DNA of 64,000 bases from Thermosynechococcus sp. GTDB lineage: Bacteria > Cyanobacteriota > Cyanobacteriia > Thermosynechococcales > Thermosynechococcaceae. Below the pieces are notes generated by a model. That model had not been told where the DNA came from, made no database searches, and saw nothing but the letters and a program-made list of their open reading frames with translations. This document shows, piece by piece, positions 1 to 64,000 of this stretch. Made by a program: the position numbers and the translations under genes. The stretch's first letter is position 1, and each line of letters opens with the position of its first letter. The stretch spans positions 1 to 64,000 of the forward strand of contig NZ_AP024678.1 in NCBI RefSeq assembly GCF_025999095.1. Reading direction: 5' to 3'.

Positions 1-654
1 GATGTCTACGACGTAACTGTCCAAAAGTTTGAAGTGCCTGCTGAAAGTGCCACCAAGGATTTGCAGGACATTACCGCCAGTTTTGCCATTAACTTTCGCC
101 TAGACCCTATGGCCATTGTGGATGTGCGCCGCACCCAAGGCACACTGGAAAATATTGTTACCAAAATCATCGCCCCCCAAACCCAAGAGGCCTTCAAAAT
201 TGCGGCGGCGCGCCGCACGGCTGAGGAGGCCATTACCAAGCGGGACGAATTGAAGCAGGATTTTGATCACGCCCTAGAGGAACGCTTGTCTAAGTACCAC
301 ATTCTCGTGCTCGATACCAGTGTTGTTAACCTTGACTTTTCGGAGGAATTTTCCAAGGCGGTGGAGGATAAGCAAATTGCGGAACAGCGGGCACAGCGAG
401 CGGTCTACATTGCCCAAGAGGCAGCTCAACAGGCGCAGGCGGAAATTAACCGTGCCCAAGGGAAAGCCGAAGCCCAACGCCTCCTTGCCGAAACCCTCAA
501 CGCTCCGGGTGGCCAGTTAGTGCTGCAAAAGGAAGCGATTGAGGCGTGGCGCGAAGGCGGTGCCCACGTGCCCCAAGTGATTGTGCTCAATGGCAAGGAA
601 GGACTGCCCCCCTTTTTGCTGAACTGGAGCAGCGAGCAATCGGCAAGGGAGTGA
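1..654 (+). CDS. Prohibitin/SPFH-domain membrane protein, C-terminal part (5' end outside window)
   Basis: The frame is open from base 1, so the gene begins upstream of the window. The visible 217 residues are the end of a Band-7/SPFH domain (about residues 1-110), then an alanine- and glutamine-rich coiled coil (about 110-175) with the repeated AQ and EA pattern typical of prohibitins, then a short tail. The family forms ring-like membrane scaffolds that protect membrane proteins from FtsH-type proteases; any membrane anchor would lie in the missing N-terminus. It ends with TGA and is followed 73 bases later by lysA on the same strand. The family call is firm; the specific role is unknown. 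Confidence 0.85.
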   Translation, partial: DVYDVTVQKFEVPAESATKDLQDITASFAINFRLDPMAIVDVRRTQGTLENIVTKIIAPQTQEAFKIAAARRTAEEAITKRDELKQDFDHALEERLSKYHILVLDTSVVNLDFSEEFSKAVEDKQIAEQRAQRAVYIAQEAAQQAQAEINRAQGKAEAQRLLAETLNAPGGQLVLQKEAIEAWREGGAHVPQVIVLNGKEGLPPFLLNWSSEQSARE

Positions 655-727
655 TGCCCAAATCCCCCTAGAATTGAGAATAGCAATTTGTCCTTAATTA
701 TTCTTTAGTTTCTCGCGATATTGACCC

Positions 728-2080
728 ATGATCTCCACCCCTGTTGCTGCCAATCAACAAATTTTACCTTTGACTGCGCAAACCAATGCCCGCGGCCATC
801 TCACCATTGGCGGCTGTGATGTGGTGGAGTTAGTGGCCCAGTTTGGCTCTCCGCTCTACATTCTTGATGAATTTACCTTTCGCACCGCTTGCCGTCAATA
901 TCAAGACACGCTCCAGCAGGCCTATGGCGGTGAATCTTTGGTGCTCTACGCCTCAAAGGCTTGGAACTGCTTGGCCACCTGCGCCCTTGCCCACAGTGAA
1001 GGTTTAGGAATTGACGTTGCCTCGGGGGGCGAACTCTATACTGCCTTGAGGGCCGGCGTCCCTGCCAGCCATATTTACTTCCACGGCAATAACAAATCTC
1101 CCCAAGAACTCCTCTATGCCCTTGAGGTCAATTGCACGATCGTTGCCGATAACTGGCTAGAGCTAGAACGCCTCGCAGCCTACGTTGAGGAGCATGATCT
1201 GCCGACCCCACCCCGGGTCATGTTGCGTTTGACACCAGGGATTGAATGCCACACCCACGAATATATCCGCACCGGGCATCTAGATAGCAAGTTTGGCTTT
1301 GATCCGCAACAGTTTCCAGAGTTGCTCCAGTTTGCCAAGGCCCATCCAGAACTAGACTGGGTTGGACTGCACGCCCACATTGGCTCACAGATTTTTGAGG
1401 AGCAACCCCACCTCGATTTGTGTAATGTCCTCGTAGACTGGCTGGCCGAGGCGCGCGCGGCCCTGCTACCCATGCGCGAATTGAATGTAGGGGGTGGACT
1501 GGGCATTCGCTATGTAGAATCTGATAATCCGCCGGCGATCGCCCACTGGACAAAGGCCATTAGCCATCAACTGAGCCAAGCCTGTCAGCAACGGCATCTT
1601 CCCTTACCCAAACTCATCTGTGAGCCGGGTCGCTCCATCGTTGGGCCTGCGGCAGTGACTGCCTACACGGTGGGTAGCCGTAAGGTGATTCCTGAGCTGC
1701 GCACCTATATCGCTGTCGATGGGGGGATGTCCGATAATCCCCGACCCATTACCTATCAGGCACACTATACAGCCCTGTGTGCCAACCGCATGACCACCGC
1801 AGTCACAGAAACTCTGCGGGTTGCCGGTAAGCACTGCGAATCGGGCGATATTCTGCTACCCCAAGTCACTCTGCCGCCCCTGCAAGCCAACGATATTTTA
1901 GTGGTGGCCAGTACGGGGGCCTACAACTACAGCATGGCCTCCAACTACAATCGGGTACCGCGGCCGGCGGCGGTGATCGTCTGTGAGGGTGAAGCCAACC
2001 TGATCCTGCAGCGGGAAACCTACGCTGATTTGGTGGCCCATGATGTCTTGCCCCTGCGATTGAGCACCCCCGCCCCCTAG
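728..2080 (+). CDS. lysA: Diaminopimelate decarboxylase (LysA)
   Basis: This PLP-dependent enzyme decarboxylates meso-diaminopimelate to lysine in the cytoplasm, the last step of lysine synthesis. The 450-residue length suits the family. A fold-III decarboxylase barrel is visible: the PLP lysine is K77 in the motif YASKAWN, followed by HAHIGSQ near residue 220 and the glycine loop GGGLGIRY. The substrate and PLP phosphate motif CEPGRS lies near 300, and the C-terminal active-site segment GAYNYSMASNYN near 400. The start is an ATG 73 bases after the prohibitin-like gene. The next gene begins 20 bases after the stop, behind a strong ribosome-binding site, so the two may be co-transcribed. Confidence 0.96.
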   Translation: MISTPVAANQQILPLTAQTNARGHLTIGGCDVVELVAQFGSPLYILDEFTFRTACRQYQDTLQQAYGGESLVLYASKAWNCLATCALAHSEGLGIDVASGGELYTALRAGVPASHIYFHGNNKSPQELLYALEVNCTIVADNWLELERLAAYVEEHDLPTPPRVMLRLTPGIECHTHEYIRTGHLDSKFGFDPQQFPELLQFAKAHPELDWVGLHAHIGSQIFEEQPHLDLCNVLVDWLAEARAALLPMRELNVGGGLGIRYVESDNPPAIAHWTKAISHQLSQACQQRHLPLPKLICEPGRSIVGPAAVTAYTVGSRKVIPELRTYIAVDGGMSDNPRPITYQAHYTALCANRMTTAVTETLRVAGKHCESGDILLPQVTLPPLQANDILVVASTGAYNYSMASNYNRVPRPAAVIVCEGEANLILQRETYADLVAHDVLPLRLSTPAP

Positions 2081-2100
2081 GAGGTGACGAGTACGATGGG

Positions 2101-2979
2101 ATGATAGGCCTCCTAGGTAACTTACCGTCGCCGCTGCTGGCGGCGGAGACACTGGCCAAGGTGCGAACAGTCGTGGATGTGGTTTTGGTCTTGGCCTTAA
2201 CCTATGCTATTTTGCGGGTTGTGGCCGAGCGGCGAACCCTCTGGATGGTACGGGGCTTTATCGTCCTCCTCTTGGCGACCTCCCTCAGTCGTGCCATTGA
2301 GCTACAGTTTTTGAGCTTTGTTCTCCATAACTTAGTGATTGGTTCTGCCGTCGCCTTAGCCGTTATTCTGCAATCGGAAATTCGCATTTTTCTGGAACAG
2401 TTGGGACGGGGTCAATTTTTAGGCTTCATGCAGCCCGTCGCTGAGTCGAGTCTGACCAGTGATGCGGTTGATCTGATTGTGACGGCCGTGAAGGGGTTAT
2501 CTCAGGCTCGTACGGGAGCACTTATTCTGCTGGAAACCCATACAAAGCTCAGCCCTCAAGATTTTACCCATGCAGGGATCGCTCTCAATGCCCGCCTTTC
2601 GCCAGAACTGATTACCTCCATTTTTCAGGCGAGTTCACCCCTGCACGATGGGGCAATTTGGGTGCGCGGTGCTGAAGTCATTGCAGCAAAATTGATCCTG
2701 CCCCTCTCGGATCGCACGGGGCCGTGGCAGTTGGGCACTCGCCATCGCGCTGCCCTAGGGATTACCGAACGCATTAGCCACTGTGTCTGTGTGGTCGTCT
2801 CTGAGGAAACGGGCTCAATTTCCCTTGCCTTTAAGGGGGAGCTTCAACGTCCCCTCACAAGCAGTAAACTAGGGGAATTGTTGCGGCAATATGTGCAGGA
2901 TCAAGGGACAGGAACTTCACAACCCCGTCAGCGTCAGCACAGCTTAAAATTTTGGAAAACTGTATGGCCACTGCGCTAA
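2101..2979 (+). CDS. cdaA: Diadenylate cyclase, CdaA type (DisA_N/DUF147 domain)
   Basis: The protein makes the second messenger c-di-AMP from two ATP. The first 90 residues contain hydrophobic segments predicted to cross the membrane, which is the CdaA architecture rather than the DNA-scanning DisA one. The cyclase domain follows, with the catalytic motif DGA at 183-185 and RHR at 214-216. The 292-residue length suits CdaA. A GGAGGTGA ribosome-binding site overlaps the lysA stop and sits 14 bases before the ATG; an ATG five bases upstream in another frame stops after one codon. In cyanobacteria c-di-AMP is linked to osmotic and day/night control, which is family knowledge rather than something visible here. 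Confidence 0.93.
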
Positions 2980-3001
2980 TTTCCGTCAGCAGGATGTATC
3001 C

Positions 3002-3751
3002 ATGACTCTACAGCCCCACTCACTCATTGAGTTACCTAAGGATTTAGATCGCGATCGCCTACCGCGGCATGTGGCGGTGATTATGGATGGCAATGGCCGG
3101 TGGGCAAAGCAACGCAATTTACCGCGCATTATGGGGCATCAACGGGGGGTGGACACTCTCAAGGATTTGCTGCGCTGCTGCAAAGACTGGGGCATTGAAG
3201 CGCTGACTGCCTATGCCTTCTCCACAGAAAATTGGGGACGACCCCTGCCAGAGGTAGATTTTCTGATGACCCTCTTTGAGCGGGTATTGCGGCGGGAGCT
3301 AGCGGAAATGGTGGCCGAGGGCGTGCAAATTCACTTTGTGGGTGACTTGGCATGTTTGCCAAAATCCCTGCAAGCGGAAATCGAGCGAGCCATGGCGGCT
3401 ACGGCCAATAACCAAACCATTAAATTTGTGGTGGCAACAAATTATGGTGGGCGCCGGGAAATCATCCACGCTTGTCGTTCGATTGCCGCCCAAGTAAAAG
3501 CTGGACTCCTTGATCCTGCGGATATTGATGAAGTGCTCTTTGAACGCCACTTATACACAGGTGGCCTGCCGGATCCCGATTTACTCATTCGCACCAGTGG
3601 CGAGCTGCGCATCAGTAACTTTTTGCTGTGGCAGGTGGCCTATGCGGAAATTTATGTCACTAAGACCCTCTGGCCAGATTTTGACCGGGCTGCTTTCCAT
3701 GAGGCACTGCGGGATTACCAACAACGCCAGCGGCGCTTTGGCCGTGTCTAA
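3002..3751 (+). CDS. uppS: Isoprenyl transferase, undecaprenyl diphosphate synthase type (UppS)
   Basis: This cis-prenyltransferase condenses isopentenyl diphosphate units onto farnesyl diphosphate. It supplies the C55 lipid carrier for peptidoglycan and polysaccharide assembly. Family motifs are in order: [14 protein letters not shown] with the Mg-binding Asp at residue 29, the STENWGRP block near 80, NYGGRREI near 148, and the C-terminal [15 protein letters not shown] block. The 249-residue length is standard. It begins 22 bases after the cyclase gene on the same strand, so a shared transcript is plausible. Confidence 0.96.
3051..3058. repeat. HIP1 palindrome (example), highly iterated in the window
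   Basis: GCGATCGC occurs here and at, for example, 4583-4590 and 5372-5379, and many more times on through the window, mostly inside genes. It is the cyanobacterial Highly Iterated Palindrome 1. Confidence 0.9.
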
Positions 3752-3810
3752 AAGGGATCAGTTTCGATGGACAATAGGAAAGCCCGCTGGGTATGTGTTG
3801 GAGCGATACT

Positions 3811-4473
3811 GTGACCCCTCAATTGCGCGTTTATGTCCCCCCCCATCCGCTGATTCAGCATTGGCTGACCGTGGCTCGCGATCGCAACACGCCCACGCCT
3901 CTTTTTCGCGTAGCCATGACCGAACTGGGTCGCTGGCTGGCCTATGAAGCGGCACGGGAATGGTTGCCAACAGTGGAAACAGTGGTTGAAACCCCCCTAG
4001 CCCCCTGTGGGGCCATGGTCGTGAATCCCCAAGCGCCCGTGGTCGTGGTACCAATTCTGCGGGCGGGTTTAGCCTTGCTCGAGGGTGCCCAAGGGGTCTT
4101 ACCAGCGGCAAAAACCTACCACCTAGGGATTGTGCGGGATGAGGCTACCCTTGAACCCAGTTGCTATCTCAATAAGTTGCCCCCTCAGTTTGACCCCCAA
4201 ACCCGTGTCCTCATTAGTGAGCCGATGCTGGCGACGGGAGGTTCAATCATGACAGCCATGCAGGAATTGGTGCAGCGGGGGATTGACCCAGCTTTGGTGC
4301 GAATCATTTCCGTTGTCACTGCCCCCCCGGCTCTGCAGAAACTGGGTGCCCATTTTCCAGCAGTGCAAGTCTATGCGGCCACGATTGATGAGATGTTGAA
4401 TGAGCAGGGCTTTATTGTGCCCGGCTTGGGGGATGCAGGCGATCGCGCCTTTGGTACTGGGGAGGAAGCCTAG
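3811..4473 (+). CDS. upp: Uracil phosphoribosyltransferase (Upp)
   Basis: The enzyme salvages uracil to UMP using PRPP. The family features are the PVVVVPILRAGLALLEG block, the PRPP-loop segment EPMLATGGSIMTAM and the C-terminal uracil-binding region ending GLGDAGDRAFGT. I chose GTG at 3811 because GGAG lies seven bases upstream and the homologous N-terminus starts at TPQLRVYV. The frame is open from an ATG at 3793, which would add six residues. Three bases separate its stop from thrB, suggesting translational coupling. Confidence 0.94.
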   Translation: MTPQLRVYVPPHPLIQHWLTVARDRNTPTPLFRVAMTELGRWLAYEAAREWLPTVETVVETPLAPCGAMVVNPQAPVVVVPILRAGLALLEGAQGVLPAAKTYHLGIVRDEATLEPSCYLNKLPPQFDPQTRVLISEPMLATGGSIMTAMQELVQRGIDPALVRIISVVTAPPALQKLGAHFPAVQVYAATIDEMLNEQGFIVPGLGDAGDRAFGTGEEA

Positions 4474-4476
4474 GCA

Positions 4477-5382
4477 ATGATAACAGTGGTCACTGTGCCG
4501 GCGACAACGGCTAATTTGGGTCCAGGGTTTGATTGTTTAGGGGCCGCTTTGACCCTCACCAATACGTTTACCTTTTCCTTGAGCGATCGCCCCCATGTCA
4601 GCGTGCGGGGGACTGAGGCCGCCAGTGTCAGCAGTAGCCCTAACAATTTGGCCTATCGTGCCTACAGCCGTTTCTATGAATATCTAGGGCGTGAAGCACC
4701 ACCCGTATATTTGGAGATTGATCTGGGGGTTCCCCTCGCACGGGGTCTAGGCAGCTCAGCGACAGCAATTATCGGTGGCTTAGTGGGGGCGAATCGGTTG
4801 GCGGGCTTTCCCCTCAGTCATACCGAGGTTCTGGAATTGGCCATTGAAATGGAAGGCCACCCCGATAATGTGGTGCCGGCCCTCCTAGGGGGCTGTCGTC
4901 TTGCTGTCCAAGGGGGTGCTGGCGGATGGCATTGGCTAGAGATTCCTTGGGATCAGGATGTGGTGCCCATTGTGGCTATTCCAGACTTTGAGCTAGCCAC
5001 AGAAACGGCACGGCAAGTACTGCCCTGCCACTGTACCTATGGTGATGCCGTCTTTAATATCAGTCACCTTGGCGCCTTGTTGCGGGGGTTGGAAACAGGG
5101 CAGCGGGAGTGGCTGCAACTGGCGTTGGCCGATCGCCTGCATCAACCCTACCGCCAAAGTCTGATCAAAGGCTATGCCGATCTCCACAGGGCGGCTCTTG
5201 AGGCGGGTGCCCACGGTCTCGTTATTAGTGGAGCAGGCCCCACTCTCTTAGCTCTTGGGGATCCCGTAACTGCTTCAGCCATTGCCACTGCCCTCAAGGA
5301 GACTTGGGCAACGTTTGATGTGCAGGCACGGGTGGAGATACTGGCAATTCAACGCCAAGGGACAACGGTGGGCGATCGCTAA
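4477..5382 (+). CDS. thrB: Homoserine kinase (ThrB)
   Basis: This GHMP-family kinase phosphorylates homoserine with ATP for threonine synthesis. The N-terminal motif VPATTANLGPGFDCLG, the ATP-binding glycine loop PLARGLGSSATAI near residue 90, and the C-terminal GAHGLVISGAGPTLLAL block are all present. The 301-residue length fits. The ATG lies three bases after upp, with GGGGAGGAAG inside the end of upp acting as a distant ribosome-binding site. lysA and thrB both belong to aspartate-family amino-acid synthesis but are separated by unrelated genes here. Confidence 0.95.
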   Translation: MITVVTVPATTANLGPGFDCLGAALTLTNTFTFSLSDRPHVSVRGTEAASVSSSPNNLAYRAYSRFYEYLGREAPPVYLEIDLGVPLARGLGSSATAIIGGLVGANRLAGFPLSHTEVLELAIEMEGHPDNVVPALLGGCRLAVQGGAGGWHWLEIPWDQDVVPIVAIPDFELATETARQVLPCHCTYGDAVFNISHLGALLRGLETGQREWLQLALADRLHQPYRQSLIKGYADLHRAALEAGAHGLVISGAGPTLLALGDPVTASAIATALKETWATFDVQARVEILAIQRQGTTVGDR

Positions 5383-5430
5383 AAATCATAGAAATCAATA
5401 AAATGCTTCCTGCTGCTAGGAGGTGATTTG

Positions 5431-6506
5431 ATGACTCAAGAACCGGATGCCCTGACAACGGACCTGCTGCAACGCCTGCGCCGCAAAGAGGGAACTTGGC
5501 AGGATTGGGGGGCAGGATGCCGGCAACTGCAAAAACAGGGGCTCTCTCCCCAAGCCATTTTTGAGGCCACGGGCATTGAACCCATCCACCAAAATCAACT
5601 CATCATTGCCCTGCAAGTGAATCAGAGCCTAGGGGAAGCACCCGAATCGGTGCGTGCCTATTTTCAAACGCGGGGCAGCGATCTGCTCTATGAACTACGG
5701 GTCTTATCGGCGGGCGATCGCCTGGCCGCAGCGACGTTGATTGTCGAGAAACAACTGGATGTCACTGCAGTTCATGAGGTGTGTCGTGCCCTCAAAGCAG
5801 GTCGGCTATCAAAAGGATGACAGTGCAGGCTTTGGTGAGAGTGTGGGCGATCGCATTGCTCGCTACTATTGGCAACTGGCACGGCAGCAGCGAGATTTGG
5901 CCCAGCGATCGCGCCTCATTGCCCAAGGGCTGCGCTTTGTCGGATCTGCTAGCGGCCGGCAGGCCCTAGAAAAATTACTCACGGACTTCACCGTTGTCCC
6001 CGCGGTCAATCAACCCCGCCTCCCCCTTTACCGCTTGGATACGGCTGAGGAGGTCCCCTACTTGGTTCCTGTGGCCGGTACCGCCCCCCTGACCGCTACT
6101 GCCTTTCAGCAGGTTCCCCGCCTGAGCTGCACCGAGGTATTTCGCGTGGTTGCCGTTCCCCAAGGAATGAGTCTTGTGGCTCTCCCCGCTTGGCAAGTGC
6201 TGCTCAATGCCGTTGATCCAGTGGCGATCCTTTGGCCAGCGGCAGACCTTCCTGCAGAATTACCGCCCAGCCCAGAGGGGTTGCCCATTCCCCAGGTGCT
6301 CCTGATTGTGGATCGGGGTTTGGCCGAGTGGAACCGCGATCGCTATCTGTACTGATTGCTCCTAGGCCCTTCTGACGCCAGTTCAACTGGCTTGGTTTCC
6401 TGAACCGCCTACGGCTCCGGTTCTTGGCCAACTTCTACTGCTTCTGCGCCCCCCCCAAGTGTTGGATGAGAGCCTCAACAGGGAACTCTGGTTTTTTGAG
6501 GAATAA
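5431..6506 (+). pseudogene. raf1: Rubisco accumulation factor 1 (raf1), interrupted by about three frameshifts
   Basis: Raf1 is a dimeric chaperone that helps Rubisco large subunits assemble before the small subunit binds. Here the reading frame is split in three. Frame 1 runs from ATG 5431, behind an AGGAGGTGA site, to LKAGRLSK and stops at 5820. The protein resumes in frame 2 from DDSAGFGES (about 5816) to EWNRDRYLY and stops at 6355. The C-terminus, containing LTPVQLAWFPEPP, VLGQLLLLLRPPQVLDE and a final WFFEE, is in frame 3 from about 6366 to the TAA at 6504-6506. One surplus base near the AAAAGG at 5811-5816 and two missing bases near 6352 and in the CCC at 6367-6369 would restore roughly 355 residues, the normal Raf1 length. 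It may be sequence error, true decay or recoding. The gene ends seven bases from the convergent kinase-like gene. Confidence 0.8.
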
Positions 6507-6513
6507 CTTAGCT

Positions 6514-8736
6514 TCAGGCGAGATTAACCACAACCCCCAGAGGGCTGATACTCCCTAAGCTGTAATCTGCCAAGGCTAAACCCACAGATTGCCGGGATGC
6601 CCTCAAATTCACCACCACAAGAGTCTGCTCCACCAGTGCGGCCCAGCGTTTGGCATCGGCAAAGTTGGCCAAGGGCGGTGTATCCACAATCACCAGATCG
6701 AAGTAATTTTTGAGGTGAGCCATGAATTGCTTCAGCGTGTCTCGACTCAGGAGCCGCAGCGGCTGTTGCCGCAACTCCCCGGCGGTTAAAATGGCGAGGC
6801 CCCGCTGAGTCTGGGCAACACTCTGCCAGTGTCGCCGCTGAATTAACCAATCTGCCAAGCCCTGTTCATTGCTCAGTCCAAGATAGCGGTGAATCTTAGG
6901 TTGGCGCAAATCCCCATCAATGAGCAGAACCCGCTGACCCGTGCTTGCGGCAGCAAGGGAAAGATGGAGAGCAACCGTGGTACGCCCATCGGTGGGTAGG
7001 GCTGAAATGATGGCCAATGACTGCCCCAAACCCACCGCTTGCAGGTTGGCCAACAGATGGTGAAAGGACTCTTGGAACTTCATTCCTTCCCCCACAGTGG
7101 GTAGGACTTGGGTCACCTGCCACAACCCTGCGTTGCCCTTGACAACGCGCTCTAGGCGCAGATTGATTTGGGGGGTTGCCTTGGGAATGTTGCCAAGGAG
7201 GGGCAGGCCTAGGGTTGCTTCCACCTGGGCTGGACTGACAAACGTATGGTCAGCAGCATCTGCCAGATAAACGGCGAAAACACCCAACAGGAGGCTGGCG
7301 ATCGCCCCTAATGTCAACAGCAGTAAGCGTGGGAATGTGGGTTGGACAGCAGGATTCTCTACATCCGTCAGCACCTGCCAGGCGAAGTTACTCTGTGCCA
7401 GTTGCAGTTGAACCGCCTGTTGGGCTTGATTAAGCATCTCTAGGGAGAGATTCGCCCTCCGAATCTGATTTTGAAGGCGCTCAATGGCGGGGAGTTGGCT
7501 ACTCAGTTGTTGTAATTGTTGGGCAATCGCCGCTTGGGGAGCAGCCAGCTCCGCATCATAGCGCCGCTGGTTTTCGTATTCAATCCACGCCGTAATGTAG
7601 TTGCTAATCAGCGTTTGTGAGACTGTTCCCTGAAAGCCTAGGGCAGTGGGGTTATTCACTGGATATTGCTCACCAATCACTTGGCGGGCGATCGCCTGCA
7701 ATTGCTCTAGTAAAACTCGGCGCTGTGCCTCTAGCGCTTGGAGGATGGGTGTCCCTTCCCGAAAAATAGCTAAATTCTTGGCAATTTCTTGATCCAGTTC
7801 CTGAATGCGTGCCAGTTGCTGCTGATAAGCGGGAGAAGTACTTAAATTTGCTGCCGCTAGGGCTTCGGTGGGTGTCATCTTGAGGTGTTCTTGGAGCCCT
7901 TGAAAACGACCGTAGGCTTCCACAGCCTTAAGGCGAGCAGCTTGGCGCAGGCTATAGATTTGGCGATACTGTTCCGTTAAAAAGCGCAGTTGCTCTGAGG
8001 GTTGCAGGCTGGTGCCTTGGGTCTGGCTGGCTTGGAGTTGCCCCTGTAGCTGCTCTAATTCTGCAAGGTGCTGCTTGATGTCCTTGTCAAGTTGCGTTAG
8101 GGTGCGATTGAGTTGTTCTTGGCGATCGCGCTGACTGTAGTCAACAAATGCTTCGGCGACAGCCTTTAACACGGCAGTCACGATTTCTGGCTGGCGATCG
8201 CGATAGGCCACTTCTAGTACTTTTGTTTCTGTCGGGGCTTGTCCTGTTGCTGAACTAACCACTGGTCGAATTTCCAGATGCTCAGCTAAGACCCGTGTGG
8301 TGAGATGGGGGTACTGCTGTTGCAGCTTTTGGGCAATGGGTGCCAGTACTTTGTCACTTTCCAAAACGACAATCTGTGATCCCACATCCGTTTGCGGGAA
8401 GGGGGTTGGGGAGGGTGGGGGCAACCGGTCTGCGGGGAGCGCCCCCATAATGCCCTGCCGTGGTGGTGACATTGGCGGGGTTTGTGGCTCACTCACGGGT
8501 GCCATCAAGAGGCGAAAATAGCCCTCGTACATTTCGGGGTGCCAGAGAACATACCCACCCATAATCAAGAATGAGAATAAAACCGTCCCTGAGAACAGTC
8601 GCCATCGTCGCCGACAGCGATCGCCAAAGTCCTGCACGCCACCCTTGGTTTGCCTCTTGGTGGTGCTGATGAACCGCGATGGATGGCACTGGCGATCAAC
8701 GACCCGTAAATTGGGTACCTTTTGTGGGAGTGACAT
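6514..8736 (-). CDS. Wzc-like polysaccharide chain-length/tyrosine-kinase-type protein with degenerate P-loop
   Basis: This inner-membrane protein controls chain length and export of surface polysaccharide. An N-terminal membrane segment near residue 60 leads into a Wzz-type periplasmic domain, a long coiled coil (about 200-460), a second membrane segment containing LLLLTLGAIASLLLG, and a C-terminal BY-kinase ATPase domain. Walker A' (VLLIDGDLRQP) and Walker B (LVIVDTPP) are intact. The Walker A loop reads PTDGRTT, with Arg in place of the usual Lys. The protein stops at GVVVNLA, without the C-terminal tyrosine cluster of autokinases. I used ATG 8736; an upstream TTG at 8760 would overlap the export gene. 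It lies 16 bases after the Wza-like gene in the same transcript direction. Confidence 0.88.
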   Translation of the reverse strand: MSLPQKVPNLRVVDRQCHPSRFISTTKRQTKGGVQDFGDRCRRRWRLFSGTVLFSFLIMGGYVLWHPEMYEGYFRLLMAPVSEPQTPPMSPPRQGIMGALPADRLPPPSPTPFPQTDVGSQIVVLESDKVLAPIAQKLQQQYPHLTTRVLAEHLEIRPVVSSATGQAPTETKVLEVAYRDRQPEIVTAVLKAVAEAFVDYSQRDRQEQLNRTLTQLDKDIKQHLAELEQLQGQLQASQTQGTSLQPSEQLRFLTEQYRQIYSLRQAARLKAVEAYGRFQGLQEHLKMTPTEALAAANLSTSPAYQQQLARIQELDQEIAKNLAIFREGTPILQALEAQRRVLLEQLQAIARQVIGEQYPVNNPTALGFQGTVSQTLISNYITAWIEYENQRRYDAELAAPQAAIAQQLQQLSSQLPAIERLQNQIRRANLSLEMLNQAQQAVQLQLAQSNFAWQVLTDVENPAVQPTFPRLLLLTLGAIASLLLGVFAVYLADAADHTFVSPAQVEATLGLPLLGNIPKATPQINLRLERVVKGNAGLWQVTQVLPTVGEGMKFQESFHHLLANLQAVGLGQSLAIISALPTDGRTTVALHLSLAAASTGQRVLLIDGDLRQPKIHRYLGLSNEQGLADWLIQRRHWQSVAQTQRGLAILTAGELRQQPLRLLSRDTLKQFMAHLKNYFDLVIVDTPPLANFADAKRWAALVEQTLVVVNLRASRQSVGLALADYSLGSISPLGVVVNLA

Positions 8737-8752
8737 CAGTCGTACGCCGTGC

Positions 8753-9901
8753 TTAATCAAATATGTTAGCTAAGTTGAGGAACACTCCTAAGGTTCCTAA
8801 GGCACCAATAGGCCGCAGGGCATTGCCAATGGCATCCCCCACCTGCGTTAGCCCTGACCGTTCCACCACAATCACATCCCCCTCTTGTAGGACGGGATTA
8901 TTATTAGCATTGGGTTGAGCCGCCAAACTAAAGGGAATCCGTTGCCGCCGAACGGTGCCATTGCGATTGAGCCGCACCAGTGTCACCCGTGAGGTATTGG
9001 CCCGCTGCACGTTAAATCCCCCTGCTGCCCCAATTCCCTGAGTGAGTGTGGCATTGGCGGGCACTTCAACTATCCCCGGTCGCAATACTTCACCCACCAC
9101 TTGCACCCGAATCACCGGCGGCGAAAAGGTGGCAGAGGCGACCCGAATCGCTTCAGCCGCATTCACTTCCTTCGCCTTGGGCACCACAATCACATCATCA
9201 CTGCGCAGGGTAATATCTTGACTGGCATCCCCCGACTGAATCATCTCCCAAAGATTAACTTTCGTGACTGCCGTTTGGCCATTCCCCAGTTGGCGACGGA
9301 TCTCAATGCTGCGAATATCGGCCTCTTGCGTAATTCCACCGCTTTGCGCCAGGACTTGGCTCAGGCGAGGCCATGTTAAGCCACCGGCCAGGCCGATACC
9401 AGGGGCAGAGGCTGATACAGAAGTCAAAGGAACAACATAGGATCCTGGACGGCTCACCTCACCCGCCACCAAAATCTTCATGGGGCGCGGCGTCTGCAAT
9501 GTAACCGTTACCGCGGGAAAGCGCATGACTTGACTGTAGGCGTTGAGGATCACCTGCTCCGCTTGAGGTAGGGTTAAGCCACCCACGATCACTCGCCCCG
9601 CCAACGGTAGAGTGACTGAACCATCCAGATTCACCCTGAATTGTCGCTGACTAGTCACACTTGGTGGCAGGTTAACCACTTCAATAAACAGCACGTCCCC
9701 CGCACCCAAGAGGTAGTCCTGTAGGGGGTTAGTGCTGGTGAAACTGTAGGAGCTTGGGCTGAGGGGCCTCGGTTGAGCCGTCGCCAAGGGGGGTGTCAGA
9801 AGTGTCGCCCCAAGGGTGAATCCACTAGCAGCAATCGCTAGCAGGATGGCAGTCTTTTGTCGCCTCGGCCAGGATGGATACCCCACGTTGATTCTCCCCA
9901 C
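8753..9901 (-). CDS. Polysaccharide export protein, Wza/OPX family
   Basis: This is an outer-membrane export channel component for capsular or exopolysaccharide. After an N-terminal signal sequence (hydrophobic stretch ILLAIAASGFTLGATLL, cleavage probably near ATAQP), the poly-export domain begins with DYLLGAGDVLFIEV. Two or more SLBB-type repeats follow (MKILVAGEVSRPGSY and IRVQVVGEVLRPGIV). No lipobox cysteine is obvious, unlike E. coli Wza. The start may be GTG 9901 or GTG 9886; the latter has GGGGAG seven bases upstream. Its partner is the Wzc-like gene directly downstream. Confidence 0.9.
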   Translation of the reverse strand: MGRINVGYPSWPRRQKTAILLAIAASGFTLGATLLTPPLATAQPRPLSPSSYSFTSTNPLQDYLLGAGDVLFIEVVNLPPSVTSQRQFRVNLDGSVTLPLAGRVIVGGLTLPQAEQVILNAYSQVMRFPAVTVTLQTPRPMKILVAGEVSRPGSYVVPLTSVSASAPGIGLAGGLTWPRLSQVLAQSGGITQEADIRSIEIRRQLGNGQTAVTKVNLWEMIQSGDASQDITLRSDDVIVVPKAKEVNAAEAIRVASATFSPPVIRVQVVGEVLRPGIVEVPANATLTQGIGAAGGFNVQRANTSRVTLVRLNRNGTVRRQRIPFSLAAQPNANNNPVLQEGDVIVVERSGLTQVGDAIGNALRPIGALGTLGVFLNLANIFD

Positions 9902-10045
9902 TGACTTCCCAACTTTTCAAGTAACCTACACCATTGTTCCCTGTTCTACCATACCTGTCTACCATACGCGGTGGATGCCAGGATTCCTACCCTAGCCTGA
10001 GAAAAGGACTTAAAATGGGTGGCAAGACCGCATCCCCAGGATGTC

Positions 10046-10768
10046 ATGCCAGATCAACCGCTCATTTGTCTAGAGAACATTTCCAAGGTTTACGGCCAAG
10101 GGGAAACCGCAGTGCACGCCCTGAGGGATGTGAATTTGCAAATTCAGCGGGGAGAGTACTGTGCCATTATGGGGGCGTCGGGGTCAGGGAAGTCCACCAT
10201 GATGAATATTATTGGCTGTTTGGATCGCCCGACCTCTGGCCGCTACTTGCTCGATGGCCAAGAGGTGGCCTATCTCAGTGATGATGAACTGGCCCATATC
10301 CGCAATGCTAAGATTGGCTTTGTCTTTCAACAGTTTTACTTACTGGGGCAGCTAACGGCACTGGAAAATGTGATGCTGCCCATGGTCTACGCCCAAGTGC
10401 CTCCTAAGGAACGGCGCGATCGCGCGATTGCCGCCTTGGAACAGGTAGGCTTAGGGCACCGCCTCGAGAATCGTCCCAATCAACTCTCGGGCGGACAGCA
10501 ACAACGGGTGGCGATCGCCCGCGCCATTGTCAATCGGCCGCTGCTGCTGTTAGCCGATGAACCTACCGGTGCCCTCGATAGCCACACCACTGCGGAAATC
10601 CTGGCGATTTTTGGTCAACTCAATGCCGCCGGCATGACCGTCATTATGGTAACCCATGAACCCGATGTGGCAGCGGTCACCCACCGCATTATCCAGTTTC
10701 GCGACGGGCAAATTCGTTGCGATCGCCCCAATATCCCTAGCCCCCTGGCAGCACCTGTTTTATCTTAG
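10046..10768 (+). CDS. ABC transporter ATP-binding protein, MacB/LolD-like
   Basis: This is a cytoplasmic ATPase subunit of an ABC exporter or lipoprotein/antimicrobial efflux-type system. It shows Walker A (GASGSGKST), the Q-loop (FVFQQFYLL), the signature ([14 protein letters not shown]), Walker B (LLLADEPT) and the switch His (VTHEP). The 240-residue single-domain form matches the MacB/LolD/DevA group. ATG 10046 is preferred because the protein then begins just before the core domain; a GTG at 10019 would add nine residues. No permease gene is adjacent, so its partner must be encoded elsewhere. Confidence 0.9.
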
Positions 10769-10802
10769 GAAAGGGAACAACTGAGAAAAAAGTAAAAAAG
10801 TA

Positions 10803-11087
10803 ATGGCAAAAGCAGTTTGGCAAGGCGCGATCTTGGCCGAGAGCGATCGCTACGAAGTGGTCGAGGGCAATGTTTATTTTCCGCCAGCAGCCCTCAACCA
10901 GGCCTATTTTCAGCCCAGCGATACCCACACCGTTTGCGGTTGGAAAGGCACAGCCAGCTACTACCACGTTGTTGTCAATGGCGAGGTGAATCGCGACGCG
11001 GCGTGGTACTACCCCGATCCCAAGCCTGCAGCAGCCAATATCAAGGGCTATGTGGCCTTTTGGCGAGGGGTGCAGGTGACGCGCTAA
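10803..11087 (+). CDS. DUF427 domain protein
   Basis: This 94-residue soluble protein matches the DUF427 family pattern. It has an N-terminal AVWQGAILAES strand followed by the conserved block TVCGWKGTASYYHV and the C-terminal AAWYYPDPKPAA and VAFWRGV segments. The family's biochemical function is not established. The ATG follows the ABC ATPase by 34 bases. Its last 47 bases overlap, tail to tail, the end of the metF-like gene on the other strand, an unusually long convergent overlap for this window. Confidence 0.88.
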   Translation: MAKAVWQGAILAESDRYEVVEGNVYFPPAALNQAYFQPSDTHTVCGWKGTASYYHVVVNGEVNRDAAWYYPDPKPAAANIKGYVAFWRGVQVTR

Positions 11088-12000
11088 GGGGGGGAATCCC
11101 CGCACGGTTGAGAATTTCGGGAATCAAATCCTCACGGCGCACCGCCATTAAGTGCACCCCCTGACACAACTGCCGTGCTTGTTGGACTTGCTCAGCCGCA
11201 ATGGTTATTCCTTCATCGAGGGGATCAGGCGCTGCCGCCAACCGATCAATAATGTGCTGGGGAATCGAAGCCCCCGGCACCGCCCGATTGATAAATAGGG
11301 CATTTTTAGCGGACTTAAGAAGAAAAATTCCCGCAAGAATTGGCCGACCACAACCCGCGGCAATCTGATCCATAAACTTGGCTAGCCGCTCAAAGTCCGT
11401 AATCAGCTGCGTTTGGAAAAACTGAGCGCCCGCTGCCAATTTACGCTCAAACCGTTGTTGCAGCCCCGACCAACTGGCAGACTGGGGATCCACGGCAGCA
11501 CCGGCAAAGAAATGTGTCGCTCCATCGGCTAGGGGGCGATCTTCGCTATCCACCCCTTGATTGAGTTGGCCAATGACGCGCAATAGACGGACAGATTCCA
11601 AATCAAAGACGGGCTTGGCTTGGGGATGATCCCCAGCTTTCACGGGGTCGCCCGTAAGTGCCAAAATATTGCGTAAGCCAAGGGCGGCAATGCCCATGAG
11701 ATCCGCTTGCAGAGCAATGCGGTTGCGATCGCGACAAGCTATTTGACAAATGGGCTCAAACCCCTGCTGTTGCAACAAATAGGCGGCTGCCCAAGAACTC
11801 ATCCGCAGCACAGCGCGACTGCCATCGGTGACATTGACCGCATGAACTCTCCCCTTCAGATGGGCTGCTTGGCGCAACATTGTACTGGCATCCCTACCCT
11901 TGGGGGGACACACCTCGGCGGTAATGAGAAACTCACCCTGCTCACAGGCAGCTTGAAAACGCGAGACTGACAAGGAAATGGCTAGAGCGCGACTAGGCAA
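11041..12000 (-). CDS. metF: Methylenetetrahydrofolate reductase family protein
   Basis: The family reduces 5,10-methylene-THF to 5-methyl-THF, feeding methionine synthesis. The TIM-barrel motifs are visible: FLITAEVCPPKGRD with the N-terminal glutamate, HAVNVTDGSRAVLRMS, the NILALTGDPVKAGD flavin-binding loop, GAQFFQTQLITD and the strand RPILAGIFLL. At 319 residues it is slightly longer than bacterial MetF. There is no good ATG near the N-terminus; TTG 12000 or TTG 11973 are the candidates. The gene lies 28 bases from glmM on the same strand. The C-terminal tail overlaps the DUF427 gene. Confidence 0.87.
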   Translation of the reverse strand: MPSRALAISLSVSRFQAACEQGEFLITAEVCPPKGRDASTMLRQAAHLKGRVHAVNVTDGSRAVLRMSSWAAAYLLQQQGFEPICQIACRDRNRIALQADLMGIAALGLRNILALTGDPVKAGDHPQAKPVFDLESVRLLRVIGQLNQGVDSEDRPLADGATHFFAGAAVDPQSASWSGLQQRFERKLAAGAQFFQTQLITDFERLAKFMDQIAAGCGRPILAGIFLLKSAKNALFINRAVPGASIPQHIIDRLAAAPDPLDEGITIAAEQVQQARQLCQGVHLMAVRREDLIPEILNRAGIPPLSASPAPLAKRPHSP

Positions 12001-12028
12001 CTATCATACACACTCGTGGTGCCCCTTC

Positions 12029-13399
12029 CTAGGCGGCCAAATGGGCACTCACCGTCTGCACGAGTATCTCCGTCCAATAATCAGCAATATTCTGCTGTTC
12101 TGCTTCCACCATGACGCGGATAACCGGTTCTGTACCGGAGGCACGCACCAAGACTCGCCCGCGATCGCCCATATCCCGTTGTGCTTTGGCAATCATTTGT
12201 TGTAGAGGTTCACACTCCTGCCAGCGAAGCCGCCGCTGGCGATCCTCAACCCGGACATTGCGGAGAATTTGGGGATATGCCCTAAAACTTTGGTCCCGCA
12301 ACTGGGCTAAGGAGAGGCGGGAATCCTGCACCAAGGTCGCTAAGTGAACTGCCGTGAGCAGGCCATCCCCCCCCACACCATAGTGGCGGCAGAGGATGTG
12401 TCCCGACTGTTCTCCCCCCAGCATGGCACCGTGGCGCAACATTTCTGCATGGACGTATTGATCGCCCACCGCCGCCCGTACCAGTTGTCCACCCCGCGCT
12501 TGCCAAGCCCGCTCAAAGCCTAGATTCGACATCACAGTGGCCACAATTAAATCCTTGGGCAGTTGCGCCTGCAACTGGAGTTTTTGGCCCCAGAAATAGA
12601 GAATGTGATCGCCATCCACCACCCGTCCTTGACTATCCACCGCCAGCACGCGATCGGCATCGCCATCAAAAGCAAATCCCATAGCGGCATGGGTTTCACG
12701 GACAGCCTGCTGCAAGGGTTCCAGATGGGTAGAGCCACAGTTGACATTAATCCGATTTCCATCGGCGCGATCGTGGAGAGCAATCACCTCAGCCCCTAGG
12801 GCATGGAAGACCGTAGGTGCCACCGCCACCGCAGACCCCCAGGCCAAATCCAAGACCACCCGCAGTCCTCGCAGGGGTTGACGATCCTGAAGGGGGGCCT
12901 GCACCGCATGGCGATAGCGCTGGAGCAGTTCGGGGCGATGATGCAAATGTCCCCAACGCTCGGTATGGGGGAGCGATAGGCCAGCATTTAAGTGGGCTTC
13001 AATTGCTTTTTGCAGATCAGGGCTCAGTTTGCTGCCATCACTGCCAAAAATTTTAATGCCATTATCGGCAGGGGGATTGTGACTGGCGGAAATCATAGCA
13101 CCACCAATAGCTTCTGTGGTGGCGGTTAGGTAGGCAATACAAGGGGTCGGACACAGGCCCACCTGCCATACCTCAAAACCAGCGGCAGTTAACCCTGCGG
13201 CCAAGGCTGTGGCCAACACATCGCTGGAGTTGCGGGAGTCTTGACCAATGATAAAGGGGCGCTGGGGTGCATCCGTCGTTTGCCGCAGGACTTCGCCCAC
13301 CCAGTATCCCAAGCTCAAGGCCAAGTTGGGGGTTAGCAACTCTCCCGCCCGTCCGCGAATGCCATCGGTTCCAAACCGAATCGGCTGCTGCCCAGTCAT
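12029..13399 (-). CDS. glmM: Phosphoglucosamine mutase (GlmM)
   Basis: The enzyme converts glucosamine-6-phosphate to glucosamine-1-phosphate for UDP-GlcNAc, the precursor of peptidoglycan and lipid A. The four alpha-D-phosphohexomutase domains are evident: substrate motif FGTDGIRG at the N-terminus, the phosphoserine loop [15 protein letters not shown], the metal loop DGDADR, the sugar-binding GGEQSGH and the phosphate-binding RASGTEP. ATG 13399 is chosen because GAGGAA lies just upstream; an open frame from GTG 13426 would add nine residues. Its product feeds the LpxA/LpxC and MurG steps encoded elsewhere in the window. Confidence 0.95.
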
Positions 13400-13564
13400 G
13401 GTTGATTCCTCACGCCACACCAACACTCACAATTTTCTAGTCGATTCCCTTAACTATGCAGAAGAGGATTTGTAACATTTATTCACTATCTCTGGACTAT
13501 AGCACCTCTATACACGTTCCCCCACAGGACTATTCTGGATCAGCGGGAATTGAGGCGAAGCGAC

Positions 13565-14587
13565 ATGTTACCACCCGACCTGCGCCAGCAATTGCAATCT
13601 TGCCAAGGGCGACTCCTACACCTTTTGCAGTCCTTTTCTTCAGCAAGGGTACTAGTAGTGGGGGATCTCACCCTCGATGAATTCCTTACAGGGCAAGTGG
13701 AGCGCCTCTCGCGGGAAGCCCCTGTTTTGATTTTGCGCCATGAGTTTACCCGCCAAGTCCCCGGCGGCGGTGCCAACGCCATCTACAATTTGGCCAAGTT
13801 GGGCGCTCAGGTCCAGGCCGTTGGTCTTGTGGGTACAGATCCCCAGGGAGAGGCACTCTGTGGCATTTTTCAGGAGGCAGGGATTGATACGCGGGGCATC
13901 TTGAAGGATAGCGATCGCCCCACAGTGACAAAAACGCGCATTGCAGGCCATGCTCGCCAGTCGGTGACCCAGCAAATTGTCCGCGTCGATCGCAAATCCG
14001 ATGATCTCCCCTCGCCGGCCCTTCAGGAAGCCCTAGCTACCTTCATTCGCGAGCAGCTCGGAACTGCCGATGCAGTAGTTTGCTCCGACTATGGGGATGG
14101 TGTCTTTACGCCCCCCGTAATTGCCGCTGCCTTAGAGCATAAGCGCACGATTGTGGATACCCAACGGGATTTAGCCCGTTATCGCGGTGCTTTCCTGTTT
14201 ACACCGAACCTGCCAGAAGCAGAGGCAGCGGTGGGCTACCCGATTCGGACGGAGGCGGAGGTCCTGCAAGCGGGGGAAGACCTGCTGGATTTGACAGGGG
14301 CTAAATATATGCTAATTACACGGGGGGATGCTGGTATGAGTCTCTTTAGCCGGGAGGCAGCGCCCTATCATTTGCCCGCCTTTAACCGCACGGAGGTCTT
14401 TGATGTGACGGGGGCAGGCGATACCGTTGTGGCTGCTTTAACCCTTGCCCTTGTGGCGGGTGCTAGTCTTTGGGAGGCGGCAGTTTTAGGCAATTTAGCC
14501 GCCAGTCTTGTCGTACGTCAGTTTGGTACAGCCACCACATCCACCGCAGAGATGGCGGCAGCCCTTCACTCTTTGCTCGAAGATTAG
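13565..14587 (+). CDS. PfkB-family carbohydrate kinase, RfaE1/HldE-like (heptose-7-phosphate kinase type)
   Basis: This is a ribokinase-fold sugar kinase. It shows the N-terminal VVGDLTLDEFLTG block, the di-glycine PGGGANAIYNLAKLGA motif, the DVTGAGDT catalytic and anion-hole loop near residue 285, and a C-terminal helix. The protein most resembles the kinase half of HldE (RfaE1), which acts on D-glycero-D-manno-heptose-7-phosphate. The adenylyltransferase half is missing, and the true sugar substrate cannot be told from sequence. ATG 13565 follows a GAGG site; an upstream TTG at 13550 is less likely. Its stop overlaps the convergent amidase stop by four bases. Confidence 0.85.
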   Translation: MLPPDLRQQLQSCQGRLLHLLQSFSSARVLVVGDLTLDEFLTGQVERLSREAPVLILRHEFTRQVPGGGANAIYNLAKLGAQVQAVGLVGTDPQGEALCGIFQEAGIDTRGILKDSDRPTVTKTRIAGHARQSVTQQIVRVDRKSDDLPSPALQEALATFIREQLGTADAVVCSDYGDGVFTPPVIAAALEHKRTIVDTQRDLARYRGAFLFTPNLPEAEAAVGYPIRTEAEVLQAGEDLLDLTGAKYMLITRGDAGMSLFSREAAPYHLPAFNRTEVFDVTGAGDTVVAALTLALVAGASLWEAAVLGNLAASLVVRQFGTATTSTAEMAAALHSLLED

Positions 14588-16329
14588 TGCCGCGTCGCCT
14601 GCTGCAACCATTCAAGAATGCCTTGGGCAAGGGTGCGGGCAAGCTCACCTTGGGCTTGGGGGTTAACAATCCACTCAAACTCTTCGGGGTGAATCATGAA
14701 GCCCAGTTCTAGCAACACTGCGGGGGCAATTGTCGGACGAGTCAGGGCAAGGTTATTCCAAAATACACCGTACTGCTGCCGCCGCAGTCGCTGCGTTAAG
14801 TAACTCTCTAGGAAAACCGCAAGGTCATGGCTTTGAGGGTGATACCAAAAGGCGCCAATCCCTTGGGTATGGCGGGCATCGCCAGCATCGGGAAGAGCAT
14901 TGTAGTGCAAGCTAAGGGCAAGGGTAGGTTGGGCTGCTTCAATGGCGAGACTGCGATCAGGCAGGTCCAGGTCAATATCCTCTGTGCGCGTTAAAATGAC
15001 CGTTGCCCCAAGGCGTTCTAGCTCAGGTGCCAGTTTTTTTGCCAGTGTTAATGTGACGACCTTCTCTGGGGTACCATCGGGACCCCGTGCCCCCAGATCC
15101 TCAGGCCCGCCATGGCCAGGATCGACGAGGATTTTAATCCCCCGTAGGGGTTGTGTGCCCCGTTGGAGGTGGGGTGGATGGCGCAGTTGCAGCAGCAGCC
15201 GCTTCCCCTCATAGGCGACGCGATAGCCCCACTGTTGGCGATGATGAAGCGTCAACCGATACTCCACCCGTTGTTGATCAAGGGGGGACCAATCAAGGCG
15301 CTGGATGACGGGATCAGCATCGAGGTGAATGATGTCGGTTTGGGGAATTGTGTTGTAGAGCGTCAGCGTGAACTGGCGATCGCCCTGCTGAATAGCAATT
15401 GGCACCGGCACATCTAAAGGAAAGCTGAGTTCTGTCCAACCCGCCCGCTGACGACTGGTAATACTGCGAATGGTGGCTGTTGTCGGCAGAGCACTGGCAA
15501 GGAAGCGCACTTCATCGGCGCGGATCCAACCCCCATAGTCCAGATGCAGCCAATCCCCCGTTTGTCCTCGCACCCGTGCTCGCGTTCCCACTGGCAGGGG
15601 CGTCAGCCGTGAATAATCAGTGCTCGGCCCAGTACGTGCTACGCCCCCAAGGGAGCGGTTGACTTCAACAACGGGTAAGTGGGTCGGCTCAGCCACACGA
15701 ATGCGGGCACCCAGTTGGCGCTGGCTTGCAAATCGCCACTGAATGGGGCCATAGTCCCCCACCTGGGTCAATTGCAGGCAATTGCGGTACAGAGGTGGGC
15801 TAGGGGTCGTCAGATGCGCTTGATTCACTAATGCAGCGAGATTAGAGGGCAATTGCACTTGGGGGGGTAGGGGTTCTAGGGGCAGAATGCGCTGACCCAC
15901 TTGAACTTCAACGGCGCGATCGCCGGGGGCAGCAGCGGTAAAGCAAACAATGTCATTGGGCAGCCGCACTAAATCAGCTGTTGGCTCTAGGGGTTGTAGG
16001 CTAGTCGGTATTTCTGGCACAGTGCGGGTAATGGCAAACTCAAGGCGTTGCTCCCCCGCTTGGAGAGTGATGCGATTCAAGCCGGGTTGCAGAGGAATAC
16101 TGGGGGCAAAGTGTCCCGCTGGCGAGCGATCGCCAATCACTTGACCATTGAGTGTCACTGCGACCGAGGGCGGGGCTGTACCAATAAAGAAAATCCGGGG
16201 GGCACTGGTGGTGTACTCCCGCGGCGGATAAACCACTTGTAGGGAACCCTCTGCTCTTGCTGGCTGGAGTGAAGCCACCATGAGTGCACTAAGGAAACTC
16301 AAACTCAACCAATTCACCCCCAACCCCAT
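14584..16329 (-). CDS. N-acetylmuramoyl-L-alanine amidase, AmiC type (Amidase_3) with SH3-like domain
   Basis: This exported zinc hydrolase cleaves the amide bond between muramic acid and the peptide stem. A signal peptide (SLSFLSALMVASLQPARA) is followed by beta-rich N-terminal domains, a bacterial SH3-like segment around ARTGPSTDYSRLTPL, an AMIN-like region, and the Amidase_3 domain from about residue 395. Zinc ligands are visible in DPGHGG, LHYNA and the catalytic LLELGF. At 581 residues it is typical of cyanobacterial AmiC proteins used in cell separation. It starts with ATG and has no same-strand partner. Confidence 0.92.
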   Translation of the reverse strand: MGLGVNWLSLSFLSALMVASLQPARAEGSLQVVYPPREYTTSAPRIFFIGTAPPSVAVTLNGQVIGDRSPAGHFAPSIPLQPGLNRITLQAGEQRLEFAITRTVPEIPTSLQPLEPTADLVRLPNDIVCFTAAAPGDRAVEVQVGQRILPLEPLPPQVQLPSNLAALVNQAHLTTPSPPLYRNCLQLTQVGDYGPIQWRFASQRQLGARIRVAEPTHLPVVEVNRSLGGVARTGPSTDYSRLTPLPVGTRARVRGQTGDWLHLDYGGWIRADEVRFLASALPTTATIRSITSRQRAGWTELSFPLDVPVPIAIQQGDRQFTLTLYNTIPQTDIIHLDADPVIQRLDWSPLDQQRVEYRLTLHHRQQWGYRVAYEGKRLLLQLRHPPHLQRGTQPLRGIKILVDPGHGGPEDLGARGPDGTPEKVVTLTLAKKLAPELERLGATVILTRTEDIDLDLPDRSLAIEAAQPTLALSLHYNALPDAGDARHTQGIGAFWYHPQSHDLAVFLESYLTQRLRRQQYGVFWNNLALTRPTIAPAVLLELGFMIHPEEFEWIVNPQAQGELARTLAQGILEWLQQATRH

Positions 16330-16712
16330 ACCTTTCTTAACCTTTTCTTCAGATTACAGCGCTTTTCTAAAATACAGGATGCCTATGATGCTGTTTTGCC
16401 GATTGTGACCCTGCTTTATCTTTGTGGAAAGGACTGTTATAAAAGTCAATCACTTCTCAGAAAAGAGAAGAAATTCTCTCTTAGGCCACTTATGGAATTC
16501 TTTGATCCCTGGCAAATTAGTATATTTTTTAACATTGGGATCATTGCCATCTCTGGAAAATCCATCCATAATAAGAAGCATCCTCTCTCATAAATTTTCT
16601 TAATGTTGCGCAACACTATTTCTTTGGTCTTGGTGTTTTGAAACCTAAGTTTGCGCAGCCCTTTTTATCACAGGTTCGTGTCCATCAAAAAGAATTTAAG
16701 GATTATTTAACT
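16330..16712. other. Intergenic stretch, AT-rich, no supported gene
   Basis: About 380 bases separate the divergent amidase and zinc-ribbon genes. A 65-codon open frame from a TTG at 16396 exists but has no ribosome-binding site and no recognisable family features, so I do not call it. Promoters for both flanking genes are expected here. Poly-A and poly-T rich patches such as TATAAAAG near 16438 could be promoter elements, but no convincing paired -35/-10 was found. Confidence 0.5.
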
Positions 16713-16937
16713 ATGGTTACCATGCAAACGATTCACTGTCCTCACTGTGGTAAATTAGCTCTCCGCCAGCGCTATGGTTCCGTGAGTCACACCCACTGTC
16801 CCCACTGTGATTACGTCCTAACGATGTGCGATCGCACGGGACGGGTGCTAGAGGCCTATACGCCGGAAATTACCCATGTCGGTCAGTATGGCGCCAATCT
16901 CACCTGCACCATAGAGCGGACAAAGGCACTTTGCTAG
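16713..16937 (+). CDS. Small zinc-ribbon protein, unknown function
   Basis: This 74-residue protein carries two CPHC knuckles (HCPHCGK near the N-terminus and HCPHCDYVLTMCD about 20 residues later), the layout of a small zinc ribbon. The remainder ends in a short basic tail. The frame extends upstream to 16638, but ATG 16713 follows AAGGA at a normal distance and starts just before the zinc motif, so I prefer it. The neighbours give no functional clue. I do not recognise a named family. Confidence 0.7.
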   Translation: MVTMQTIHCPHCGKLALRQRYGSVSHTHCPHCDYVLTMCDRTGRVLEAYTPEITHVGQYGANLTCTIERTKALC

Positions 16938-17005
16938 CAAGGATGTATTAGAAGAATCTAAAGATTGATGAGGAAAATCCTGAGAGTTGTTAAGATAGTT
17001 TACAT

Positions 17006-17284
17006 ATGGCTATCTTACTTCTACTGGTACTGGCATTGGTGCTGTGGTCGGTGCGACTCCTCCACAGTGCCTATCGCCTGCGGGATTTTTCCTTACTGCT
17101 GGCCAGCGGCCTTGTCGCCATCTCAGCGGGAGGTGTCATTTTTGTCTATAGCCTGATGAATGGCTGTGTTGGCTATCTCAGTCAAGCTCAGCCTATTCCT
17201 GAATCTGATGCTGCTGTCATCATGTCTGATGTGGCCTACTTTGAGAGTGCCGCTGGAACCACAAACGCCACCTTTAGCCCCTAG
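17006..17284 (+). CDS. Small membrane protein, unknown function
   Basis: The predicted 92-residue product has two hydrophobic segments, about residues 2-15 (AILLLLVLALVLW) and 28-50 (DFSLLLASGLVAISAGGVIFVY), followed by a hydrophilic tail of about 40 residues. No family is recognised. The ATG follows a TAAGATAGTTTACAT leader without a clear ribosome-binding site. Its TAG overlaps the stop of the convergent transporter gene in a shared CTAG. Confidence 0.6.
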   Translation: MAILLLLVLALVLWSVRLLHSAYRLRDFSLLLASGLVAISAGGVIFVYSLMNGCVGYLSQAQPIPESDAAVIMSDVAYFESAAGTTNATFSP

Positions 17285-18483
17285 GTTCGACTGAGAATCC
17301 AAGCGGTGGCGATCGCCAGCGTGAACACCGTGAGTGGCGCACCAAAGCGCAAGTGCTGCCAAAAGGAAAGCCGCTGCCCGGAGCTAGCAGCCGCCTCAAC
17401 TGTAATTAAATTAGCCACAGCACCAAAAAGGGTGAGATTCCCCGCGAGGGTACTCGTAGCTGCCAGGAGGTACCAGAGTTGATCGGCAGTTTTGGGGATA
17501 AACTGCGCTAATAGCAGCACTGTCGGCACGTTGGAGATCAAATTCGACAGCAGTGCTGTAATCACCACAAGGGCCAAGGGCTGATTCACCCAAGGGCGCA
17601 AAATGCCCAGTAAATCAAGGTTTTGCATACAGCGGGTAAGGATAAACAGACCCGCAAACAGCACCAATAGTGACCAATCCACCTGAGCAAGCACCCGCTC
17701 TGGCTTGAGACGGCGGGTCACCAGTAAAGCCGCTGCTGCCAATAGAGAGGATTCTGCTAAGGGAAAGCCCAGCAGAAAAGCCAAAAACATCAGCCCAGAA
17801 ACAACTAATGTCTTGTGGAGTAACCCTTTTTGCACCGGCGCTGCTTGGAGCGTCGCTAATGTAAAGGGTTGGCGCGATCGCACCTCCGGATAGAGCCAAC
17901 CCAACCAAACCACTTGCAGACCTAGCCCCAGTCCGGCAATGGGTACCATCACTTGGGCAAACGGCAGGTACCCCAACTCGGAAAATGATCCCACGAGAAT
18001 ATTTTGGGGATTGCCGCTAAGGGTGGCTACAGAGCCGATATTGGTTGCCCCTGCGATCGCCAGCAGGTAGGGTACTGGATTCAAACCCAAGACATGGGTA
18101 ATGCGCAGGGTTAAAGGCGTCGTTACAAGGGCAAGGGTATCGTTCAGAAAGACCGCCGATAGGATTCCCGTCGCCACGGTGAGAAACACCAGCAACCCCA
18201 AGGGACTGCCACTAAAGCGCACCACGGTCACCATCGCTATTTGAAAAAAGCCGCTCAAGCCGAGATAGGCATTCACAATCATCATGCTGAGCAAAAACAC
18301 GATGGTTTGGGGATCAATGGCTTGCCATGCAGTGGGTAGATCAATCGCCCCTAGGGCAATCAAAAGCGCCGCACTCACCAGGGCGATCGTGGCGCGATTC
18401 ATGCGTAGCCCCGGCACCCCCCCCAGGGCTAAGGCACCGTAGCTGAGGGCGAGAATTAGAAGTTGCAGCAGAGACCGCCACAC
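17281..18483 (-). CDS. Anion/cation transporter of the ArsB/CitM (ion transporter) superfamily
   Basis: This 400-residue polytopic membrane protein has about ten to twelve hydrophobic segments and ion-transporter signatures. ATNIGSVATLSGNPQNILVG in the first half and ISNVPTVLLLAQF near residue 318 are the two inverted re-entrant repeats of the ArsB/NhaD/CitM fold. SSTLAGNLTLFGAVANL-type residues lie near the end (STLAGNLTLFGAVANL). The transported ion (arsenite, citrate, Na+ or other) cannot be deduced, and no ars regulator is adjacent. It directly abuts the upstream 125-residue gene, so the two form an operon. Confidence 0.85.
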   Translation of the reverse strand: MWRSLLQLLILALSYGALALGGVPGLRMNRATIALVSAALLIALGAIDLPTAWQAIDPQTIVFLLSMMIVNAYLGLSGFFQIAMVTVVRFSGSPLGLLVFLTVATGILSAVFLNDTLALVTTPLTLRITHVLGLNPVPYLLAIAGATNIGSVATLSGNPQNILVGSFSELGYLPFAQVMVPIAGLGLGLQVVWLGWLYPEVRSRQPFTLATLQAAPVQKGLLHKTLVVSGLMFLAFLLGFPLAESSLLAAAALLVTRRLKPERVLAQVDWSLLVLFAGLFILTRCMQNLDLLGILRPWVNQPLALVVITALLSNLISNVPTVLLLAQFIPKTADQLWYLLAATSTLAGNLTLFGAVANLITVEAAASSGQRLSFWQHLRFGAPLTVFTLAIATAWILSRT

Positions 18484-18861
18484 CTACTGTTGGGTTTGAA
18501 TTTTCTTGGCCTCTAGGGCATCGAGCAATTCCCCAAGGGCAGCAAGATCGTCGCCATCATATTCCCGCTGCCACAGCAGTTGGGAAATTTGGTTTTCAAT
18601 GGCTGAGGTTAATACTTGGGTTTCGAGCACCCGTTGCACTAAGCGTTGGATCATCATAGGGGTTTGGCAGCTTAGATAGTTGTTCTCTAGGGTAGCCCAT
18701 TGGCTGTGGGGCAAATCGAAGAAACCACTTTCTCCAGTGGCACAATTTGCTATAGTGAGGGCACTGGGATCAGCAAAGGGTTGATCCTCAGCGGGGGATC
18801 CTTGTCCCGTCAATAAATCGTGTTGCGATAAATTAAGGAAAGTTGAAATTCTAGGGTACAC
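18484..18861 (-). CDS. Hypothetical protein, 125 residues, in operon with the transporter
   Basis: This acidic, soluble protein starts with GTG and stops one base before the transporter gene begins. The C-terminal half is helical and ends with LAALGELLDALEAKKIQ. No membrane segment, metal motif or known domain is recognised. Immediate abutment with the transporter suggests co-expression and perhaps a regulatory or accessory role, which is inference from position only. Confidence 0.65.
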   Translation of the reverse strand: MYPRISTFLNLSQHDLLTGQGSPAEDQPFADPSALTIANCATGESGFFDLPHSQWATLENNYLSCQTPMMIQRLVQRVLETQVLTSAIENQISQLLWQREYDGDDLAALGELLDALEAKKIQTQQ

Positions 18862-18930
18862 CAGATATACTAAAGGGCAACTTTTGTAAACTCAATAACA
18901 GCAGTTTGAAGGCAAAGGAGGTAGGGCAAC

Positions 18931-19236
18931 TTGGCCAGAAGACGGAAGCGGAAGAGCCGGCGGCGTCTCGAAGGGCGCAAAATCCTTGAGTGCGTACCTC
19001 AATATAGCATCGAAAGTGGCGAAGATAAACCCGTGACAGCGGCGCGAAAATTTATTCAAGCTAAGGGGATCACCCCGCCCGCTTTAGTTCTTGTTAAGCG
19101 GAATGAGCACACCACCGATCGCTACTTCTGGGCAGAAAAGGGCTTGTTTGGTGCGCAGTACGTTGAAGAAAACCACTTTTTATTCCCTAGCCTAAGGGAA
19201 CTGGCAGAAGAGAAAATGGCAGCCACTACCCGTTAG
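18931..19236 (+). CDS. DUF3155 protein (cyanobacterial conserved)
   Basis: This 101-residue protein has a very basic N-terminus (ARRRKRKSRRRLEGRK) followed by the conserved ILECVPQYSIESGEDKPV block, matching the cyanobacterial DUF3155 family of unknown function. The arginine-rich start could bind nucleic acid, but this is inference. The start codon is TTG, decided by a near-perfect AAGGAGGT at 18915-18922, eight bases upstream. A short hairpin with a T-run overlaps the stop. Confidence 0.85.
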   Translation: MARRRKRKSRRRLEGRKILECVPQYSIESGEDKPVTAARKFIQAKGITPPALVLVKRNEHTTDRYFWAEKGLFGAQYVEENHFLFPSLRELAEEKMAATTR

Positions 19237-19246
19237 GCTGTTTTTT
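19220..19246 (+). terminator. Probable intrinsic terminator of the DUF3155 gene
   Basis: CAGCC (19220-19224) pairs with GGCTG (19236-19240) around an 11-base loop and is followed by six T. The stem overlaps the last codons and the TAG of the DUF3155 gene. The stem is short, so confidence is moderate. Confidence 0.5.
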
Positions 19247-19874
19247 ACAAGCATCCTTTTGAGGGGGAGTCAGGACTTGCTCTTGGCTCTTTTTGCTTGG
19301 GTGGTGAGAGGCTCAAGATTTGATCTTTATTTTGCGCCATTTACTTATGGCAATTTGGAAACTGTCCTCATAAAATAGGAATAGCGGAGACAAACGTTTC
19401 CGTTCACTCCTCACACCACACCCCGCCTGGACAGTTATTGGTTCGGGCGGCTTCCTTTTTGTAAAGGTTTGTAAAGCTCATAACTCCCAAACGTGGTCAG
19501 GATCCCTGAGATAGTCCTGGACCTTTGCCAAATCCGCTAGCTGGCTAAAGGGGCTGGTTTGAGCGTATTTGACTAGGGTCTCTAAAAGCTCCTATTCACT
19601 GAATTGGCTTTCGGTAGAATACTTTACAGAATTGCACCTGTTTACCTTGGCAGCGTCGTCCTACTCTGCTTGTTCAGCTTTTTTCTCACTTCTTTTTTAC
19701 TCTAGGCTTCGCTACCAGCGGCGGCTGCTACTGCTCCGAAGATGATAGGAATGATGGAAACTATAGTGATCCTGAAATGAAATAAGTGAGGAGATATCTA
19801 GCTACTACCAGAAAAAGTGATAAAGTCAAGCCATAGAACAAGAGATTTTATGTTTTTTAACCAAGAAAATTAAA
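19237..19874. other. Long intergenic stretch with a possible decayed minus-strand gene
   Basis: No intact gene is visible in these 638 bases. On the minus strand, codons ending at the TGA 19478-19480 spell a plausible protein end (LVKYAQTSPFSQLADLAKVQ followed by DYLRDPDHVWEL). It is cut by an in-frame TAG at 19592-19594. Farther upstream, another minus-strand frame near 19700-19770 gives a hydrophobic VSIIPIIFGAVAAAAGSEA before a stop. Together this resembles a small decayed gene. The last 100 bases are A-rich and probably hold the promoter of the transglutaminase gene. Confidence 0.35.
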
Positions 19875-20720
19875 ATGCAATACCGCATTTGTCATCAAAC
19901 CACCTACACCTACAGCGCTGCCGTTGCCCTTGCCCCCCACGATTTGCGCTTGATTCCCCGCAGTGAGGGCCACCAACGCCTGCGATCGCTCTCCCTCCAA
20001 ATTTTACCGACTCCCCAAGGTCACAGTTCTGTCCTCGATGTCCATGGCAATCACATTCAGCGCTACTGGTGGTTACCGCAGCCCACCGCTTCCCTCATGA
20101 TTCAGGTCACTTCTGAAGTAGAAACCTATTGCAACAACCCCTTTAATTATTTGCTCGAATCATGGGCAATCACACTCCCTTTTAACTATCCGCAGCGGCT
20201 GGCCACTAGCCTGCATCCCTATCTGTCACTGCCAGTGGATCCGGTTGCCTATGAACTGGCTTGGCAAGTTTTAGCCAGTGGCGATCGCCATGTCCTCACA
20301 TTTCTCAGCGACCTTAATAACAAAATTTACCGTACTTGTCAGCACCAAATTCGTGAAACCGGTGCCCCTTGGCCCCCCTGTGTCACTTGGGCAAAACAAA
20401 TGGGTTCCTGTCGCGATATGGCAGTCCTGTTTATCCATGCCTGTCGGGCGGTGGGCCTAGCGGCGCGGTTTGTCAGTGGCTATCAGGAAGGAGACTTGGA
20501 TAATCCTGAACGGCACCTCCATGCTTGGGTGGAAGTGTATTTGCCGGGGGCAGGCTGGCGGGGCTATGATCCCACCCACGGCCTAGCGGTGAGCGATCGC
20601 CACATTGCCCTTGTGGCTGCAGCTGATCCGGCGGATGCTGCCCCCATTGAAGGTGCCCTACGGGGACAGGGGGTCACCTCAACCATGACCTATCAACTAC
20701 AGATTCAGCGCCTCTCCTAG
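19875..20720 (+). CDS. Transglutaminase-like family protein
   Basis: This 281-residue protein has the cyanobacterial/proteobacterial layout of an N-terminal beta domain (starting QYRICHQTTYTYSAAV) followed by a transglutaminase-core cysteine-protease fold. The catalytic triad is visible: Cys in GSCRDMAVLF, His in HLHAWVEVYL and Asp in GYDPTHG. No signal peptide is evident, so it is probably cytoplasmic. The substrate is unknown for the family. The gene stands alone, and its TAG shares a CTAG with the convergent exchanger gene. Confidence 0.9.
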   Translation: MQYRICHQTTYTYSAAVALAPHDLRLIPRSEGHQRLRSLSLQILPTPQGHSSVLDVHGNHIQRYWWLPQPTASLMIQVTSEVETYCNNPFNYLLESWAITLPFNYPQRLATSLHPYLSLPVDPVAYELAWQVLASGDRHVLTFLSDLNNKIYRTCQHQIRETGAPWPPCVTWAKQMGSCRDMAVLFIHACRAVGLAARFVSGYQEGDLDNPERHLHAWVEVYLPGAGWRGYDPTHGLAVSDRHIALVAAADPADAAPIEGALRGQGVTSTMTYQLQIQRLS

Positions 20721-21784
20721 GTATGGAAGAAAAAGGCGGTGCCGAGAATCCCATAGGTGGCCAAAAGCAGCGCTCCCTCTAGCCAGTTGGAGCGGCCATC
20801 TAGGCTAATCACATTGGCAATGACAACCGCAATAATCACCGTCACCACCTCAAAAAGGCTAAAGTTCAAATCCATCGGCTGACCAATGAACTGGCCAATG
20901 AGCACAAGAATAGGTGCCACCAAAAGCGCCACCAAGAGGGATGACCCCAAGGCAATGGAAACGGACAGGTCCATATTGTTTTTCAGGGCAACCGCCACAG
21001 CAGTCACATATTCCGCTGCACCGCCCACCAATGGCAAGAGGATGACCCCAGTAAATAGGGGCGTCAAACCCAGTCCCGCCGTTGCCTCCTCGACAGCACC
21101 AACAAAGATTTCTGACTCAAAGGCCACCCCAATGGTGGCAATGATAAGAACAGTGATCCAAAGGGGTAGGTTGGGCTTTTCGTGGTGTCCTTCCTCGTCC
21201 CCTAGTTCTACCTTACTAACATCGTAAAGATAGCTGTGGGTTTTCAGGGAAAAGAGTAATGTGAGCCCATAAACCAGAATTAGAATGATGGCTGCCACGA
21301 CTGACATTTGGGAAATTGCGCTTGGCGGCACTCTATTGGAGGTGTAAATTACCATTGCTGGTAAAAGCATGGCGGCGATCGCCACCGTCATCGAGGAAGC
21401 ATTCACCCGTGCCACCACTGGGGCAAAGGATTGTTCCTTGTAGCGAATGCCCCCCAGCAGCATAGATAGCCCCATCACCAGCAAAAGGTTCGCCATCAGG
21501 GTTCCCGTAATACTGGCTTTGACAATATCCACTAAACCCGCTCGCAGCGCCACAATGGCAATAATGAGTTCCGTGGCATTGCCAAAGAGGGCATTCAAGA
21601 GGCCACCGATCGTCGGACCCGTGGCCAGGGCCACCTCCTCTGTGGCGGTGCTCAACCAAATCGCCAAGGGCACGATCGCGAGTGCTGCCAAAATAAAGAC
21701 GGTGACAGCGCCCCATTCCAGTTTTTCCGCAGCAACGGAAAGGGGAATAAAGACTAAAAAAACAACGGAAACCAGTCGCCTCAT
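20717..21784 (-). CDS. Calcium/proton exchanger (CaCA/CAX family)
   Basis: This integral membrane antiporter probably exports Ca2+ in exchange for H+. The 355-residue protein has about eleven hydrophobic helices and the two alpha-repeat motifs: GGLLNALFGNATELIIAI in the first half and VGGAAEYVTAVAVALKN in the second. The paired acidic residues bind the cation. An acidic, His-containing loop (ELGDEEGHHEK) lies between the halves, as in other CAX proteins. The start is the ATG at 21784. It stands alone on the minus strand. Confidence 0.92.
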   Translation of the reverse strand: MRRLVSVVFLVFIPLSVAAEKLEWGAVTVFILAALAIVPLAIWLSTATEEVALATGPTIGGLLNALFGNATELIIAIVALRAGLVDIVKASITGTLMANLLLVMGLSMLLGGIRYKEQSFAPVVARVNASSMTVAIAAMLLPAMVIYTSNRVPPSAISQMSVVAAIILILVYGLTLLFSLKTHSYLYDVSKVELGDEEGHHEKPNLPLWITVLIIATIGVAFESEIFVGAVEEATAGLGLTPLFTGVILLPLVGGAAEYVTAVAVALKNNMDLSVSIALGSSLLVALLVAPILVLIGQFIGQPMDLNFSLFEVVTVIIAVVIANVISLDGRSNWLEGALLLATYGILGTAFFFHT

Positions 21785-21881
21785 GGGGGCACCCCTTACA
21801 TGGTAAAAGGAGAAAAATTTCCTCTATCCTAGCCTGTGGTTTTATGACTCCACGCCCAGGGGCGAGAAATAGGGTCAGCGT

Positions 21882-23321
21882 CTAGCCACTGCGGAGGATC
21901 ACCCGCTGATTTTGGCGGGCGACAAGGGAGAGGGTGAGCGGGCCAGCGGTATAAACCGAGGTGGGAGTGACGGCACTAATATCAACCGTCCCTTGGTGAT
22001 CTTTGAGGTCAAGGACAAATTTCACCAGTTCAATTTGGCGAAACGAGCCAACAGTGCCAGTGACGGGATCGGGGAGCACGCCGGAGGCGATCGCCCGTTG
22101 ATTACTTACCGTAAATAACTGATCCAAACGTTGCAAGATCTGCTCATCGGTCATCTGGCTGGGATCCAAAGAGATGGTGGCCAGATTCTCACCCTCGCGG
22201 AAAACCTGCTGATTGCGCGCCACTTGGGGTACCACAAGAATATTGCTTTCCCCCTGTAGATAATTGGCCGCTGCTAAAATGCGCACCACATAGGGTTGGC
22301 CATCACTAATTTGGCTGCGCAGGCGCTGCACATCTTCGGTGGTGATTTGAATCACCTGATCCGTCGGCTTGAGGTTCTGGGGACTATTGAGGACAATGGC
22401 ATTCCGTCGCGCTTCCCGCAGGAGTTCCTCAATGACTTGGGTGGCTTGAGCCGGATCTTTGACATTTTGAATCACCGCAGAGGCCAAAACTTGCCCCGTG
22501 CGAATGGCGATCGTCCCCCGCCGTAGTCCCAACAGCAGGATGCTCACGTTTTCTTCAAGGCGTTGGCGACTGGCCTCAAGGGCAGCAATTTCCTGCTGCA
22601 GACTGCGCTGTTGATTCCGCAACACCTGCTGCTGCTGATTGGCCAGGGCCAGTTGATCCTGAATGCGCTCAATCTCTGCTTGGAGGCGATCCTTTTGGGC
22701 TTCAACGTCAGCAAGGCGTTGTTGAGCCGTGCGAATGGCGGTTTCGAGGGCTGCTTTTTGCCCAGCCACATCCTCGAGGCGGCTTTGGATGGCTTGTCGC
22801 TCCCGTTGCAGGCGCTGGATTTCTTGCCGCAGGCGTGCCCCTTGGGCTTCAAAGTTCTCGAGGTTTTTTTGGGCTTGGGTGTAGCGGTCTTGCAGTTGCT
22901 TGAGTTCTGCTTCTGTAAGGGTTTGACGATTGACCGCCTGCGCCAGAATTTGGTTCGTTTGACTGAGGCGTTGGCGAATTTTGGCCAGTTCAATTTGCGA
23001 TTGTGCCAGTTCCGCTTCAATTTTGTCCTTTTGGGCACGGGTTTCCGTCAGTTCCTGTTCAGCAGCCGCCTGTTGACGGCGAATCGTATCAATGCGCAGG
23101 ACGCCATCGCGCAATTCACGACTGAGGGCAAAGAGGATGGCCAAAGTGGAGGCAGAAATTAAGCTCCCCGTGAGAATAGTAATCAGAACAGCGGTCTGTC
23201 GTGGTCGCAAATTAAACCAACTCAAGCGAGCTTTGCCCACTTTTGAGCCAAGGCGATCGCCCACGGTTGCGATCGCGCCCCCCAGAATAATCACCGCCAA
23301 GACCAGAACATACCCAGCCAT
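21882..23321 (-). CDS. DUF3084 coiled-coil membrane protein
   Basis: This cyanobacterial family has two N-terminal membrane segments (YVLVLAVIILGGAIATV and AVLITILTGSLISASTLAILF). A very long heptad-rich coiled coil follows (about residues 75-255, high Gln/Glu/Arg), then a globular C-terminal domain of about 200 residues. Function is not established. ATG 23321 is preferred because it begins exactly at the first hydrophobic helix; the frame extends to a TTG at 23348. It is divergent from the exonuclease gene across about 100 bases. Confidence 0.86.
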   Translation of the reverse strand: MAGYVLVLAVIILGGAIATVGDRLGSKVGKARLSWFNLRPRQTAVLITILTGSLISASTLAILFALSRELRDGVLRIDTIRRQQAAAEQELTETRAQKDKIEAELAQSQIELAKIRQRLSQTNQILAQAVNRQTLTEAELKQLQDRYTQAQKNLENFEAQGARLRQEIQRLQRERQAIQSRLEDVAGQKAALETAIRTAQQRLADVEAQKDRLQAEIERIQDQLALANQQQQVLRNQQRSLQQEIAALEASRQRLEENVSILLLGLRRGTIAIRTGQVLASAVIQNVKDPAQATQVIEELLREARRNAIVLNSPQNLKPTDQVIQITTEDVQRLRSQISDGQPYVVRILAAANYLQGESNILVVPQVARNQQVFREGENLATISLDPSQMTDEQILQRLDQLFTVSNQRAIASGVLPDPVTGTVGSFRQIELVKFVLDLKDHQGTVDISAVTPTSVYTAGPLTLSLVARQNQRVILRSG

Positions 23322-23423
23322 ATTTCGGGTACTGCTGCCACTCCCCAACTATACTTTTTACAGTATGTGCCGATGCTGACCCCTATAAGGGTTTGGGCAA
23401 ATCACCTTGACTGAAATCAACCG

Positions 23424-24209
23424 ATGCCAAAAATTGCCACTTGGAATGTCAACTCAATTCGCACCCGCCTTGACCATGTGTGCCAGTGGTTGGATAGTAC
23501 TGGGGTGGACTATCTCTGTCTGCAGGAGACCAAAGTCACAGATGCTGAGTTCCCGCGGCAGCCCTTTTGGGATCGTGGATATCAAGTTTATTGTAGTGGC
23601 CAAAAGGCCTACAATGGGGTGGCCATTCTCAGTCGTCAGCCCCTTGCGGGAGTAGAGGCAGGCTTTGCCCCCCAATTACCCAGCCACAGTGAGTTGGATA
23701 CCCAAAAACGGCTCATTCGCGCCCAATTGGCCCCTGATGTCATTTTGGTGAACGTCTATATTCCCAACGGCGGCGAGTACGACAGTGAGAAATACCACTA
23801 CAAGCTGCACTGGCTGAAAACTCTCTATATCTATCTCGAGCAACTCACCGCCCAAGGGGAGGTGATTCTCTGTGGCGATTTTAATATTGCCCCTGAAGAT
23901 AAAGACCTCTTTGATGCTGGCGATCGCGCCACAAAAGTGGGGGCCACCGATGCTGAACGCAACCTGTTGGCAGCCATTCGCGACCTTGGCTTCCATGATG
24001 CCTTTCGCCACTTTACTGAAGCACCGGGGCACTACTCTTGGTGGGATTATCGGGCAGGTGCCTTTCGCCGCAATCATGGTTGGCGCATTGATCACCTCTA
24101 CATTACCCCCGGTGTTAAAGCCCGTGCCTGCAACTGTCACATTGACATTGCCCCGCGCCGCTTACCCAAGCCCAGTGACCATGCACCCGTGATCCTAGAG
24201 ATTGAATAG
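23424..24209 (+). CDS. xth: Exodeoxyribonuclease III (Xth/ExoA)
   Basis: This AP endonuclease/3'-5' exonuclease acts in base-excision repair. The EEP-fold residues are all present: [13 protein letters not shown] with the metal-binding Asn, CLQETKV with Glu, [26 protein letters not shown] with Asp and Asn, and the final RIDHLYIT and [14 protein letters not shown]. The 261-residue length is typical. The last 15 bases overlap the surE stop region on the opposite strand. Confidence 0.95.
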
Positions 24210-24992
24210 GGGCTGTACGGTGCGCAGCCACTCCGTTAGATCCTGTACCCCTTGGCCGTAGGTGAGATCAAAAGTCAGCGGCGTAATACTAATCAAATTT
24301 TGGGCAATGGCTTCCACATCCGTGGGCGCTTGATGGGGGTCTTGGGGATATTCTTCGACCACCTCACCTGCCAGCCAATAGTAGGTTTTGCCGCGAGGGT
24401 CAATGCGCTTTTGGAAAAGGTCATGGTAGCGCCGAATCCCCTGCCGAGTAATAACAACGCCAGCAATTTCACTGGCAGGCAGAGCAGGCACGTTGACATT
24501 GAGGAGCATTTTGGGAGGAAGGGGGTCGGTTTCCAGTGCCTTGAGGAGATGATTGGCAAAGTCAGCGGCCGGCTGAAAGTTATGAACCGTGAAACTGGTC
24601 AGACTAATGGCAATGCTGGGAATGCCCTCAATTACCCCTTCCATGGCCGCAGACACTGTGCCGGAGTAGAGAATATCGGTGCCGAGGTTGGAGCCTTGGT
24701 TAATCCCAGAAACAACAAAATCGGGAGGTTCCTCTAGGAGAGCACCCAGGGCTAACTTCACACAGTCGGAGGGGGTACCAGAGCAGGCCCAGGCCTTAAT
24801 CCTGGGGTGAAAGAGATCGCTCACGACTTCTGCGCGAATCGGATCAAACACAGTGAGGCTATGCCCTGTAGCGGAGCGTTCGCGATCCGGACACACGACC
24901 ACGACGTCATGGCCAGCGATCGCCAGTGTATCTGCCAACGCCCGAATACCGGGGGCAAAGACCCCATCATCATTGGCAATCAGTAACCGCAT
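24195..24992 (-). CDS. surE: 5'/3'-nucleotidase SurE
   Basis: This metal-dependent nucleoside monophosphate phosphatase is linked to stationary-phase survival. The N-terminal motif [16 protein letters not shown] contains the two metal-binding aspartates. [25 protein letters not shown] and [18 protein letters not shown] follow in the family order. ATG 24992 is chosen because this gives the canonical start and a GGGGGCGAG stretch precedes it. The frame is open for 11 further codons upstream. Confidence 0.94.
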
Positions 24993-25211
24993 TTCTCGCC
25001 CCCTGAATCGTGAAGTATTGGCCAAACATTACAGTTGATTGCAAAGCGCAGCACACTCCCTGAGAAATGTTAACCTCTAAAAGGGTGAAGTGGCGCACTA
25101 CATGGCCCACCCTGCCAAACAGCTTGAACGCACCATTCCTGACAAGACCGCTTTTGGGGATTGACAGGACCTATGGGACGCCTACTGAACCATCAGTTGA
25201 AGGAGAACACT

Positions 25212-25409
25212 GTGTCTGTGCATCAAAGTCATCCATTCCTCCGTGAAGACCTCAGTGAATACGTTGCCCATTTGCAACTGCACATGGCACTTCAAGCGCG
25301 CAATTTGGTGCCTGCCCTGAAACACGCCGGCGACAGCCGTGAGCAACTTCTCCATCAAACCCAAGCCAACTTCGAGAAGCACGTCTCCCGTCAAAGCTAT
25401 ATTGGCTAA
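25212..25409 (+). CDS. Small hypothetical protein, 65 residues
   Basis: The proposed product is a His- and Gln-rich small protein with helical character (FLREDLSEYVAHLQLHMALQ). GTG 25212 is chosen because AAGGAG at 25200-25205 sits six bases upstream. The frame itself is open from 25161, but there is no ribosome-binding site there. A perfect seven-pair hairpin with a T-run follows the stop, supporting a monocistronic expressed gene. I recognise no family. Confidence 0.65.
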   Translation: MSVHQSHPFLREDLSEYVAHLQLHMALQARNLVPALKHAGDSREQLLHQTQANFEKHVSRQSYIG

Positions 25410-25453
25410 AGCAATTTTCCTCTGTACTCAACAATCAACAGCTATGCTCCCTC

Positions 25454-25478
25454 AGCAGCAGTGATCTTGCTGCTTTTT
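25454..25478 (+). terminator. Intrinsic terminator after the 65-residue gene
   Basis: AGCAGCA (25454-25460) and TGCTGCT (25468-25474) form a perfect seven-pair stem with a seven-base loop, followed by a run of T. It sits 45 bases after the small gene's stop and about 110 bases before the next gene's start. Confidence 0.75.
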
Positions 25479-25590
25479 GCGTTTGTTGGGGGAGTCGCTT
25501 CTTTCACCCCTTTGAGGAACACTTGCAACAGAGTACGCTAGGGGCGATATTGCTATTTGTAACATCTTGCCAGCATTCTCAGGAGGTTTT

Positions 25591-26172
25591 ATGGCGCGGA
25601 CAGAGTCCACAATGCTTGCCCTTGGTACTGTTGCTCCCGATTTTCAACTGCCCGATGTGGTGAGCGGGCAAACGATTTCCCTCAGCACCTTTGCCGACAA
25701 GAACGCCCTACTGGTGATGTTTATTTGTCGCCACTGTCCCTATGTGAAGCATGTCCAAGCGGAACTGGCGAAGCTGGGGCGCGACTACAAAGAGACAGGC
25801 TTAGGAATTGTGGCCATTAGTGCCAATGACGCTGCCAACTATCCCGAGGATGCCCCAGAGTCCCTGAAGGCGATGGCCACGGAGCTGGGGTTTACATTTC
25901 CCCTGTGCTACGACGAGAGCCAAGAAACAGCCAAGGCCTACACCGCAGCCTGTACACCGGATTTCTTCCTCTTTGATAGCGATCGCAAGCTTGTCTATCG
26001 CGGACAACTTGATGACAGTCGCCCCCAGAATGGTCTACCGGTGACTGGAAAAGACTTGCGTGCAGCCATTGATGCCGTGTTAGCCGGTCAAACCCCCAGC
26101 GAGGATCAAAAACCCAGTCTCGGCTGTAATATCAAGTGGAAACCGGGGAATGAACCGGCCTACTACCGCTAA
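25591..26172 (+). CDS. Thioredoxin-fold (AhpC/TSA, redoxin-like) family protein
   Basis: This cytoplasmic thioredoxin-like protein has the N-terminal APDFQLPDVVSG peroxiredoxin-type block and an active-site CRHC motif in FICRHCPYVKHV. The cis-proline region TPDFFLFDSDRKLVYRG follows. The CxxC arrangement and length (193 residues) fit the cyanobacterial thioredoxin-family proteins rather than a classic 2-Cys peroxiredoxin. ATG 25591 follows AGGAGG by four bases; the frame is open from a TTG at 25567. It stands alone between two terminator-like regions. Confidence 0.88.
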   Translation: MARTESTMLALGTVAPDFQLPDVVSGQTISLSTFADKNALLVMFICRHCPYVKHVQAELAKLGRDYKETGLGIVAISANDAANYPEDAPESLKAMATELGFTFPLCYDESQETAKAYTAACTPDFFLFDSDRKLVYRGQLDDSRPQNGLPVTGKDLRAAIDAVLAGQTPSEDQKPSLGCNIKWKPGNEPAYYR

Positions 26173-26286
26173 TCCTGGAAAGGCAAAGAGAGGGGCACTT
26201 TTATTGCCACTTTTCAGTCTTAGCCTATGTTATATCAGTGCCAATGGGTTTGGCTGTGTTGACGCGATTGTTTTTAGGTGTGAGCA

Positions 26287-28315
26287 GTGAATAACCAACT
26301 TTTTTTGCCAGTGCGCATGCAGTCAATGGGGGCTACCCTGAAAACGGTAGGAGTGGCAATAGTAATGGGGGCGATCGCCCTCGGCCCTTTGCGTCCCAGC
26401 CGTGGCCAAGCAGCCCCCACGCCTCCTGACAACCCACCAGCTGAGACCCCGGCATCCCCAACATTACCCTCGGCAGAGCCTGGGCCTGAAAGCCCTCCAG
26501 CGGCACCCCCCCTCCCCCCACCTGTGAGTCAGCCCGCCACTGATGAACCCCAAGTGTTGATTGCTGAAGTGGTGGTTGAAGGAGCCACTCCTGAACTGGA
26601 GCAATTGGTCTATCAAGTCATTAGCACTCGACCGGGCAGTACCACCACCCGCACCCAACTGCAACAGGATACCAACGCCATCTTTGCTACGGGCTTTTTT
26701 GCTGATGTCAATGCCGTCCCCAGCGATACCCCCCTCGGTGTGCGGATTACGTTTATTGTGCGCCCTTATCCGGTACTGCGAGTTGTTCAAGTAGCGGGCA
26801 ACCAAGTCCTCACCCAAGAGAAAGTTCAGGAAATCTTTGCGCCGCAAATTGGCCGCAGCCTCAATCTCAGGGAGCTACAGGCTGGAATTGAAAAAATTAA
26901 CAGCTTCTATAGGGATAACGGCTATATTTTGGGTCAAGTCGTTGGTACCCCCCAAATCGATCCCGATGGTGTTGTGACGTTGCAGGTGGCTGAGGGGGTG
27001 GTTGAACAGGTCACCTATCGCTTTCTGAATAAAGAAGGGGAGCCTACGAAACAGCGGACCCGCGACTTTGTAATTAGCCGCGAAATGGACACTCGACCCG
27101 GAGTAGTCCTTAACCAAAAGACAGTGCAGGCAGATTTGCGACGCCTCTTTGAACTGGGACTCTTTGAGGATGTGCAAGTTGCCCTTGAACCCGGCCAGGA
27201 TCTCCGCAAGGTGAACTTGATTCTCAATATCAAAGAGCGCAATACGGGCAGTGTCTCTGCGGGGGCAGGCTATAGCTCGGCCGCAGGTCTATTTGGAACC
27301 GTAGCATTCCAGCAAAACAACCTCTTTGGCCGCAACTGGAAATTTAGTGCGGAAGCCCAAGGGGGGACTGAAGGGGAATTTCTCTTTGACGTTAGCTTCA
27401 CCGATCCGTGGATTAAAGGGGATCCCTACCGCACCTCCTACACCGTCAGTGCCTTCAACCGCCTGACGGTTCCCTATACCTTCAGTAATGGCCCAATTGA
27501 TGTTCGTTTGGCCAATGGGGATTTTCCGCGGATTAACCGCTTGGGCACGGCGGTCTTCTTTACCCGTCCCTTTACCCAGGATCGCGATCAGGTGCGTACC
27601 GCTTGGACCGGCTCCCTTGGCTTGCAATATCAACGCGTCACCTCCCTAGACGGCGGCTTTACCCGCTTTAATACGGATGCCTTAGGGAACTGTTTAACCT
27701 TTCCAGACAACGGCGTCTGTCGCGGCTTCAATGACCTGTTTACGGTGCAGGCGGCAATTTTGCGGGACTTGCGCAATGATCCCCTGCGTCCCACCAGTGG
27801 CCAAGTGATCCGCCTAGGCGTGGATCAGTCGCTTCCCATTGGTGCAGGGAGCATCTTGATGAATCGGGTGCGGGGTAGCTATAGCTTCTATATCCCAGTG
27901 AAGTTTCTGCGCATTGAGGGGCCGCAAACCTTTGCCTTCAATATTCAAGCAGGCAATATTTTTGGGGATTTGCCCCCCTATGAGTCCTTTACGCTTGGGG
28001 GGTGCTAACTCGGTGCGCGGTTGGGAAGAGGGGGCGATCGGTTCTGGGCGTGCCTTTGTGCAGGGGACGGTGGAGTATCGGTTCCCAATTTTTAATATTG
28101 TGGGTGGGGCGCTGTTTGTTGATGGCGCCAGTTTACTCGGTACCCAAAGCAGCGTACCCGGTCAGCCGGGGATTGTGCGCGGCAAGCCAGGAGAAGGTTT
28201 AGGCTATGGCGCAGGGTTGCGGGTGAATACGCCTTTGGGGAATATCCGCATTGACTTCGGCTGGAACAATGAAGGGGGCAGCGCCTTTAGTTTTGGTATT
28301 GGTGAACGCTTCTAG
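26287..28315 (+). pseudogene. bamA: Omp85/BamA outer-membrane assembly protein, one apparent frameshift
   Basis: This outer-membrane beta-barrel inserts other barrel proteins and is homologous to chloroplast Toc75. The layout is a signal sequence, a proline-rich linker (about residues 40-90, typical of cyanobacteria), POTRA domains (about 95-340) and a 16-strand barrel. The frame from GTG 26287 stops at 28008 just after ESFTLGG. The next frame continues with ANSVRGWEEG, which contains the conserved VRGW lid-loop motif, and ends at the correct terminal Phe (GIGERF) at 28315. The break coincides with six G at 27997-28002; five G would restore about 675 residues. The gene is normally essential, so sequence error is likely. 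lpxC follows. Confidence 0.88.
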
Positions 28316-28326
28316 GAGAAAGATTG

Positions 28327-29184
28327 ATGATCGCAGCCTCTGGACCGACAGCATTGGCGGCAATGACTCAACAGACCCTTGCTGGAACTGCCCAATGGTC
28401 AGGGGTGGGCTTACATTCAGGCCAGTGGGTTGCCCTCACCCTTCAGCCGGCACCCGCCAATACCGGACGCCAGTTTGTGCGCCTTGATCTGGAGGGGCAG
28501 CCCGTAATTCCTGCTCAGATTGAGGCTGTGAAATCCACTCAATTGGCAACGGAGTTGGTGGGCAATGGCGCCAGTGTGCGTACGGTTGAGCATCTCTTGG
28601 CAGCGCTGGCGATCGCCGGCATTGATAATGTCACGATTCAGATCACAGGTCCTGAGGTGCCCGTGCTCGATGGCTCGGCGCAACCTTGGCTAGAAGGCAT
28701 TCAGAGGGTAGGTGTGGTCCCTCAGGAGGCCCCTCGGCCAGCAGTCATCTTAAAGGAACCTGTCACCATTTACCAAGGAGACGCCTTTGTCAGTGCCATT
28801 CCTGCTCCTGAGCTGCGCCTCACCTATGGCATTGACTTTCCCTATGGGGCGATTGGTCGGCAGTGGTGTAGTTTTACGCCCTCAGAACTAGCGGCGGAGG
28901 TCGCCCCTGCTCGCACTTTTGGTTTTGCTGAACAAGTGGACTATCTGCGCAGCCAAGGTCTGATTCAGGGGGGCAGTTTAGAGAATGCCCTTGTGTGCAG
29001 TGCCAGTGGTTGGGTCAACCCGCCGTTACGCTTTGCCGATGAACCTGTTCGCCACAAGTTACTCGATCTCTGGGGAGATTTAGCCCTCCTTGGAACACCC
29101 CCCATCGCCCATTATGTAGCCTATCGCGCCAGTCATCATCTGCATACCCAATTGGCGCGGGCGATCGCTCCCCAAATGGTTTAG
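28327..29184 (+). CDS. lpxC: UDP-3-O-acyl-N-acetylglucosamine deacetylase (LpxC)
   Basis: This zinc amidase commits UDP-acyl-GlcNAc to lipid A synthesis. Zinc and catalytic motifs are present: GVGLHSGQWV at the N-terminus, VEHLLAALAIAGIDN with the first His, PVLDGSAQPW, and RHKLLDLWGDLALLG with the second His and Asp. The 285-residue length is usual for cyanobacteria. ATG 28327 is preceded by TTG in frame; I prefer the ATG. It is the second gene in an outer-membrane cluster with Omp85, fabZ and lpxA. Confidence 0.95.
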   Translation: MIAASGPTALAAMTQQTLAGTAQWSGVGLHSGQWVALTLQPAPANTGRQFVRLDLEGQPVIPAQIEAVKSTQLATELVGNGASVRTVEHLLAALAIAGIDNVTIQITGPEVPVLDGSAQPWLEGIQRVGVVPQEAPRPAVILKEPVTIYQGDAFVSAIPAPELRLTYGIDFPYGAIGRQWCSFTPSELAAEVAPARTFGFAEQVDYLRSQGLIQGGSLENALVCSASGWVNPPLRFADEPVRHKLLDLWGDLALLGTPPIAHYVAYRASHHLHTQLARAIAPQMV

Positions 29185-29248
29185 TCGGGGCAACCGTTCT
29201 CCCCTATGATTTGTTTATATCTTTCATTTGCAGCCGATACCGACCCCT

Positions 29249-29710
29249 ATGCCAACGTTGACTGATTCCCCACCAACCACTGTGCTGACGGTCACTGAGC
29301 TACAGCAGTTGCTCCCCCACCGCTACCCCTTTTTGCTAGTGGATCGGATCATTGACTACGTGCCAGAAAAGTATGCTGTGGGGCTGAAAAACGTCACGAT
29401 CAACGAACCCTTTTTTCAAGGGCACTTTCCGGGTCGCCCCATCATGCCGGGGGTGCTCATTGTGGAAGCCCTTGCCCAAGTGGGTGGGGTTGTCCTGATG
29501 CAGATGAACTGGGCGAAGGATAAACTTTCTGTGTTTGCGGGCATTGATAAGGTGCGCTTTCGCCGTCCAGTCGTCCCCGGAGATCAGTTGATCCTGCGGG
29601 CGGAGCTGCTTGTTGTCAAACAACAGCGCATCGGCAAAATGCAAGGACGGGCTGAGGTGAATGGTCAATTGGTCTGTGAGGGCGAGATGATGTTCTCGCT
29701 GGTGGACTAG
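29249..29710 (+). CDS. fabZ: 3-hydroxyacyl-ACP dehydratase (FabZ)
   Basis: This hotdog-fold dehydratase of fatty-acid elongation supplies acyl chains also used by LpxA. The catalytic motif is intact: [35 protein letters not shown] (His and Glu) and [15 protein letters not shown] 29249 gives 153 residues; a TTG at 29228 would add seven. It lies between lpxC and lpxA, the classic arrangement, and its stop is nine bases before the lpxA start. Confidence 0.95.
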
Positions 29711-29719
29711 TCACAATCC

Positions 29720-30529
29720 ATGATGCAAACCCTGATCCATCCTACTGCTGTCATCCATCCCAGTGCTGAACTGCATCCCACAGTTCGAGTCGGTCCCTAT
29801 GCTGTGATTGGTGAACAGGTGCGCGTCGGCGCCCATACGGAAATTGGTGCCCACGTGATTATTGAAGGGCCAACGGAGGTAGGGGTCGGCAATCGTATCT
29901 TTCCGGGAGCAATCATTGGCACTGCCTCTCAGGATCAAAAATATACGGGTGCCAATAGTGCCCTGCGCATTGGTGATTACAACACGATTCGCGAGTTCGT
30001 GACGATTAACCGCGCCAATGGTGAAGGGGATGCCACAATTATTGGTAACCACAATCTGCTCCTGGCCTATGTTCATGTAGCCCATGATTGCGTGATTGAG
30101 GATCAGGTGGTGATTACGAATGCCGCCTCGATCGCGGGCCATGTTTGCATTGAATCAAAGGCGCGCATTGGGGGTATGGTGGGTATTCACCAGTTTGTCC
30201 ATATTGGTCGCTTGGCGATGGTGGGGGCAATGGCACGGGTAGATCGGGATGTGCCTCCCTATATGCTGGTGGAAGGTCATCCGGCACGGGTTCGTGCCCT
30301 CAATCAGGTGGGACTGCGGCGGGCAGGTGTCACAGAGGCAGAAATGCGCGACCTCAAGGAAGCCTTTCGCATTCTTTATCGCCGTGAGTTGCCCCTTGCT
30401 CAGGCGATTGCCCAATTGGCAACCCTACCCCCTTCTGAGCATTTAGAGCATCTCCAGCGCTTTTTAACCTATGCCCGCGAAGAGGGACGGCGGGGCTTAA
30501 CCCCCGGTGGTCGGGCAACGACGGATTAA
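29720..30529 (+). CDS. lpxA: UDP-N-acetylglucosamine acyltransferase (LpxA)
   Basis: This is the first enzyme of lipid A synthesis, a trimeric left-handed beta-helix. Hexapeptide repeats run from IHPTAVIHPSAELHPTVRVG to about residue 190. The catalytic His lies in LLLAYVHVAHDCVIED, and GIHQFVHIGRLAMVGAM follows. The C-terminal helical domain contains LNQVGLRRAGVTEAEMRDL. The 269-residue length is standard. Two ATG codons stand in tandem at the start. Confidence 0.96.
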   Translation: MMQTLIHPTAVIHPSAELHPTVRVGPYAVIGEQVRVGAHTEIGAHVIIEGPTEVGVGNRIFPGAIIGTASQDQKYTGANSALRIGDYNTIREFVTINRANGEGDATIIGNHNLLLAYVHVAHDCVIEDQVVITNAASIAGHVCIESKARIGGMVGIHQFVHIGRLAMVGAMARVDRDVPPYMLVEGHPARVRALNQVGLRRAGVTEAEMRDLKEAFRILYRRELPLAQAIAQLATLPPSEHLEHLQRFLTYAREEGRRGLTPGGRATTD

Positions 30530-30556
30530 GTCTCTAGTTGCCACTTGCTCAATGCC

Positions 30557-31033
30557 ATGCCTGCTGTGGTGCTTGTCCATCCCCAAATCCCCCCCAATAC
30601 CGGTAATATTGCCCGCACCTGTGCTGCCACCCAGACACCGCTGCACTTGATTGAACCCTTAGGGTTTGAACTCAGCGATCGCTACCTCAAGCGCGCCGGT
30701 CTAGATTATTGGCCCTACGTCACCCTGTATTGCCACCCCGACTGGCCAACATTTCTGAAAACAGCCCACAGCCACGGACGCTTAATTGCCTTTGAACCTG
30801 CTGCCCAGCAGATTTACTGGGACTTCACCTTCGCTGAGAGTGATTGGCTGGTCTTTGGCAGTGAACCCGATGGTATTCCTGCGGATGTTTTAGCCACCTG
30901 CGATGCCTTCCTCAAAATTCCCATGTGGCAGCCTGCTGTCCGCAGTCTGAACCTCTCGGCATCGGTGGCGATCGCCCTCATGGAAGCCTATCGGCAACTG
31001 CACCTTTGCCCAAAGCCTCCCGAAATAAGATGA
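30557..31033 (+). CDS. trmL: tRNA (cytidine/uridine-34-2'-O)-methyltransferase, TrmL family
   Basis: This SPOUT-fold enzyme methylates the wobble base of tRNA-Leu. Motifs are VVLVHPQIPPNTGNIARTCA at the N-terminus, LIEPLGFELSDRYLKRAGLDYW, the knot segment FGSEPDGIP, and the C-terminal IPMWQPAVRSLNLSASVAIA. The length is about 158 residues. ATG 30557 is preferred over an upstream TTG at 30545. It follows lpxA by 27 bases. Confidence 0.92.
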   Translation: MPAVVLVHPQIPPNTGNIARTCAATQTPLHLIEPLGFELSDRYLKRAGLDYWPYVTLYCHPDWPTFLKTAHSHGRLIAFEPAAQQIYWDFTFAESDWLVFGSEPDGIPADVLATCDAFLKIPMWQPAVRSLNLSASVAIALMEAYRQLHLCPKPPEIR

Positions 31034-31172
31034 AATAAGAATAGAGCTGAGCCCTTGGGAGTAGGTAAACCGGGGTCAGACCGCTCTAGGCGATGACAGC
31101 TTCAAGTTCATCAGCCGGCAACACGGGAAAAAAAAGCCTTGGCGGTCGAGTCCCCAGAAAACTGCAATACCC

Positions 31173-32411
31173 ATGAGTAAAGTTACCGATAAGCCCCCTG
31201 ACACTGACCAGCGACGCCGCATTTTTCGTTTGCTGCGGATCGGTCTAGGGCTTACCCTCATTGGTTTAGCGGCATATCTCCTCTGGTGGCGACAGCGCAA
31301 TGTGGTCAGTCGGGTGGGCTATCTCAATGGCACCGTGATTACCCTCTATGCGCCGATCCCCGGTACTCTGACCCTAGAGCCTCTGCACCCCGGCCAACCC
31401 CTAAGGGCGGGCACGGCAATTGGTACAATTCGCAACGATCGCAACCCGCAACTGGAAACCGATCGCCAGAATCTGGAGACCCGCCTCAGCATCGCCCTCG
31501 CGCAGCAGCAGGGTCTGCAACAGAAACGCAATAGCCGCATGGCTTTGATTGCTCAGCTTGACCACGATGAACAGAGTCAGCGAACCCTTGAAGTTCGCTT
31601 TACTCAAGAAGCAGTGCGGCGCACCTTAGGGGAACTCCGCCAAGCCCAAGAAGCCCTTGCCCTTGCTCGCATTACCGCCGATCGCTACACCCGTCTGCTC
31701 AAGGCGGGAGCGGTGGCGCGTCAACTAGCCGATGAAGCCCTATCCCGTGCCCAGGAGGCCGCCAAATTAGTGGAGAGTAAACAGGCCGAACTGCGCCGTC
31801 AACAAACTGCCCTCCAAGCCGCTCGCCAAGGACTGCAACTGGATGCCTCACGCACATTTAGCTTTCCCCAAATTCGCCTGATTGACCTGCACTTGGAACT
31901 GGTGGATATTGAAGCTGAGCTACTGAATGTCAGCACCACAATTACCGCCCTACGTCGTGAAATTGCCAACATTAAGCAGCAACTCTCTCTGCAACGGGTG
32001 GCCCCCATTAAAGTGCCCACCACCGCCGTCATTTGGTCTGTGATTCATAAAACCGGAAATTTGGGGATTCCGCTTGCGGCCGGCGATCCAATCATTAAGA
32101 TGTTAGATTGTCGTGATGTCTGGGCAACGGCATTGGTAGCTGAGCGAGAAAATTCCCGTCTGCGGGTGGGTCAAGAGGCTAGCGTGCGCTTGCTGGATGG
32201 GAGCGATCGCCGGCTGAGGGGCATTGTGCGGGCGATTCGTGGTGGCCCCGGCAAAGTTCAGGTGGGCGAAAATGTTGCTGTGCCCCCTCCGGATCTGGTG
32301 CGCAACGAACTGGCGGTTGACGTTCAACTGGATGAATTGCCGGCGGACTTGAGCGCCGCCCGTTTTTGTGGTGTTGGCCAAAGTGTCGAAGTAATTTTTA
32401 GTGTTTTTTAA
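31173..32411 (+). CDS. HlyD-family membrane fusion protein
   Basis: This is a periplasmic adaptor anchored in the inner membrane. The cytoplasmic N-terminus is followed by one membrane helix (about residues 20-39, LRIGLGLTLIGLAAYLLWW). A lipoyl-like half-motif comes next, then a long coiled coil (about 85-265, rich in Gln/Arg/Glu), the second lipoyl half (VAPIKVPTTAVIWSV) and a beta-barrel domain with AVPPPDLVRNELAVDV. It precedes a cellulose-synthase-like gene by about 230 bases. A HlyD-like protein has been proposed as part of a tripartite cellulose secretion system in Thermosynechococcus vulcanus, so a matching role is an inference from context. Confidence 0.88.
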   Translation: MSKVTDKPPDTDQRRRIFRLLRIGLGLTLIGLAAYLLWWRQRNVVSRVGYLNGTVITLYAPIPGTLTLEPLHPGQPLRAGTAIGTIRNDRNPQLETDRQNLETRLSIALAQQQGLQQKRNSRMALIAQLDHDEQSQRTLEVRFTQEAVRRTLGELRQAQEALALARITADRYTRLLKAGAVARQLADEALSRAQEAAKLVESKQAELRRQQTALQAARQGLQLDASRTFSFPQIRLIDLHLELVDIEAELLNVSTTITALRREIANIKQQLSLQRVAPIKVPTTAVIWSVIHKTGNLGIPLAAGDPIIKMLDCRDVWATALVAERENSRLRVGQEASVRLLDGSDRRLRGIVRAIRGGPGKVQVGENVAVPPPDLVRNELAVDVQLDELPADLSAARFCGVGQSVEVIFSVF

Positions 32412-32638
32412 TTGTTGCCCCCTCAGGTTTTTCCCACTTCAAACATCGACCAGAGGGCAGGCTTGCCGCCCTAGCGCAAACCTACCTGCTTTCGTAAAGT
32501 CCGGAGGCTAGGGAGATGACAATTAAGCCTAAACTCCTGCTGGCCTGGGTTTAACTTTCCGGATCATTGGGGTACTTTAATTAAAAGATTGCTCTACTCA
32601 GCTCAAACAGAACCGCCTAGGATGGCTGGGTTCTTCGT
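32412..32638 (+). promoter_or_regulatory. Structured leader before the GT2 gene, candidate regulatory RNA
   Basis: AGGGC (32454-32458) can pair with GCCCT (32468-32472). CCCTAGC (32469-32475), which shares four of those bases, can instead pair perfectly with GCTAGGG (32507-32513), so the two hairpins exclude each other. A third hairpin, AGAACC-GCC (32609-32617) with GGC (32624-32626) and GGTTCT (32629-32634), lies just before the possible GTG start at 32639. No known riboswitch class was matched. Confidence 0.4.
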
Positions 32639-32656
32639 GTGTTTCCTAAAGTAAAC

Positions 32657-34867
32657 ATGAAAAGGAATATTCTCAGCCCCCCTGCCTTGGTCAGGGGGTG
32701 TACTGTAGCCCCCCGGCGCAAACGACAGACTGCTGAGGTTTGCCTCTGTCTATGGGGGGCGCTCGCATTTGTTGTTGTGTGGTTAACTCAGCTAGATTGG
32801 CAAAACTTACTTCCCAATTTGGTGGGCATCTGGTATGCGGGTCAGGGCTTGTTTCGGCCAAAGGGGACAACACTTGAAGCACTGTTGCTGCCCACAATTG
32901 TCTGGCTAGCGGTTACATTTTTACTCAAAGAAATTTCACCCAAGCCCAATTTTTACTCCCGCCTTGTTGTCAGTGTTGGCCTGGGAGCCTTGGCGCTGCG
33001 CTACCTGCTGTGGCGCCTGTTCAATAGCCTTAACCTAGATGATCCTCTCAATGGTGCCGTCTCTATTTTGCTGTTTGTTGCAGAGGTGTTGAACTTAGGC
33101 AACACCTGCTGCTTTTTCTTTTTATCTATTTTTGCCACCAACCGCACCCCGGAGGCCGATCGCCTGAGTCAAGCGGTGATTCGCGGAGAATACCTACCGT
33201 GGGTGGATGTGATTTTGCCCACCTACAACGAAGGGGTCGAGATTCTGCGCCGCTCAGTGGTGGCCTGCCAAGCCATGGATTATCCCCACAAGCGCATTTA
33301 TCTGCTGGATGATACCCGTCGCCCAGCCGTGCGCGCTCTTGCTGCCGAACTGGGCTGTGAGTATCGCGATCGCCCCGACAACCGCCATGCCAAAGCCGGT
33401 AACATCAACCACGCTCTACCAACCCTGACCGGGGAACTCATTGCCGTGTTTGACGCTGATTTTGTTCCCAGCCGCAACTTTCTCACCCGCACCGTTGGCT
33501 TTTTCCAAGACCCCAAGACCGCCATGGTGCAAACCCCCCAAAACTTTTTTAATGAAGACCCCGTAACTGTGAACTTGGGCCTAGAGGGGATCCTCAACAA
33601 CGAGCAAACCCTTTTCTTTCGTTTTATTCAATGCAGTCGAGATTTTTTTGATGCCGTCATTTGCTGCGGCACCTGCTTTGTGGTCCGCCGGAGTGCCCTT
33701 GATGAGATTGGCGGCATTCCCACCGACAGCATTACAGAAGATTACCTAACTTCCATGTATTTACAGGGGCGGGGCTACCGCGTTAAATACCTCAATGAAG
33801 CCCTCTCCGCCGGTATGTCTCCCGAAACCATTAGTGCCTATGTCAACCAACGCCTGCGCTGGGGCCAAGGAACCCTGCAAATGCTGTTTCTGAAGGATAA
33901 TTTCCTGACCATTCCCAACCTCAACCCCATACAGCGCTTTTATCACAGCTTAGGCGTGATTTATTGGCTCTTATGCATTCCGCGGGTGATCTTTTTGCTG
34001 GCGCCCTTGGCTTTTTTGCTCTTTGGCTTAGCGCCGTTGCGCGCCACCTTTAACGAAATTCTCTACTTTTATTTTCCCTATTACTTAGGAAATATCATGG
34101 CCTTTGCTTGGCTCACAGAGGGTCGCCGCTCCGCCTTTTGGTCGGATGTATATGAAACCCTGCTGGCTTTCCCGCTGGCATTGACAATCGTACGCACCCT
34201 CTGGAGTCCGCGGGGCAAGCCCTTCAAAGTGACCCCCAAAGGCATTGTCGATCCCCATCGCATTACAGTGAACTGGCCCCTGATTCGACCCCTGTTGATA
34301 TTGATGCTCCTAACGATTTTAGGGTTTCTTTGGCGCAGCTCACCCCTGCAGGATACAATTGTCAATCCCGACAGTTTGCTGGTCAATGCTCTGTGGTCTG
34401 TTTATAATTTTACAATCCTCATCCTTTGTATGCTGGTTGCCATCGATGTGCCGCAGCGGCGCCATTCGCGCTTTAGCCGCCAGGAACCCTGTGAACTAAT
34501 CCTTGGCCATGACTCCTGCTTTGTCCAAACCGCCGATCTTTCCGAAGCAGGAGCCCGCCTCTCCCTAACACCCCCTTGGCCGCTGCCCCTTAAAGAAGAT
34601 GTTGGGGAGCTGTGCTTTGTTGACCCTAGCCCTTTGGCCCCATTAAGTTTGCCAATACAGGTGCGCTGGTGGCGATGGGTAGATAGAAATACCTTACAGC
34701 TAGGTGTGCAATTTAGCGAGCTGCCGCTCCCCACCTATCGCCGTCTTGTCGAGTACTTGTATTGCCAGCCCGGTCAGTGGGAAGAGGTGCGGGTTCCGGA
34801 AGTGAAAACTGCTTGGGCACTCATCAAAAGTGTTCTGAGACTGTATCCCCTTGCCGAGAGCCGCTAA
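32657..34867 (+). CDS. Cellulose-synthase-like GT2 glycosyltransferase with C-terminal PilZ domain
   Basis: This BcsA-type inner-membrane enzyme probably polymerises UDP-glucose into a beta-glucan such as cellulose. N-terminal membrane helices (about residues 28-165) precede the GT-A domain, with LPTYNEG, LLDDTR, the metal-binding DAD near 267, TED near 361 and QRLRW near 400. Several further helices follow, then PilZ with RRHSR and DLSEAG, the c-di-GMP-binding RxxxR and DxSxxG motifs. Both appear intact, so activation by c-di-GMP is likely. ATG 32657 is used; GTG 32639 is an alternative. The HlyD-type gene upstream suggests a shared export route. Its stop overlaps the next, convergent, gene by four bases. 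Confidence 0.92.
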   Translation: MKRNILSPPALVRGCTVAPRRKRQTAEVCLCLWGALAFVVVWLTQLDWQNLLPNLVGIWYAGQGLFRPKGTTLEALLLPTIVWLAVTFLLKEISPKPNFYSRLVVSVGLGALALRYLLWRLFNSLNLDDPLNGAVSILLFVAEVLNLGNTCCFFFLSIFATNRTPEADRLSQAVIRGEYLPWVDVILPTYNEGVEILRRSVVACQAMDYPHKRIYLLDDTRRPAVRALAAELGCEYRDRPDNRHAKAGNINHALPTLTGELIAVFDADFVPSRNFLTRTVGFFQDPKTAMVQTPQNFFNEDPVTVNLGLEGILNNEQTLFFRFIQCSRDFFDAVICCGTCFVVRRSALDEIGGIPTDSITEDYLTSMYLQGRGYRVKYLNEALSAGMSPETISAYVNQRLRWGQGTLQMLFLKDNFLTIPNLNPIQRFYHSLGVIYWLLCIPRVIFLLAPLAFLLFGLAPLRATFNEILYFYFPYYLGNIMAFAWLTEGRRSAFWSDVYETLLAFPLALTIVRTLWSPRGKPFKVTPKGIVDPHRITVNWPLIRPLLILMLLTILGFLWRSSPLQDTIVNPDSLLVNALWSVYNFTILILCMLVAIDVPQRRHSRFSRQEPCELILGHDSCFVQTADLSEAGARLSLTPPWPLPLKEDVGELCFVDPSPLAPLSLPIQVRWWRWVDRNTLQLGVQFSELPLPTYRRLVEYLYCQPGQWEEVRVPEVKTAWALIKSVLRLYPLAESR

Positions 34868-36048
34868 CCATTAAGAAGGGTGAGGAGATTTTGAATTGCC
34901 ATACTGGTTGCCCGAATTGCTGCCTGAACACTGGCATTTTTGGGCTCAACTTGCAGCAGATAGGCCAAGCTGGATTGCAGATACGTCAGCGCCATCTGAG
35001 TGTTGGGATCAATGTGCTGGTAGGCTTGGGGTGAGTAGGGCGGACCATAACTGGGGTGGGGATAGCCAACAGAGTGCTCATAGTTTGCGCCTGAATATCC
35101 TTGGGAATAGTCGTAGGTGGGGTGGGAATAGCCAACGGTGTGCTCGTAGTTTGACCCTGAATATCCTTGGGAATAATCGTAGGTGGGGTGGGGATAGCCA
35201 ACGGTGTGCTCGTAGTTCGCCGCTGGATACCCTTGGCTGGCTTCAACCGGTTGTGCAGCCTCAGAGGGGGTTGAAACCGTTGCTGTAGTGGCGGGGACCT
35301 GTGGCGCTGAAGGCAAAATAACGGCCTCCTCTGTTTCTTCGGGTTCAGTAGCAGGGGAGGCGGTTGGGCTAAATGGGGTACCACTGGCCTTGGCAGCCAT
35401 AATTTCCGTGGCCTCGAGGATTTGGGTGGGCTCACTGTCGATTTCTCCCATGCGTTCTCCCCGTTGGTAGACACTGACCTGACTGTAACTCTGTTCAGTA
35501 TCTTTTTCCTCTTTTTTCAGCCATACAAGAAAATCAGAGGCGCTGTAGGTGGCTTCTCCCCCCAAGGTACGAATGGCAACAAAGCCATTGGCGGCATTGA
35601 CACTTTGAATAGGATACCAGGTGCCCCGATAGAGAATCATCGCATCCATGGCGAGGGAGTTGCCTCCTGTAAGAGCACCGCGTCGCTTACCCCGTGCCCA
35701 CCGGTCTTTCCACAGCACGCCTGCTTCGGTGTATTGGATCAGATAGCCTTCGGGAACAGTGCGATGTTCGTAACGTAAAAATCCGGGGGTTTGAGCTATG
35801 CCGACTTGGAAGATTTCATAATCTACCATGACCTCTTGAATCAGAGGTCGATAGGGTGATGCATCCCGTACTTCAATGGCAAGGGTGGGAGCATCTGTTT
35901 TCACCCGGGCCACAATGCCATCTTTGTAGGAAATGAGCTGAACTTCATCAAATGTTGTTTCTACACGCAGGTGCCGATTCGAGAGCATTCGCGAATTTTT
36001 CTGAATCAAGTCTTTAATAAATTGGTCTATTAATTCGCGATCGCCCAT
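34864..36048 (-). CDS. Hypothetical protein with tyrosine-rich 22-residue tandem repeats
   Basis: The 394-residue protein has three parts. An N-terminal globular region of about 190 residues is well structured in appearance. A Pro/Thr/Glu-rich linker follows (about 195-275). The C-terminal part is built of repeats around the unit NYEHTVGYPHPTYDYSQGYS, ending in a helical tail with ALTYLQSSLAYLLQVEP. No signal peptide or membrane helix is seen. I recognise no family. The repeat region corresponds to 66-base DNA repeats. It is convergent with, and overlaps by four bases, the cellulose-synthase-like gene, so a link to that pathway is only positional. Confidence 0.75.
   Translation of the reverse strand: MGDRELIDQFIKDLIQKNSRMLSNRHLRVETTFDEVQLISYKDGIVARVKTDAPTLAIEVRDASPYRPLIQEVMVDYEIFQVGIAQTPGFLRYEHRTVPEGYLIQYTEAGVLWKDRWARGKRRGALTGGNSLAMDAMILYRGTWYPIQSVNAANGFVAIRTLGGEATYSASDFLVWLKKEEKDTEQSYSQVSVYQRGERMGEIDSEPTQILEATEIMAAKASGTPFSPTASPATEPEETEEAVILPSAPQVPATTATVSTPSEAAQPVEASQGYPAANYEHTVGYPHPTYDYSQGYSGSNYEHTVGYSHPTYDYSQGYSGANYEHSVGYPHPSYGPPYSPQAYQHIDPNTQMALTYLQSSLAYLLQVEPKNASVQAAIRATSMAIQNLLTLLNG
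35066..35235. repeat. 66-base tandem repeat inside the tyrosine-rich protein gene
   Basis: The element beginning CCAAC(A/G) recurs at 35066, 35132 and 35198, exactly 66 bases apart. Copies one and two are nearly full length and differ at a few positions; the third is partial. The period is a multiple of three, so the frame is kept and each unit encodes 22 residues with about five tyrosines. Confidence 0.85.
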
Positions 36049-36240
36049 AGTTTTTGCTTTGAATCACGGCAAGAAGCCTGCTAGCCACTGGGCCTAGGGA
36101 GTCTATCCCTTGCTTTTTGCTTAATGCAACTTTGGAACACTAGACCCATGCTTGCATAGTGGCCACAGGTCAGCTTAGGAACACTAGCGATGTCAGTCTA
36201 GGACAAAAAACTTCCTGCTAACAACCGTAAATCTACGGAT

Positions 36241-36828
36241 TCAAGACGGATTCAAGGTCTGAAAATACTCCCGTAGCCGCTGCAGAGCCTGGCCACGATG
36301 ACTAACTTGTTGCTTTTCGACGGGACTCATCTCGGCAAAGGTACGCTGCTGACTGGGCACCCAAAAGACAGGATCGTAGCCAAACCCCCCCTGACCCCGG
36401 GGAGCGGTTAAAATCTCGCCTGCACACCGTCCCTCAGTTGTAACGGCAATCGTGCCATCGGGGCGTGCTAGGGCAATGACACAAATAAATTCAGCGGCGC
36501 GATCGCTCACGTCGGCCATTTCCTGTAATAGACGCTCAATGCGCTCAGCATCCGTAGCTCCATAGCGAGCCGAATAGATTCCCGGGGCCCCCTGAAGGGC
36601 ATGAACTGCTAGCCCCGAATCGTCGGCGATCGCCCACTGTCCCATTTGCTTGGCGGCAGTAGCAGCCTTTAAACAGGCGTTGCCCACAAAGGAATCCGCG
36701 GTTTCAGCAATCTCAATGGTGGCTGGCAGGGCTAGCAACTCCCCAATCCACGGCTGTAACCAGCCTTGAAACTCTTTGACCTTACCAGGATTGTGGCTCG
36801 CTAAGACAGCTTGGGCAAGAATGGGCAT
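36241..36828 (-). CDS. rdgB: Non-canonical purine NTP pyrophosphatase (RdgB/HAM1 family)
   Basis: This house-cleaning enzyme hydrolyses dITP, ITP and XTP to keep hypoxanthine and xanthine out of DNA and RNA. Signature segments are LASHNPGKVKEFQ at the N-terminus, AIADDSGLAVHAL with the catalytic acidic residues, GIYSARYGATDAERIERLL, GQGGFGYDPVFWVP and the final VSHRGQAL. At 195 residues it matches the family. It lies three bases downstream of the aspartic-protease-like gene, so the pair is probably co-transcribed. Confidence 0.94.
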   Translation of the reverse strand: MPILAQAVLASHNPGKVKEFQGWLQPWIGELLALPATIEIAETADSFVGNACLKAATAAKQMGQWAIADDSGLAVHALQGAPGIYSARYGATDAERIERLLQEMADVSDRAAEFICVIALARPDGTIAVTTEGRCAGEILTAPRGQGGFGYDPVFWVPSQQRTFAEMSPVEKQQVSHRGQALQRLREYFQTLNPS

Positions 36829-36831
36829 TTC

Positions 36832-37485
36832 CTATGGACGACGCTGCAACTGAATATGATCTTGCCGCAAACTGACATCGAAGTGCTGCAGAAAATCCTG
36901 CCCCAAAAGCCCAATGGTCATATCAGGCCCAGCCACGGCAACGGGCCATTGCTTACGATGGAAGCCACCGACACTTATGGATTGGACGTAGACAACTGGC
37001 AGCACCACTTGACCATTGGCAGTATGAAACACGCGATTATCCACCACTTGCGCTGGGGTAATGCCTAAAGCCCGTGCCATCGATCGCGTAATCACCGTCA
37101 TACTGGCTCCTGAGTCCACCAGCATCTCAAACCGCAGTCGTTGGTTAAACGTAACTTGAATAACGGGAATCCCCCCCTGCCGCCGCAAAATCGGTATAAT
37201 GCCCCTGGGCTGAGTGATCACCGTTACCATTGAGGGAGCAGGGGTTGGGGGCAGTTGTTGCAATCGCAGCAATTCTTGACGATAGCTACCAAGGGCTTGG
37301 GCCTGTTGGGGATGGACACGAATGACCTGATCGAGAATTTGCGCCGCTGTCGCCCAGTCTTGGTTGGCGATCGCCCGATAAAAACTTTCTGGCAGTACAA
37401 CCGACGGCACTCCCCTCGCGGGGGCAATCAGAAACAGCATGCCCACCAGCGTCGCTAGCACCCAATATCCATGTTCTTGGGTCAT
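36832..37485 (-). CDS. Retropepsin-like aspartic protease family protein
   Basis: The 217-residue protein starts with a membrane-anchor or signal segment (YWVLATLVGMLFLIAPARG), followed by a helical linker region of about 70 residues. The retropepsin-like domain has the catalytic motif MLVDSGASMTVITRSMA, then a second beta hairpin and IGLLGQDFLQHFDV, the hallmark GxDFL segment. Family members of this clan-AA type are predicted to act as homodimers at the membrane; the substrate is unknown. Two copies of a 16-base repeat lie just upstream of the start. Confidence 0.87.
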   Translation of the reverse strand: MTQEHGYWVLATLVGMLFLIAPARGVPSVVLPESFYRAIANQDWATAAQILDQVIRVHPQQAQALGSYRQELLRLQQLPPTPAPSMVTVITQPRGIIPILRRQGGIPVIQVTFNQRLRFEMLVDSGASMTVITRSMARALGITPAQVVDNRVFHTANGQVVLPVVYVQSISVGGFHRKQWPVAVAGPDMTIGLLGQDFLQHFDVSLRQDHIQLQRRP

Positions 37486-37494
37486 GATTTTCGT

Positions 37495-37526
37495 CGTACC
37501 CTAGGATCATCGTACCCTAGGATCAT
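37495..37526. repeat. Two perfect tandem copies of a 16-base sequence
   Basis: CGTACCCTAGGATCAT occurs twice without a gap, nine bases upstream of the aspartic-protease-like gene start. The unit contains CCTAGG and GATC palindromes. Position near a promoter makes an operator or a simple slip duplication equally possible. Confidence 0.7.
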
Positions 37527-37586
37527 TTGCAACGGGAAACCCAACATGGGGTTAAGCCCGAGTACAACCACGGCCACGGGTATGCA

Positions 37587-37841
37587 ATGGCAAGAGCTCG
37601 TGATGCCCACGTCACCCTAGCCTTGAATTTGACCACCCTTCTTGGCCCCGCTGTGGGGCAACGGGGTTTTCGTCTCTACATTTCAGATATGACAGTGCGC
37701 CTAGAAGAACGCAACTGCTTTTACTATCGAGATTGGCAAGCCTACTCCCCTCCAGAAGATGTGGTTGAACTCAAGAGCATTGGCTGGCAAGGCCACCTAT
37801 CTACCATTTCTATTTATGAAGATGTTACCCTAGGGCCCTAA
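37587..37841 (+). CDS. Hypothetical protein, 84 residues
   Basis: This is a small soluble protein of mixed beta character (ARARDAHVTLALNLTTLLG, then FYYRDWQAYSPPEDVVELK). No membrane segment or motif is recognised. ATG 37587 is preferred; the frame is open from TTG 37527 but without a ribosome-binding site. The stop is seven bases from the convergent ferredoxin gene. Codon usage looks like the neighbours, which supports a real gene. Confidence 0.55.
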   Translation: MARARDAHVTLALNLTTLLGPAVGQRGFRLYISDMTVRLEERNCFYYRDWQAYSPPEDVVELKSIGWQGHLSTISIYEDVTLGP

Positions 37842-37847
37842 TCTCAA

Positions 37848-38252
37848 TCAAAAGTTTGTGTGAATCGCCTCCATCGGACAGGCGGCAACACATTGCTCAC
37901 AGACAATGCAACGGGAGCGGGTAAATTGGAGTTGAAACGTTTCTGGATGGAGCGTCAGCGCCTGAGTGGGGCATACCCCTGTACAGAGCCCACAGTGGAC
38001 ACAGGCCTGCTCATCAATCACAATTTCACGACTGGCAAGGGACACCTCAATATTCTGCTGCCGCAACCATTCGAGGGCGGCCTCCATTTGGTCAATGTCC
38101 CCAGCCAATTCTAAAACCAGTTTGCCCACTTGGTTAGGTGCCACTTGGGCACGGATGATATTGGCGGCGATATTAAAGTCCTTGGCCAAGCGATAGGTGA
38201 CGGGCATTTGAATCGTCCGCCGGGGAAATGTCAATGTCACTCGCTTTTTCAC
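37848..38252 (-). CDS. NIL-domain ferredoxin with two [4Fe-4S] motifs
   Basis: The first 75 residues form a NIL domain (VTYRLAKDFNIAANIIRAQV and LVLELAGDIDQMEAAL), an ACT-like fold seen in methionine transporter ATPases. The rest is a bacterial ferredoxin with CVHCGLCTGVCP and CIVCEQCVAACP, each binding a [4Fe-4S] cluster. This fusion is conserved in cyanobacteria and has been connected to sulfur or methionine metabolism in other lineages, though the role here is inference. ATG start; no adjacent partner. Confidence 0.9.
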   Translation of the reverse strand: MKKRVTLTFPRRTIQMPVTYRLAKDFNIAANIIRAQVAPNQVGKLVLELAGDIDQMEAALEWLRQQNIEVSLASREIVIDEQACVHCGLCTGVCPTQALTLHPETFQLQFTRSRCIVCEQCVAACPMEAIHTNF

Positions 38253-38974
38253 TGCTTGAAGATTTGGATCCTAGCACAGCTCTTTTGATAAGTATCGCAC
38301 ACTCCCAACACTGTGAAAGTTATAGCTACTCCAATAAAGAATGAGACATTAGGCGGCACAATAATTGGAAATCACCTCATCATTTGCCCCCTTGCTTGGC
38401 ATAGGAGACAACCCGATCTCCTAAATTCAGTCTCTAGCTCCTGTTCTTTAAGGATATTGAGGACGCTTCAAGGCTAATCTATCTCTCTTTGCAATATTTC
38501 ACTCCCTTTTGCAATAGCCATAATGTGAAGCCTTTTTCATAGGAATTAAAAAAATGAAAAAATATTAAATTTTATTTACTAGTCTATAAACACAAAAGCC
38601 ATCCCCACAGTAAAATTGTTACCCTGCTAGATAAGAATTAGATGGAGTATTTTTTGTCAAAATTTAATAAGTTATTAAAATAGTGGAGATTGTAGATAAA
38701 AATGAATCTGAAATAAAATTAGAAGATTCATCCGCTGCTGATAAAATAGCTTTTTTATGAATCCTTACTAGCTTAATAGTCATTTGTTTTAATTTATATT
38801 TTCTTCGATCCTTGCAGTGCCGTTGAGTTGTCAGCGCACTGGTAGTGAAAATATTATTCCTACTGCCTAGTGCTTAGTTAAAGTATATTGATTTTGGGGA
38901 CTGGGTAAACAGAATCAAAGGGGAGTTAGAAATGTCTCAAGTAGCTTATTGTGGTCTCATTCACCAAAGGAAGA
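38253..38974. other. AT-rich intergenic island with short ORF remnants
   Basis: These 720 bases are clearly richer in A and T than the flanks, especially from 38500 to 38800. No full gene is seen. A 25-codon open frame from GTG 38683 to TGA 38760 reads VEIVDKNESEIKLEDSSAAD and looks coding in composition. A 13-codon frame lies just upstream from ATG 38642. At 38932, ATG follows AAAGGGGAG and opens a 21-codon frame, MSQVAYCGLIHQRKTRIGN, that ends inside the next gene's tail. These may be relics of a transferred element. Confidence 0.4.
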
Positions 38975-40498
38975 CTAGGATTGGGAATCGCTGTTGGTAA
39001 TCTCGCCGAAGCGTTCAATCCGCAAGGGAGTGTTGGGAAAGTCGGCTTGGATTAAACGGCGAATTAGTTGCACACTGGCAAAGTTTTGATCAATATGGGG
39101 AATCCCTTTGGCATCTAGGCGTACAGGAATGACTTTTCCTTGAATGAAGCGACCAGAACCGTCGAGTTCCACATCGAGAATCAGTGACTTACCAAGGGGG
39201 CCGTGACTGCTTAGAGTCTGATAGCCGACAAAGTTCCCCAAGGAATAGGCAATGAGGCGGCCTTTGTACAATTCAAGGGCACGGGGAACATGGGGGCCAT
39301 GACCCAAAATTAAATCGGCACCATTGTCAATCATGGTGCGGGCAAACTGAACTACATTGCCCCGGTCTTCGCCATAGAAGTACTCAGTGCGATCGCGGGT
39401 ATGAATTTGATCGCTGCCTTCGGCACCGCCGTGGAAACTGACAACCACAATATCAGCGTTTTTCTTAACCTCCCGCACCAGGGCGGCACTTGCCTTGAGG
39501 TCTTGGATGCGATTTTGGCCGTAGTAGGTACCAAAGCCGATAAATGCGGTTTTCAGGCCATTGGCTGCGAGGTAGGTCAGTTGATTGCGATCACCAATAG
39601 CGCTCATGCCAGCGGTGTTGATGTGGCGAATCGTATCGCGAAATCCCTGTTCGTTGAAGTCGTAGCTGTGGTTGTTGGCAATGTTGAGGACGTCAAAACC
39701 AGCTTGGCGTAACACCTGCGCATAACTGGGCGGTGAGCGAAAGACAAAACTGCGACCCCCCTGGGTGTTTTTGTAGGGATGGGGATGATCAGTAAGGGTA
39801 CTTTCATAATTGCCAAAGAGAAAATCTGCCCCCTGAAGATAGGGTTTGACTTGGGCAAAGAGCTTTTGGGGATCCGCAGGCAAGCGGTTACTGGGAAAAT
39901 TGGTGCCAAGGACAATATCGCCAACCGCCTTAATCCGCAAGCGGCGATCGCTAGGGGCGAGTGGGGGGGACACAAGGGGAACATCGGGTTCAGGGGTTAC
40001 AATAGCTGGCCTGGGTTCCGCACTGGGCGGAGCATCGACACCGAGTTGATTTTGCAACGTCAGGGCAATGGCACTGGTGCCTGCGATCGCCAGCAAACTG
40101 AGGGCAAAGGCACTCACCGCCTGATGAGACCGTGGCGTGGTAGGGATAACTGCATTTGAGCTGGAACTTGCTTGAGGAGGCGGCGCCGCTGGTAAGGTCT
40201 CCCGTAGGTCAACGGTCTGTGTCCATTCTGGCCATTCTTGGCCGAGCAGCCGAGCCTGGAGACGCACACGCAGAACTCCTTGGGGCGCCAATTGCCTGAG
40301 ACCTCGGCAAACAAACTGAACACAGACTTGGGGGGGGAGCGATCGCGCTGCTTCAAACATAATTTGTAAACAGTCGCCCCGCCGCCGCACGAGGGCGCGC
40401 ACCCCCTTGGTTTGGAGCGTGCGGTTCATCAAATGGGCAATGGCCTCTGCTTCACCCTGACGTGCCTGCTGCCAAACCAAATCAAGGGAAGCGGTCAT
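38975..40498 (-). CDS. CapA-family (poly-gamma-glutamate synthesis-type) metallophosphatase-like protein
   Basis: An N-terminal cytoplasmic region of about 110 residues is followed by a Ser/Pro linker and one membrane helix (ALSLLAIAGTSAIALTL, near 130-147). A second linker leads to the CapA domain (about 190-500). The domain shows LRIKAVGDIVLGTNFP, GNYESTLTD, LNIANNHSYDFNEQGF, VSFHGGAEGSD and LILGHGPHVPRALE, the metallophosphatase-like residues of the family. It probably acts outside the membrane on surface polymer; the substrate is unknown and no CapB or CapC is adjacent. ATG 40498 is chosen over TTG 40504. Confidence 0.88.
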   Translation of the reverse strand: MTASLDLVWQQARQGEAEAIAHLMNRTLQTKGVRALVRRRGDCLQIMFEAARSLPPQVCVQFVCRGLRQLAPQGVLRVRLQARLLGQEWPEWTQTVDLRETLPAAPPPQASSSSNAVIPTTPRSHQAVSAFALSLLAIAGTSAIALTLQNQLGVDAPPSAEPRPAIVTPEPDVPLVSPPLAPSDRRLRIKAVGDIVLGTNFPSNRLPADPQKLFAQVKPYLQGADFLFGNYESTLTDHPHPYKNTQGGRSFVFRSPPSYAQVLRQAGFDVLNIANNHSYDFNEQGFRDTIRHINTAGMSAIGDRNQLTYLAANGLKTAFIGFGTYYGQNRIQDLKASAALVREVKKNADIVVVSFHGGAEGSDQIHTRDRTEYFYGEDRGNVVQFARTMIDNGADLILGHGPHVPRALELYKGRLIAYSLGNFVGYQTLSSHGPLGKSLILDVELDGSGRFIQGKVIPVRLDAKGIPHIDQNFASVQLIRRLIQADFPNTPLRIERFGEITNSDSQS

Positions 40499-40594
40499 GA
40501 TCAAGGAACCTTCCAGCGATCGCGAGCAAACCTGTGGCTATTGTATGGAAAGTCACTCGTCTTGAAAGTTAGGGCCAGGCCAATTTGACAAACG

Positions 40595-41065
40595 TCACGC
40601 AGAGGCCTCTTGGGCATGCAAGGCTCGCAACAGATCATGGCGGCTAATGATGCCCACTAACTCCCCCTGATCGTTCAAAACCGGTAGGCGACTAATGTGG
40701 TGATTGACCATGAGGCGAGCTGCTTCGGAAATGGGTGCATCCACGTTAATCGTGTGGGGGTTGGAGGTCATGACGTCCTGCACCTGTTGGCCGAGGGTTT
40801 TCTTGAGGTGCTGGTGAAAAGACTCTGGAGACTCGAAGTAAATGATGCTCCCTAGGAAAGTGATGTATAACGGCGGCTCTAAGGGTGCTTCGCGCACGAT
40901 CAAGTCAGCTTCAGAGACCAATCCCACCAATTTGCCCTTATCGTCCACAACGGGGAGGCCGCGCACCTGTTTTGCTTCCATGAGACGAACTGCTTCCGCA
41001 ATCGGGGCAGCGGCACGAATGGTAACGGGGTTGGGGGTCATGTAATCACGGACGAGAGCGGTCAT
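40595..41065 (-). CDS. CBS-pair domain protein
   Basis: This 156-residue protein consists of two CBS motifs. The first is in YMTPNPVTIRAAAPIAEAVR to VGLVSEADLIV, and the second from VMTSNPHTINVDAPISEAAR to VGIISRHDLL. A CBS pair usually binds adenine nucleotides and regulates partner enzymes. No effector domain is fused. It begins two bases after the stop of the chorismate mutase gene, so the two are one transcript. Confidence 0.92.
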   Translation of the reverse strand: MTALVRDYMTPNPVTIRAAAPIAEAVRLMEAKQVRGLPVVDDKGKLVGLVSEADLIVREAPLEPPLYITFLGSIIYFESPESFHQHLKKTLGQQVQDVMTSNPHTINVDAPISEAARLMVNHHISRLPVLNDQGELVGIISRHDLLRALHAQEASA

Positions 41066-41067
41066 AG

Positions 41068-41484
41068 TTAACCTAGGGAATGGGAGGACAGTTCGAGGGG
41101 ATGGTAGTCACCATGCATTGCCAGATCGGGGCGGAGGCTTTGGGCATGCCGCAGGTAAGCATGGTAAATCGGTTGATCTGGGTTGGGGGTGTTGAAGTAA
41201 ATTAAGCAGCGGATACAGCGGGGCAGGCCTCCCTCGACGTGCATTTGTTGGACATCGAGGAGGGGAACGTTGCGCCAGTGGGGACATTCACGGGCGATCG
41301 CCGCCGGAAAAATCTGATCGAGGTCACGGGTGACAGAAAAGGTGACACTAATTACTTCCGAGAAATCAAGGGCATTGCGCCGCTCAATCTCACCGAGGAG
41401 TTCCAAAACCGCCTCACGGATTGCGGGAATTGAATTTTCCGTGGCGGTAGTTGCTCCACGAATTGCTCGGACGCGCCAGCCCAC
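41068..41484 (-). CDS. aroH: Chorismate mutase, AroH class
   Basis: The enzyme rearranges chorismate to prephenate for phenylalanine and tyrosine. The sequence VGWRVRAIRGATTATENS at the start, ISVTFSVTRDLDQIFPA in the middle and IYHAYLRHAQSLRPD at the end are those of the trimeric AroH (Bacillus-type) family. The usual start is close to WRVRAIRG, so I chose GTG 41484, which is preceded by GGAGGAG at a six-base spacing. ATG 41499 is possible but lies inside that ribosome-binding site. Confidence 0.93.
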   Translation of the reverse strand: MGWRVRAIRGATTATENSIPAIREAVLELLGEIERRNALDFSEVISVTFSVTRDLDQIFPAAIARECPHWRNVPLLDVQQMHVEGGLPRCIRCLIYFNTPNPDQPIYHAYLRHAQSLRPDLAMHGDYHPLELSSHSLG

Positions 41485-41529
41485 AGTGTGCTCCTCCATC
41501 AAGACATCCGCAAGGGTACTGTATTCAGC

Positions 41530-42354
41530 TTAGGGGCGATAGAGCCATAGGGGAAGTCCATTGGTAGCCATTTCAAATTCCAACCAGTCCAGACCCGCCT
41601 GCCACGGGAAGGGGAAACGCTCCTGCTGACGTGGAAACAGCCGAGCTAAGGGGGACTTGGGTTCTTCGATGGTTTGCACCTTGGTTTTGCTGGGGTCAAG
41701 GCCGGCCAGTTCCGCCAACCAGCGACGGGCATCCTCCTCAGTGCCCAAGCGATCGACGAGTCCTAGGGCAAGGGCCTGCTCACCCGTAAAAACCCGGCCA
41801 TCGGCAAAACTGCGCACCGTTTCCACATCAAGGTTGCGGCCTTCGGCCACGGTTTGGACAAATTGGTGATAGCTGGTGTCAATCAGGTCTTGCAGAATGC
41901 GGATTTCCTCCTCCGTAAGGTCGCGATCAAAAGCCAGAATATCTTTGTAGGGACCAGACTTGATCACCTTGAAGGAGACTCCCACCTTATCGAGGAGCCG
42001 TTGCAAATTGTTGCCCCGCAGGATGACGCCAATACTGCCCGTAATGGTGCCGGGGTTGGCCATGATGTGCTGTGCCCCCATGCCGATATAGACTCCGCCA
42101 GAGGCAGAGATGTTGCCAAAACTGGCCACGATTTTCATTTTCGACTGCAAGCGCTTGAGGGCAGCATAGATCTCTTGGGAGTCACCTACGGTACCGCCGG
42201 GACTGTCAATGCGCACGAGCAGCGCCGGGTAGCCCCGTTCTTCAATGGTTTTCAGGGCTTTGAGGACACGCCGGCGAGTACCCCCAGCGATCGCCCCCGT
42301 AATTTCGAGGCGGGCAATTTGACGACGGTAACCACGGGATAAGGGCCAAGGCAT
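41530..42354 (-). CDS. sppA: Signal peptide peptidase SppA-type serine protease
   Basis: This ClpP-fold membrane-associated protease degrades cleaved signal peptides. The Ser-Lys dyad is visible as ISASGGVYIGMGAQHI (Ser) and VIKSGPYKDILAFDR (Lys). Upstream lies LLVRIDSPGGTVGDSQEIY. At 274 residues it is the short form, with no separate N-terminal domain. ATG 42354 gives MPWPLSRGYRRQIARLEITG, matching the usual short cyanobacterial N-terminus; the frame is open to GTG 42405. The 51 bases between them hold a 15-base tandem repeat. Confidence 0.9.
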   Translation of the reverse strand: MPWPLSRGYRRQIARLEITGAIAGGTRRRVLKALKTIEERGYPALLVRIDSPGGTVGDSQEIYAALKRLQSKMKIVASFGNISASGGVYIGMGAQHIMANPGTITGSIGVILRGNNLQRLLDKVGVSFKVIKSGPYKDILAFDRDLTEEEIRILQDLIDTSYHQFVQTVAEGRNLDVETVRSFADGRVFTGEQALALGLVDRLGTEEDARRWLAELAGLDPSKTKVQTIEEPKSPLARLFPRQQERFPFPWQAGLDWLEFEMATNGLPLWLYRP

Positions 42355-42369
42355 AGGCAACAATCCGTT

Positions 42370-42398
42370 CAGTAAATCGTGACTCAGTAAATCGTGAC
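42370..42398. repeat. 15-base tandem repeat upstream of sppA
   Basis: CAGTAAATCGTGACT at 42370-42384 is followed directly by CAGTAAATCGTGAC at 42385-42398. The pair lies between the possible upstream GTG and the preferred ATG start of sppA. Confidence 0.65.
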
Positions 42399-42429
42399 AA
42401 TTCACTCGGATTTCTAATCTAGCAAGGTT

Positions 42430-43629
42430 CTAGGAGGGGGAGGGCGGCGCCTGCTTGACCATTGCTGCTGAGAGTCCCTCGGTACCGTTGCCGATATACC
42501 ACAGAGCTGCTGCGGCTTCAGCATGGGTGACGGGTTTTTGGGGCTGAAGCAAGAGCGTTTCTCCCCACACGCGGCGAATGTTCGAGAGATCCCCCGCGAG
42601 GTAGTCAGCGGCCACGGCATTGATGGCGGTGGGAGCAATCCGTTGACTGTCCTTGAACCCCCAGGTTTGCTGAATGCGATCAATCGTGCTGGGACTCAGC
42701 CGCCCCTGTTGATCGAGGGGGACTTTCCACTGCAATAGGGTTTCACGGGTGAGGGGAGCCTCAGGACGAAAGAGAGCACTGGTATCGCCAGTGAGGGAAC
42801 TGGGCAAAAATCCTGCCATCGCCAGTCCTTGAATATAGGGAAAGTCGGGATGGTCACGGGGGACATCTTGGAAAATGGGTGTGTCATTGCGGTTGCCGAG
42901 GCGGATTTGCCGGGCGGGGCGATCGGCATAAAAGCGGTTGTAGGTCGTGACTAACCAGCGCACAAACTGGCCACGACGGATAGGGGTATTGGGTTGCAGG
43001 CGATCGCCCGTCGTGCTAAGTACCCCCAGTTCGGCTAAATCGCGAATGGCGGGTTGGAGGGGAGCGGGGGCCTGGTCGAGATCGGTAAAGACTTGGGGGG
43101 CGTTGGGGTTGGGTTGGGGAGTCCCTGTGGCCGTGGTGCTCTTGACGGGTGTGTAAGCCACGGTGAACATTGTCAGGTTATTTTCTGGCACCGTGTTGAT
43201 GGTAACGCTCACCTCTAGCTCAGAGCTGCGCCCCTTGAGGGTGATTGTCTTATCGGCCACCTGTTGCTCCACCAGTTGCCAGCCCGACTGTTGAAATTGC
43301 TGACTATAGAATTGCTGGATGGCGATCGCCGGCGCTGCTACTTGCCAGCGGGTTACTGTGGTTTGAGGGGCTTCCGGCTGCGGTTGAGTGCTTAGGAAGG
43401 TGGCATTGGGAAACCGCAAATTTTCTGGCAGTGTTGCTGGAGCTGCCGCAGAGGGTAGTGCTGTCGGGGATTGGCTTGCCCATTGGTCGGCATTGGGATC
43501 GGCAGCAAACCAATTTTGTAGCCCACTGCCCTCACAACTACTGAGAAGCAGGGCACTCAAGAATAAGCTCCATCCCAATTGGCGCGATCGCTTCAAGGTT
43601 CTGCCACCCTCAGCTTGATACTGTTTCAC
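42430..43629 (-). CDS. S-layer homology (SLH) domain lipoprotein
   Basis: A lipoprotein signal with lipobox LLLSSC near residue 32 implies acylation at that Cys. A central beta domain of about 130 residues follows, then SLH-type segments: FTDLDQAPAPLQPAIRDLAE, FQDVPRDHPDFPYIQGLAM, and ending GFKDSQRIAPTAINAVAADY with PVTHAEAAAAL. SLH domains typically bind peptidoglycan-linked polymer, so the protein probably tethers the outer membrane or surface layer to the wall. GTG start. The upstream SRPBCC gene overlaps it by 20 bases, so translation is coupled. Confidence 0.87.
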   Translation of the reverse strand: MKQYQAEGGRTLKRSRQLGWSLFLSALLLSSCEGSGLQNWFAADPNADQWASQSPTALPSAAAPATLPENLRFPNATFLSTQPQPEAPQTTVTRWQVAAPAIAIQQFYSQQFQQSGWQLVEQQVADKTITLKGRSSELEVSVTINTVPENNLTMFTVAYTPVKSTTATGTPQPNPNAPQVFTDLDQAPAPLQPAIRDLAELGVLSTTGDRLQPNTPIRRGQFVRWLVTTYNRFYADRPARQIRLGNRNDTPIFQDVPRDHPDFPYIQGLAMAGFLPSSLTGDTSALFRPEAPLTRETLLQWKVPLDQQGRLSPSTIDRIQQTWGFKDSQRIAPTAINAVAADYLAGDLSNIRRVWGETLLLQPQKPVTHAEAAAALWYIGNGTEGLSAAMVKQAPPSPS

Positions 43630-43996
43630 TGAGCACTGATTTCAGCCGCCACAGGAGGACAGTCTGCCCCAACTCCAAGGGCAGCGGCGTTACGCCCTCA
43701 ATACAGGACTGTACCCAGCCCTCCCCCCAAGACCACTCCTGCCAACCTTCAATGGCCTGCCGCAGCACCAGGACCAGTCGCTCTGCTGTGAGTAGTTCCA
43801 CGCGATGTTCCAGTTTTAACCACAGGAATTCACTGGTGAAGGTATCCCCCACCTGCAGGCGATCGCCTGTCATCTGGAGCTGTAGGGGCCACAACCACTG
43901 CCGTAGCTTGGCCGGCTGCGTCAAATGCTCCCGCAGTTGGTCTGTGGTGGCGGGCACGTCAATGCGCAAATGACTTGACTGAAAAGTTCCCAGCAT
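43610..43996 (-). CDS. SRPBCC-fold protein
   Basis: This 128-residue protein fits the START/polyketide-cyclase-like (SRPBCC) lipid- or ligand-binding fold. It has an N-terminal beta strand (FQSSHLRIDVPATTDQLREHL), a short helix with PAKLRQWLWP, and repeated strands such as LKLEHRVELLTAERLVLV. No catalytic residues stand out. ATG 43996 is chosen because of the AGGGAA upstream; ATG 44014 would overlap the speA stop region. It overlaps the next gene by 20 bases in the same direction. Confidence 0.7.
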   Translation of the reverse strand: MLGTFQSSHLRIDVPATTDQLREHLTQPAKLRQWLWPLQLQMTGDRLQVGDTFTSEFLWLKLEHRVELLTAERLVLVLRQAIEGWQEWSWGEGWVQSCIEGVTPLPLELGQTVLLWRLKSVLSETVSS

Positions 43997-44004
43997 GGTG
44001 TTCC

Positions 44005-45939
44005 CTAGGAGCATAGGTAGGTGTAGCTGCGCAGACTCCGCTCATAGTTTTCTAGCAAGTGCTGCGCCTCGGCCAAGGTAATTTGTTCTTCTGCTAGCGC
44101 CGCCTCCGTGCGACAGCGAATTTTTTCCAGCAGAGCATCCCCTTGGTACTGCACATAGCCTAGGACTTCTTGCATTGTATCGCCCCGCACCAAGTGCTCA
44201 ATTTCGTAGCCTTTGGGGGTTAGACGAATATGGACGGCATTGGTATCCCCAAAAAGATTGTGGAGATTGCCCATAATTTCTTGATAGGCACCGTTGAGAA
44301 AAAGACCCAGGTAGTAGGGTTCACCCGGGCGCAAGGGATGCAGTTCCAAGACTGATTTCACATCCCGCAGATCAATGAACTGGTCAATTTTGCCGTCGCT
44401 GTCGCAGGTGAGATCCGCAAGGATGCCCCGTTCCGTGGGTTCTTCGTCAAGACGGTGGATCGGCATAATCGGAAACAGTTGATCGATCGCCCAGCTATCG
44501 GGCACCGACTGAAACACCGATAGATTGATGTAGTAAATCGAAGCCATGATTTTCTCAAGGTCTTCGAGATCGTCGGGCACATACTCCTGCTGGCGAGCAA
44601 TGCCGAGGATCTTGGCACAACAGGCCCAAAAGAGACTTTCTGCCCGGGCCCGCTCCGGCAAACTCAAATAGCCAAAGTTAAAGAGACTGATGGCTTCCCC
44701 CTTAAATTGCAGGGCGTCGTTGTAGGCCTCTTGGTAGTTGTTCTCATCAATTGTTTGGTACGTGTCGTAGAGGTTGCGGATAATGAGGTGCTCCTCTTCA
44801 GTGGCGGGTTCGGGGGTCATTTTGGGCACTTCGCTGACCCCCAAGACATTGAAAATTAACACCGATTGATGGGAGGCAATGGCACGACCACTCTCACTAA
44901 TGAGGATCGGATCGGGAATGCCCCGCTGCCGACAGGCGTCCTTAATCCCAGCCACGACGTCACTGGCATAGTTTTGCATACTGTAGTTTTTTGAGGCATG
45001 GAAATTGGTTTTGGAGCCGTCGTAGTCCACCCCCAAGCCGCCGCCTACATCCAAGTACTGCATATTGGCACCCAGGCGTACCAGTTCACCGTAAATCTGC
45101 CCCGCCTCGCGAATCGCATCCTTGATGACGCTAATGGCAGAGATTTGCGAGCCAATGTGAAAGTGCAAGAGTTGCAGGGAATTGAGCATCCCTACTTCTC
45201 GCAGTTGCTCGACTGCCGCTAAAATCTCTGGCACCGTCAGACCAAACTTGGCGCGATCGCCAGCGGAGGTGCCCCAACGTCCTACCCCTTGGGTGCTCAG
45301 TTTTGCCCGCACGCCCACAATCGGCTCAATGCCCAAGGCCTGACTCACTTCAATGACTGCTGTGACTTCCTCCGGTTGCTCGAGAACAATAATTGGGGTA
45401 TGACCAAGACGACGCGCCAGCATAGCCGTTTCAATATAGCTGCGATCCTTATAGCCATTGCAAATCAGTAATGCCCCTGGAGTGTTGAGCATGGCCAAGG
45501 CAATCAACAATTCCGGTTTCGAGCCCGCCTCTAGACCAAACTGATGGGACTGACCAAAGCGCACGAGGGCTTCAACGATGTGGCGCTGTTGATTGCACTT
45601 GATGGGAAAGACCCCCTTGTAGGCGCCCTGATAGCCATAGCGGGCAATGGCTCGGGCAAAGCAGGCATTCAGTCGCTCAATGCGGTCTTCGAGAATATCA
45701 GAGAAGCGCAAAAGGAGCGGTAAACCAATGTTGCGCTGCTGGAGTGCTTGCACCAGTTCATAGAGATCTAGGGAGCCACCGCGATCGCCCTTCGGTGAGA
45801 CGGTGACATGACCGGCGGCATTAATGCCAAAATAGGGTTCGCCCCACCCCTGAATGCGGTAGAGTTGCTCGCTGTCCTCAATCGTCCAATTGCTGGTTTT
45901 CGTAACGGTCAATGCCATTGTGGGTGACACAGCAGCCAT
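44005..45939 (-). CDS. speA: Biosynthetic arginine decarboxylase (SpeA)
   Basis: This PLP enzyme converts arginine to agmatine for polyamine synthesis. The 644-residue length is right. The PLP lysine lies in FPIKCNQQRHIVEAL near residue 115. GSKPELLIAL, FHIGSQISAI, YLDVGGGLGVDYDGS and SESGRAIASHQ follow in the family order, and the C-terminal domain ends with a helical region that the family uses for oligomerisation. It is separated from accC by about 130 bases of divergent intergenic DNA. Confidence 0.96.
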   Translation of the reverse strand: MAAVSPTMALTVTKTSNWTIEDSEQLYRIQGWGEPYFGINAAGHVTVSPKGDRGGSLDLYELVQALQQRNIGLPLLLRFSDILEDRIERLNACFARAIARYGYQGAYKGVFPIKCNQQRHIVEALVRFGQSHQFGLEAGSKPELLIALAMLNTPGALLICNGYKDRSYIETAMLARRLGHTPIIVLEQPEEVTAVIEVSQALGIEPIVGVRAKLSTQGVGRWGTSAGDRAKFGLTVPEILAAVEQLREVGMLNSLQLLHFHIGSQISAISVIKDAIREAGQIYGELVRLGANMQYLDVGGGLGVDYDGSKTNFHASKNYSMQNYASDVVAGIKDACRQRGIPDPILISESGRAIASHQSVLIFNVLGVSEVPKMTPEPATEEEHLIIRNLYDTYQTIDENNYQEAYNDALQFKGEAISLFNFGYLSLPERARAESLFWACCAKILGIARQQEYVPDDLEDLEKIMASIYYINLSVFQSVPDSWAIDQLFPIMPIHRLDEEPTERGILADLTCDSDGKIDQFIDLRDVKSVLELHPLRPGEPYYLGLFLNGAYQEIMGNLHNLFGDTNAVHIRLTPKGYEIEHLVRGDTMQEVLGYVQYQGDALLEKIRCRTEAALAEEQITLAEAQHLLENYERSLRSYTYLCS

Positions 45940-46074
45940 AGTGCGCTCCCAAACAAAACCCTGCTGATCCTAACTTGTTTTTGCCAGTGGCACCAATGCA
46001 ATTAGGGTCGGCTTTTCGGAAGCGTTCAGCTGGCATGGTAGCATTAGGGATCGCTTCCCCTACCGTTGAGCGCC

Positions 46075-47436
46075 ATGGCCTTTACGAAGATTTTGATTGC
46101 TAATCGTGGCGAAATTGCCCTACGGATTCTGCGTACCTGCGAGGAACTGGGCATTGCCACGGTTGCTGTCTATTCCACGGTGGATCGCCATGCGCTGCAC
46201 GTGCAATTGGCCGATGAGGCGGTGTGCATTGGCGAAGCCCCCAGTAGCCGCAGCTATCTCAATATTCCTAACATTATTGCTGCTGCCCTCACCCGCCATG
46301 TCTCAGCGATTCACCCCGGCTACGGCTTTTTGGCGGAAAATGCCCGCTTTGCGGAGATCTGCGCCGATCACAAAATTACATTTATTGGGCCCAGCCCTGC
46401 CGCCATGCGGGCCATGGGGGATAAATCCACGGCCAAAGTAACAATGCAACGGGTGGGGGTGCCGACGATTCCCGGCAGTGATGGACTGGTGCAGGATGAG
46501 GAAACGGCGCGGGCGATCGCCCGTCAAATTGGCTATCCCCTGATGATCAAAGCCACGGCTGGGGGAGGGGGTCGGGGCATGCGCTTGGTGCGTTCTGAGG
46601 AGGAGCTGGGGCGCTCCTTAAGTGCTGCCCAGGGGGAAGCAGAAGCTGCCTTTGGCAATGCCGGTGTCTATCTGGAGCGATTTATTGAAAATCCCCGCCA
46701 CATTGAATTCCAAATTCTCGCGGATAGCTATGGCAATGTCATTCACCTAGGGGAGCGCGATTGCTCCGTACAACGGCGTCACCAAAAGCTCCTTGAGGAG
46801 GCCCCTAGCCCCGCCCTCACCCCAGAACTGCGTGCCAAGATGGGGGAAGCCGCTGTCACCGCTGCCAAAGCCATTAACTATGTTGGTGCTGGCACGATTG
46901 AATTTCTCCTTGACAGCCAAAACAACTTTTACTTTATGGAGATGAATACCCGCATTCAGGTGGAGCACACCGTCACGGAAATGATTACGGGCCTCGATCT
47001 GATTGCGGAGCAAATTCGCATTGCTCAGGGGGAACCCCTCAGCTTGACCCAAGAGCAGGTTCAGTTGCAGGGACACGCCATTGAGTGCCGCATCAATGCC
47101 GAAGATCCAGAGCGTAATTTCCGTCCCCATCCGGGTCGCATTAGTGGCTATTTGCCCCCTGGAGGGCCGGGGGTACGCATGGATTCCCATGTCTATACTG
47201 ACTATGAAATCCCCCCCTACTATGATTCCCTCATTGGCAAGCTAGTTGTGTGGGGGAGCGATCGCCCCGCCGCCATTGCCCGTATGAAGCGTGCCCTACG
47301 GGAATGTGCAATTACGGGGGTGCCCACCACCATTCCCTTTCATCAACAGGTGATGGACACACCGGAGTTCCGCAGTGGTATTGTCTATACCAATTTTGTG
47401 GATAAGCTCATGACCACCTTGGGCTGGAATGTCTAA
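46075..47436 (+). CDS. accC: Biotin carboxylase subunit of acetyl-CoA carboxylase (AccC)
   Basis: The enzyme carboxylates biotin on BCCP with ATP and bicarbonate, starting fatty-acid synthesis. ATP-grasp motifs are clear: [20 protein letters not shown] at the start, [45 protein letters not shown], and the catalytic [22 protein letters not shown] 46075 is chosen over TTG 46066. Its stop overlaps the murG start by one base, so the two genes are translationally coupled. Confidence 0.96.
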
Positions 47437-48506
47437 TGCTTGGGCAAAGGAAACTACTGATTGCAGCCAGTGGCACTGGGGGACATCTGTTTCCGGCACT
47501 GGCGGTGGCTGAGGAGTTACCTGAATATGAGATCCATTGGTTGGGGGTGCGCGATCGGCTCGAAAATCAGCTTATTGCACCCCATTACCCCCTACATAGG
47601 GTGAACTTGAGTGGACTACAGAGCAAAACACCCTGGGCTAAGTTGCGCCCCCTCTGGCAATTTTGGGGGGCCTTTTGGCAAACCCGTCAGCTACTCAAGC
47701 AGGGAGGCTTTCAGGGGGTGTTTACCACAGGGGGATACATTGCTGCCCCTGCCATTCTAGCCGCCCGCAGCTTGGGACGCGTGGCCATCCTCCATGAATC
47801 CAACGCCCTACCGGGCAAAGTCACCCGCTGGCTGGCTCCTTGGTGTACGGTAGTAGCCCTGGGCACCCCCGCCAGCTTGGCTTACCTTAAGTCTAAGAAG
47901 CTCAATCTCCGCATCACCGGCACACCGGTTCGCCAAGATATTCTCAACCCCGGCCCCCTCGAGTTACCGATTCCTAAGAATGTCCCCGTGATTCTCGTGA
48001 TGGGGGGCAGCCAGGGGGCAGTGGCCATCAATCGCCTTGTACGGGCAACTGTTCACCGCTGGCTCGAGGCCGGGGCTTGGGTCGTGCATCTCACGGGCAA
48101 CAATGATCTCGATGTTCACACTGTTCAGCATCCCCACTACCTCGTCTTTCCCTTTTTTGAACCCATGGGACCTTTACTCCATCGCGCTGATATTGCGATT
48201 AGCCGAGCTGGCGCCAGTGCCTTAGCAGAACTCACGCTGACGGCAACCCCAGCTCTGTTAATTCCCTATCCCTATGCCGCTGAGGATCACCAAACGGTGA
48301 ATGCCGAAGTCTTGGTTAGGGCCGGAGCGGCTGAGATGATTCCCCAATCGGCATTGACGAGCGATCGCCTTGGACAGATCATTTTAGAATGGCTAGGGCA
48401 GCCGCAAAAATTACAAGTCATGGCCGAGAATGCCCGCCAATTGGCGATGTCCAACAGCAGTCAGCAAGTTGCTGATCTCATTCGTACGCTGATTCCCGCC
48501 TCCTAG
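47436..48506 (+). CDS. murG: UDP-GlcNAc: lipid I GlcNAc transferase (MurG)
   Basis: This membrane-associated GT28 enzyme adds GlcNAc to lipid I to form lipid II, the last cytoplasmic step of peptidoglycan synthesis. The N-terminal [20 protein letters not shown] is the MurG glycine loop. [49 protein letters not shown] and [13 protein letters not shown] follow. The length is 356 residues. It overlaps accC by one base, linking fatty-acid and wall synthesis in one transcript. Confidence 0.96.
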
Positions 48507-48516
48507 GAAACGCGCT

Positions 48517-49011
48517 ATGCCCATTCGTCTTCTTTTTGTTTGCCTTGGTAATATCTGTCGCTCCCCGGCGGCCGAAGGGATGATGAAGGATTTGGTCAAA
48601 AAGGCAGGTTTAGAGCATGAGATTCAGTGCGATTCCGCTGGCACCAGCAACTTCCACGTGGGCGATCCACCGGATGCCCGAATGGTCATGACGGCACGGC
48701 AACGGGGCCTGCACCTCAACCATCGCGCCCGGCAATTTCATGCTGCCGACTTTGAGGAATTTGATCTGATTTTGGCGATGGATCGGGAAAATTACTACGA
48801 TATTTTCCGCCTTGATCCCGCGGGGCAATACCGCGATAAAGTGCGGCTGATATGTGATTTTTGCCGTCACCACGACGCGAAGGAAGTGCCCGACCCCTAC
48901 TACGGCGGTCGTCAAGGGTTTGAGAAGGTGTTGGATCTGCTCACCGATGCCTGTGAAGGCCTACTGGAGTATCTCAAGGCCAACTATCCCCAACTACAGG
49001 AGCAGCATTGA
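48517..49011 (+). CDS. Low-molecular-weight protein-tyrosine phosphatase
   Basis: This cytoplasmic phosphatase has the active-site P-loop [16 protein letters not shown] (Cx5R) near the N-terminus and the catalytic Asp in [12 protein letters not shown]. At 164 residues it matches the family. Such proteins often counteract BY-kinases of exopolysaccharide export, and the window holds a Wzc-like protein, but that gene lies about 40 kb away and lacks kinase features. Its stop overlaps the purM start by one base. Confidence 0.92.
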
Positions 49012-50036
49012 TGGACTATCGCAGTGCCGGTGTCGATGTGGCCGCGGGCCGCGCTTTTGTTGAGCAGATCCGCCCCTTGGTGCAGCGAACGCGACGCCCT
49101 GAAGTGGTGGGACGACTGGGGGGGTTTGCCGGTCTGTGTCAAATCCCCCAGGGCTATCGTCAACCCCTTTTGGTCTCAGGAACTGATGGGGTGGGCACCA
49201 AGCTAAAACTGGCTCAAGCCCTCGATCGCCACGATACCGTCGGCATTGATCTGGTGGCCATGTGTGTCAACGATGTCCTCACCTGTGGCGCTGAACCCCT
49301 GTTTTTCTTGGACTACATTGCCTGTGGCCGCCTGGCACCAGAGATGATGACCGCTGTGGTGGCGGGTATTGCCCAAGGGTGCGAAGCGGCAGGTTGCGCC
49401 CTTTTGGGAGGCGAAACCGCTGAAATGCCAGGTTTTTATGCCGAAGGCGTTTATGATCTAGCGGGCTTTTGTGTCGGTGTGGTGGAGCAAGATCAAGTCC
49501 TCGATGGTTCCCAGGTGCAGGTGGGCGATGTGGTGCTTGGCTTGGCCAGCTCTGGGTTGCACAGTAATGGCTTTAGTTTGGTGCGCAAAATTCTCAGCGA
49601 TCGCCAGCTCAGTTGGCAGGACACTCCCCTTAACTCTACTCCCCTTGGCGAATTATGTCTAGAACCCACCCGTATTTACGTTCAGCCCATCCGCGCTGCC
49701 CTAAGCCAAGGAATTCCCATCCACGGCATGGCCCATATCACCGGCGGTGGGTTGCCTGAAAATTTACCCCGCTGTTTGGGCGAAGGGCGATCGGCACAAC
49801 TGGATCCCCAAGCTTGGCCAATTCCGCCTCTGTTTCACTGGCTGGGGAAGATGGGAGAAGTCAGCTTGGGTGAACTCTTTAACACCTTCAATATGGGTAT
49901 TGGCTACACTGTTGTTTTGCCCCCATCGGCAGTGGCAGCGGCGCAGACGTGCTTTGCTCAGTGGGGGATTGAAAGTTGGCCGATTGGCACCGTTGTTGCG
50001 GGCACCGGTGGGGTGTTGGGATTACCTGCGGCCTAA
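49011..50036 (+). CDS. purM: Phosphoribosylformylglycinamidine cyclo-ligase (PurM)
   Basis: This enzyme makes aminoimidazole ribotide (AIR) in purine synthesis. The motifs [73 protein letters not shown] and [16 protein letters not shown] match PurM. The length is 341 residues. ATG 49011 forms a TGATG overlap with the phosphatase stop; a TTG at 49008 is less likely. Confidence 0.95.
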
Positions 50037-50128
50037 TTGATTCACATTTGGCGTTCAGCGTTTGGCTCACGCCTAGAATACCCACCTAGAATAAAGGTGC
50101 TGGGTGCTATCACAGACTGTTGCGCAAA

Positions 50129-50803
50129 ATGGTAGCTCATCTCCTCCCCCTTGAAAGTGGCGATCGCCTAACCCGCGAAGAATTTGAATACCGCTACGGG
50201 CGCTGTCCCCACATTAAGAAGGCTGAACTGATTAACGGAGTAGTGTTTGTGGCCTCACCCATTCGGGCTAGAAACCACGCCCAGCCCCACAGCAATATTC
50301 TTGGCTGGCTCTTTCACTACAGCATTGAATTCAGTGGCTTGACGGTCTGCGATAACGCAACAGTACGGCTTGATCACCAAAACGAAGTCCAACCCGATGT
50401 GCTGTTACGCCTTGAAGAATCAGCGGGGGGACAGTCGCGCATTAGTGCCGATGACTACATCGAAGGGGCACCAGAACTGGTAATTGAAATTGCCTCTAGC
50501 AGTGCTGCCTACGATCTCCACGATAAGAAGGACCTCTATTGCCATTTTGGCGTCAAGGAATATCTGGTGTGGGTGGTCTCAGAACAGGCCTTCTACTGGT
50601 ATCACCGAGAGCAAGGCAGCTATGTTCAGCAGCAGCCCGATCGCGAGGGAGTACTTCGCAGTCAAGAGTTTGCCGGCCTCTGGCTAAATTTGCCTGCCCT
50701 TTTGCAAAGGGATATGAAAAGCGTAATGCTGACATTGCAACAGGGCTTAGCTTCCCCTGAATGCCAACGGTTGGCTGAAGTCTTGCAGCGGCAATTACAA
50801 TAA
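50129..50803 (+). CDS. Uma2-family (DUF820) PD-(D/E)XK endonuclease-like protein, copy 1
   Basis: The 224-residue protein has the Uma2 layout: REEFEYRYGR, ELINGVVFVASP, a variable central segment, then QPDVLLRLEES, PELVIEIASSSAAYDL and DLYCHFGVKEYLVWV, giving the nuclease-like D...E...K core. Function in cyanobacteria is not established; the family is very expanded and is often linked to mobile DNA. ATG 50129 is preferred to TTG 50120. Copy 2 lies 40 bases downstream with most of the same DNA. Confidence 0.88.
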   Translation: MVAHLLPLESGDRLTREEFEYRYGRCPHIKKAELINGVVFVASPIRARNHAQPHSNILGWLFHYSIEFSGLTVCDNATVRLDHQNEVQPDVLLRLEESAGGQSRISADDYIEGAPELVIEIASSSAAYDLHDKKDLYCHFGVKEYLVWVVSEQAFYWYHREQGSYVQQQPDREGVLRSQEFAGLWLNLPALLQRDMKSVMLTLQQGLASPECQRLAEVLQRQLQ

Positions 50804-50843
50804 CAATCACAATAAATCGAGCGTTGCCCTTGGAGGCTACGGC

Positions 50844-51506
50844 ATGACCCCATTAGTCAATGTTATTTCCCTTGAAAGTGGCGATCGCCTAACCCGCGAA
50901 GAATTTGAATACCGGTACGGGCGCTCTCCCCACATTAAGAAGGCTGAACTGATTAACGGAGTAGTGTTTGTGGCCTCGCCTGTACGCTACCGCCTGCATG
51001 GTGTGCCCCATAGTCAAATGATGGTCTGGGCAGGCAATTATTGCATCGCCATACCCCATCTGTTGATGGCTGATAATGCCACAGTCAGACTCGATGACAG
51101 GAATCAAGTACAGCCCGACATTATCTTGCGCCTTGAAGAATCAGCGGGGGGACAGTCGCGCATTAGTGCCGATGACTACATCGAAGGGGCACCAGAACTG
51201 GTAATTGAAATTGCCTCTAGCAGTGCTGCCTACGATCTCCACGATAAGAAGGACCTCTATTGCCATTTTGGCGTCAAGGAATATCTGGTGTGGGTGGTCT
51301 CAGAACAGGCCTTCTACTGGTATCACCGAGAGCAAGGCAGCTATGTTCAGCAGCAGCCCGATCGCGAGGGAGTGCTTCGCAGTCAAGAGTTTGCCGGCCT
51401 CTGGCTAAATTTGCCTGCCCTTTTGCAAGGGGATATGAAAAGCGTAATGCTGACATTGCAACAGGGGCTGGCGAGAAGAAGAAATCAATCGTTCACTCAG
51501 GAATAG
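50844..51506 (+). CDS. Uma2-family (DUF820) PD-(D/E)XK endonuclease-like protein, copy 2
   Basis: It shares long stretches of nearly identical DNA with copy 1 at a constant offset of 721 bases, roughly 50151-50260 against 50872-50981 and 50409-50746 against 51130-51467. In between, residues of about 45-90 are different proteins. The C-terminus also differs, ending LARRRNQSFTQE. The nuclease core motifs are retained. ATG 50844 follows GGAGG. A recent tandem duplication followed by replacement or rapid change of the centre is the simplest reading. Confidence 0.88.
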   Translation: MTPLVNVISLESGDRLTREEFEYRYGRSPHIKKAELINGVVFVASPVRYRLHGVPHSQMMVWAGNYCIAIPHLLMADNATVRLDDRNQVQPDIILRLEESAGGQSRISADDYIEGAPELVIEIASSSAAYDLHDKKDLYCHFGVKEYLVWVVSEQAFYWYHREQGSYVQQQPDREGVLRSQEFAGLWLNLPALLQGDMKSVMLTLQQGLARRRNQSFTQE

Positions 51507-51530
51507 ATCAATACAAGAGCAAACCCTTGA

Positions 51531-51690
51531 AATGATTCTGGCGGTGATTTGCCGCTATCCAACGGTAAGCAAGGTTGTACTTTTTGGCTCGCGGGCAAGG
51601 GGGATACACAACAGGGTCTGATATTATCTGGCGATCGCCACCCCTGGCATGGACGTTGACGAAATTAGAGCAGGCCGCGATAGCGAATAA
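51531..51690 (+). pseudogene. Frameshifted MNT-type nucleotidyltransferase (antitoxin-like) remnant
   Basis: The frame from ATG 51531 encodes ILAVICRYPTVSKVVLFGSR and continues ARG, the signature of minimal nucleotidyltransferases. It then breaks at the G-run 51599-51603. The expected GSDI follows in another frame near 51615. The next part, AIATPGMDVDEIRAGRDSE, appears in a third frame from about 51630 to the TAA at 51688-51690. Such proteins are usually paired with HEPN toxins; no partner survives here. It overlaps the end of the convergent antiporter operon by 26 bases. Confidence 0.65.
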
Positions 51691-52324
51691 AGGTCAGCAC
51701 CGCCGCCCAGGACCCCAAGGCTACTTTCAGGGCAATGAGGATATTCAGCCAAGGAATCCAGCCACCACTGAGGAGTGTGCCAAACCGTCCCGCAGGCAAT
51801 GCCACCCCCATCAACAGGCTGGCACCGCAGACAATGAAAACAATCACGGAGATTTTTTCCCATGTGGCGGCATGAAAGCGACGATAAATGTGCTCTAACC
51901 ACTCTGGGGCTGAGGTAATGGCCACAAGACCGATCGCCGTCCCACCAGCAACACCAGCGGCAAATCCACCCCCCGGACTCAGGTGTCCCCGCAAGGCTAA
52001 CTCAATACACACAAGGGAGCAAATGGTAGCGCCAAATCTTGCTAAAACAATCGAAGGTTGATCATTGAAGCGGCTAACATGGCCAAGGGGTTTTTCATTA
52101 CTGAGCAGATACTGTGCCCCCATAATGGCAAGGGTGAAGACCACCACTTCAAAAATGGTGTCGTACAGACGATTGCGCAAAATGATGGCTGTGACTGCAT
52201 TGGGAATTGCGCTCTCTGTGACTAGAGTCTCAACAATCCCGATAGCTGGTATCGCTGGAATGGTGGGAATCGTCAAAATTTTAAGCAGCAGCAGTAGCGC
52301 CGCAACTCCATAAAGCCAAATCAT
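51665..52324 (-). CDS. mnhB: Mrp/Mnh-type antiporter subunit MnhB domain protein
   Basis: This membrane protein belongs to the multisubunit Na+/H+ antiporter. The N-terminal region has two to three helices, and the second half carries the MnhB domain with GHLSPGGGFAAGVAGGTAIG, the conserved glycine-rich helix. At 219 residues it is longer than typical MnhB because of the N-terminal extension. It is the last gene of the operon. Its start overlaps the DUF4040 gene's stop by four bases (ATGA). Confidence 0.87.
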   Translation of the reverse strand: MIWLYGVAALLLLLKILTIPTIPAIPAIGIVETLVTESAIPNAVTAIILRNRLYDTIFEVVVFTLAIMGAQYLLSNEKPLGHVSRFNDQPSIVLARFGATICSLVCIELALRGHLSPGGGFAAGVAGGTAIGLVAITSAPEWLEHIYRRFHAATWEKISVIVFIVCGASLLMGVALPAGRFGTLLSGGWIPWLNILIALKVALGSWAAVLTFIRYRGLL

Positions 52325-52851
52325 GCGGCTGAGTCCTCTTCACTGGGCAAGGGGTAATACACGAGTTCTGTGAGAGTGGTGAGGTGGGGCTTGAGGATGG
52401 TGTAGAGGCGCGGTACACGAGTCATTGTTAGCAGTTGTGCCTTCTCCTCAGCACAAAGAGCGTGAATCTCGCGATCGCGGAGCGCTATTTGGAGTTGCTC
52501 AAACGTGGGATAAATGATTAATTCAACACGCAAATGATAGGGGGCAAGGGCGTCACGAATGGCTTTCAATAAGTGATCTAAACTATCGGTGGACAGGGAC
52601 GAAGCTAAGATGCCCAATCGCAGCACCAAGGAAGAGCGGACTGCAACCGCATAGAGCATAATTGAGAGCATTGTTCCCACGAGGGATTCAGTTAGCGCCA
52701 CATCGGCAGCGCCGAGAATGGCATAGAGAAGGGCAGCCACAGCACCAATAATGCCGCGAATCACAAGAGCATGGTAGGGATTCGCCTGAAACACCAACAT
52801 GAGAGCTGTTAGGGGCAAGAGGGCAGTGACAGCAATGAGCCAGCTATCCAT
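52321..52851 (-). CDS. DUF4040 (MbhD/MrpA C-terminal-like) antiporter subunit
   Basis: This membrane subunit corresponds to the small MbhD-like domain that is fused to the C-terminus of MrpA in other bacteria. Three N-terminal hydrophobic segments include LYAILGAADVALTESLVGTM, the conserved acidic helix of this family. A soluble tail of about 90 residues follows. There is no large MrpA-type N-terminal part here. It overlaps the MnhG gene by eight bases upstream and the MnhB gene by four downstream. Confidence 0.82.
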   Translation of the reverse strand: MDSWLIAVTALLPLTALMLVFQANPYHALVIRGIIGAVAALLYAILGAADVALTESLVGTMLSIMLYAVAVRSSLVLRLGILASSLSTDSLDHLLKAIRDALAPYHLRVELIIYPTFEQLQIALRDREIHALCAEEKAQLLTMTRVPRLYTILKPHLTTLTELVYYPLPSEEDSAA

Positions 52852-53125
52852 CGGTGTCCTCTCCTTGGGAACAGTAGGCTAAAACGTAGCTGAGAATGGT
52901 ATTCCAAAGGGCAAGGGAGATCAGTGCCAAGACCAGAAGAGGCCATTCGCGGGGAATGCGCAGCAACACCCCGATCATGATCGCCATCGAACCCAAGGTA
53001 TCGGAGACTGACAAAAAATGCAGTTTATAGAGGGGCGATCGCCGGCTCAGCAGCGGCCAAGTTCCCCACAGCCAAAGAAACAGACCAAAACTAATACAGG
53101 TATAACTGATCCACTGTAAAATCAC
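52844..53125 (-). CDS. mnhG: Mrp/Mnh antiporter subunit G (MnhG)
   Basis: This 93-residue membrane protein has three hydrophobic helices. The MnhG signature SVSDTLGSMAIMIGVLL lies in the second helix region. GTG is the start. Eleven bases separate it from the stop of the MnhF gene upstream, while its own end overlaps the DUF4040 gene. The family subunit is required for antiporter assembly in Mrp complexes of other bacteria. Confidence 0.85.
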   Translation of the reverse strand: MILQWISYTCISFGLFLWLWGTWPLLSRRSPLYKLHFLSVSDTLGSMAIMIGVLLRIPREWPLLVLALISLALWNTILSYVLAYCSQGEDTDG

Positions 53126-53136
53126 TGGCCCCCTCC

Positions 53137-53397
53137 CTAAAGATTGGCTACATCCCGTAGTCGCCGCAGAATCTGGGCGAGGAGCATCAGGGCACCATTA
53201 CCCACACTGAGAATGATGACGCCCACAATGCCAATCATCCAATCATCCCGCTGCACCGACACTAGCAAAATCATAATCGCCGCCTTTGTGGCAATACTGG
53301 CAAAGGCCAACATCTTCGACCAGATGTGCTCCCCTTGCCAAGCAGCATAGAGGGGAATGCCCAGAATCAGCAGCATGATGACTAAAAAGGCTGTCAT
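53137..53397 (-). CDS. mnhF: Mrp/Mnh antiporter subunit F (MnhF)
   Basis: This is an 86-residue, three-helix membrane protein. The central helix region MLAFASIATKAAIMILLV is followed by MIGIVGVIILSVGNGALMLL. MnhF proteins are the bile/Na+ efflux-type subunit in the Mrp complex. ATG start overlapping the MnhE stop by four bases. Position between E and G matches the canonical order of Mrp operons, which supports the call even though the protein is short. Confidence 0.82.
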   Translation of the reverse strand: MTAFLVIMLLILGIPLYAAWQGEHIWSKMLAFASIATKAAIMILLVSVQRDDWMIGIVGVIILSVGNGALMLLAQILRRLRDVANL

Positions 53398-53783
53398 TTT
53401 TCGGGTCGGCGCTCCACAAGTTGATGCACTTCAAACCAGCCCTCCTCGTCGTAGTGCAGTACGATCGTCTTGGGGGTGAAGGTAATCGTAAAAATATCCA
53501 GAAAAATCAGACCGGGGGCACGGGTAGGATCAACGGGTTCACGGAGGATCGCTTCATGGCGATGGGGGCGCACTATCATTTGGATTGCCTCAAGGTAGGC
53601 CCGAGGAACAGCCATCGCCACTTTTCCTAGGGTACTGAGCCACTGTCGCAGTGTGGCCCCACCCCCCCGCCCTTGGGGCAGCAGGAGGGAAACCAGAATA
53701 CCAATCACCAGATTGACCAGACCAAAGTCTGCCGTCAGTAGCAGCCAAATCGTCAGGCGCAGGGCAAAGTTCAAATAATTCAT
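53394..53783 (-). CDS. mnhE: Mrp/Mnh antiporter subunit E (MnhE)
   Basis: After an N-terminal hydrophobic pair (NFALRLTIWLLLTADFG and LVIGILVSLLLPQG), the soluble part contains VPRAYLEAIQMIVRPH and FLDIFTITFTPKTIVLHYDE, the conserved MnhE blocks. The frame is open to 53906, but ATG 53783 starts the homologous protein and overlaps the MnhD stop as ATGA. It gives 129 residues, typical for the shorter E subunits. Confidence 0.86.
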   Translation of the reverse strand: MNYLNFALRLTIWLLLTADFGLVNLVIGILVSLLLPQGRGGGATLRQWLSTLGKVAMAVPRAYLEAIQMIVRPHRHEAILREPVDPTRAPGLIFLDIFTITFTPKTIVLHYDEEGWFEVHQLVERRPEK

Positions 53784-55204
53784 AGGGCTAACCCCACCAA
53801 GCCAAGTAACAGCAACAGCATCACCCCTAGAAGATGCTCTAGACGTTCCCAGGCCCCTCGCCAAGACGATTCCCAGCGAGAGACCCCCAAGGCCACCAGA
53901 GCACACCCCACCAAGGGCAGCAAAAGGGCGCGTACCAAGCTCATGCCACTACTGTAGGCTTCCATGTACCCCGCATTGGCCAGAAATAGCCCACCCAGGA
54001 GCACCACTGTGGCGGCGCCATAGCCTATAGGGGTCTTGCTAGGATAGCGAGGCAAAAAGAGGAATTTGCTGTAAATTGTGGCGGACAACAAGCCAGCACC
54101 ATAGAGCAGTCCTTGGTGCCACGGGTCAAGGTAACTCAATGTCAAGGCCTTAGCGGGGAAGCCAGCCAGGAAGGGCACACCGACAATGCCATAACCGGCA
54201 GTAATCAGGGCGATCGCCACTGGGCGCGGCAAACCCTCTTGGCGTAATTCACTCAGACGATGGTGGCGCAGTTCCCCCACACTTAAAAAAAGACTGGCCT
54301 TTGCCAAGCCGTGCATGAGGGCATACAAACCCGCCGCTGGCGGGGCTATGACTATCCATCCTAGTTGGCCAAGGGTACTAAAGCTGAGCAGCCGTCGTAC
54401 ATCATCGGCCACCAAGGCAAATATTGAGCCAAAAAAGATTGAGGCAACAGCAAAAAGCCGCACAATATCGGCAATGTTGCTATAAAGCAGACTGACGCGA
54501 ACAAGGCTAAAAACCCCAGTATTTTCGACAATACCGGCTAGGAGAGCAGCAACAATAGGCGCAGCAACGACGTTAGTTTGGGGCAACCAAAGCCCACTAA
54601 TGAAAATGGCGCCCTTTGCCAACAATCCCATCAAAATCAGAGCCACGGCCTCTGGCGGTGCTGGCATCAGGGCACGAAAGGCAAAGGTATGGTTTGTCTG
54701 ATAAACCAGAGCTACCCCCATTAAATAAAAGAGCATGGCCACATTGCTCACCATCAGGTAGCGCAGGCCAATCCAGAGGGAGCGATCGCGGCGGGGATAG
54801 GCAATCAACAAAAAGACGACAATCCCCAGCACCTCAATATTCACGTAAAGACTGAGGAAATCCGCTGCAATAAAGACAGTGTTGGCACAACCGTGGAGTA
54901 GACACAGCAGCACATAAAAGAACGCCTTGTGGCTCTCCTGCCATGTATGGAACAGGGCTGCCAAAATGACGAGGGCATTGGTGACAATAAAGTAGCCACT
55001 AAGGGGGTCAATGCTCAGGGAAATGCCAAAGCTATCGAGAAGAACAAAGGCAGTGTTGACTTGGTTGATGCTGATCCCTAAGCCGACACCGAGGGAAACA
55101 AGGGCGATCGCCAGCGTCAGACCCCGCGCTAAGGGGGGCAGCAGATAAAGGGTTAAGCCGGCCACGAAGGGCAACAAAATCCAAGCGATCGCCAGCTCCG
55201 TCAT
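53780..55204 (-). CDS. mnhD: Mrp/Mnh antiporter subunit D (proton-conducting, NuoM/NuoN-like)
   Basis: This is the main ion-translocating subunit, with about 14 helices. Characteristic segments are SLYVNIEVLGIVVFLLIAY with the key Glu, GLLAKGAIFISGLWLPQ with the conserved Lys, and LLSFSTLGQLGWIVIAPPAA with the broken-helix region. The 474-residue length fits. ATG 55204 follows AGGAAG. It lies nine bases after the MnhC gene. Whether it exchanges Na+, K+ or something else with H+ cannot be told from sequence. Confidence 0.9.
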   Translation of the reverse strand: MTELAIAWILLPFVAGLTLYLLPPLARGLTLAIALVSLGVGLGISINQVNTAFVLLDSFGISLSIDPLSGYFIVTNALVILAALFHTWQESHKAFFYVLLCLLHGCANTVFIAADFLSLYVNIEVLGIVVFLLIAYPRRDRSLWIGLRYLMVSNVAMLFYLMGVALVYQTNHTFAFRALMPAPPEAVALILMGLLAKGAIFISGLWLPQTNVVAAPIVAALLAGIVENTGVFSLVRVSLLYSNIADIVRLFAVASIFFGSIFALVADDVRRLLSFSTLGQLGWIVIAPPAAGLYALMHGLAKASLFLSVGELRHHRLSELRQEGLPRPVAIALITAGYGIVGVPFLAGFPAKALTLSYLDPWHQGLLYGAGLLSATIYSKFLFLPRYPSKTPIGYGAATVVLLGGLFLANAGYMEAYSSGMSLVRALLLPLVGCALVALGVSRWESSWRGAWERLEHLLGVMLLLLLGLVGLAL

Positions 55205-55213
55205 TGGCACTTC

Positions 55214-55555
55214 CTACAAATACTTTTGATCAATTTCTGGAGTTTCTAAAGTCGGGTTATCCCGCGCCAGCTTCATTGCCGCTACTAGCATCAGCGTTTG
55301 AATCGACAGGCCAATCACGATGGCGGTCAAAATTACGGCTTGGGGCACCGGATCCGCATAGGCAGTATCAAAGACACCTCCACGGGCAATGGGCGTGACC
55401 AGACCACTGTGGGTGGCAATGACCACAAACAAAGCCACTATTCCAGTGCCCATGACATCCATCGTTACAATCTTCATCAGCAGGTTTTTCTTGACAATCA
55501 TTCCTAGAAACCCAACCAGGATAGTGACAAAAACACTTGCTTCTAAGAAAATCAT
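55214..55555 (-). CDS. mnhC: Mrp/Mnh antiporter subunit C (NuoK-like)
   Basis: This is a three-helix membrane protein with MIFLEASVFVTILVGFLGMI at the start, KIVTMDVMGTGIVALFVVIA (containing the subunit C acidic site) and PVPQAVILTAIVIGLSIQTLM. The last is the classic NuoK/MnhC third helix. ATG 55555 is chosen because it starts at the first helix; the frame is open to 55669. As the first gene of the operon, it is preceded by an AT-rich region that is shared with the divergent ndhD. Confidence 0.88.
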   Translation of the reverse strand: MIFLEASVFVTILVGFLGMIVKKNLLMKIVTMDVMGTGIVALFVVIATHSGLVTPIARGGVFDTAYADPVPQAVILTAIVIGLSIQTLMLVAAMKLARDNPTLETPEIDQKYL

Positions 55556-55891
55556 CAGACCCAACCCGCAGACACCATGATGTTTAGAACAAACTGTAGC
55601 ATTCTGTTTTGCCGTTACACCTCGCCCTTTGTTATAGAACTGCACCGCGAACTGCACCGCCGTAGCCAAGGGTTAGGCACCATATGGGGAACGTTAAGGC
55701 CGCCAACCCCCATCGTAACTTTATTTTGATCAATATTAACTCTTTATTAAATAGATTTTTATAAATAGCACTGTCACAAAATTTATAATTTAGAAAAATG
55801 CTTAACAATTTGCAACATTCCGCAAATAGGTATATATTCTTACTCAGATACTTGAACAGATTACTGGACTCGTCCCTTGGGGGGTTGTCTG
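55556..55891. other. Divergent intergenic region between the antiporter operon and ndhD
   Basis: These 336 bases are AT-rich from 55720 to 55850 and must hold promoters in both directions. A strong ndhD promoter is described separately. An unconvincing minus-strand candidate (TTGTGA then TATAAA at a ten-base spacing) was noticed for the antiporter genes. A 98-codon minus-strand frame overlapping this region has no coding support. Confidence 0.6.
55810..55838 (+). promoter_or_regulatory. Sigma-70-type promoter of ndhD
   Basis: TTGCAA (55810-55815) and TATATT (55833-55838) are separated by exactly 17 bases. The predicted start point is about 45 bases before the ndhD ATG at 55892. Confidence 0.65.
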
Positions 55892-57493
55892 ATGAATGTC
55901 CAATTTCCTTGGCTGACTGTACTGACACTGCTGCCTTTAGTGGCAGCCTTTTTCATTCCCGTGTTGCCCGACCGTGAGGGGAAGACAGTCCGCTGGTATG
56001 CCCTAGCGATCGCACTCCTTGAATTTGGCCTTTCGGCAATGGTTTTCTGGCAGCACTACAATGCCCAATCCGCCCAGTTCCAAATGGTGGAAATCGTGCC
56101 CTGGCTGCCGCAAATCGGCCTGAACTGGTCCCTAGCGGTTGATGGCCTGGCGGTCCCCCTGATTTTGCTGACGGGTCTGGTAAACACACTGGCCATCTTT
56201 GCGGCTTGGCCAGTCAAGCAGAAGCCGCGCTTATTTTATTTCTTGATGTTGGCGCTCTACAGTGCCCAAATTGGCGTCTTTGCTGCCCAAGATCTCATCC
56301 TCTTCTTCCTGATTTGGGAATTGGAGCTGGTGCCCGTCTATCTGCTGATTTCGATCTGGGGAGGTGCCAAACGCCAATACGCCGCTACAAAATTTATCCT
56401 CTACACTGCCGTTGGTTCCCTCTTTATCCTCATTGCCGGCCTAGGGATGGCCTTTTATGGCGGTGACTTTACCCTCGACATGGCGGCTCTAGGGCTCAAG
56501 AACTACCCCTTGGCCCTTGAACTCCTTGCCTACGCTGGCTTCCTCATTGCCTTTGGTGTCAAGCTGCCCATTTTTCCACTGCACACTTGGTTACCCGATG
56601 CCCATGGTGAAGCTTCGGCTCCAGTCTCAATGGTGCTAGCGGGCGTGCTCCTGAAAATGGGGGGCTATGGTCTCATTCGCTTCAACCTGCAAATGCTCCC
56701 GGATGCTCACATTTACTTCGCCCCTGTCCTGATTGCCCTGGGGGTCGTGAATATCGTCTATGGTGCCCTGACCGCCTTTGGCCAAGAAAACCTGAAGCGG
56801 CGGCTGGCTTACTCCTCCATTTCCCACATGGGCTTTGTGCTGCTAGGCATTGGTGCCCTCAATGGCATTGGCCTCAATGGGGCGATGCTGCAAATGCTCT
56901 CCCACGGTTTGATTGCGGCGGTTCTCTTCTTCTTGGGCGGGGTGACCTACGATCGCACCCACACATTGGCGATGGAAAAAATGAGCGGTATTGCCCAATC
57001 TATGCCCAAAACCTTTGCCCTCTTTACCGCTGGCTCTATGGCCTCATTAGCGCTGCCCGGTATGAGCGGTTTTATTAGTGAACTCACTGTCTTTTTGGGC
57101 TTGACCAACAGTGATGCCTACTCGACAACCTTCAAAGTGGGGGTGATATTCCTCGCTGCCGTGGGGGTGATTATTACGCCCGTCTATCTGCTCTCGATGG
57201 TGCGCCGGGTCTTTACGGGCAAACAAGCGGGGGATATGTTTGACAAGCTGCTTTTGGACATCAATCCGCGTGAAACCTTCATTGCCCTATCCCTCCTGGT
57301 GCCGATTATTGCCGTGGGGATGTATCCCAAGGTGGCTACCCAAACCTACGATGTGACGACGACGGCGATCGCCAGCCACGTCCATGCCGCTCTGCCTGCT
57401 GTGGCGCAGCACCATCTGCCCCTCTATGCCCAACTCACCCAATCTGCCCCCCACCTCCTCAGTGAAAAAACAGTTGCCGACAATACCCTCTAG
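55892..57493 (+). CDS. ndhD: NDH-1 (NAD(P)H-plastoquinone oxidoreductase) subunit NdhD/chain 4
   Basis: This proton-pumping membrane subunit of thylakoid NDH-1 has about 14 helices. Characteristic motifs are [20 protein letters not shown] (key Glu), [20 protein letters not shown] (conserved Lys), [13 protein letters not shown] and [16 protein letters not shown]. At 533 residues it matches the respiratory/cyclic-flow NdhD1 group in length. ATG 55892 is chosen over TTG 55877. Its promoter is the one noted upstream. A partner NdhF gene is not in the window. Confidence 0.93.
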
Positions 57494-57620
57494 GGGTTAG
57501 GGGTAGGGATGCGCCTTCGCCAACTGGCAGTTCAGGGCATTCATTGCTAGAGTGGAGTAACGGCATTCCTGCCCTTGGGCAGATTGCATAAACTGAATAC
57601 GGTGATTCAATAAAGGCTCT

Positions 57621-57848
57621 ATGAGTAATCTCGAGAAACAAATCGAACAAGCCCGCGAGGAAGCCCACAAAATCTGTGACACCGAAGGGGCAACCTCTGG
57701 ACAGTGTGCCGCCGCTTGGGATGCCCTAGAGGAACTGCAAGCGGAAGCTGCCCACCAACGCGCTGAGCAGCAAGATCACAAAACCTCCTTCCAGCAGTAC
57801 TGTGATGACAACCCGGATGCTGCTGAGTGCCGCATTTACGACGACTAA
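57621..57848 (+). CDS. CP12 Calvin-cycle regulatory protein
   Basis: This 75-residue, intrinsically disordered redox switch binds GAPDH and phosphoribulokinase in the dark to turn off the Calvin cycle. Both cysteine pairs are present: C19/C29 and C61/C70. The core AWDALEEL motif lies at 32-39 and the C-terminal GAPDH-binding tail NPDAAECRIYDD is intact. ATG 57621 follows AAAGG. The fructosamine-kinase-like gene begins about a dozen bases downstream on the same strand. Confidence 0.96.
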   Translation: MSNLEKQIEQAREEAHKICDTEGATSGQCAAAWDALEELQAEAAHQRAEQQDHKTSFQQYCDDNPDAAECRIYDD

Positions 57849-57859
57849 GGGTTGAGGGT

Positions 57860-58717
57860 GTGAGTCGCTGGCAACAGTTGTGGGAGCAATTTGCCGCAGC
57901 GACGGGTCGGCGGCTCCATGGGGGTAAAGCCGTTGCGGTGGGGGGCGGCAGTATCAACACCACCTATGTGTGGCAACATCCGGAGCAAACCCTCTTTGTT
58001 AAATTTAATCGCCCCGAACGGCAGGCTATGTTTGCTGCCGAAGCCAATGCCCTAAGGGCGATCGCCAAGGTTCAAGCGATTCGCGTTCCCCTTCCCCTGC
58101 TCTGGGGAGTGGTTGAGGACGCCAGTTTTTTAGTTTTGGAATACTTGCCCCTCACCAATGCTGGGGATTGGTGGCAGATGGGGGTAGAGCTGGCACAGTT
58201 GCACCTCCAGGGCAGTGGCGATCGCTACGGCTGGTCAGAAAATAACACCATTGGTGCTACCCCTCAAATGAACCCTTGGTCAGAGGATTGGGGCACCTTT
58301 TTCCGCGATGCGCGGCTGCGTTATCAGTTTGATCTGGCGCAGCGCCGGGGTGGATACTTTCCCAAGGCGGAGCAGCTCCTCGCAGTGATTCCAGAACTCC
58401 TAAACCATGAGCCAACCCCTACTTTGGTGCATGGCGATCTTTGGTCGGGCAATGTTGCCTTTTGTCCCACGGGGGAACCAGTGATTTTTGACCCCGCCAG
58501 TTATTATGGCGATCGCGAAGTAGATTTGGCCATGAGTGAACTTTTTGGTGGCTTTCCGGCTGCCTTTTATGAGGGCTATAACGCCACCTATCCCCTAACA
58601 GCGGGCTATGCGCAACGGAAAACCATCTACAACCTGTACCACATCCTTAATCACTTTAACCTCTTCGGCGGTAGTTATGCTGCCCAAGCCCAGTCCATGA
58701 TTGAGCAGATCCTCTAA
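57860..58717 (+). CDS. Fructosamine/ketosamine-3-kinase family protein
   Basis: The family phosphorylates ketosamines, leading to breakdown of glycated amino acids or proteins. The aminoglycoside-phosphotransferase-like fold shows LFVKFNRPERQAMFAAEA (ATP-binding Lys), the catalytic loop TLVHGDLWSGNVAF and IFDPASYYGDREVDLAM, the FN3K signature. The length is 285 residues. GTG 57860 is chosen over an upstream GTG at 57827 that overlaps CP12. The pairing with CP12 is unusual but may be chance. Confidence 0.9.
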   Translation: MSRWQQLWEQFAAATGRRLHGGKAVAVGGGSINTTYVWQHPEQTLFVKFNRPERQAMFAAEANALRAIAKVQAIRVPLPLLWGVVEDASFLVLEYLPLTNAGDWWQMGVELAQLHLQGSGDRYGWSENNTIGATPQMNPWSEDWGTFFRDARLRYQFDLAQRRGGYFPKAEQLLAVIPELLNHEPTPTLVHGDLWSGNVAFCPTGEPVIFDPASYYGDREVDLAMSELFGGFPAAFYEGYNATYPLTAGYAQRKTIYNLYHILNHFNLFGGSYAAQAQSMIEQIL

Positions 58718-58848
58718 CCATAGGCCGCCGGTGGAACAGAACGTTTCCCAAAGGACTCTAAGAGCAAACAGCGACCCCTAACCTGACATCGCTGTAGTAT
58801 CGTGGAGTGCATGGCTTCAGTTTTTGAGTGTTTGCGAGATTCCTTCCT

Positions 58849-59496
58849 ATGTCCGATGGCAAAGTGCCACCCACAAATGCTCCAGCCCCTGAATCAGGGA
58901 TAGCCAACACAAAAAAGGCCACAGAACCCTGGTGGCTAGAGATGGCTAAAACCTTAGGGCTTGCGGCTGTCCTTGCCTTTGGCATTCGTACATTTGTGGC
59001 CGAGGCGCGCTATATCCCCACCGGGTCCATGGAGAACACCCTCCTGATCAACGATCGCCTGATTATTGAAAAAATCAGCTACTATTTCCATGCCCCCCAT
59101 CGGGGCGACATTATCGTGTTTAATCCAACCCCCACACTTCAGCAGGCGGGCTTTCGTGATGCCTTTATCAAACGGGTGGTGGGCTTACCGGGCGATCGCG
59201 TAGAACTGCGCCAAGGGCGCGTCTATGTCAACAATCAACCGCTACCCGAACCCTATCTTGCGCCCTCAACCTTTACTTCAGTGGACACCTGTGCTGGGAT
59301 GCAGCCCTACCTTGCTCAACCCCAAGTGATTCCTGCCAACAGTTACTTGGTGTTGGGGGATAACCGCAATAATAGCTTTGATGGCCGCTGCTGGGGAGTG
59401 GTACCCCGCAGTTACATTATTGGCCGGGCGGCGCTTCGCTTTTGGCCCCCCAATCGCTGGGGGTTGATTACCGATCCCAAGGAACCCCAACGGTGA
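58849..59496 (+). CDS. lepB: Signal peptidase I (LepB)
   Basis: This serine-lysine dyad protease cleaves signal peptides at the membrane. One membrane segment ([19 protein letters not shown]) leads into the catalytic Ser in [12 protein letters not shown] and Lys in [20 protein letters not shown]. Box [18 protein letters not shown], follows. The 215-residue length suits cyanobacterial and plastid enzymes. ATG 58849 is chosen. Its TGA overlaps the next gene's GTG as GTGA. Confidence 0.95.
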
Positions 59497-61232
59497 GGCA
59501 AACCCTCCACACCGCAGTGCTCGTCGTTGGCGGCGGAACAGGGGGGGTGGCCGCTGCCCTAACGGCGGCCCGAATGGGTGTTCAAACAGTGTTGGTCAGT
59601 GAAACCCCTTGGCTAGGGGGCATGCTCACCAGTGCCGGGGTAGCGGCCCCCGATGGCAATGAACTCATGGCGTGGCAAACAGGACTGTGGGGGGAATTTC
59701 TACGGGCGATCGCCCACCGCCAGCCAGGGGGTCTGGATCATGCTTGGGTGAGTTTTTTTACCTTTGAGCCCAAGGTTGCCGCTGATCTGTTGGCCGAGTG
59801 GGTCAAGGCAACCCCAAACTTGGCCTGGATGGTCGGCGAAGTTCCCCAAGCGGTCTTGCGCCAGGGCGATCGCGTCGGCGGCGTGGAATTCACTACCCTG
59901 ACGATCCATGCCCAAATCACCATTGACGCCACGGAACTTGGTGATCTCCTCGCCTTAGGGGAGATTCCCCACCGTTGGGGCTGGGAGTGGCAAGCAGACA
60001 CCCAAGAACCCTCAGCCCCGCCAGCACCCACACCGCTCACCGAAACCTACCCTGTTCAAGCGCCCACCTGGGTTGTGGTTCTCCAGGACTATGGGGAGGG
60101 TGCCACTGCCCCGGAGATTCCCCCTTCCCCCCTTTGGGATGAACGCAAGTTTGACGGGGCTTGGGCAGGCTACGAGCCACGGCACTTCCTCAACTATGGC
60201 CGCTTGCCGGGGAACCGCTTTATGCTCAACTGGCCGCACCAGGGGAATGACTACGGTGTTGGCCTCCAGCGGTTGGTTGGCTCTGCCCAAGAGCGAGAAG
60301 CCTTTTGCCAAGAGGCCCGCTGGCATGCCCAGGACTTTGCCCGTTATATCCAACGCCACTTTGGTCGTCGCTATGGTTTAGCAGCGGACACTTTTCCAAG
60401 ATTCCCTGGCCAACTAGGAGGTGGTGCCTATGCTCTCCATCCCTACTACCGCGAAAGTCGTCGCCTCATTGGTCTCACTACAATTCAAGAGCAGGATATT
60501 CTCCCCAGTGCGCCACCGCCCATTGATGCCCAAGGCCACTACACTGGCATTGCCATCGGCAACTACCCGAACGATCACCACTATCCTGGAATGGAACTCC
60601 CCCTGATGCCTAAGTCTATCCGCTGGGGCGGTCGTTGGACAGGGACGCCCTTTGTGATTCCCTATACCGCCCTGATCCCGCAGACGGTGGAGGGCTTTTT
60701 AGTGGCGGAAAAAAATATCTCGGTGACCCATATTGCCAATGGTGCCACCCGCTTGCAACCGCTGGTGATGGGCATTGGGCAGGGGGCAGGTTGGTTAGCA
60801 GCCACAGCCATTCGCCAAGGCAAATCTGTACACCAACTGGCGGGCACCCTTGATCTGATGCCCCTGATTCAGCAGTGCCGGCAGGCAATTTTTCCCTTCT
60901 TTAACCTGCCACCCCAACACCCTGAATGGGAAAGGTGGCAACTGCGGGCATTGCAGACCTTTGATCCCTCCCTAGCGCAGCCGTCGGCGGTGGCGATCGC
61001 CCAACCAACCCCGATGACCAAGAGCGTAGGAATGCAAACCGTCAGGGGCGAATTTCTAAACTTGGGGGAGCAGGCCTATCAACTGCGCACAGATCAACAG
61101 TCTTGGCCTTTGGTAACGCTCCACCCCACCGTGAACGATCGCCTGCAAACCTATAGAAGTGGGCAATGGATCACCGTGACGGGCTTTATCAACCCCTATG
61201 CCCCTTGGATACGGGTAGAGCACATCGCCTAA
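59493..61232 (+). CDS. FAD-dependent oxidoreductase (FAD_oxidored family)
   Basis: The N-terminal Rossmann motif [20 protein letters not shown], a second glycine-rich strand and C-terminal [20 protein letters not shown] identify a flavin-binding oxidoreductase of the FAD_oxidored group, with a beta domain of about 80 residues at the end. The length is 579 residues from GTG 59493. Substrate unknown; related proteins occur in sugar and polysaccharide breakdown. GTG 59493 is decided by the AAGGAA upstream and the coupling to lepB. Confidence 0.82.
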
Positions 61233-62866
61233 GGGTCGCAGCTTAGCTCGCCGAGACGTTGGTTAAAGCGCAGATTTTCACTATAGTCCACGGGGACATC
61301 AATGATAGTGGGGACATCCTGTGCCAGGGCGGTTTTTAGGGTTGGGATCAAGTCGGCGGTCTCCTCAATGCGATAGCCTTTGAGTCCCATGCTCTCGGCT
61401 AACTTAACAAAGTCGGGGTTCCCAAAGTGGACATAGGCAGATTCACCAAAGTAGCGCTGCTGCTTCCACTCAATGAGGCCATAGCCGCCATCATTAAAGA
61501 TGATGGTTGTGAAGTTTGTGCCTATGCGCAGGGCGGTTTCCAGTTCTTGGCAATTCATCATGAAGCCACCATCGCCGGTGACCGCCACCACCTGCCGCTG
61601 GGGACAGACCAATTTCGCAGCCACTGCCCCGGGTACGGCAATGCCCATGGCCGCAAAGCCATTGGAAATCAAGCAGGTGTTGGGGCGATCGCAATGGTAG
61701 TGACGGGCAAGCCACATCTTGTGGGCACCAACATCGGAAATCACGATATCCTCTGGCCCCATGACTTGGCGCAGGTCATAGATTAGCTTTTGGGGCTTAA
61801 CGGGAAAACTCTGATCCTGGGCATATTGGCAATAGTCCGCCACAATGTCTTGACGCAGTTGCACGGCATAGGGGGTGGGCTTCCCTTGGCGATCGGCCCG
61901 CTTCAGAATTTCGTAGAGGGAATCGGAAATATCCCCCACCACTTCAACCACGGGAATGTAGCTGCTGTCAATTTCGGCAGGAGTGGCCGCAATATGAATA
62001 ATCGGCAAGCGGCCATCGGGGTTCCAGCTTTTCGGGGAATACTCAATCAAGTCATAGCCAACGGCAATCACTAAGTCAGCATGATCAAAGCCACAGCTAA
62101 TGTAATCCCGCTGTTGGAGTCCCACGGTCCACAGGGCAAGGGAGTGCTGATAGGGAATGACCCCTTTGCCCATGAAGGTATTGGCCACGGGGATATTCAG
62201 CTTTTCGGCAAAATGGGTAAGGGCAGCGGCAGCATGGGCGCGAATGGCACCATTTCCCACTAAGATCAGCGGATTCTCAGCGGCATTGATCAGTTCAGCG
62301 GCCTTGAGAATGCTCTGGAAGGAGGCATAGGTTTTTTCAGGCAGGCTGGGTTTGAGGGGATAGCCCTCGGCTTCCATGGCGGCAATGTTTTCAGGCACGT
62401 CAATGTGAACCGCACCCGGCTTCTCATTCTGGGCAATTTTAAAGGCCTTGCGGACAATTTCCGGGGTAATGCTGGGGCGGACAATCTGGGCATTCCATTT
62501 GGTTACTGGGCTAAACATGGCCACCAAGTCCAGATATTGGTGGGACTCGATGTGCATGCGATCTGTCCCCACTTGGCCGGTAATGGCCACAAGGGGAGCG
62601 CCGTCGAGGTTAGCATCAGCCACACCGGTCATTAAATTGGTGGCGCCGGGGCCAAGGGTCGAGAGACATACCCCGGCTTTGCCGGTGAGGCGACCATAGA
62701 CATCGGCCATAAAGGCCGCCCCCTGTTCATGGCGGGTGGTTATAAATTGAATCCGAGAGCGGCGGAGGGCCTGGAGAACATCGAGATTTTCTTCCCCTGG
62801 CAGGCCAAAAATATATTCAACGCCTTCATTTTCAAGGCATTTCACGAGTAATTCGGCGGTATTCAT
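61229..62866 (-). CDS. Acetolactate synthase large subunit-like, TPP-dependent enzyme
   Basis: This thiamine-diphosphate enzyme family condenses two pyruvates to acetolactate. The N-terminal FGLPGEENLDVLQAL, catalytic Glu in TTRHEQGAAFMADVY, central GNGAIRAHAAAAL and the TPP/Mg motif GDGGFMMNCQELETALRIG are present. At 545 residues it is the AlsS/IlvG-like form rather than the longer IlvB. No small regulatory subunit is adjacent. ATG 62866 is used. Its end overlaps the FAD oxidoreductase stop by four bases, convergently. Confidence 0.9.
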   Translation of the reverse strand: MNTAELLVKCLENEGVEYIFGLPGEENLDVLQALRRSRIQFITTRHEQGAAFMADVYGRLTGKAGVCLSTLGPGATNLMTGVADANLDGAPLVAITGQVGTDRMHIESHQYLDLVAMFSPVTKWNAQIVRPSITPEIVRKAFKIAQNEKPGAVHIDVPENIAAMEAEGYPLKPSLPEKTYASFQSILKAAELINAAENPLILVGNGAIRAHAAAALTHFAEKLNIPVANTFMGKGVIPYQHSLALWTVGLQQRDYISCGFDHADLVIAVGYDLIEYSPKSWNPDGRLPIIHIAATPAEIDSSYIPVVEVVGDISDSLYEILKRADRQGKPTPYAVQLRQDIVADYCQYAQDQSFPVKPQKLIYDLRQVMGPEDIVISDVGAHKMWLARHYHCDRPNTCLISNGFAAMGIAVPGAVAAKLVCPQRQVVAVTGDGGFMMNCQELETALRIGTNFTTIIFNDGGYGLIEWKQQRYFGESAYVHFGNPDFVKLAESMGLKGYRIEETADLIPTLKTALAQDVPTIIDVPVDYSENLRFNQRLGELSCDP

Positions 62867-62951
62867 AGGATGGGCGATCGCGGGCACTACCTTCTATCGT
62901 AGTTTTGCTTTCTTGGCCCAATCCTTAAATGTTGGCAAATGCTGACGAAAT

Positions 62952-63239
62952 TTATGCCGCTGCTAGATTGGAAATTACCTTGGCTAGATCAATATCCTTT
63001 TGGGTAATCCCCCCAGCATCATGGGTGGTGAGACAGACTGTGACCCGATTCCAAGAGATGGATAAATCAGGGTGATGCCCAGCCTGCTCAGCGGGATCCA
63101 CAAGCCGATTGACAAAGGCAATGGAACCTAGGAAGTTCTTGAAGGTGAAGGTCTGCTCAAGGCGATCGCCCACCTGCTTCCAGCCGGGTAGGCTAGCTAA
63201 CTGTGCCTCAATCTCCGCTGGAGATAATCGCTCTGCCAT
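62952..63239 (-). CDS. 4a-hydroxytetrahydrobiopterin dehydratase (pterin dehydratase, PCD)
   Basis: This small enzyme recycles the pterin cofactor. The 95-residue protein has the signature AGHHPDLSISWNRVTVCLTT, with two active-site His residues and the Asp, and ends DAGGITQKDIDLA. No aromatic amino-acid hydroxylase is adjacent in the window. The start is ATG 63239 and the stop lies 85 bases from the acetolactate-synthase-like gene on the same strand. Confidence 0.93.
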   Translation of the reverse strand: MAERLSPAEIEAQLASLPGWKQVGDRLEQTFTFKNFLGSIAFVNRLVDPAEQAGHHPDLSISWNRVTVCLTTHDAGGITQKDIDLAKVISNLAAA

Positions 63240-63282
63240 CGTTTTGCCTCAGTCCTATTAGCTCTAGGGTAGCAGTGCCAAT

Positions 63283-63585
63283 TTACCAACTGGACTTGAC
63301 GACCCCGGGCAGTAATCCTTGGTGAGCCATTTCCCGCAGGGCATTGCGGCAGAGGCCAAAATCGCGATAGTAACCACGAGGACGACCCGTCAACCAGCAG
63401 CGATTCCGCAGCCGCGAAGGGGCACTGTTACGGGGCAACCGTTGCAGTTGCCGATGGATGCTCATGATCTCTTCTTGGGTTTCGGCACTGGCCAGTTGAG
63501 CTTTGAGTTCTTGGCGTTTGCTGGCGTATTTCGCAACGAGCCGTTGCCGCTTTTTTTCCCGTTCGATCATGCTTTTTTTGGCCAT
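63283..63585 (-). CDS. rpsN: 30S ribosomal protein S14 (RpsN, zinc-free type)
   Basis: This is the 100-residue, C- type S14. The N-terminal [20 protein letters not shown] and the C-terminal [23 protein letters not shown]-binding block are both present, ending PGVVKSSW. The CxxC zinc motif of the short form is absent. ATG start. It stands alone rather than inside a ribosomal-protein operon. Confidence 0.96.
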
Positions 63586-63683
63586 GGGGGTGTGTTTGTC
63601 CTCGATAATGATGAATTTGCTATTCTATATCCTATCAAAGAGCGATTTGCTGCTGCAACTGTTGATCCTTGCGGGGTGTTTCT

Positions 63684-64000
63684 GTGCCCTTACATCTGTA
63701 CAACACATTGTCTCGCCACCTTGAACCCTTTTCGCCCCTGCACCCAGAGCGGGTGACGATCTATGCCTGTGGTGTTACAGTCTATGACTATTGCCATTTA
63801 GGGCACGCCCGTTCCTATGTAGCTTGGGATGTGCTGCGCCGTTATCTCACGTTCTTGGGCTACACAGTGCACTATGTGCAGAATTTTACCGATATTGATG
63901 ACAAAATTCTGCGCCGTGCCCATGAAAACGGTGAAACCATGGCGACGGTGAGCGATCGCTACATTGCCGCCTACCACGAGGACATGGCGGCTTTGAATAT
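63684..64000 (+). CDS. cysS: Cysteinyl-tRNA synthetase (CysS), N-terminal part (3' end outside window)
   Basis: The first 105 residues of a class I synthetase are visible: [20 protein letters not shown], the zinc-ligand Cys in [19 protein letters not shown] (which includes the HIGH-type motif HLGH), and [20 protein letters not shown]. The likely start is GTG 63684; there is no ATG just upstream. The gene runs off the window edge. It is divergent from rpsN. Confidence 0.93.

What the first reader, a model, noticed from the sequence alone, without database searches (positions are those of the whole stretch)
5431..6506. raf1 spread over three reading frames
All parts of Raf1 are present and well conserved, but in three frames, with the C-terminal block (AWFPEPP to LWFFEE) never open from the main frame. 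Three small indels would repair it, at AAAAGG 5811-5816, near 6352 and at CCC 6367-6369. Preserved protein sequence on both sides argues for very recent loss, recoding or base-call errors, not old decay.
Basis: partly seen in the sequence, partly recalled or inferred. Interest (0 to 1): 0.55.

Follow-up and report, generated by a model that had tools for sequence, protein, structure and literature searches.

The report
Likely sequencing errors in raf1
A helper gene for the carbon-fixing enzyme Rubisco looks broken in this hot-spring cyanobacterium, but the same kind of small extra-base faults also hits genes that cells should not be able to do without, so the break is most likely an error in the assembled sequence.

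Summary
The only raf1 of this 2,497,893-bp Thermosynechococcus genome lies in three frames, while the 10 other species genomes of the genus each have one intact frame. Against the nearest relative the window differs in length by four small insertions, +5 nt in all, at about 5802, 6351-6352, 6370 and 6378. The first is not at AAAAGG 5811-5816, and there are four, not three.

The likeliest cause is residual consensus error. In 287 genes compared with two relatives, this assembly alone has 17 distinct frame-breaking insertions. None is beside a homopolymer of 6 or more. 13 of 17 lie within 600 nt of another, some across gene borders. They also hit the main Omp85 gene in this same window (27993) and fmt (118180), each open in all 10 relatives. 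In-frame interior nonsense changes specific to this assembly number 0-1. N/S on this branch of raf1 is not raised.

Genuine recent loss is not excluded. Raf1 mutants of two model strains are alive (abstracts) and RbcX is intact here. Only reads or a re-sequenced amplicon can settle it. Only 424 kb of the genome was compared.

The parts
5431..5820 (+). raf1, N-terminal part, frame of the start codon; 129 aa then a stop at 5818-5820
   Evidence: Pfam Raf1_HTH and first 46 of 106 positions of Raf1_N
5802..5802 (+). site of a one-base insertion relative to the relatives (placed at 5799-5802 depending on the aligner)
   Evidence: extra base absent in 10 of 10 relatives
5795..6355 (+). raf1, middle part, second frame: rest of Raf1_N and most of the C-terminal (beta) domain, ending at a stop at 6353-6355
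   Evidence: Pfam; phmmer to Anabaena Raf1 6kkm at E 1.6e-36 (query 5756-6355)
6351..6352 (+). two-base insertion relative to the relatives
   Evidence: absent in 10 of 10 relatives
6370..6378 (+). two one-base insertions relative to the nearest relatives, at about 6370 and about 6378
6381..6506 (+). raf1, last 41 residues and stop, third frame
27993..27993 (+). one-base insertion of the same kind in the main Omp85 gene (26287-28315), used here as an internal control

Best explanation
The organism most likely has an ordinary intact raf1. The deposited sequence carries residual one- and two-base insertion errors in poorly resolved stretches of the consensus, and four of them fall in raf1 (three within 28 bases). 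Shown: the insertions are specific to this assembly, the same class of insertion recurs and clusters elsewhere in it, and it strikes genes that every relative keeps open. Inferred: that these are errors and not mutations, and that long, insertion-prone reads with thin local coverage caused them (the sequencing method is not known to me).
For: (a) 10 of 10 other Thermosynechococcus species genomes have an intact raf1 at this locus. (b) Three-way comparison anchored on G010 ORFs: of 349 ORFs, 287 (304,523 nt) could be compared in all three genomes; frame-breaking indels specific to the window's genome: 18 insertions and 6 deletions in 16 genes, which are 17 and 5 distinct places; the nearest relative G003 has 3 and 12. 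Anchored on G003 ORFs (281 of 335): 20 insertions and 6 deletions for the window's genome, against 1 and 2 for G010. (c) 0 of the 17 insertions lie beside a run of 6 or more equal bases, so ordinary slippage is not the cause. (d) 13 of 17 have a neighbour within 600 nt; without raf1, 9 of 13; in both cases 0 of 20,000 random placements reached that. One cluster has 5 in 1,746 nt (140034-141779) and runs through CtaA, an slr1353-family gene and CsaB, which suits local sequence quality better than decay gene by gene. (e) The same class strikes the main Omp85 gene (one open frame of 653-719 aa in 10 of 10 relatives, split 574/137 here), fmt (332-375 aa in 10 of 10 relatives; match cut at profile position 64 here), truB and lnt. 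That Omp85 and fmt are close to indispensable is recalled, not from a call. (f) In-frame nonsense changes within 10-90% of the ORF: 1 of 287 genes (a 107-aa ORF) or 0 of 281 genes, depending on the anchor; real decay should give some. (g) N/S on this branch of raf1 is 6/9 against 2503/5607 in the 280 other genes, Fisher P 0.42.
Against: No reads could be examined. The genome is scored 99.99% complete in one contig. Raf1 is a plausible gene to lose: mutants of two model strains live (abstracts). Three of the nonsynonymous changes on this branch (5859, 5943, 6441) hit bases that are the same in all 10 relatives, which would fit relaxed constraint, though the counts are too small to test. A cruder test (ORF split or stop) gave similar totals both ways: 34 of 311 matched G003 ORFs split here, 28 of 317 matched ORFs of this genome split in G003; the excess appears only after polarising with a third genome and separating insertions from deletions. 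G003 itself has 3 clustered insertions, all in one 107-aa ORF. 424 kb of 2,498 kb was compared.
Confidence: 0.84

Rival explanations
1. Genuine, very recent loss of raf1 in this species. The gene would give at most a 129-aa fragment with the HTH domain and part of the helical domain, without the C-terminal domain, and Rubisco assembly would run on GroEL and RbcX.
For: The three-frame layout is real in the deposited sequence. RbcX is present and open in 11 of 11 genomes of the genus, this one included. Synechocystis raf1 mutants grow like wild type (abstract) and S. elongatus 7942 without Raf1 lives with reduced growth and faulty carboxysomes (abstract). Three substitutions at bases invariant in 10 relatives. 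Four insertions in one gene exceed a uniform rate (Poisson P about 1e-6).
Against: Four insertions and no deletion within one gene, while N/S is unraised; the same insertion class and clustering in genes that should be indispensable; clustering also without raf1, so the Poisson excess is not peculiar to raf1; almost no interior nonsense changes specific to this assembly.
Confidence: 0.14
2. Programmed frameshifting or other recoding joins the three frames into one Raf1.
For: Protein sequence is kept on both sides of each shift.
Against: It would take several frame changes in one species while 10 of 10 relatives read one frame. The insertions do not lie beside homopolymers of 6 or more.
Confidence: 0.01

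Closest known systems
Gene-fragmenting errors in long-read assemblies of small genomes (subject of Kastor, PMC12007338; only the start of the abstract seen in a search listing)
   Same: Frameshifts that break genes in one assembly and are recognised by comparison with intact relatives.
   Different: The platform and coverage of this assembly are not known to me, and no reads were examined.
Rubisco accumulation factor 1 (Raf1), e.g. Anabaena All5250 (PDB 6kkm, 6kkn, 7xsd, 6lrr) and the intact raf1 of the 10 congeners
   Same: All three Pfam domains of Raf1 can be recognised in the pieces (with the last 41 residues).
   Different: No single open frame; only the first 129 aa follow from the start codon.
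   Same: Also frame-breaking indels specific to one assembly: 12 deletions in 287 genes.
   Different: 10 of those 12 lie in runs of 6 or more and they are deletions; here they are insertions outside such runs.

Membership tests
Raf1 (Rubisco accumulation factor 1) | Raf1_HTH, Raf1_N and RuBisCo_chap_C domains | tested here: met
   All three found across the first two pieces, the C-terminal domain to position 105 of 138; a G010 relative at the same locus has all three in one frame; the last 41 residues align in the third frame.
Raf1 (Rubisco accumulation factor 1) | One open frame for the whole protein | tested here: not met
   Three frames in the deposited sequence; met in 10 of 10 relatives.
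Residual consensus error | Indels specific to one assembly, absent from relatives | tested here: met
   at the last two raf1 sites 1 of 9 relatives has a base in the column.
Residual consensus error | Same indel class elsewhere in the assembly, without regard to gene function | tested here: met
   17 distinct insertions in 287 genes, among them Omp85, fmt, truB and lnt.
Residual consensus error | Independent reads do not support the indels | not testable with these tools
   No reads available.
Genuine pseudogene | Raised nonsynonymous rate on the branch | tested here: inconclusive
   6 N / 9 S against 2503 / 5607 elsewhere, Fisher P 0.42: not raised, but the counts are small, and a very recent loss would leave no trace; three changes hit bases invariant in 10 relatives.
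Programmed frameshift | Conserved shift site in relatives | tested here: not met
   10 of 10 relatives have a single frame.

The most novel reading that the evidence does not exclude
This species really has just lost Raf1, alone among the 11 sampled species of its genus, and assembles Rubisco with RbcX as the remaining dedicated assembly chaperone tested here: a natural raf1 mutant at high temperature.
Probability: 0.12. Interest if true: 0.4.

Novelty: not a real feature. Interest (0 to 1): 0.07.

Why it matters
If taken at face value, this sequence would enter databases as a Thermosynechococcus without Raf1, and with a broken main Omp85 gene and fmt. The comparison shows that gene losses read from this assembly should be checked against reads first. 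If the loss were real, the strain would be a natural test of whether Raf1 is needed for carboxysomes in a thermophile.

Tried and rejected
Rejected: a second, intact raf1 elsewhere (one whole-gene match; one PF18087 match). Rejected: slippage at AAAAGG, which is identical in the nearest relative. Rejected: a natural short form in the genus (10 of 10 relatives full length). Rejected: old decay. Considered without a direct test: a mutator strain; the absence of insertions beside homopolymers of 6 or more (0 of 17) speaks against the mismatch-repair type, but mutS and mutL were not examined.

Led nowhere: the first split-ORF count, because different ORF starts and end effects swelled it on both sides; 29 of its 34 cases were then looked at one by one (five left out). 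The congener neighbourhoods fetched (9 loci) were not used. The scan of genome contigs (48 loci) served only to name the genus, through matching contig lengths; its other loci were not analysed. Literature: four searches did not identify the strain; passages of PMC11071339 and PMC9120777 (no mention of Raf1 in its main text) were seen and gave nothing on raf1. No structure prediction was run.

In the protein alignment the fourth row (6379-6504) was in the wrong frame by mistake; the C-terminal piece is taken instead.

Dropped before counting: ORFs without a match of at least 93% length and 85% identity in both other genomes (62 of 349; 54 of 335), indels within 45 nt of either ORF end, and indels where the other comparison genome was not open (unfiltered 25 and 18, anchored on G010, for the window's genome and G003; unfiltered 28 and 4, anchored on G003, for the window's genome and G010). 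Of the deletions counted for the window's genome, the 1+5 pair at 2423805 sums to a multiple of three and the 7-nt one lies at the joined contig ends.

Full report
What was claimed and what is there. The window is bases 1-64000 of a single-contig genome of 2,497,893 bases. The genus is Thermosynechococcus: three of its congeners in the search have contigs whose lengths (70179, 35780, 31560) equal those of records titled Thermosynechococcus. The piece after the start codon is 129 aa and holds Raf1_HTH and positions 1-46 of 106 of Raf1_N; the middle piece holds the rest of Raf1_N and positions 1-105 of 138 of RuBisCo_chap_C and matches the solved Anabaena Raf1 (6kkm, E 1.6e-36); the last 41 residues stand in the third frame at 6381-6503. 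There is no second raf1.

Relatives. All 10 other species genomes of the genus have the gene, at 69-97% DNA identity to the window, and in each the longest open frame runs through the whole protein to the C-terminal glutamates. The 5 nt are four insertions in the window: one base at about 5802, two at 6351-6352, one at about 6370 and one at about 6378. At the first two sites no relative has the extra bases; at the last two, 1 of the 9 relatives other than G003 has a base in that column.

Is it peculiar to raf1? The three are largely collinear. A first count of split ORFs was not telling: 34 of 311 matched G003 ORFs looked split here and 28 of 317 the other way, many through differing ORF starts (29 of the 34 viewed). 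The three-way comparison separates the branches. With G010 ORFs as anchor, 287 of 349 ORFs (304,523 nt) could be compared: 18 insertions and 6 deletions that break the frame are specific to the window's genome, and 3 and 12 to G003. With G003 ORFs as anchor (281 of 335) the window's genome has 20 and 6, and G010 has 1 and 2. One insertion falls in two overlapping ORFs, so the 18 are 17 distinct places.

What kind of indels. The two genomes have different signatures. 10 of 12 deletions in G003 lie in runs of 6 or more equal bases; 0 of 17 insertions in the window's genome do. From general knowledge the first looks like homopolymer-limited reads and the second like insertion-prone long reads, but I do not know how either was sequenced. 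The insertions cluster: 13 of 17 have a neighbour within 600 nt, and 9 of 13 when raf1 is left out; 0 of 20,000 random placements reached either. One cluster of five (140034, 140069, 140367, 141219, 141779) runs through CtaA, an slr1353-family gene and CsaB, with the first place also inside the overlapping heme o synthase ORF.

Genes that should not be broken. In this same window the main Omp85 gene has a one-base insertion at 27993. It is one frame of 653-719 aa in 10 of 10 relatives and split into 574 and 137 aa here; a second, weaker Omp85-family match elsewhere in the genome (317261-317710) is open. At 118180 an insertion cuts fmt (TIGR00460 above cut-off for the G010 gene): the frame is 332-375 aa in 10 of 10 relatives, and here the match begins only at profile position 64; two other formyltransferase-family genes are open here as in relatives. 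truB and lnt are also hit. That Omp85 and fmt are near indispensable is recalled; the point rests as well on their being open in all relatives.

Tests of decay. If genes were truly decaying, in-frame nonsense changes should appear too. Specific to the window's genome and within 10-90% of the ORF there is 1 in 287 genes (a 107-aa ORF that is also interrupted in G003) with G010 as anchor, and 0 in 281 with G003 as anchor; 12 and 10 further-unfiltered cases include ORF ends and shifted frames. On this branch raf1 has 6 nonsynonymous and 9 synonymous changes against 2503 and 5607 in 280 other genes (Fisher P 0.42). Against my reading, three of the nonsynonymous changes (5859, 5943, 6441) are at bases that are the same in all 10 relatives, and a loss recent enough would leave N/S untouched.

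Could the cell do without Raf1? Yes, by what is known: the abstract of PMC5387032 reports normal growth of a Synechocystis raf1 disruption, and that of PMC7382273 reports live S. elongatus 7942 cells without Raf1 but with reduced growth and abnormal carboxysomes. RbcX is open in 11 of 11 genomes. So biology alone does not exclude a true loss, and I leave it 0.14.

Verdict. The most likely reading is an intact raf1 in the organism and residual insertion errors in the assembly (0.84). Shown: assembly-specific, clustered insertions that take no account of gene function. Inferred: that they are errors. Not done: reads, which alone decide.

Noticed in passing
window 26287-28315: Main Omp85 gene split by a one-base insertion at 27993; open in 10 of 10 relatives.
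   Followed up: yes
window 25461-26172: Gene of about 239-249 aa with a one-base deletion at 25565 relative to both G003 and G010, just upstream of Omp85.
   Followed up: partly
window 1 (contig ends 2497893/1): A gene spanning the two contig ends lacks 7 nt relative to both G003 and G010 when the ends are joined, as if the circle had not been closed exactly.
   Followed up: partly
G000 140034-141779 (L088): Five frame-breaking one-base insertions in 1,746 nt across CtaA, an slr1353-family gene and CsaB.
   Followed up: partly
G003 regions L017-L036: The nearest relative has 12 frame-breaking deletions specific to it in 287 genes, 10 of them in runs of 6 or more equal bases: probably errors of another kind.
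   Followed up: partly
window 63551 and 63573: Two T runs, each one base longer than in G003, change an ORF there.
   Followed up: no
window 5883-5921: 39 bases of raf1 match another place in the same genome (198486-198524, 85%) and single places in four congeners; not explained.
   Followed up: no
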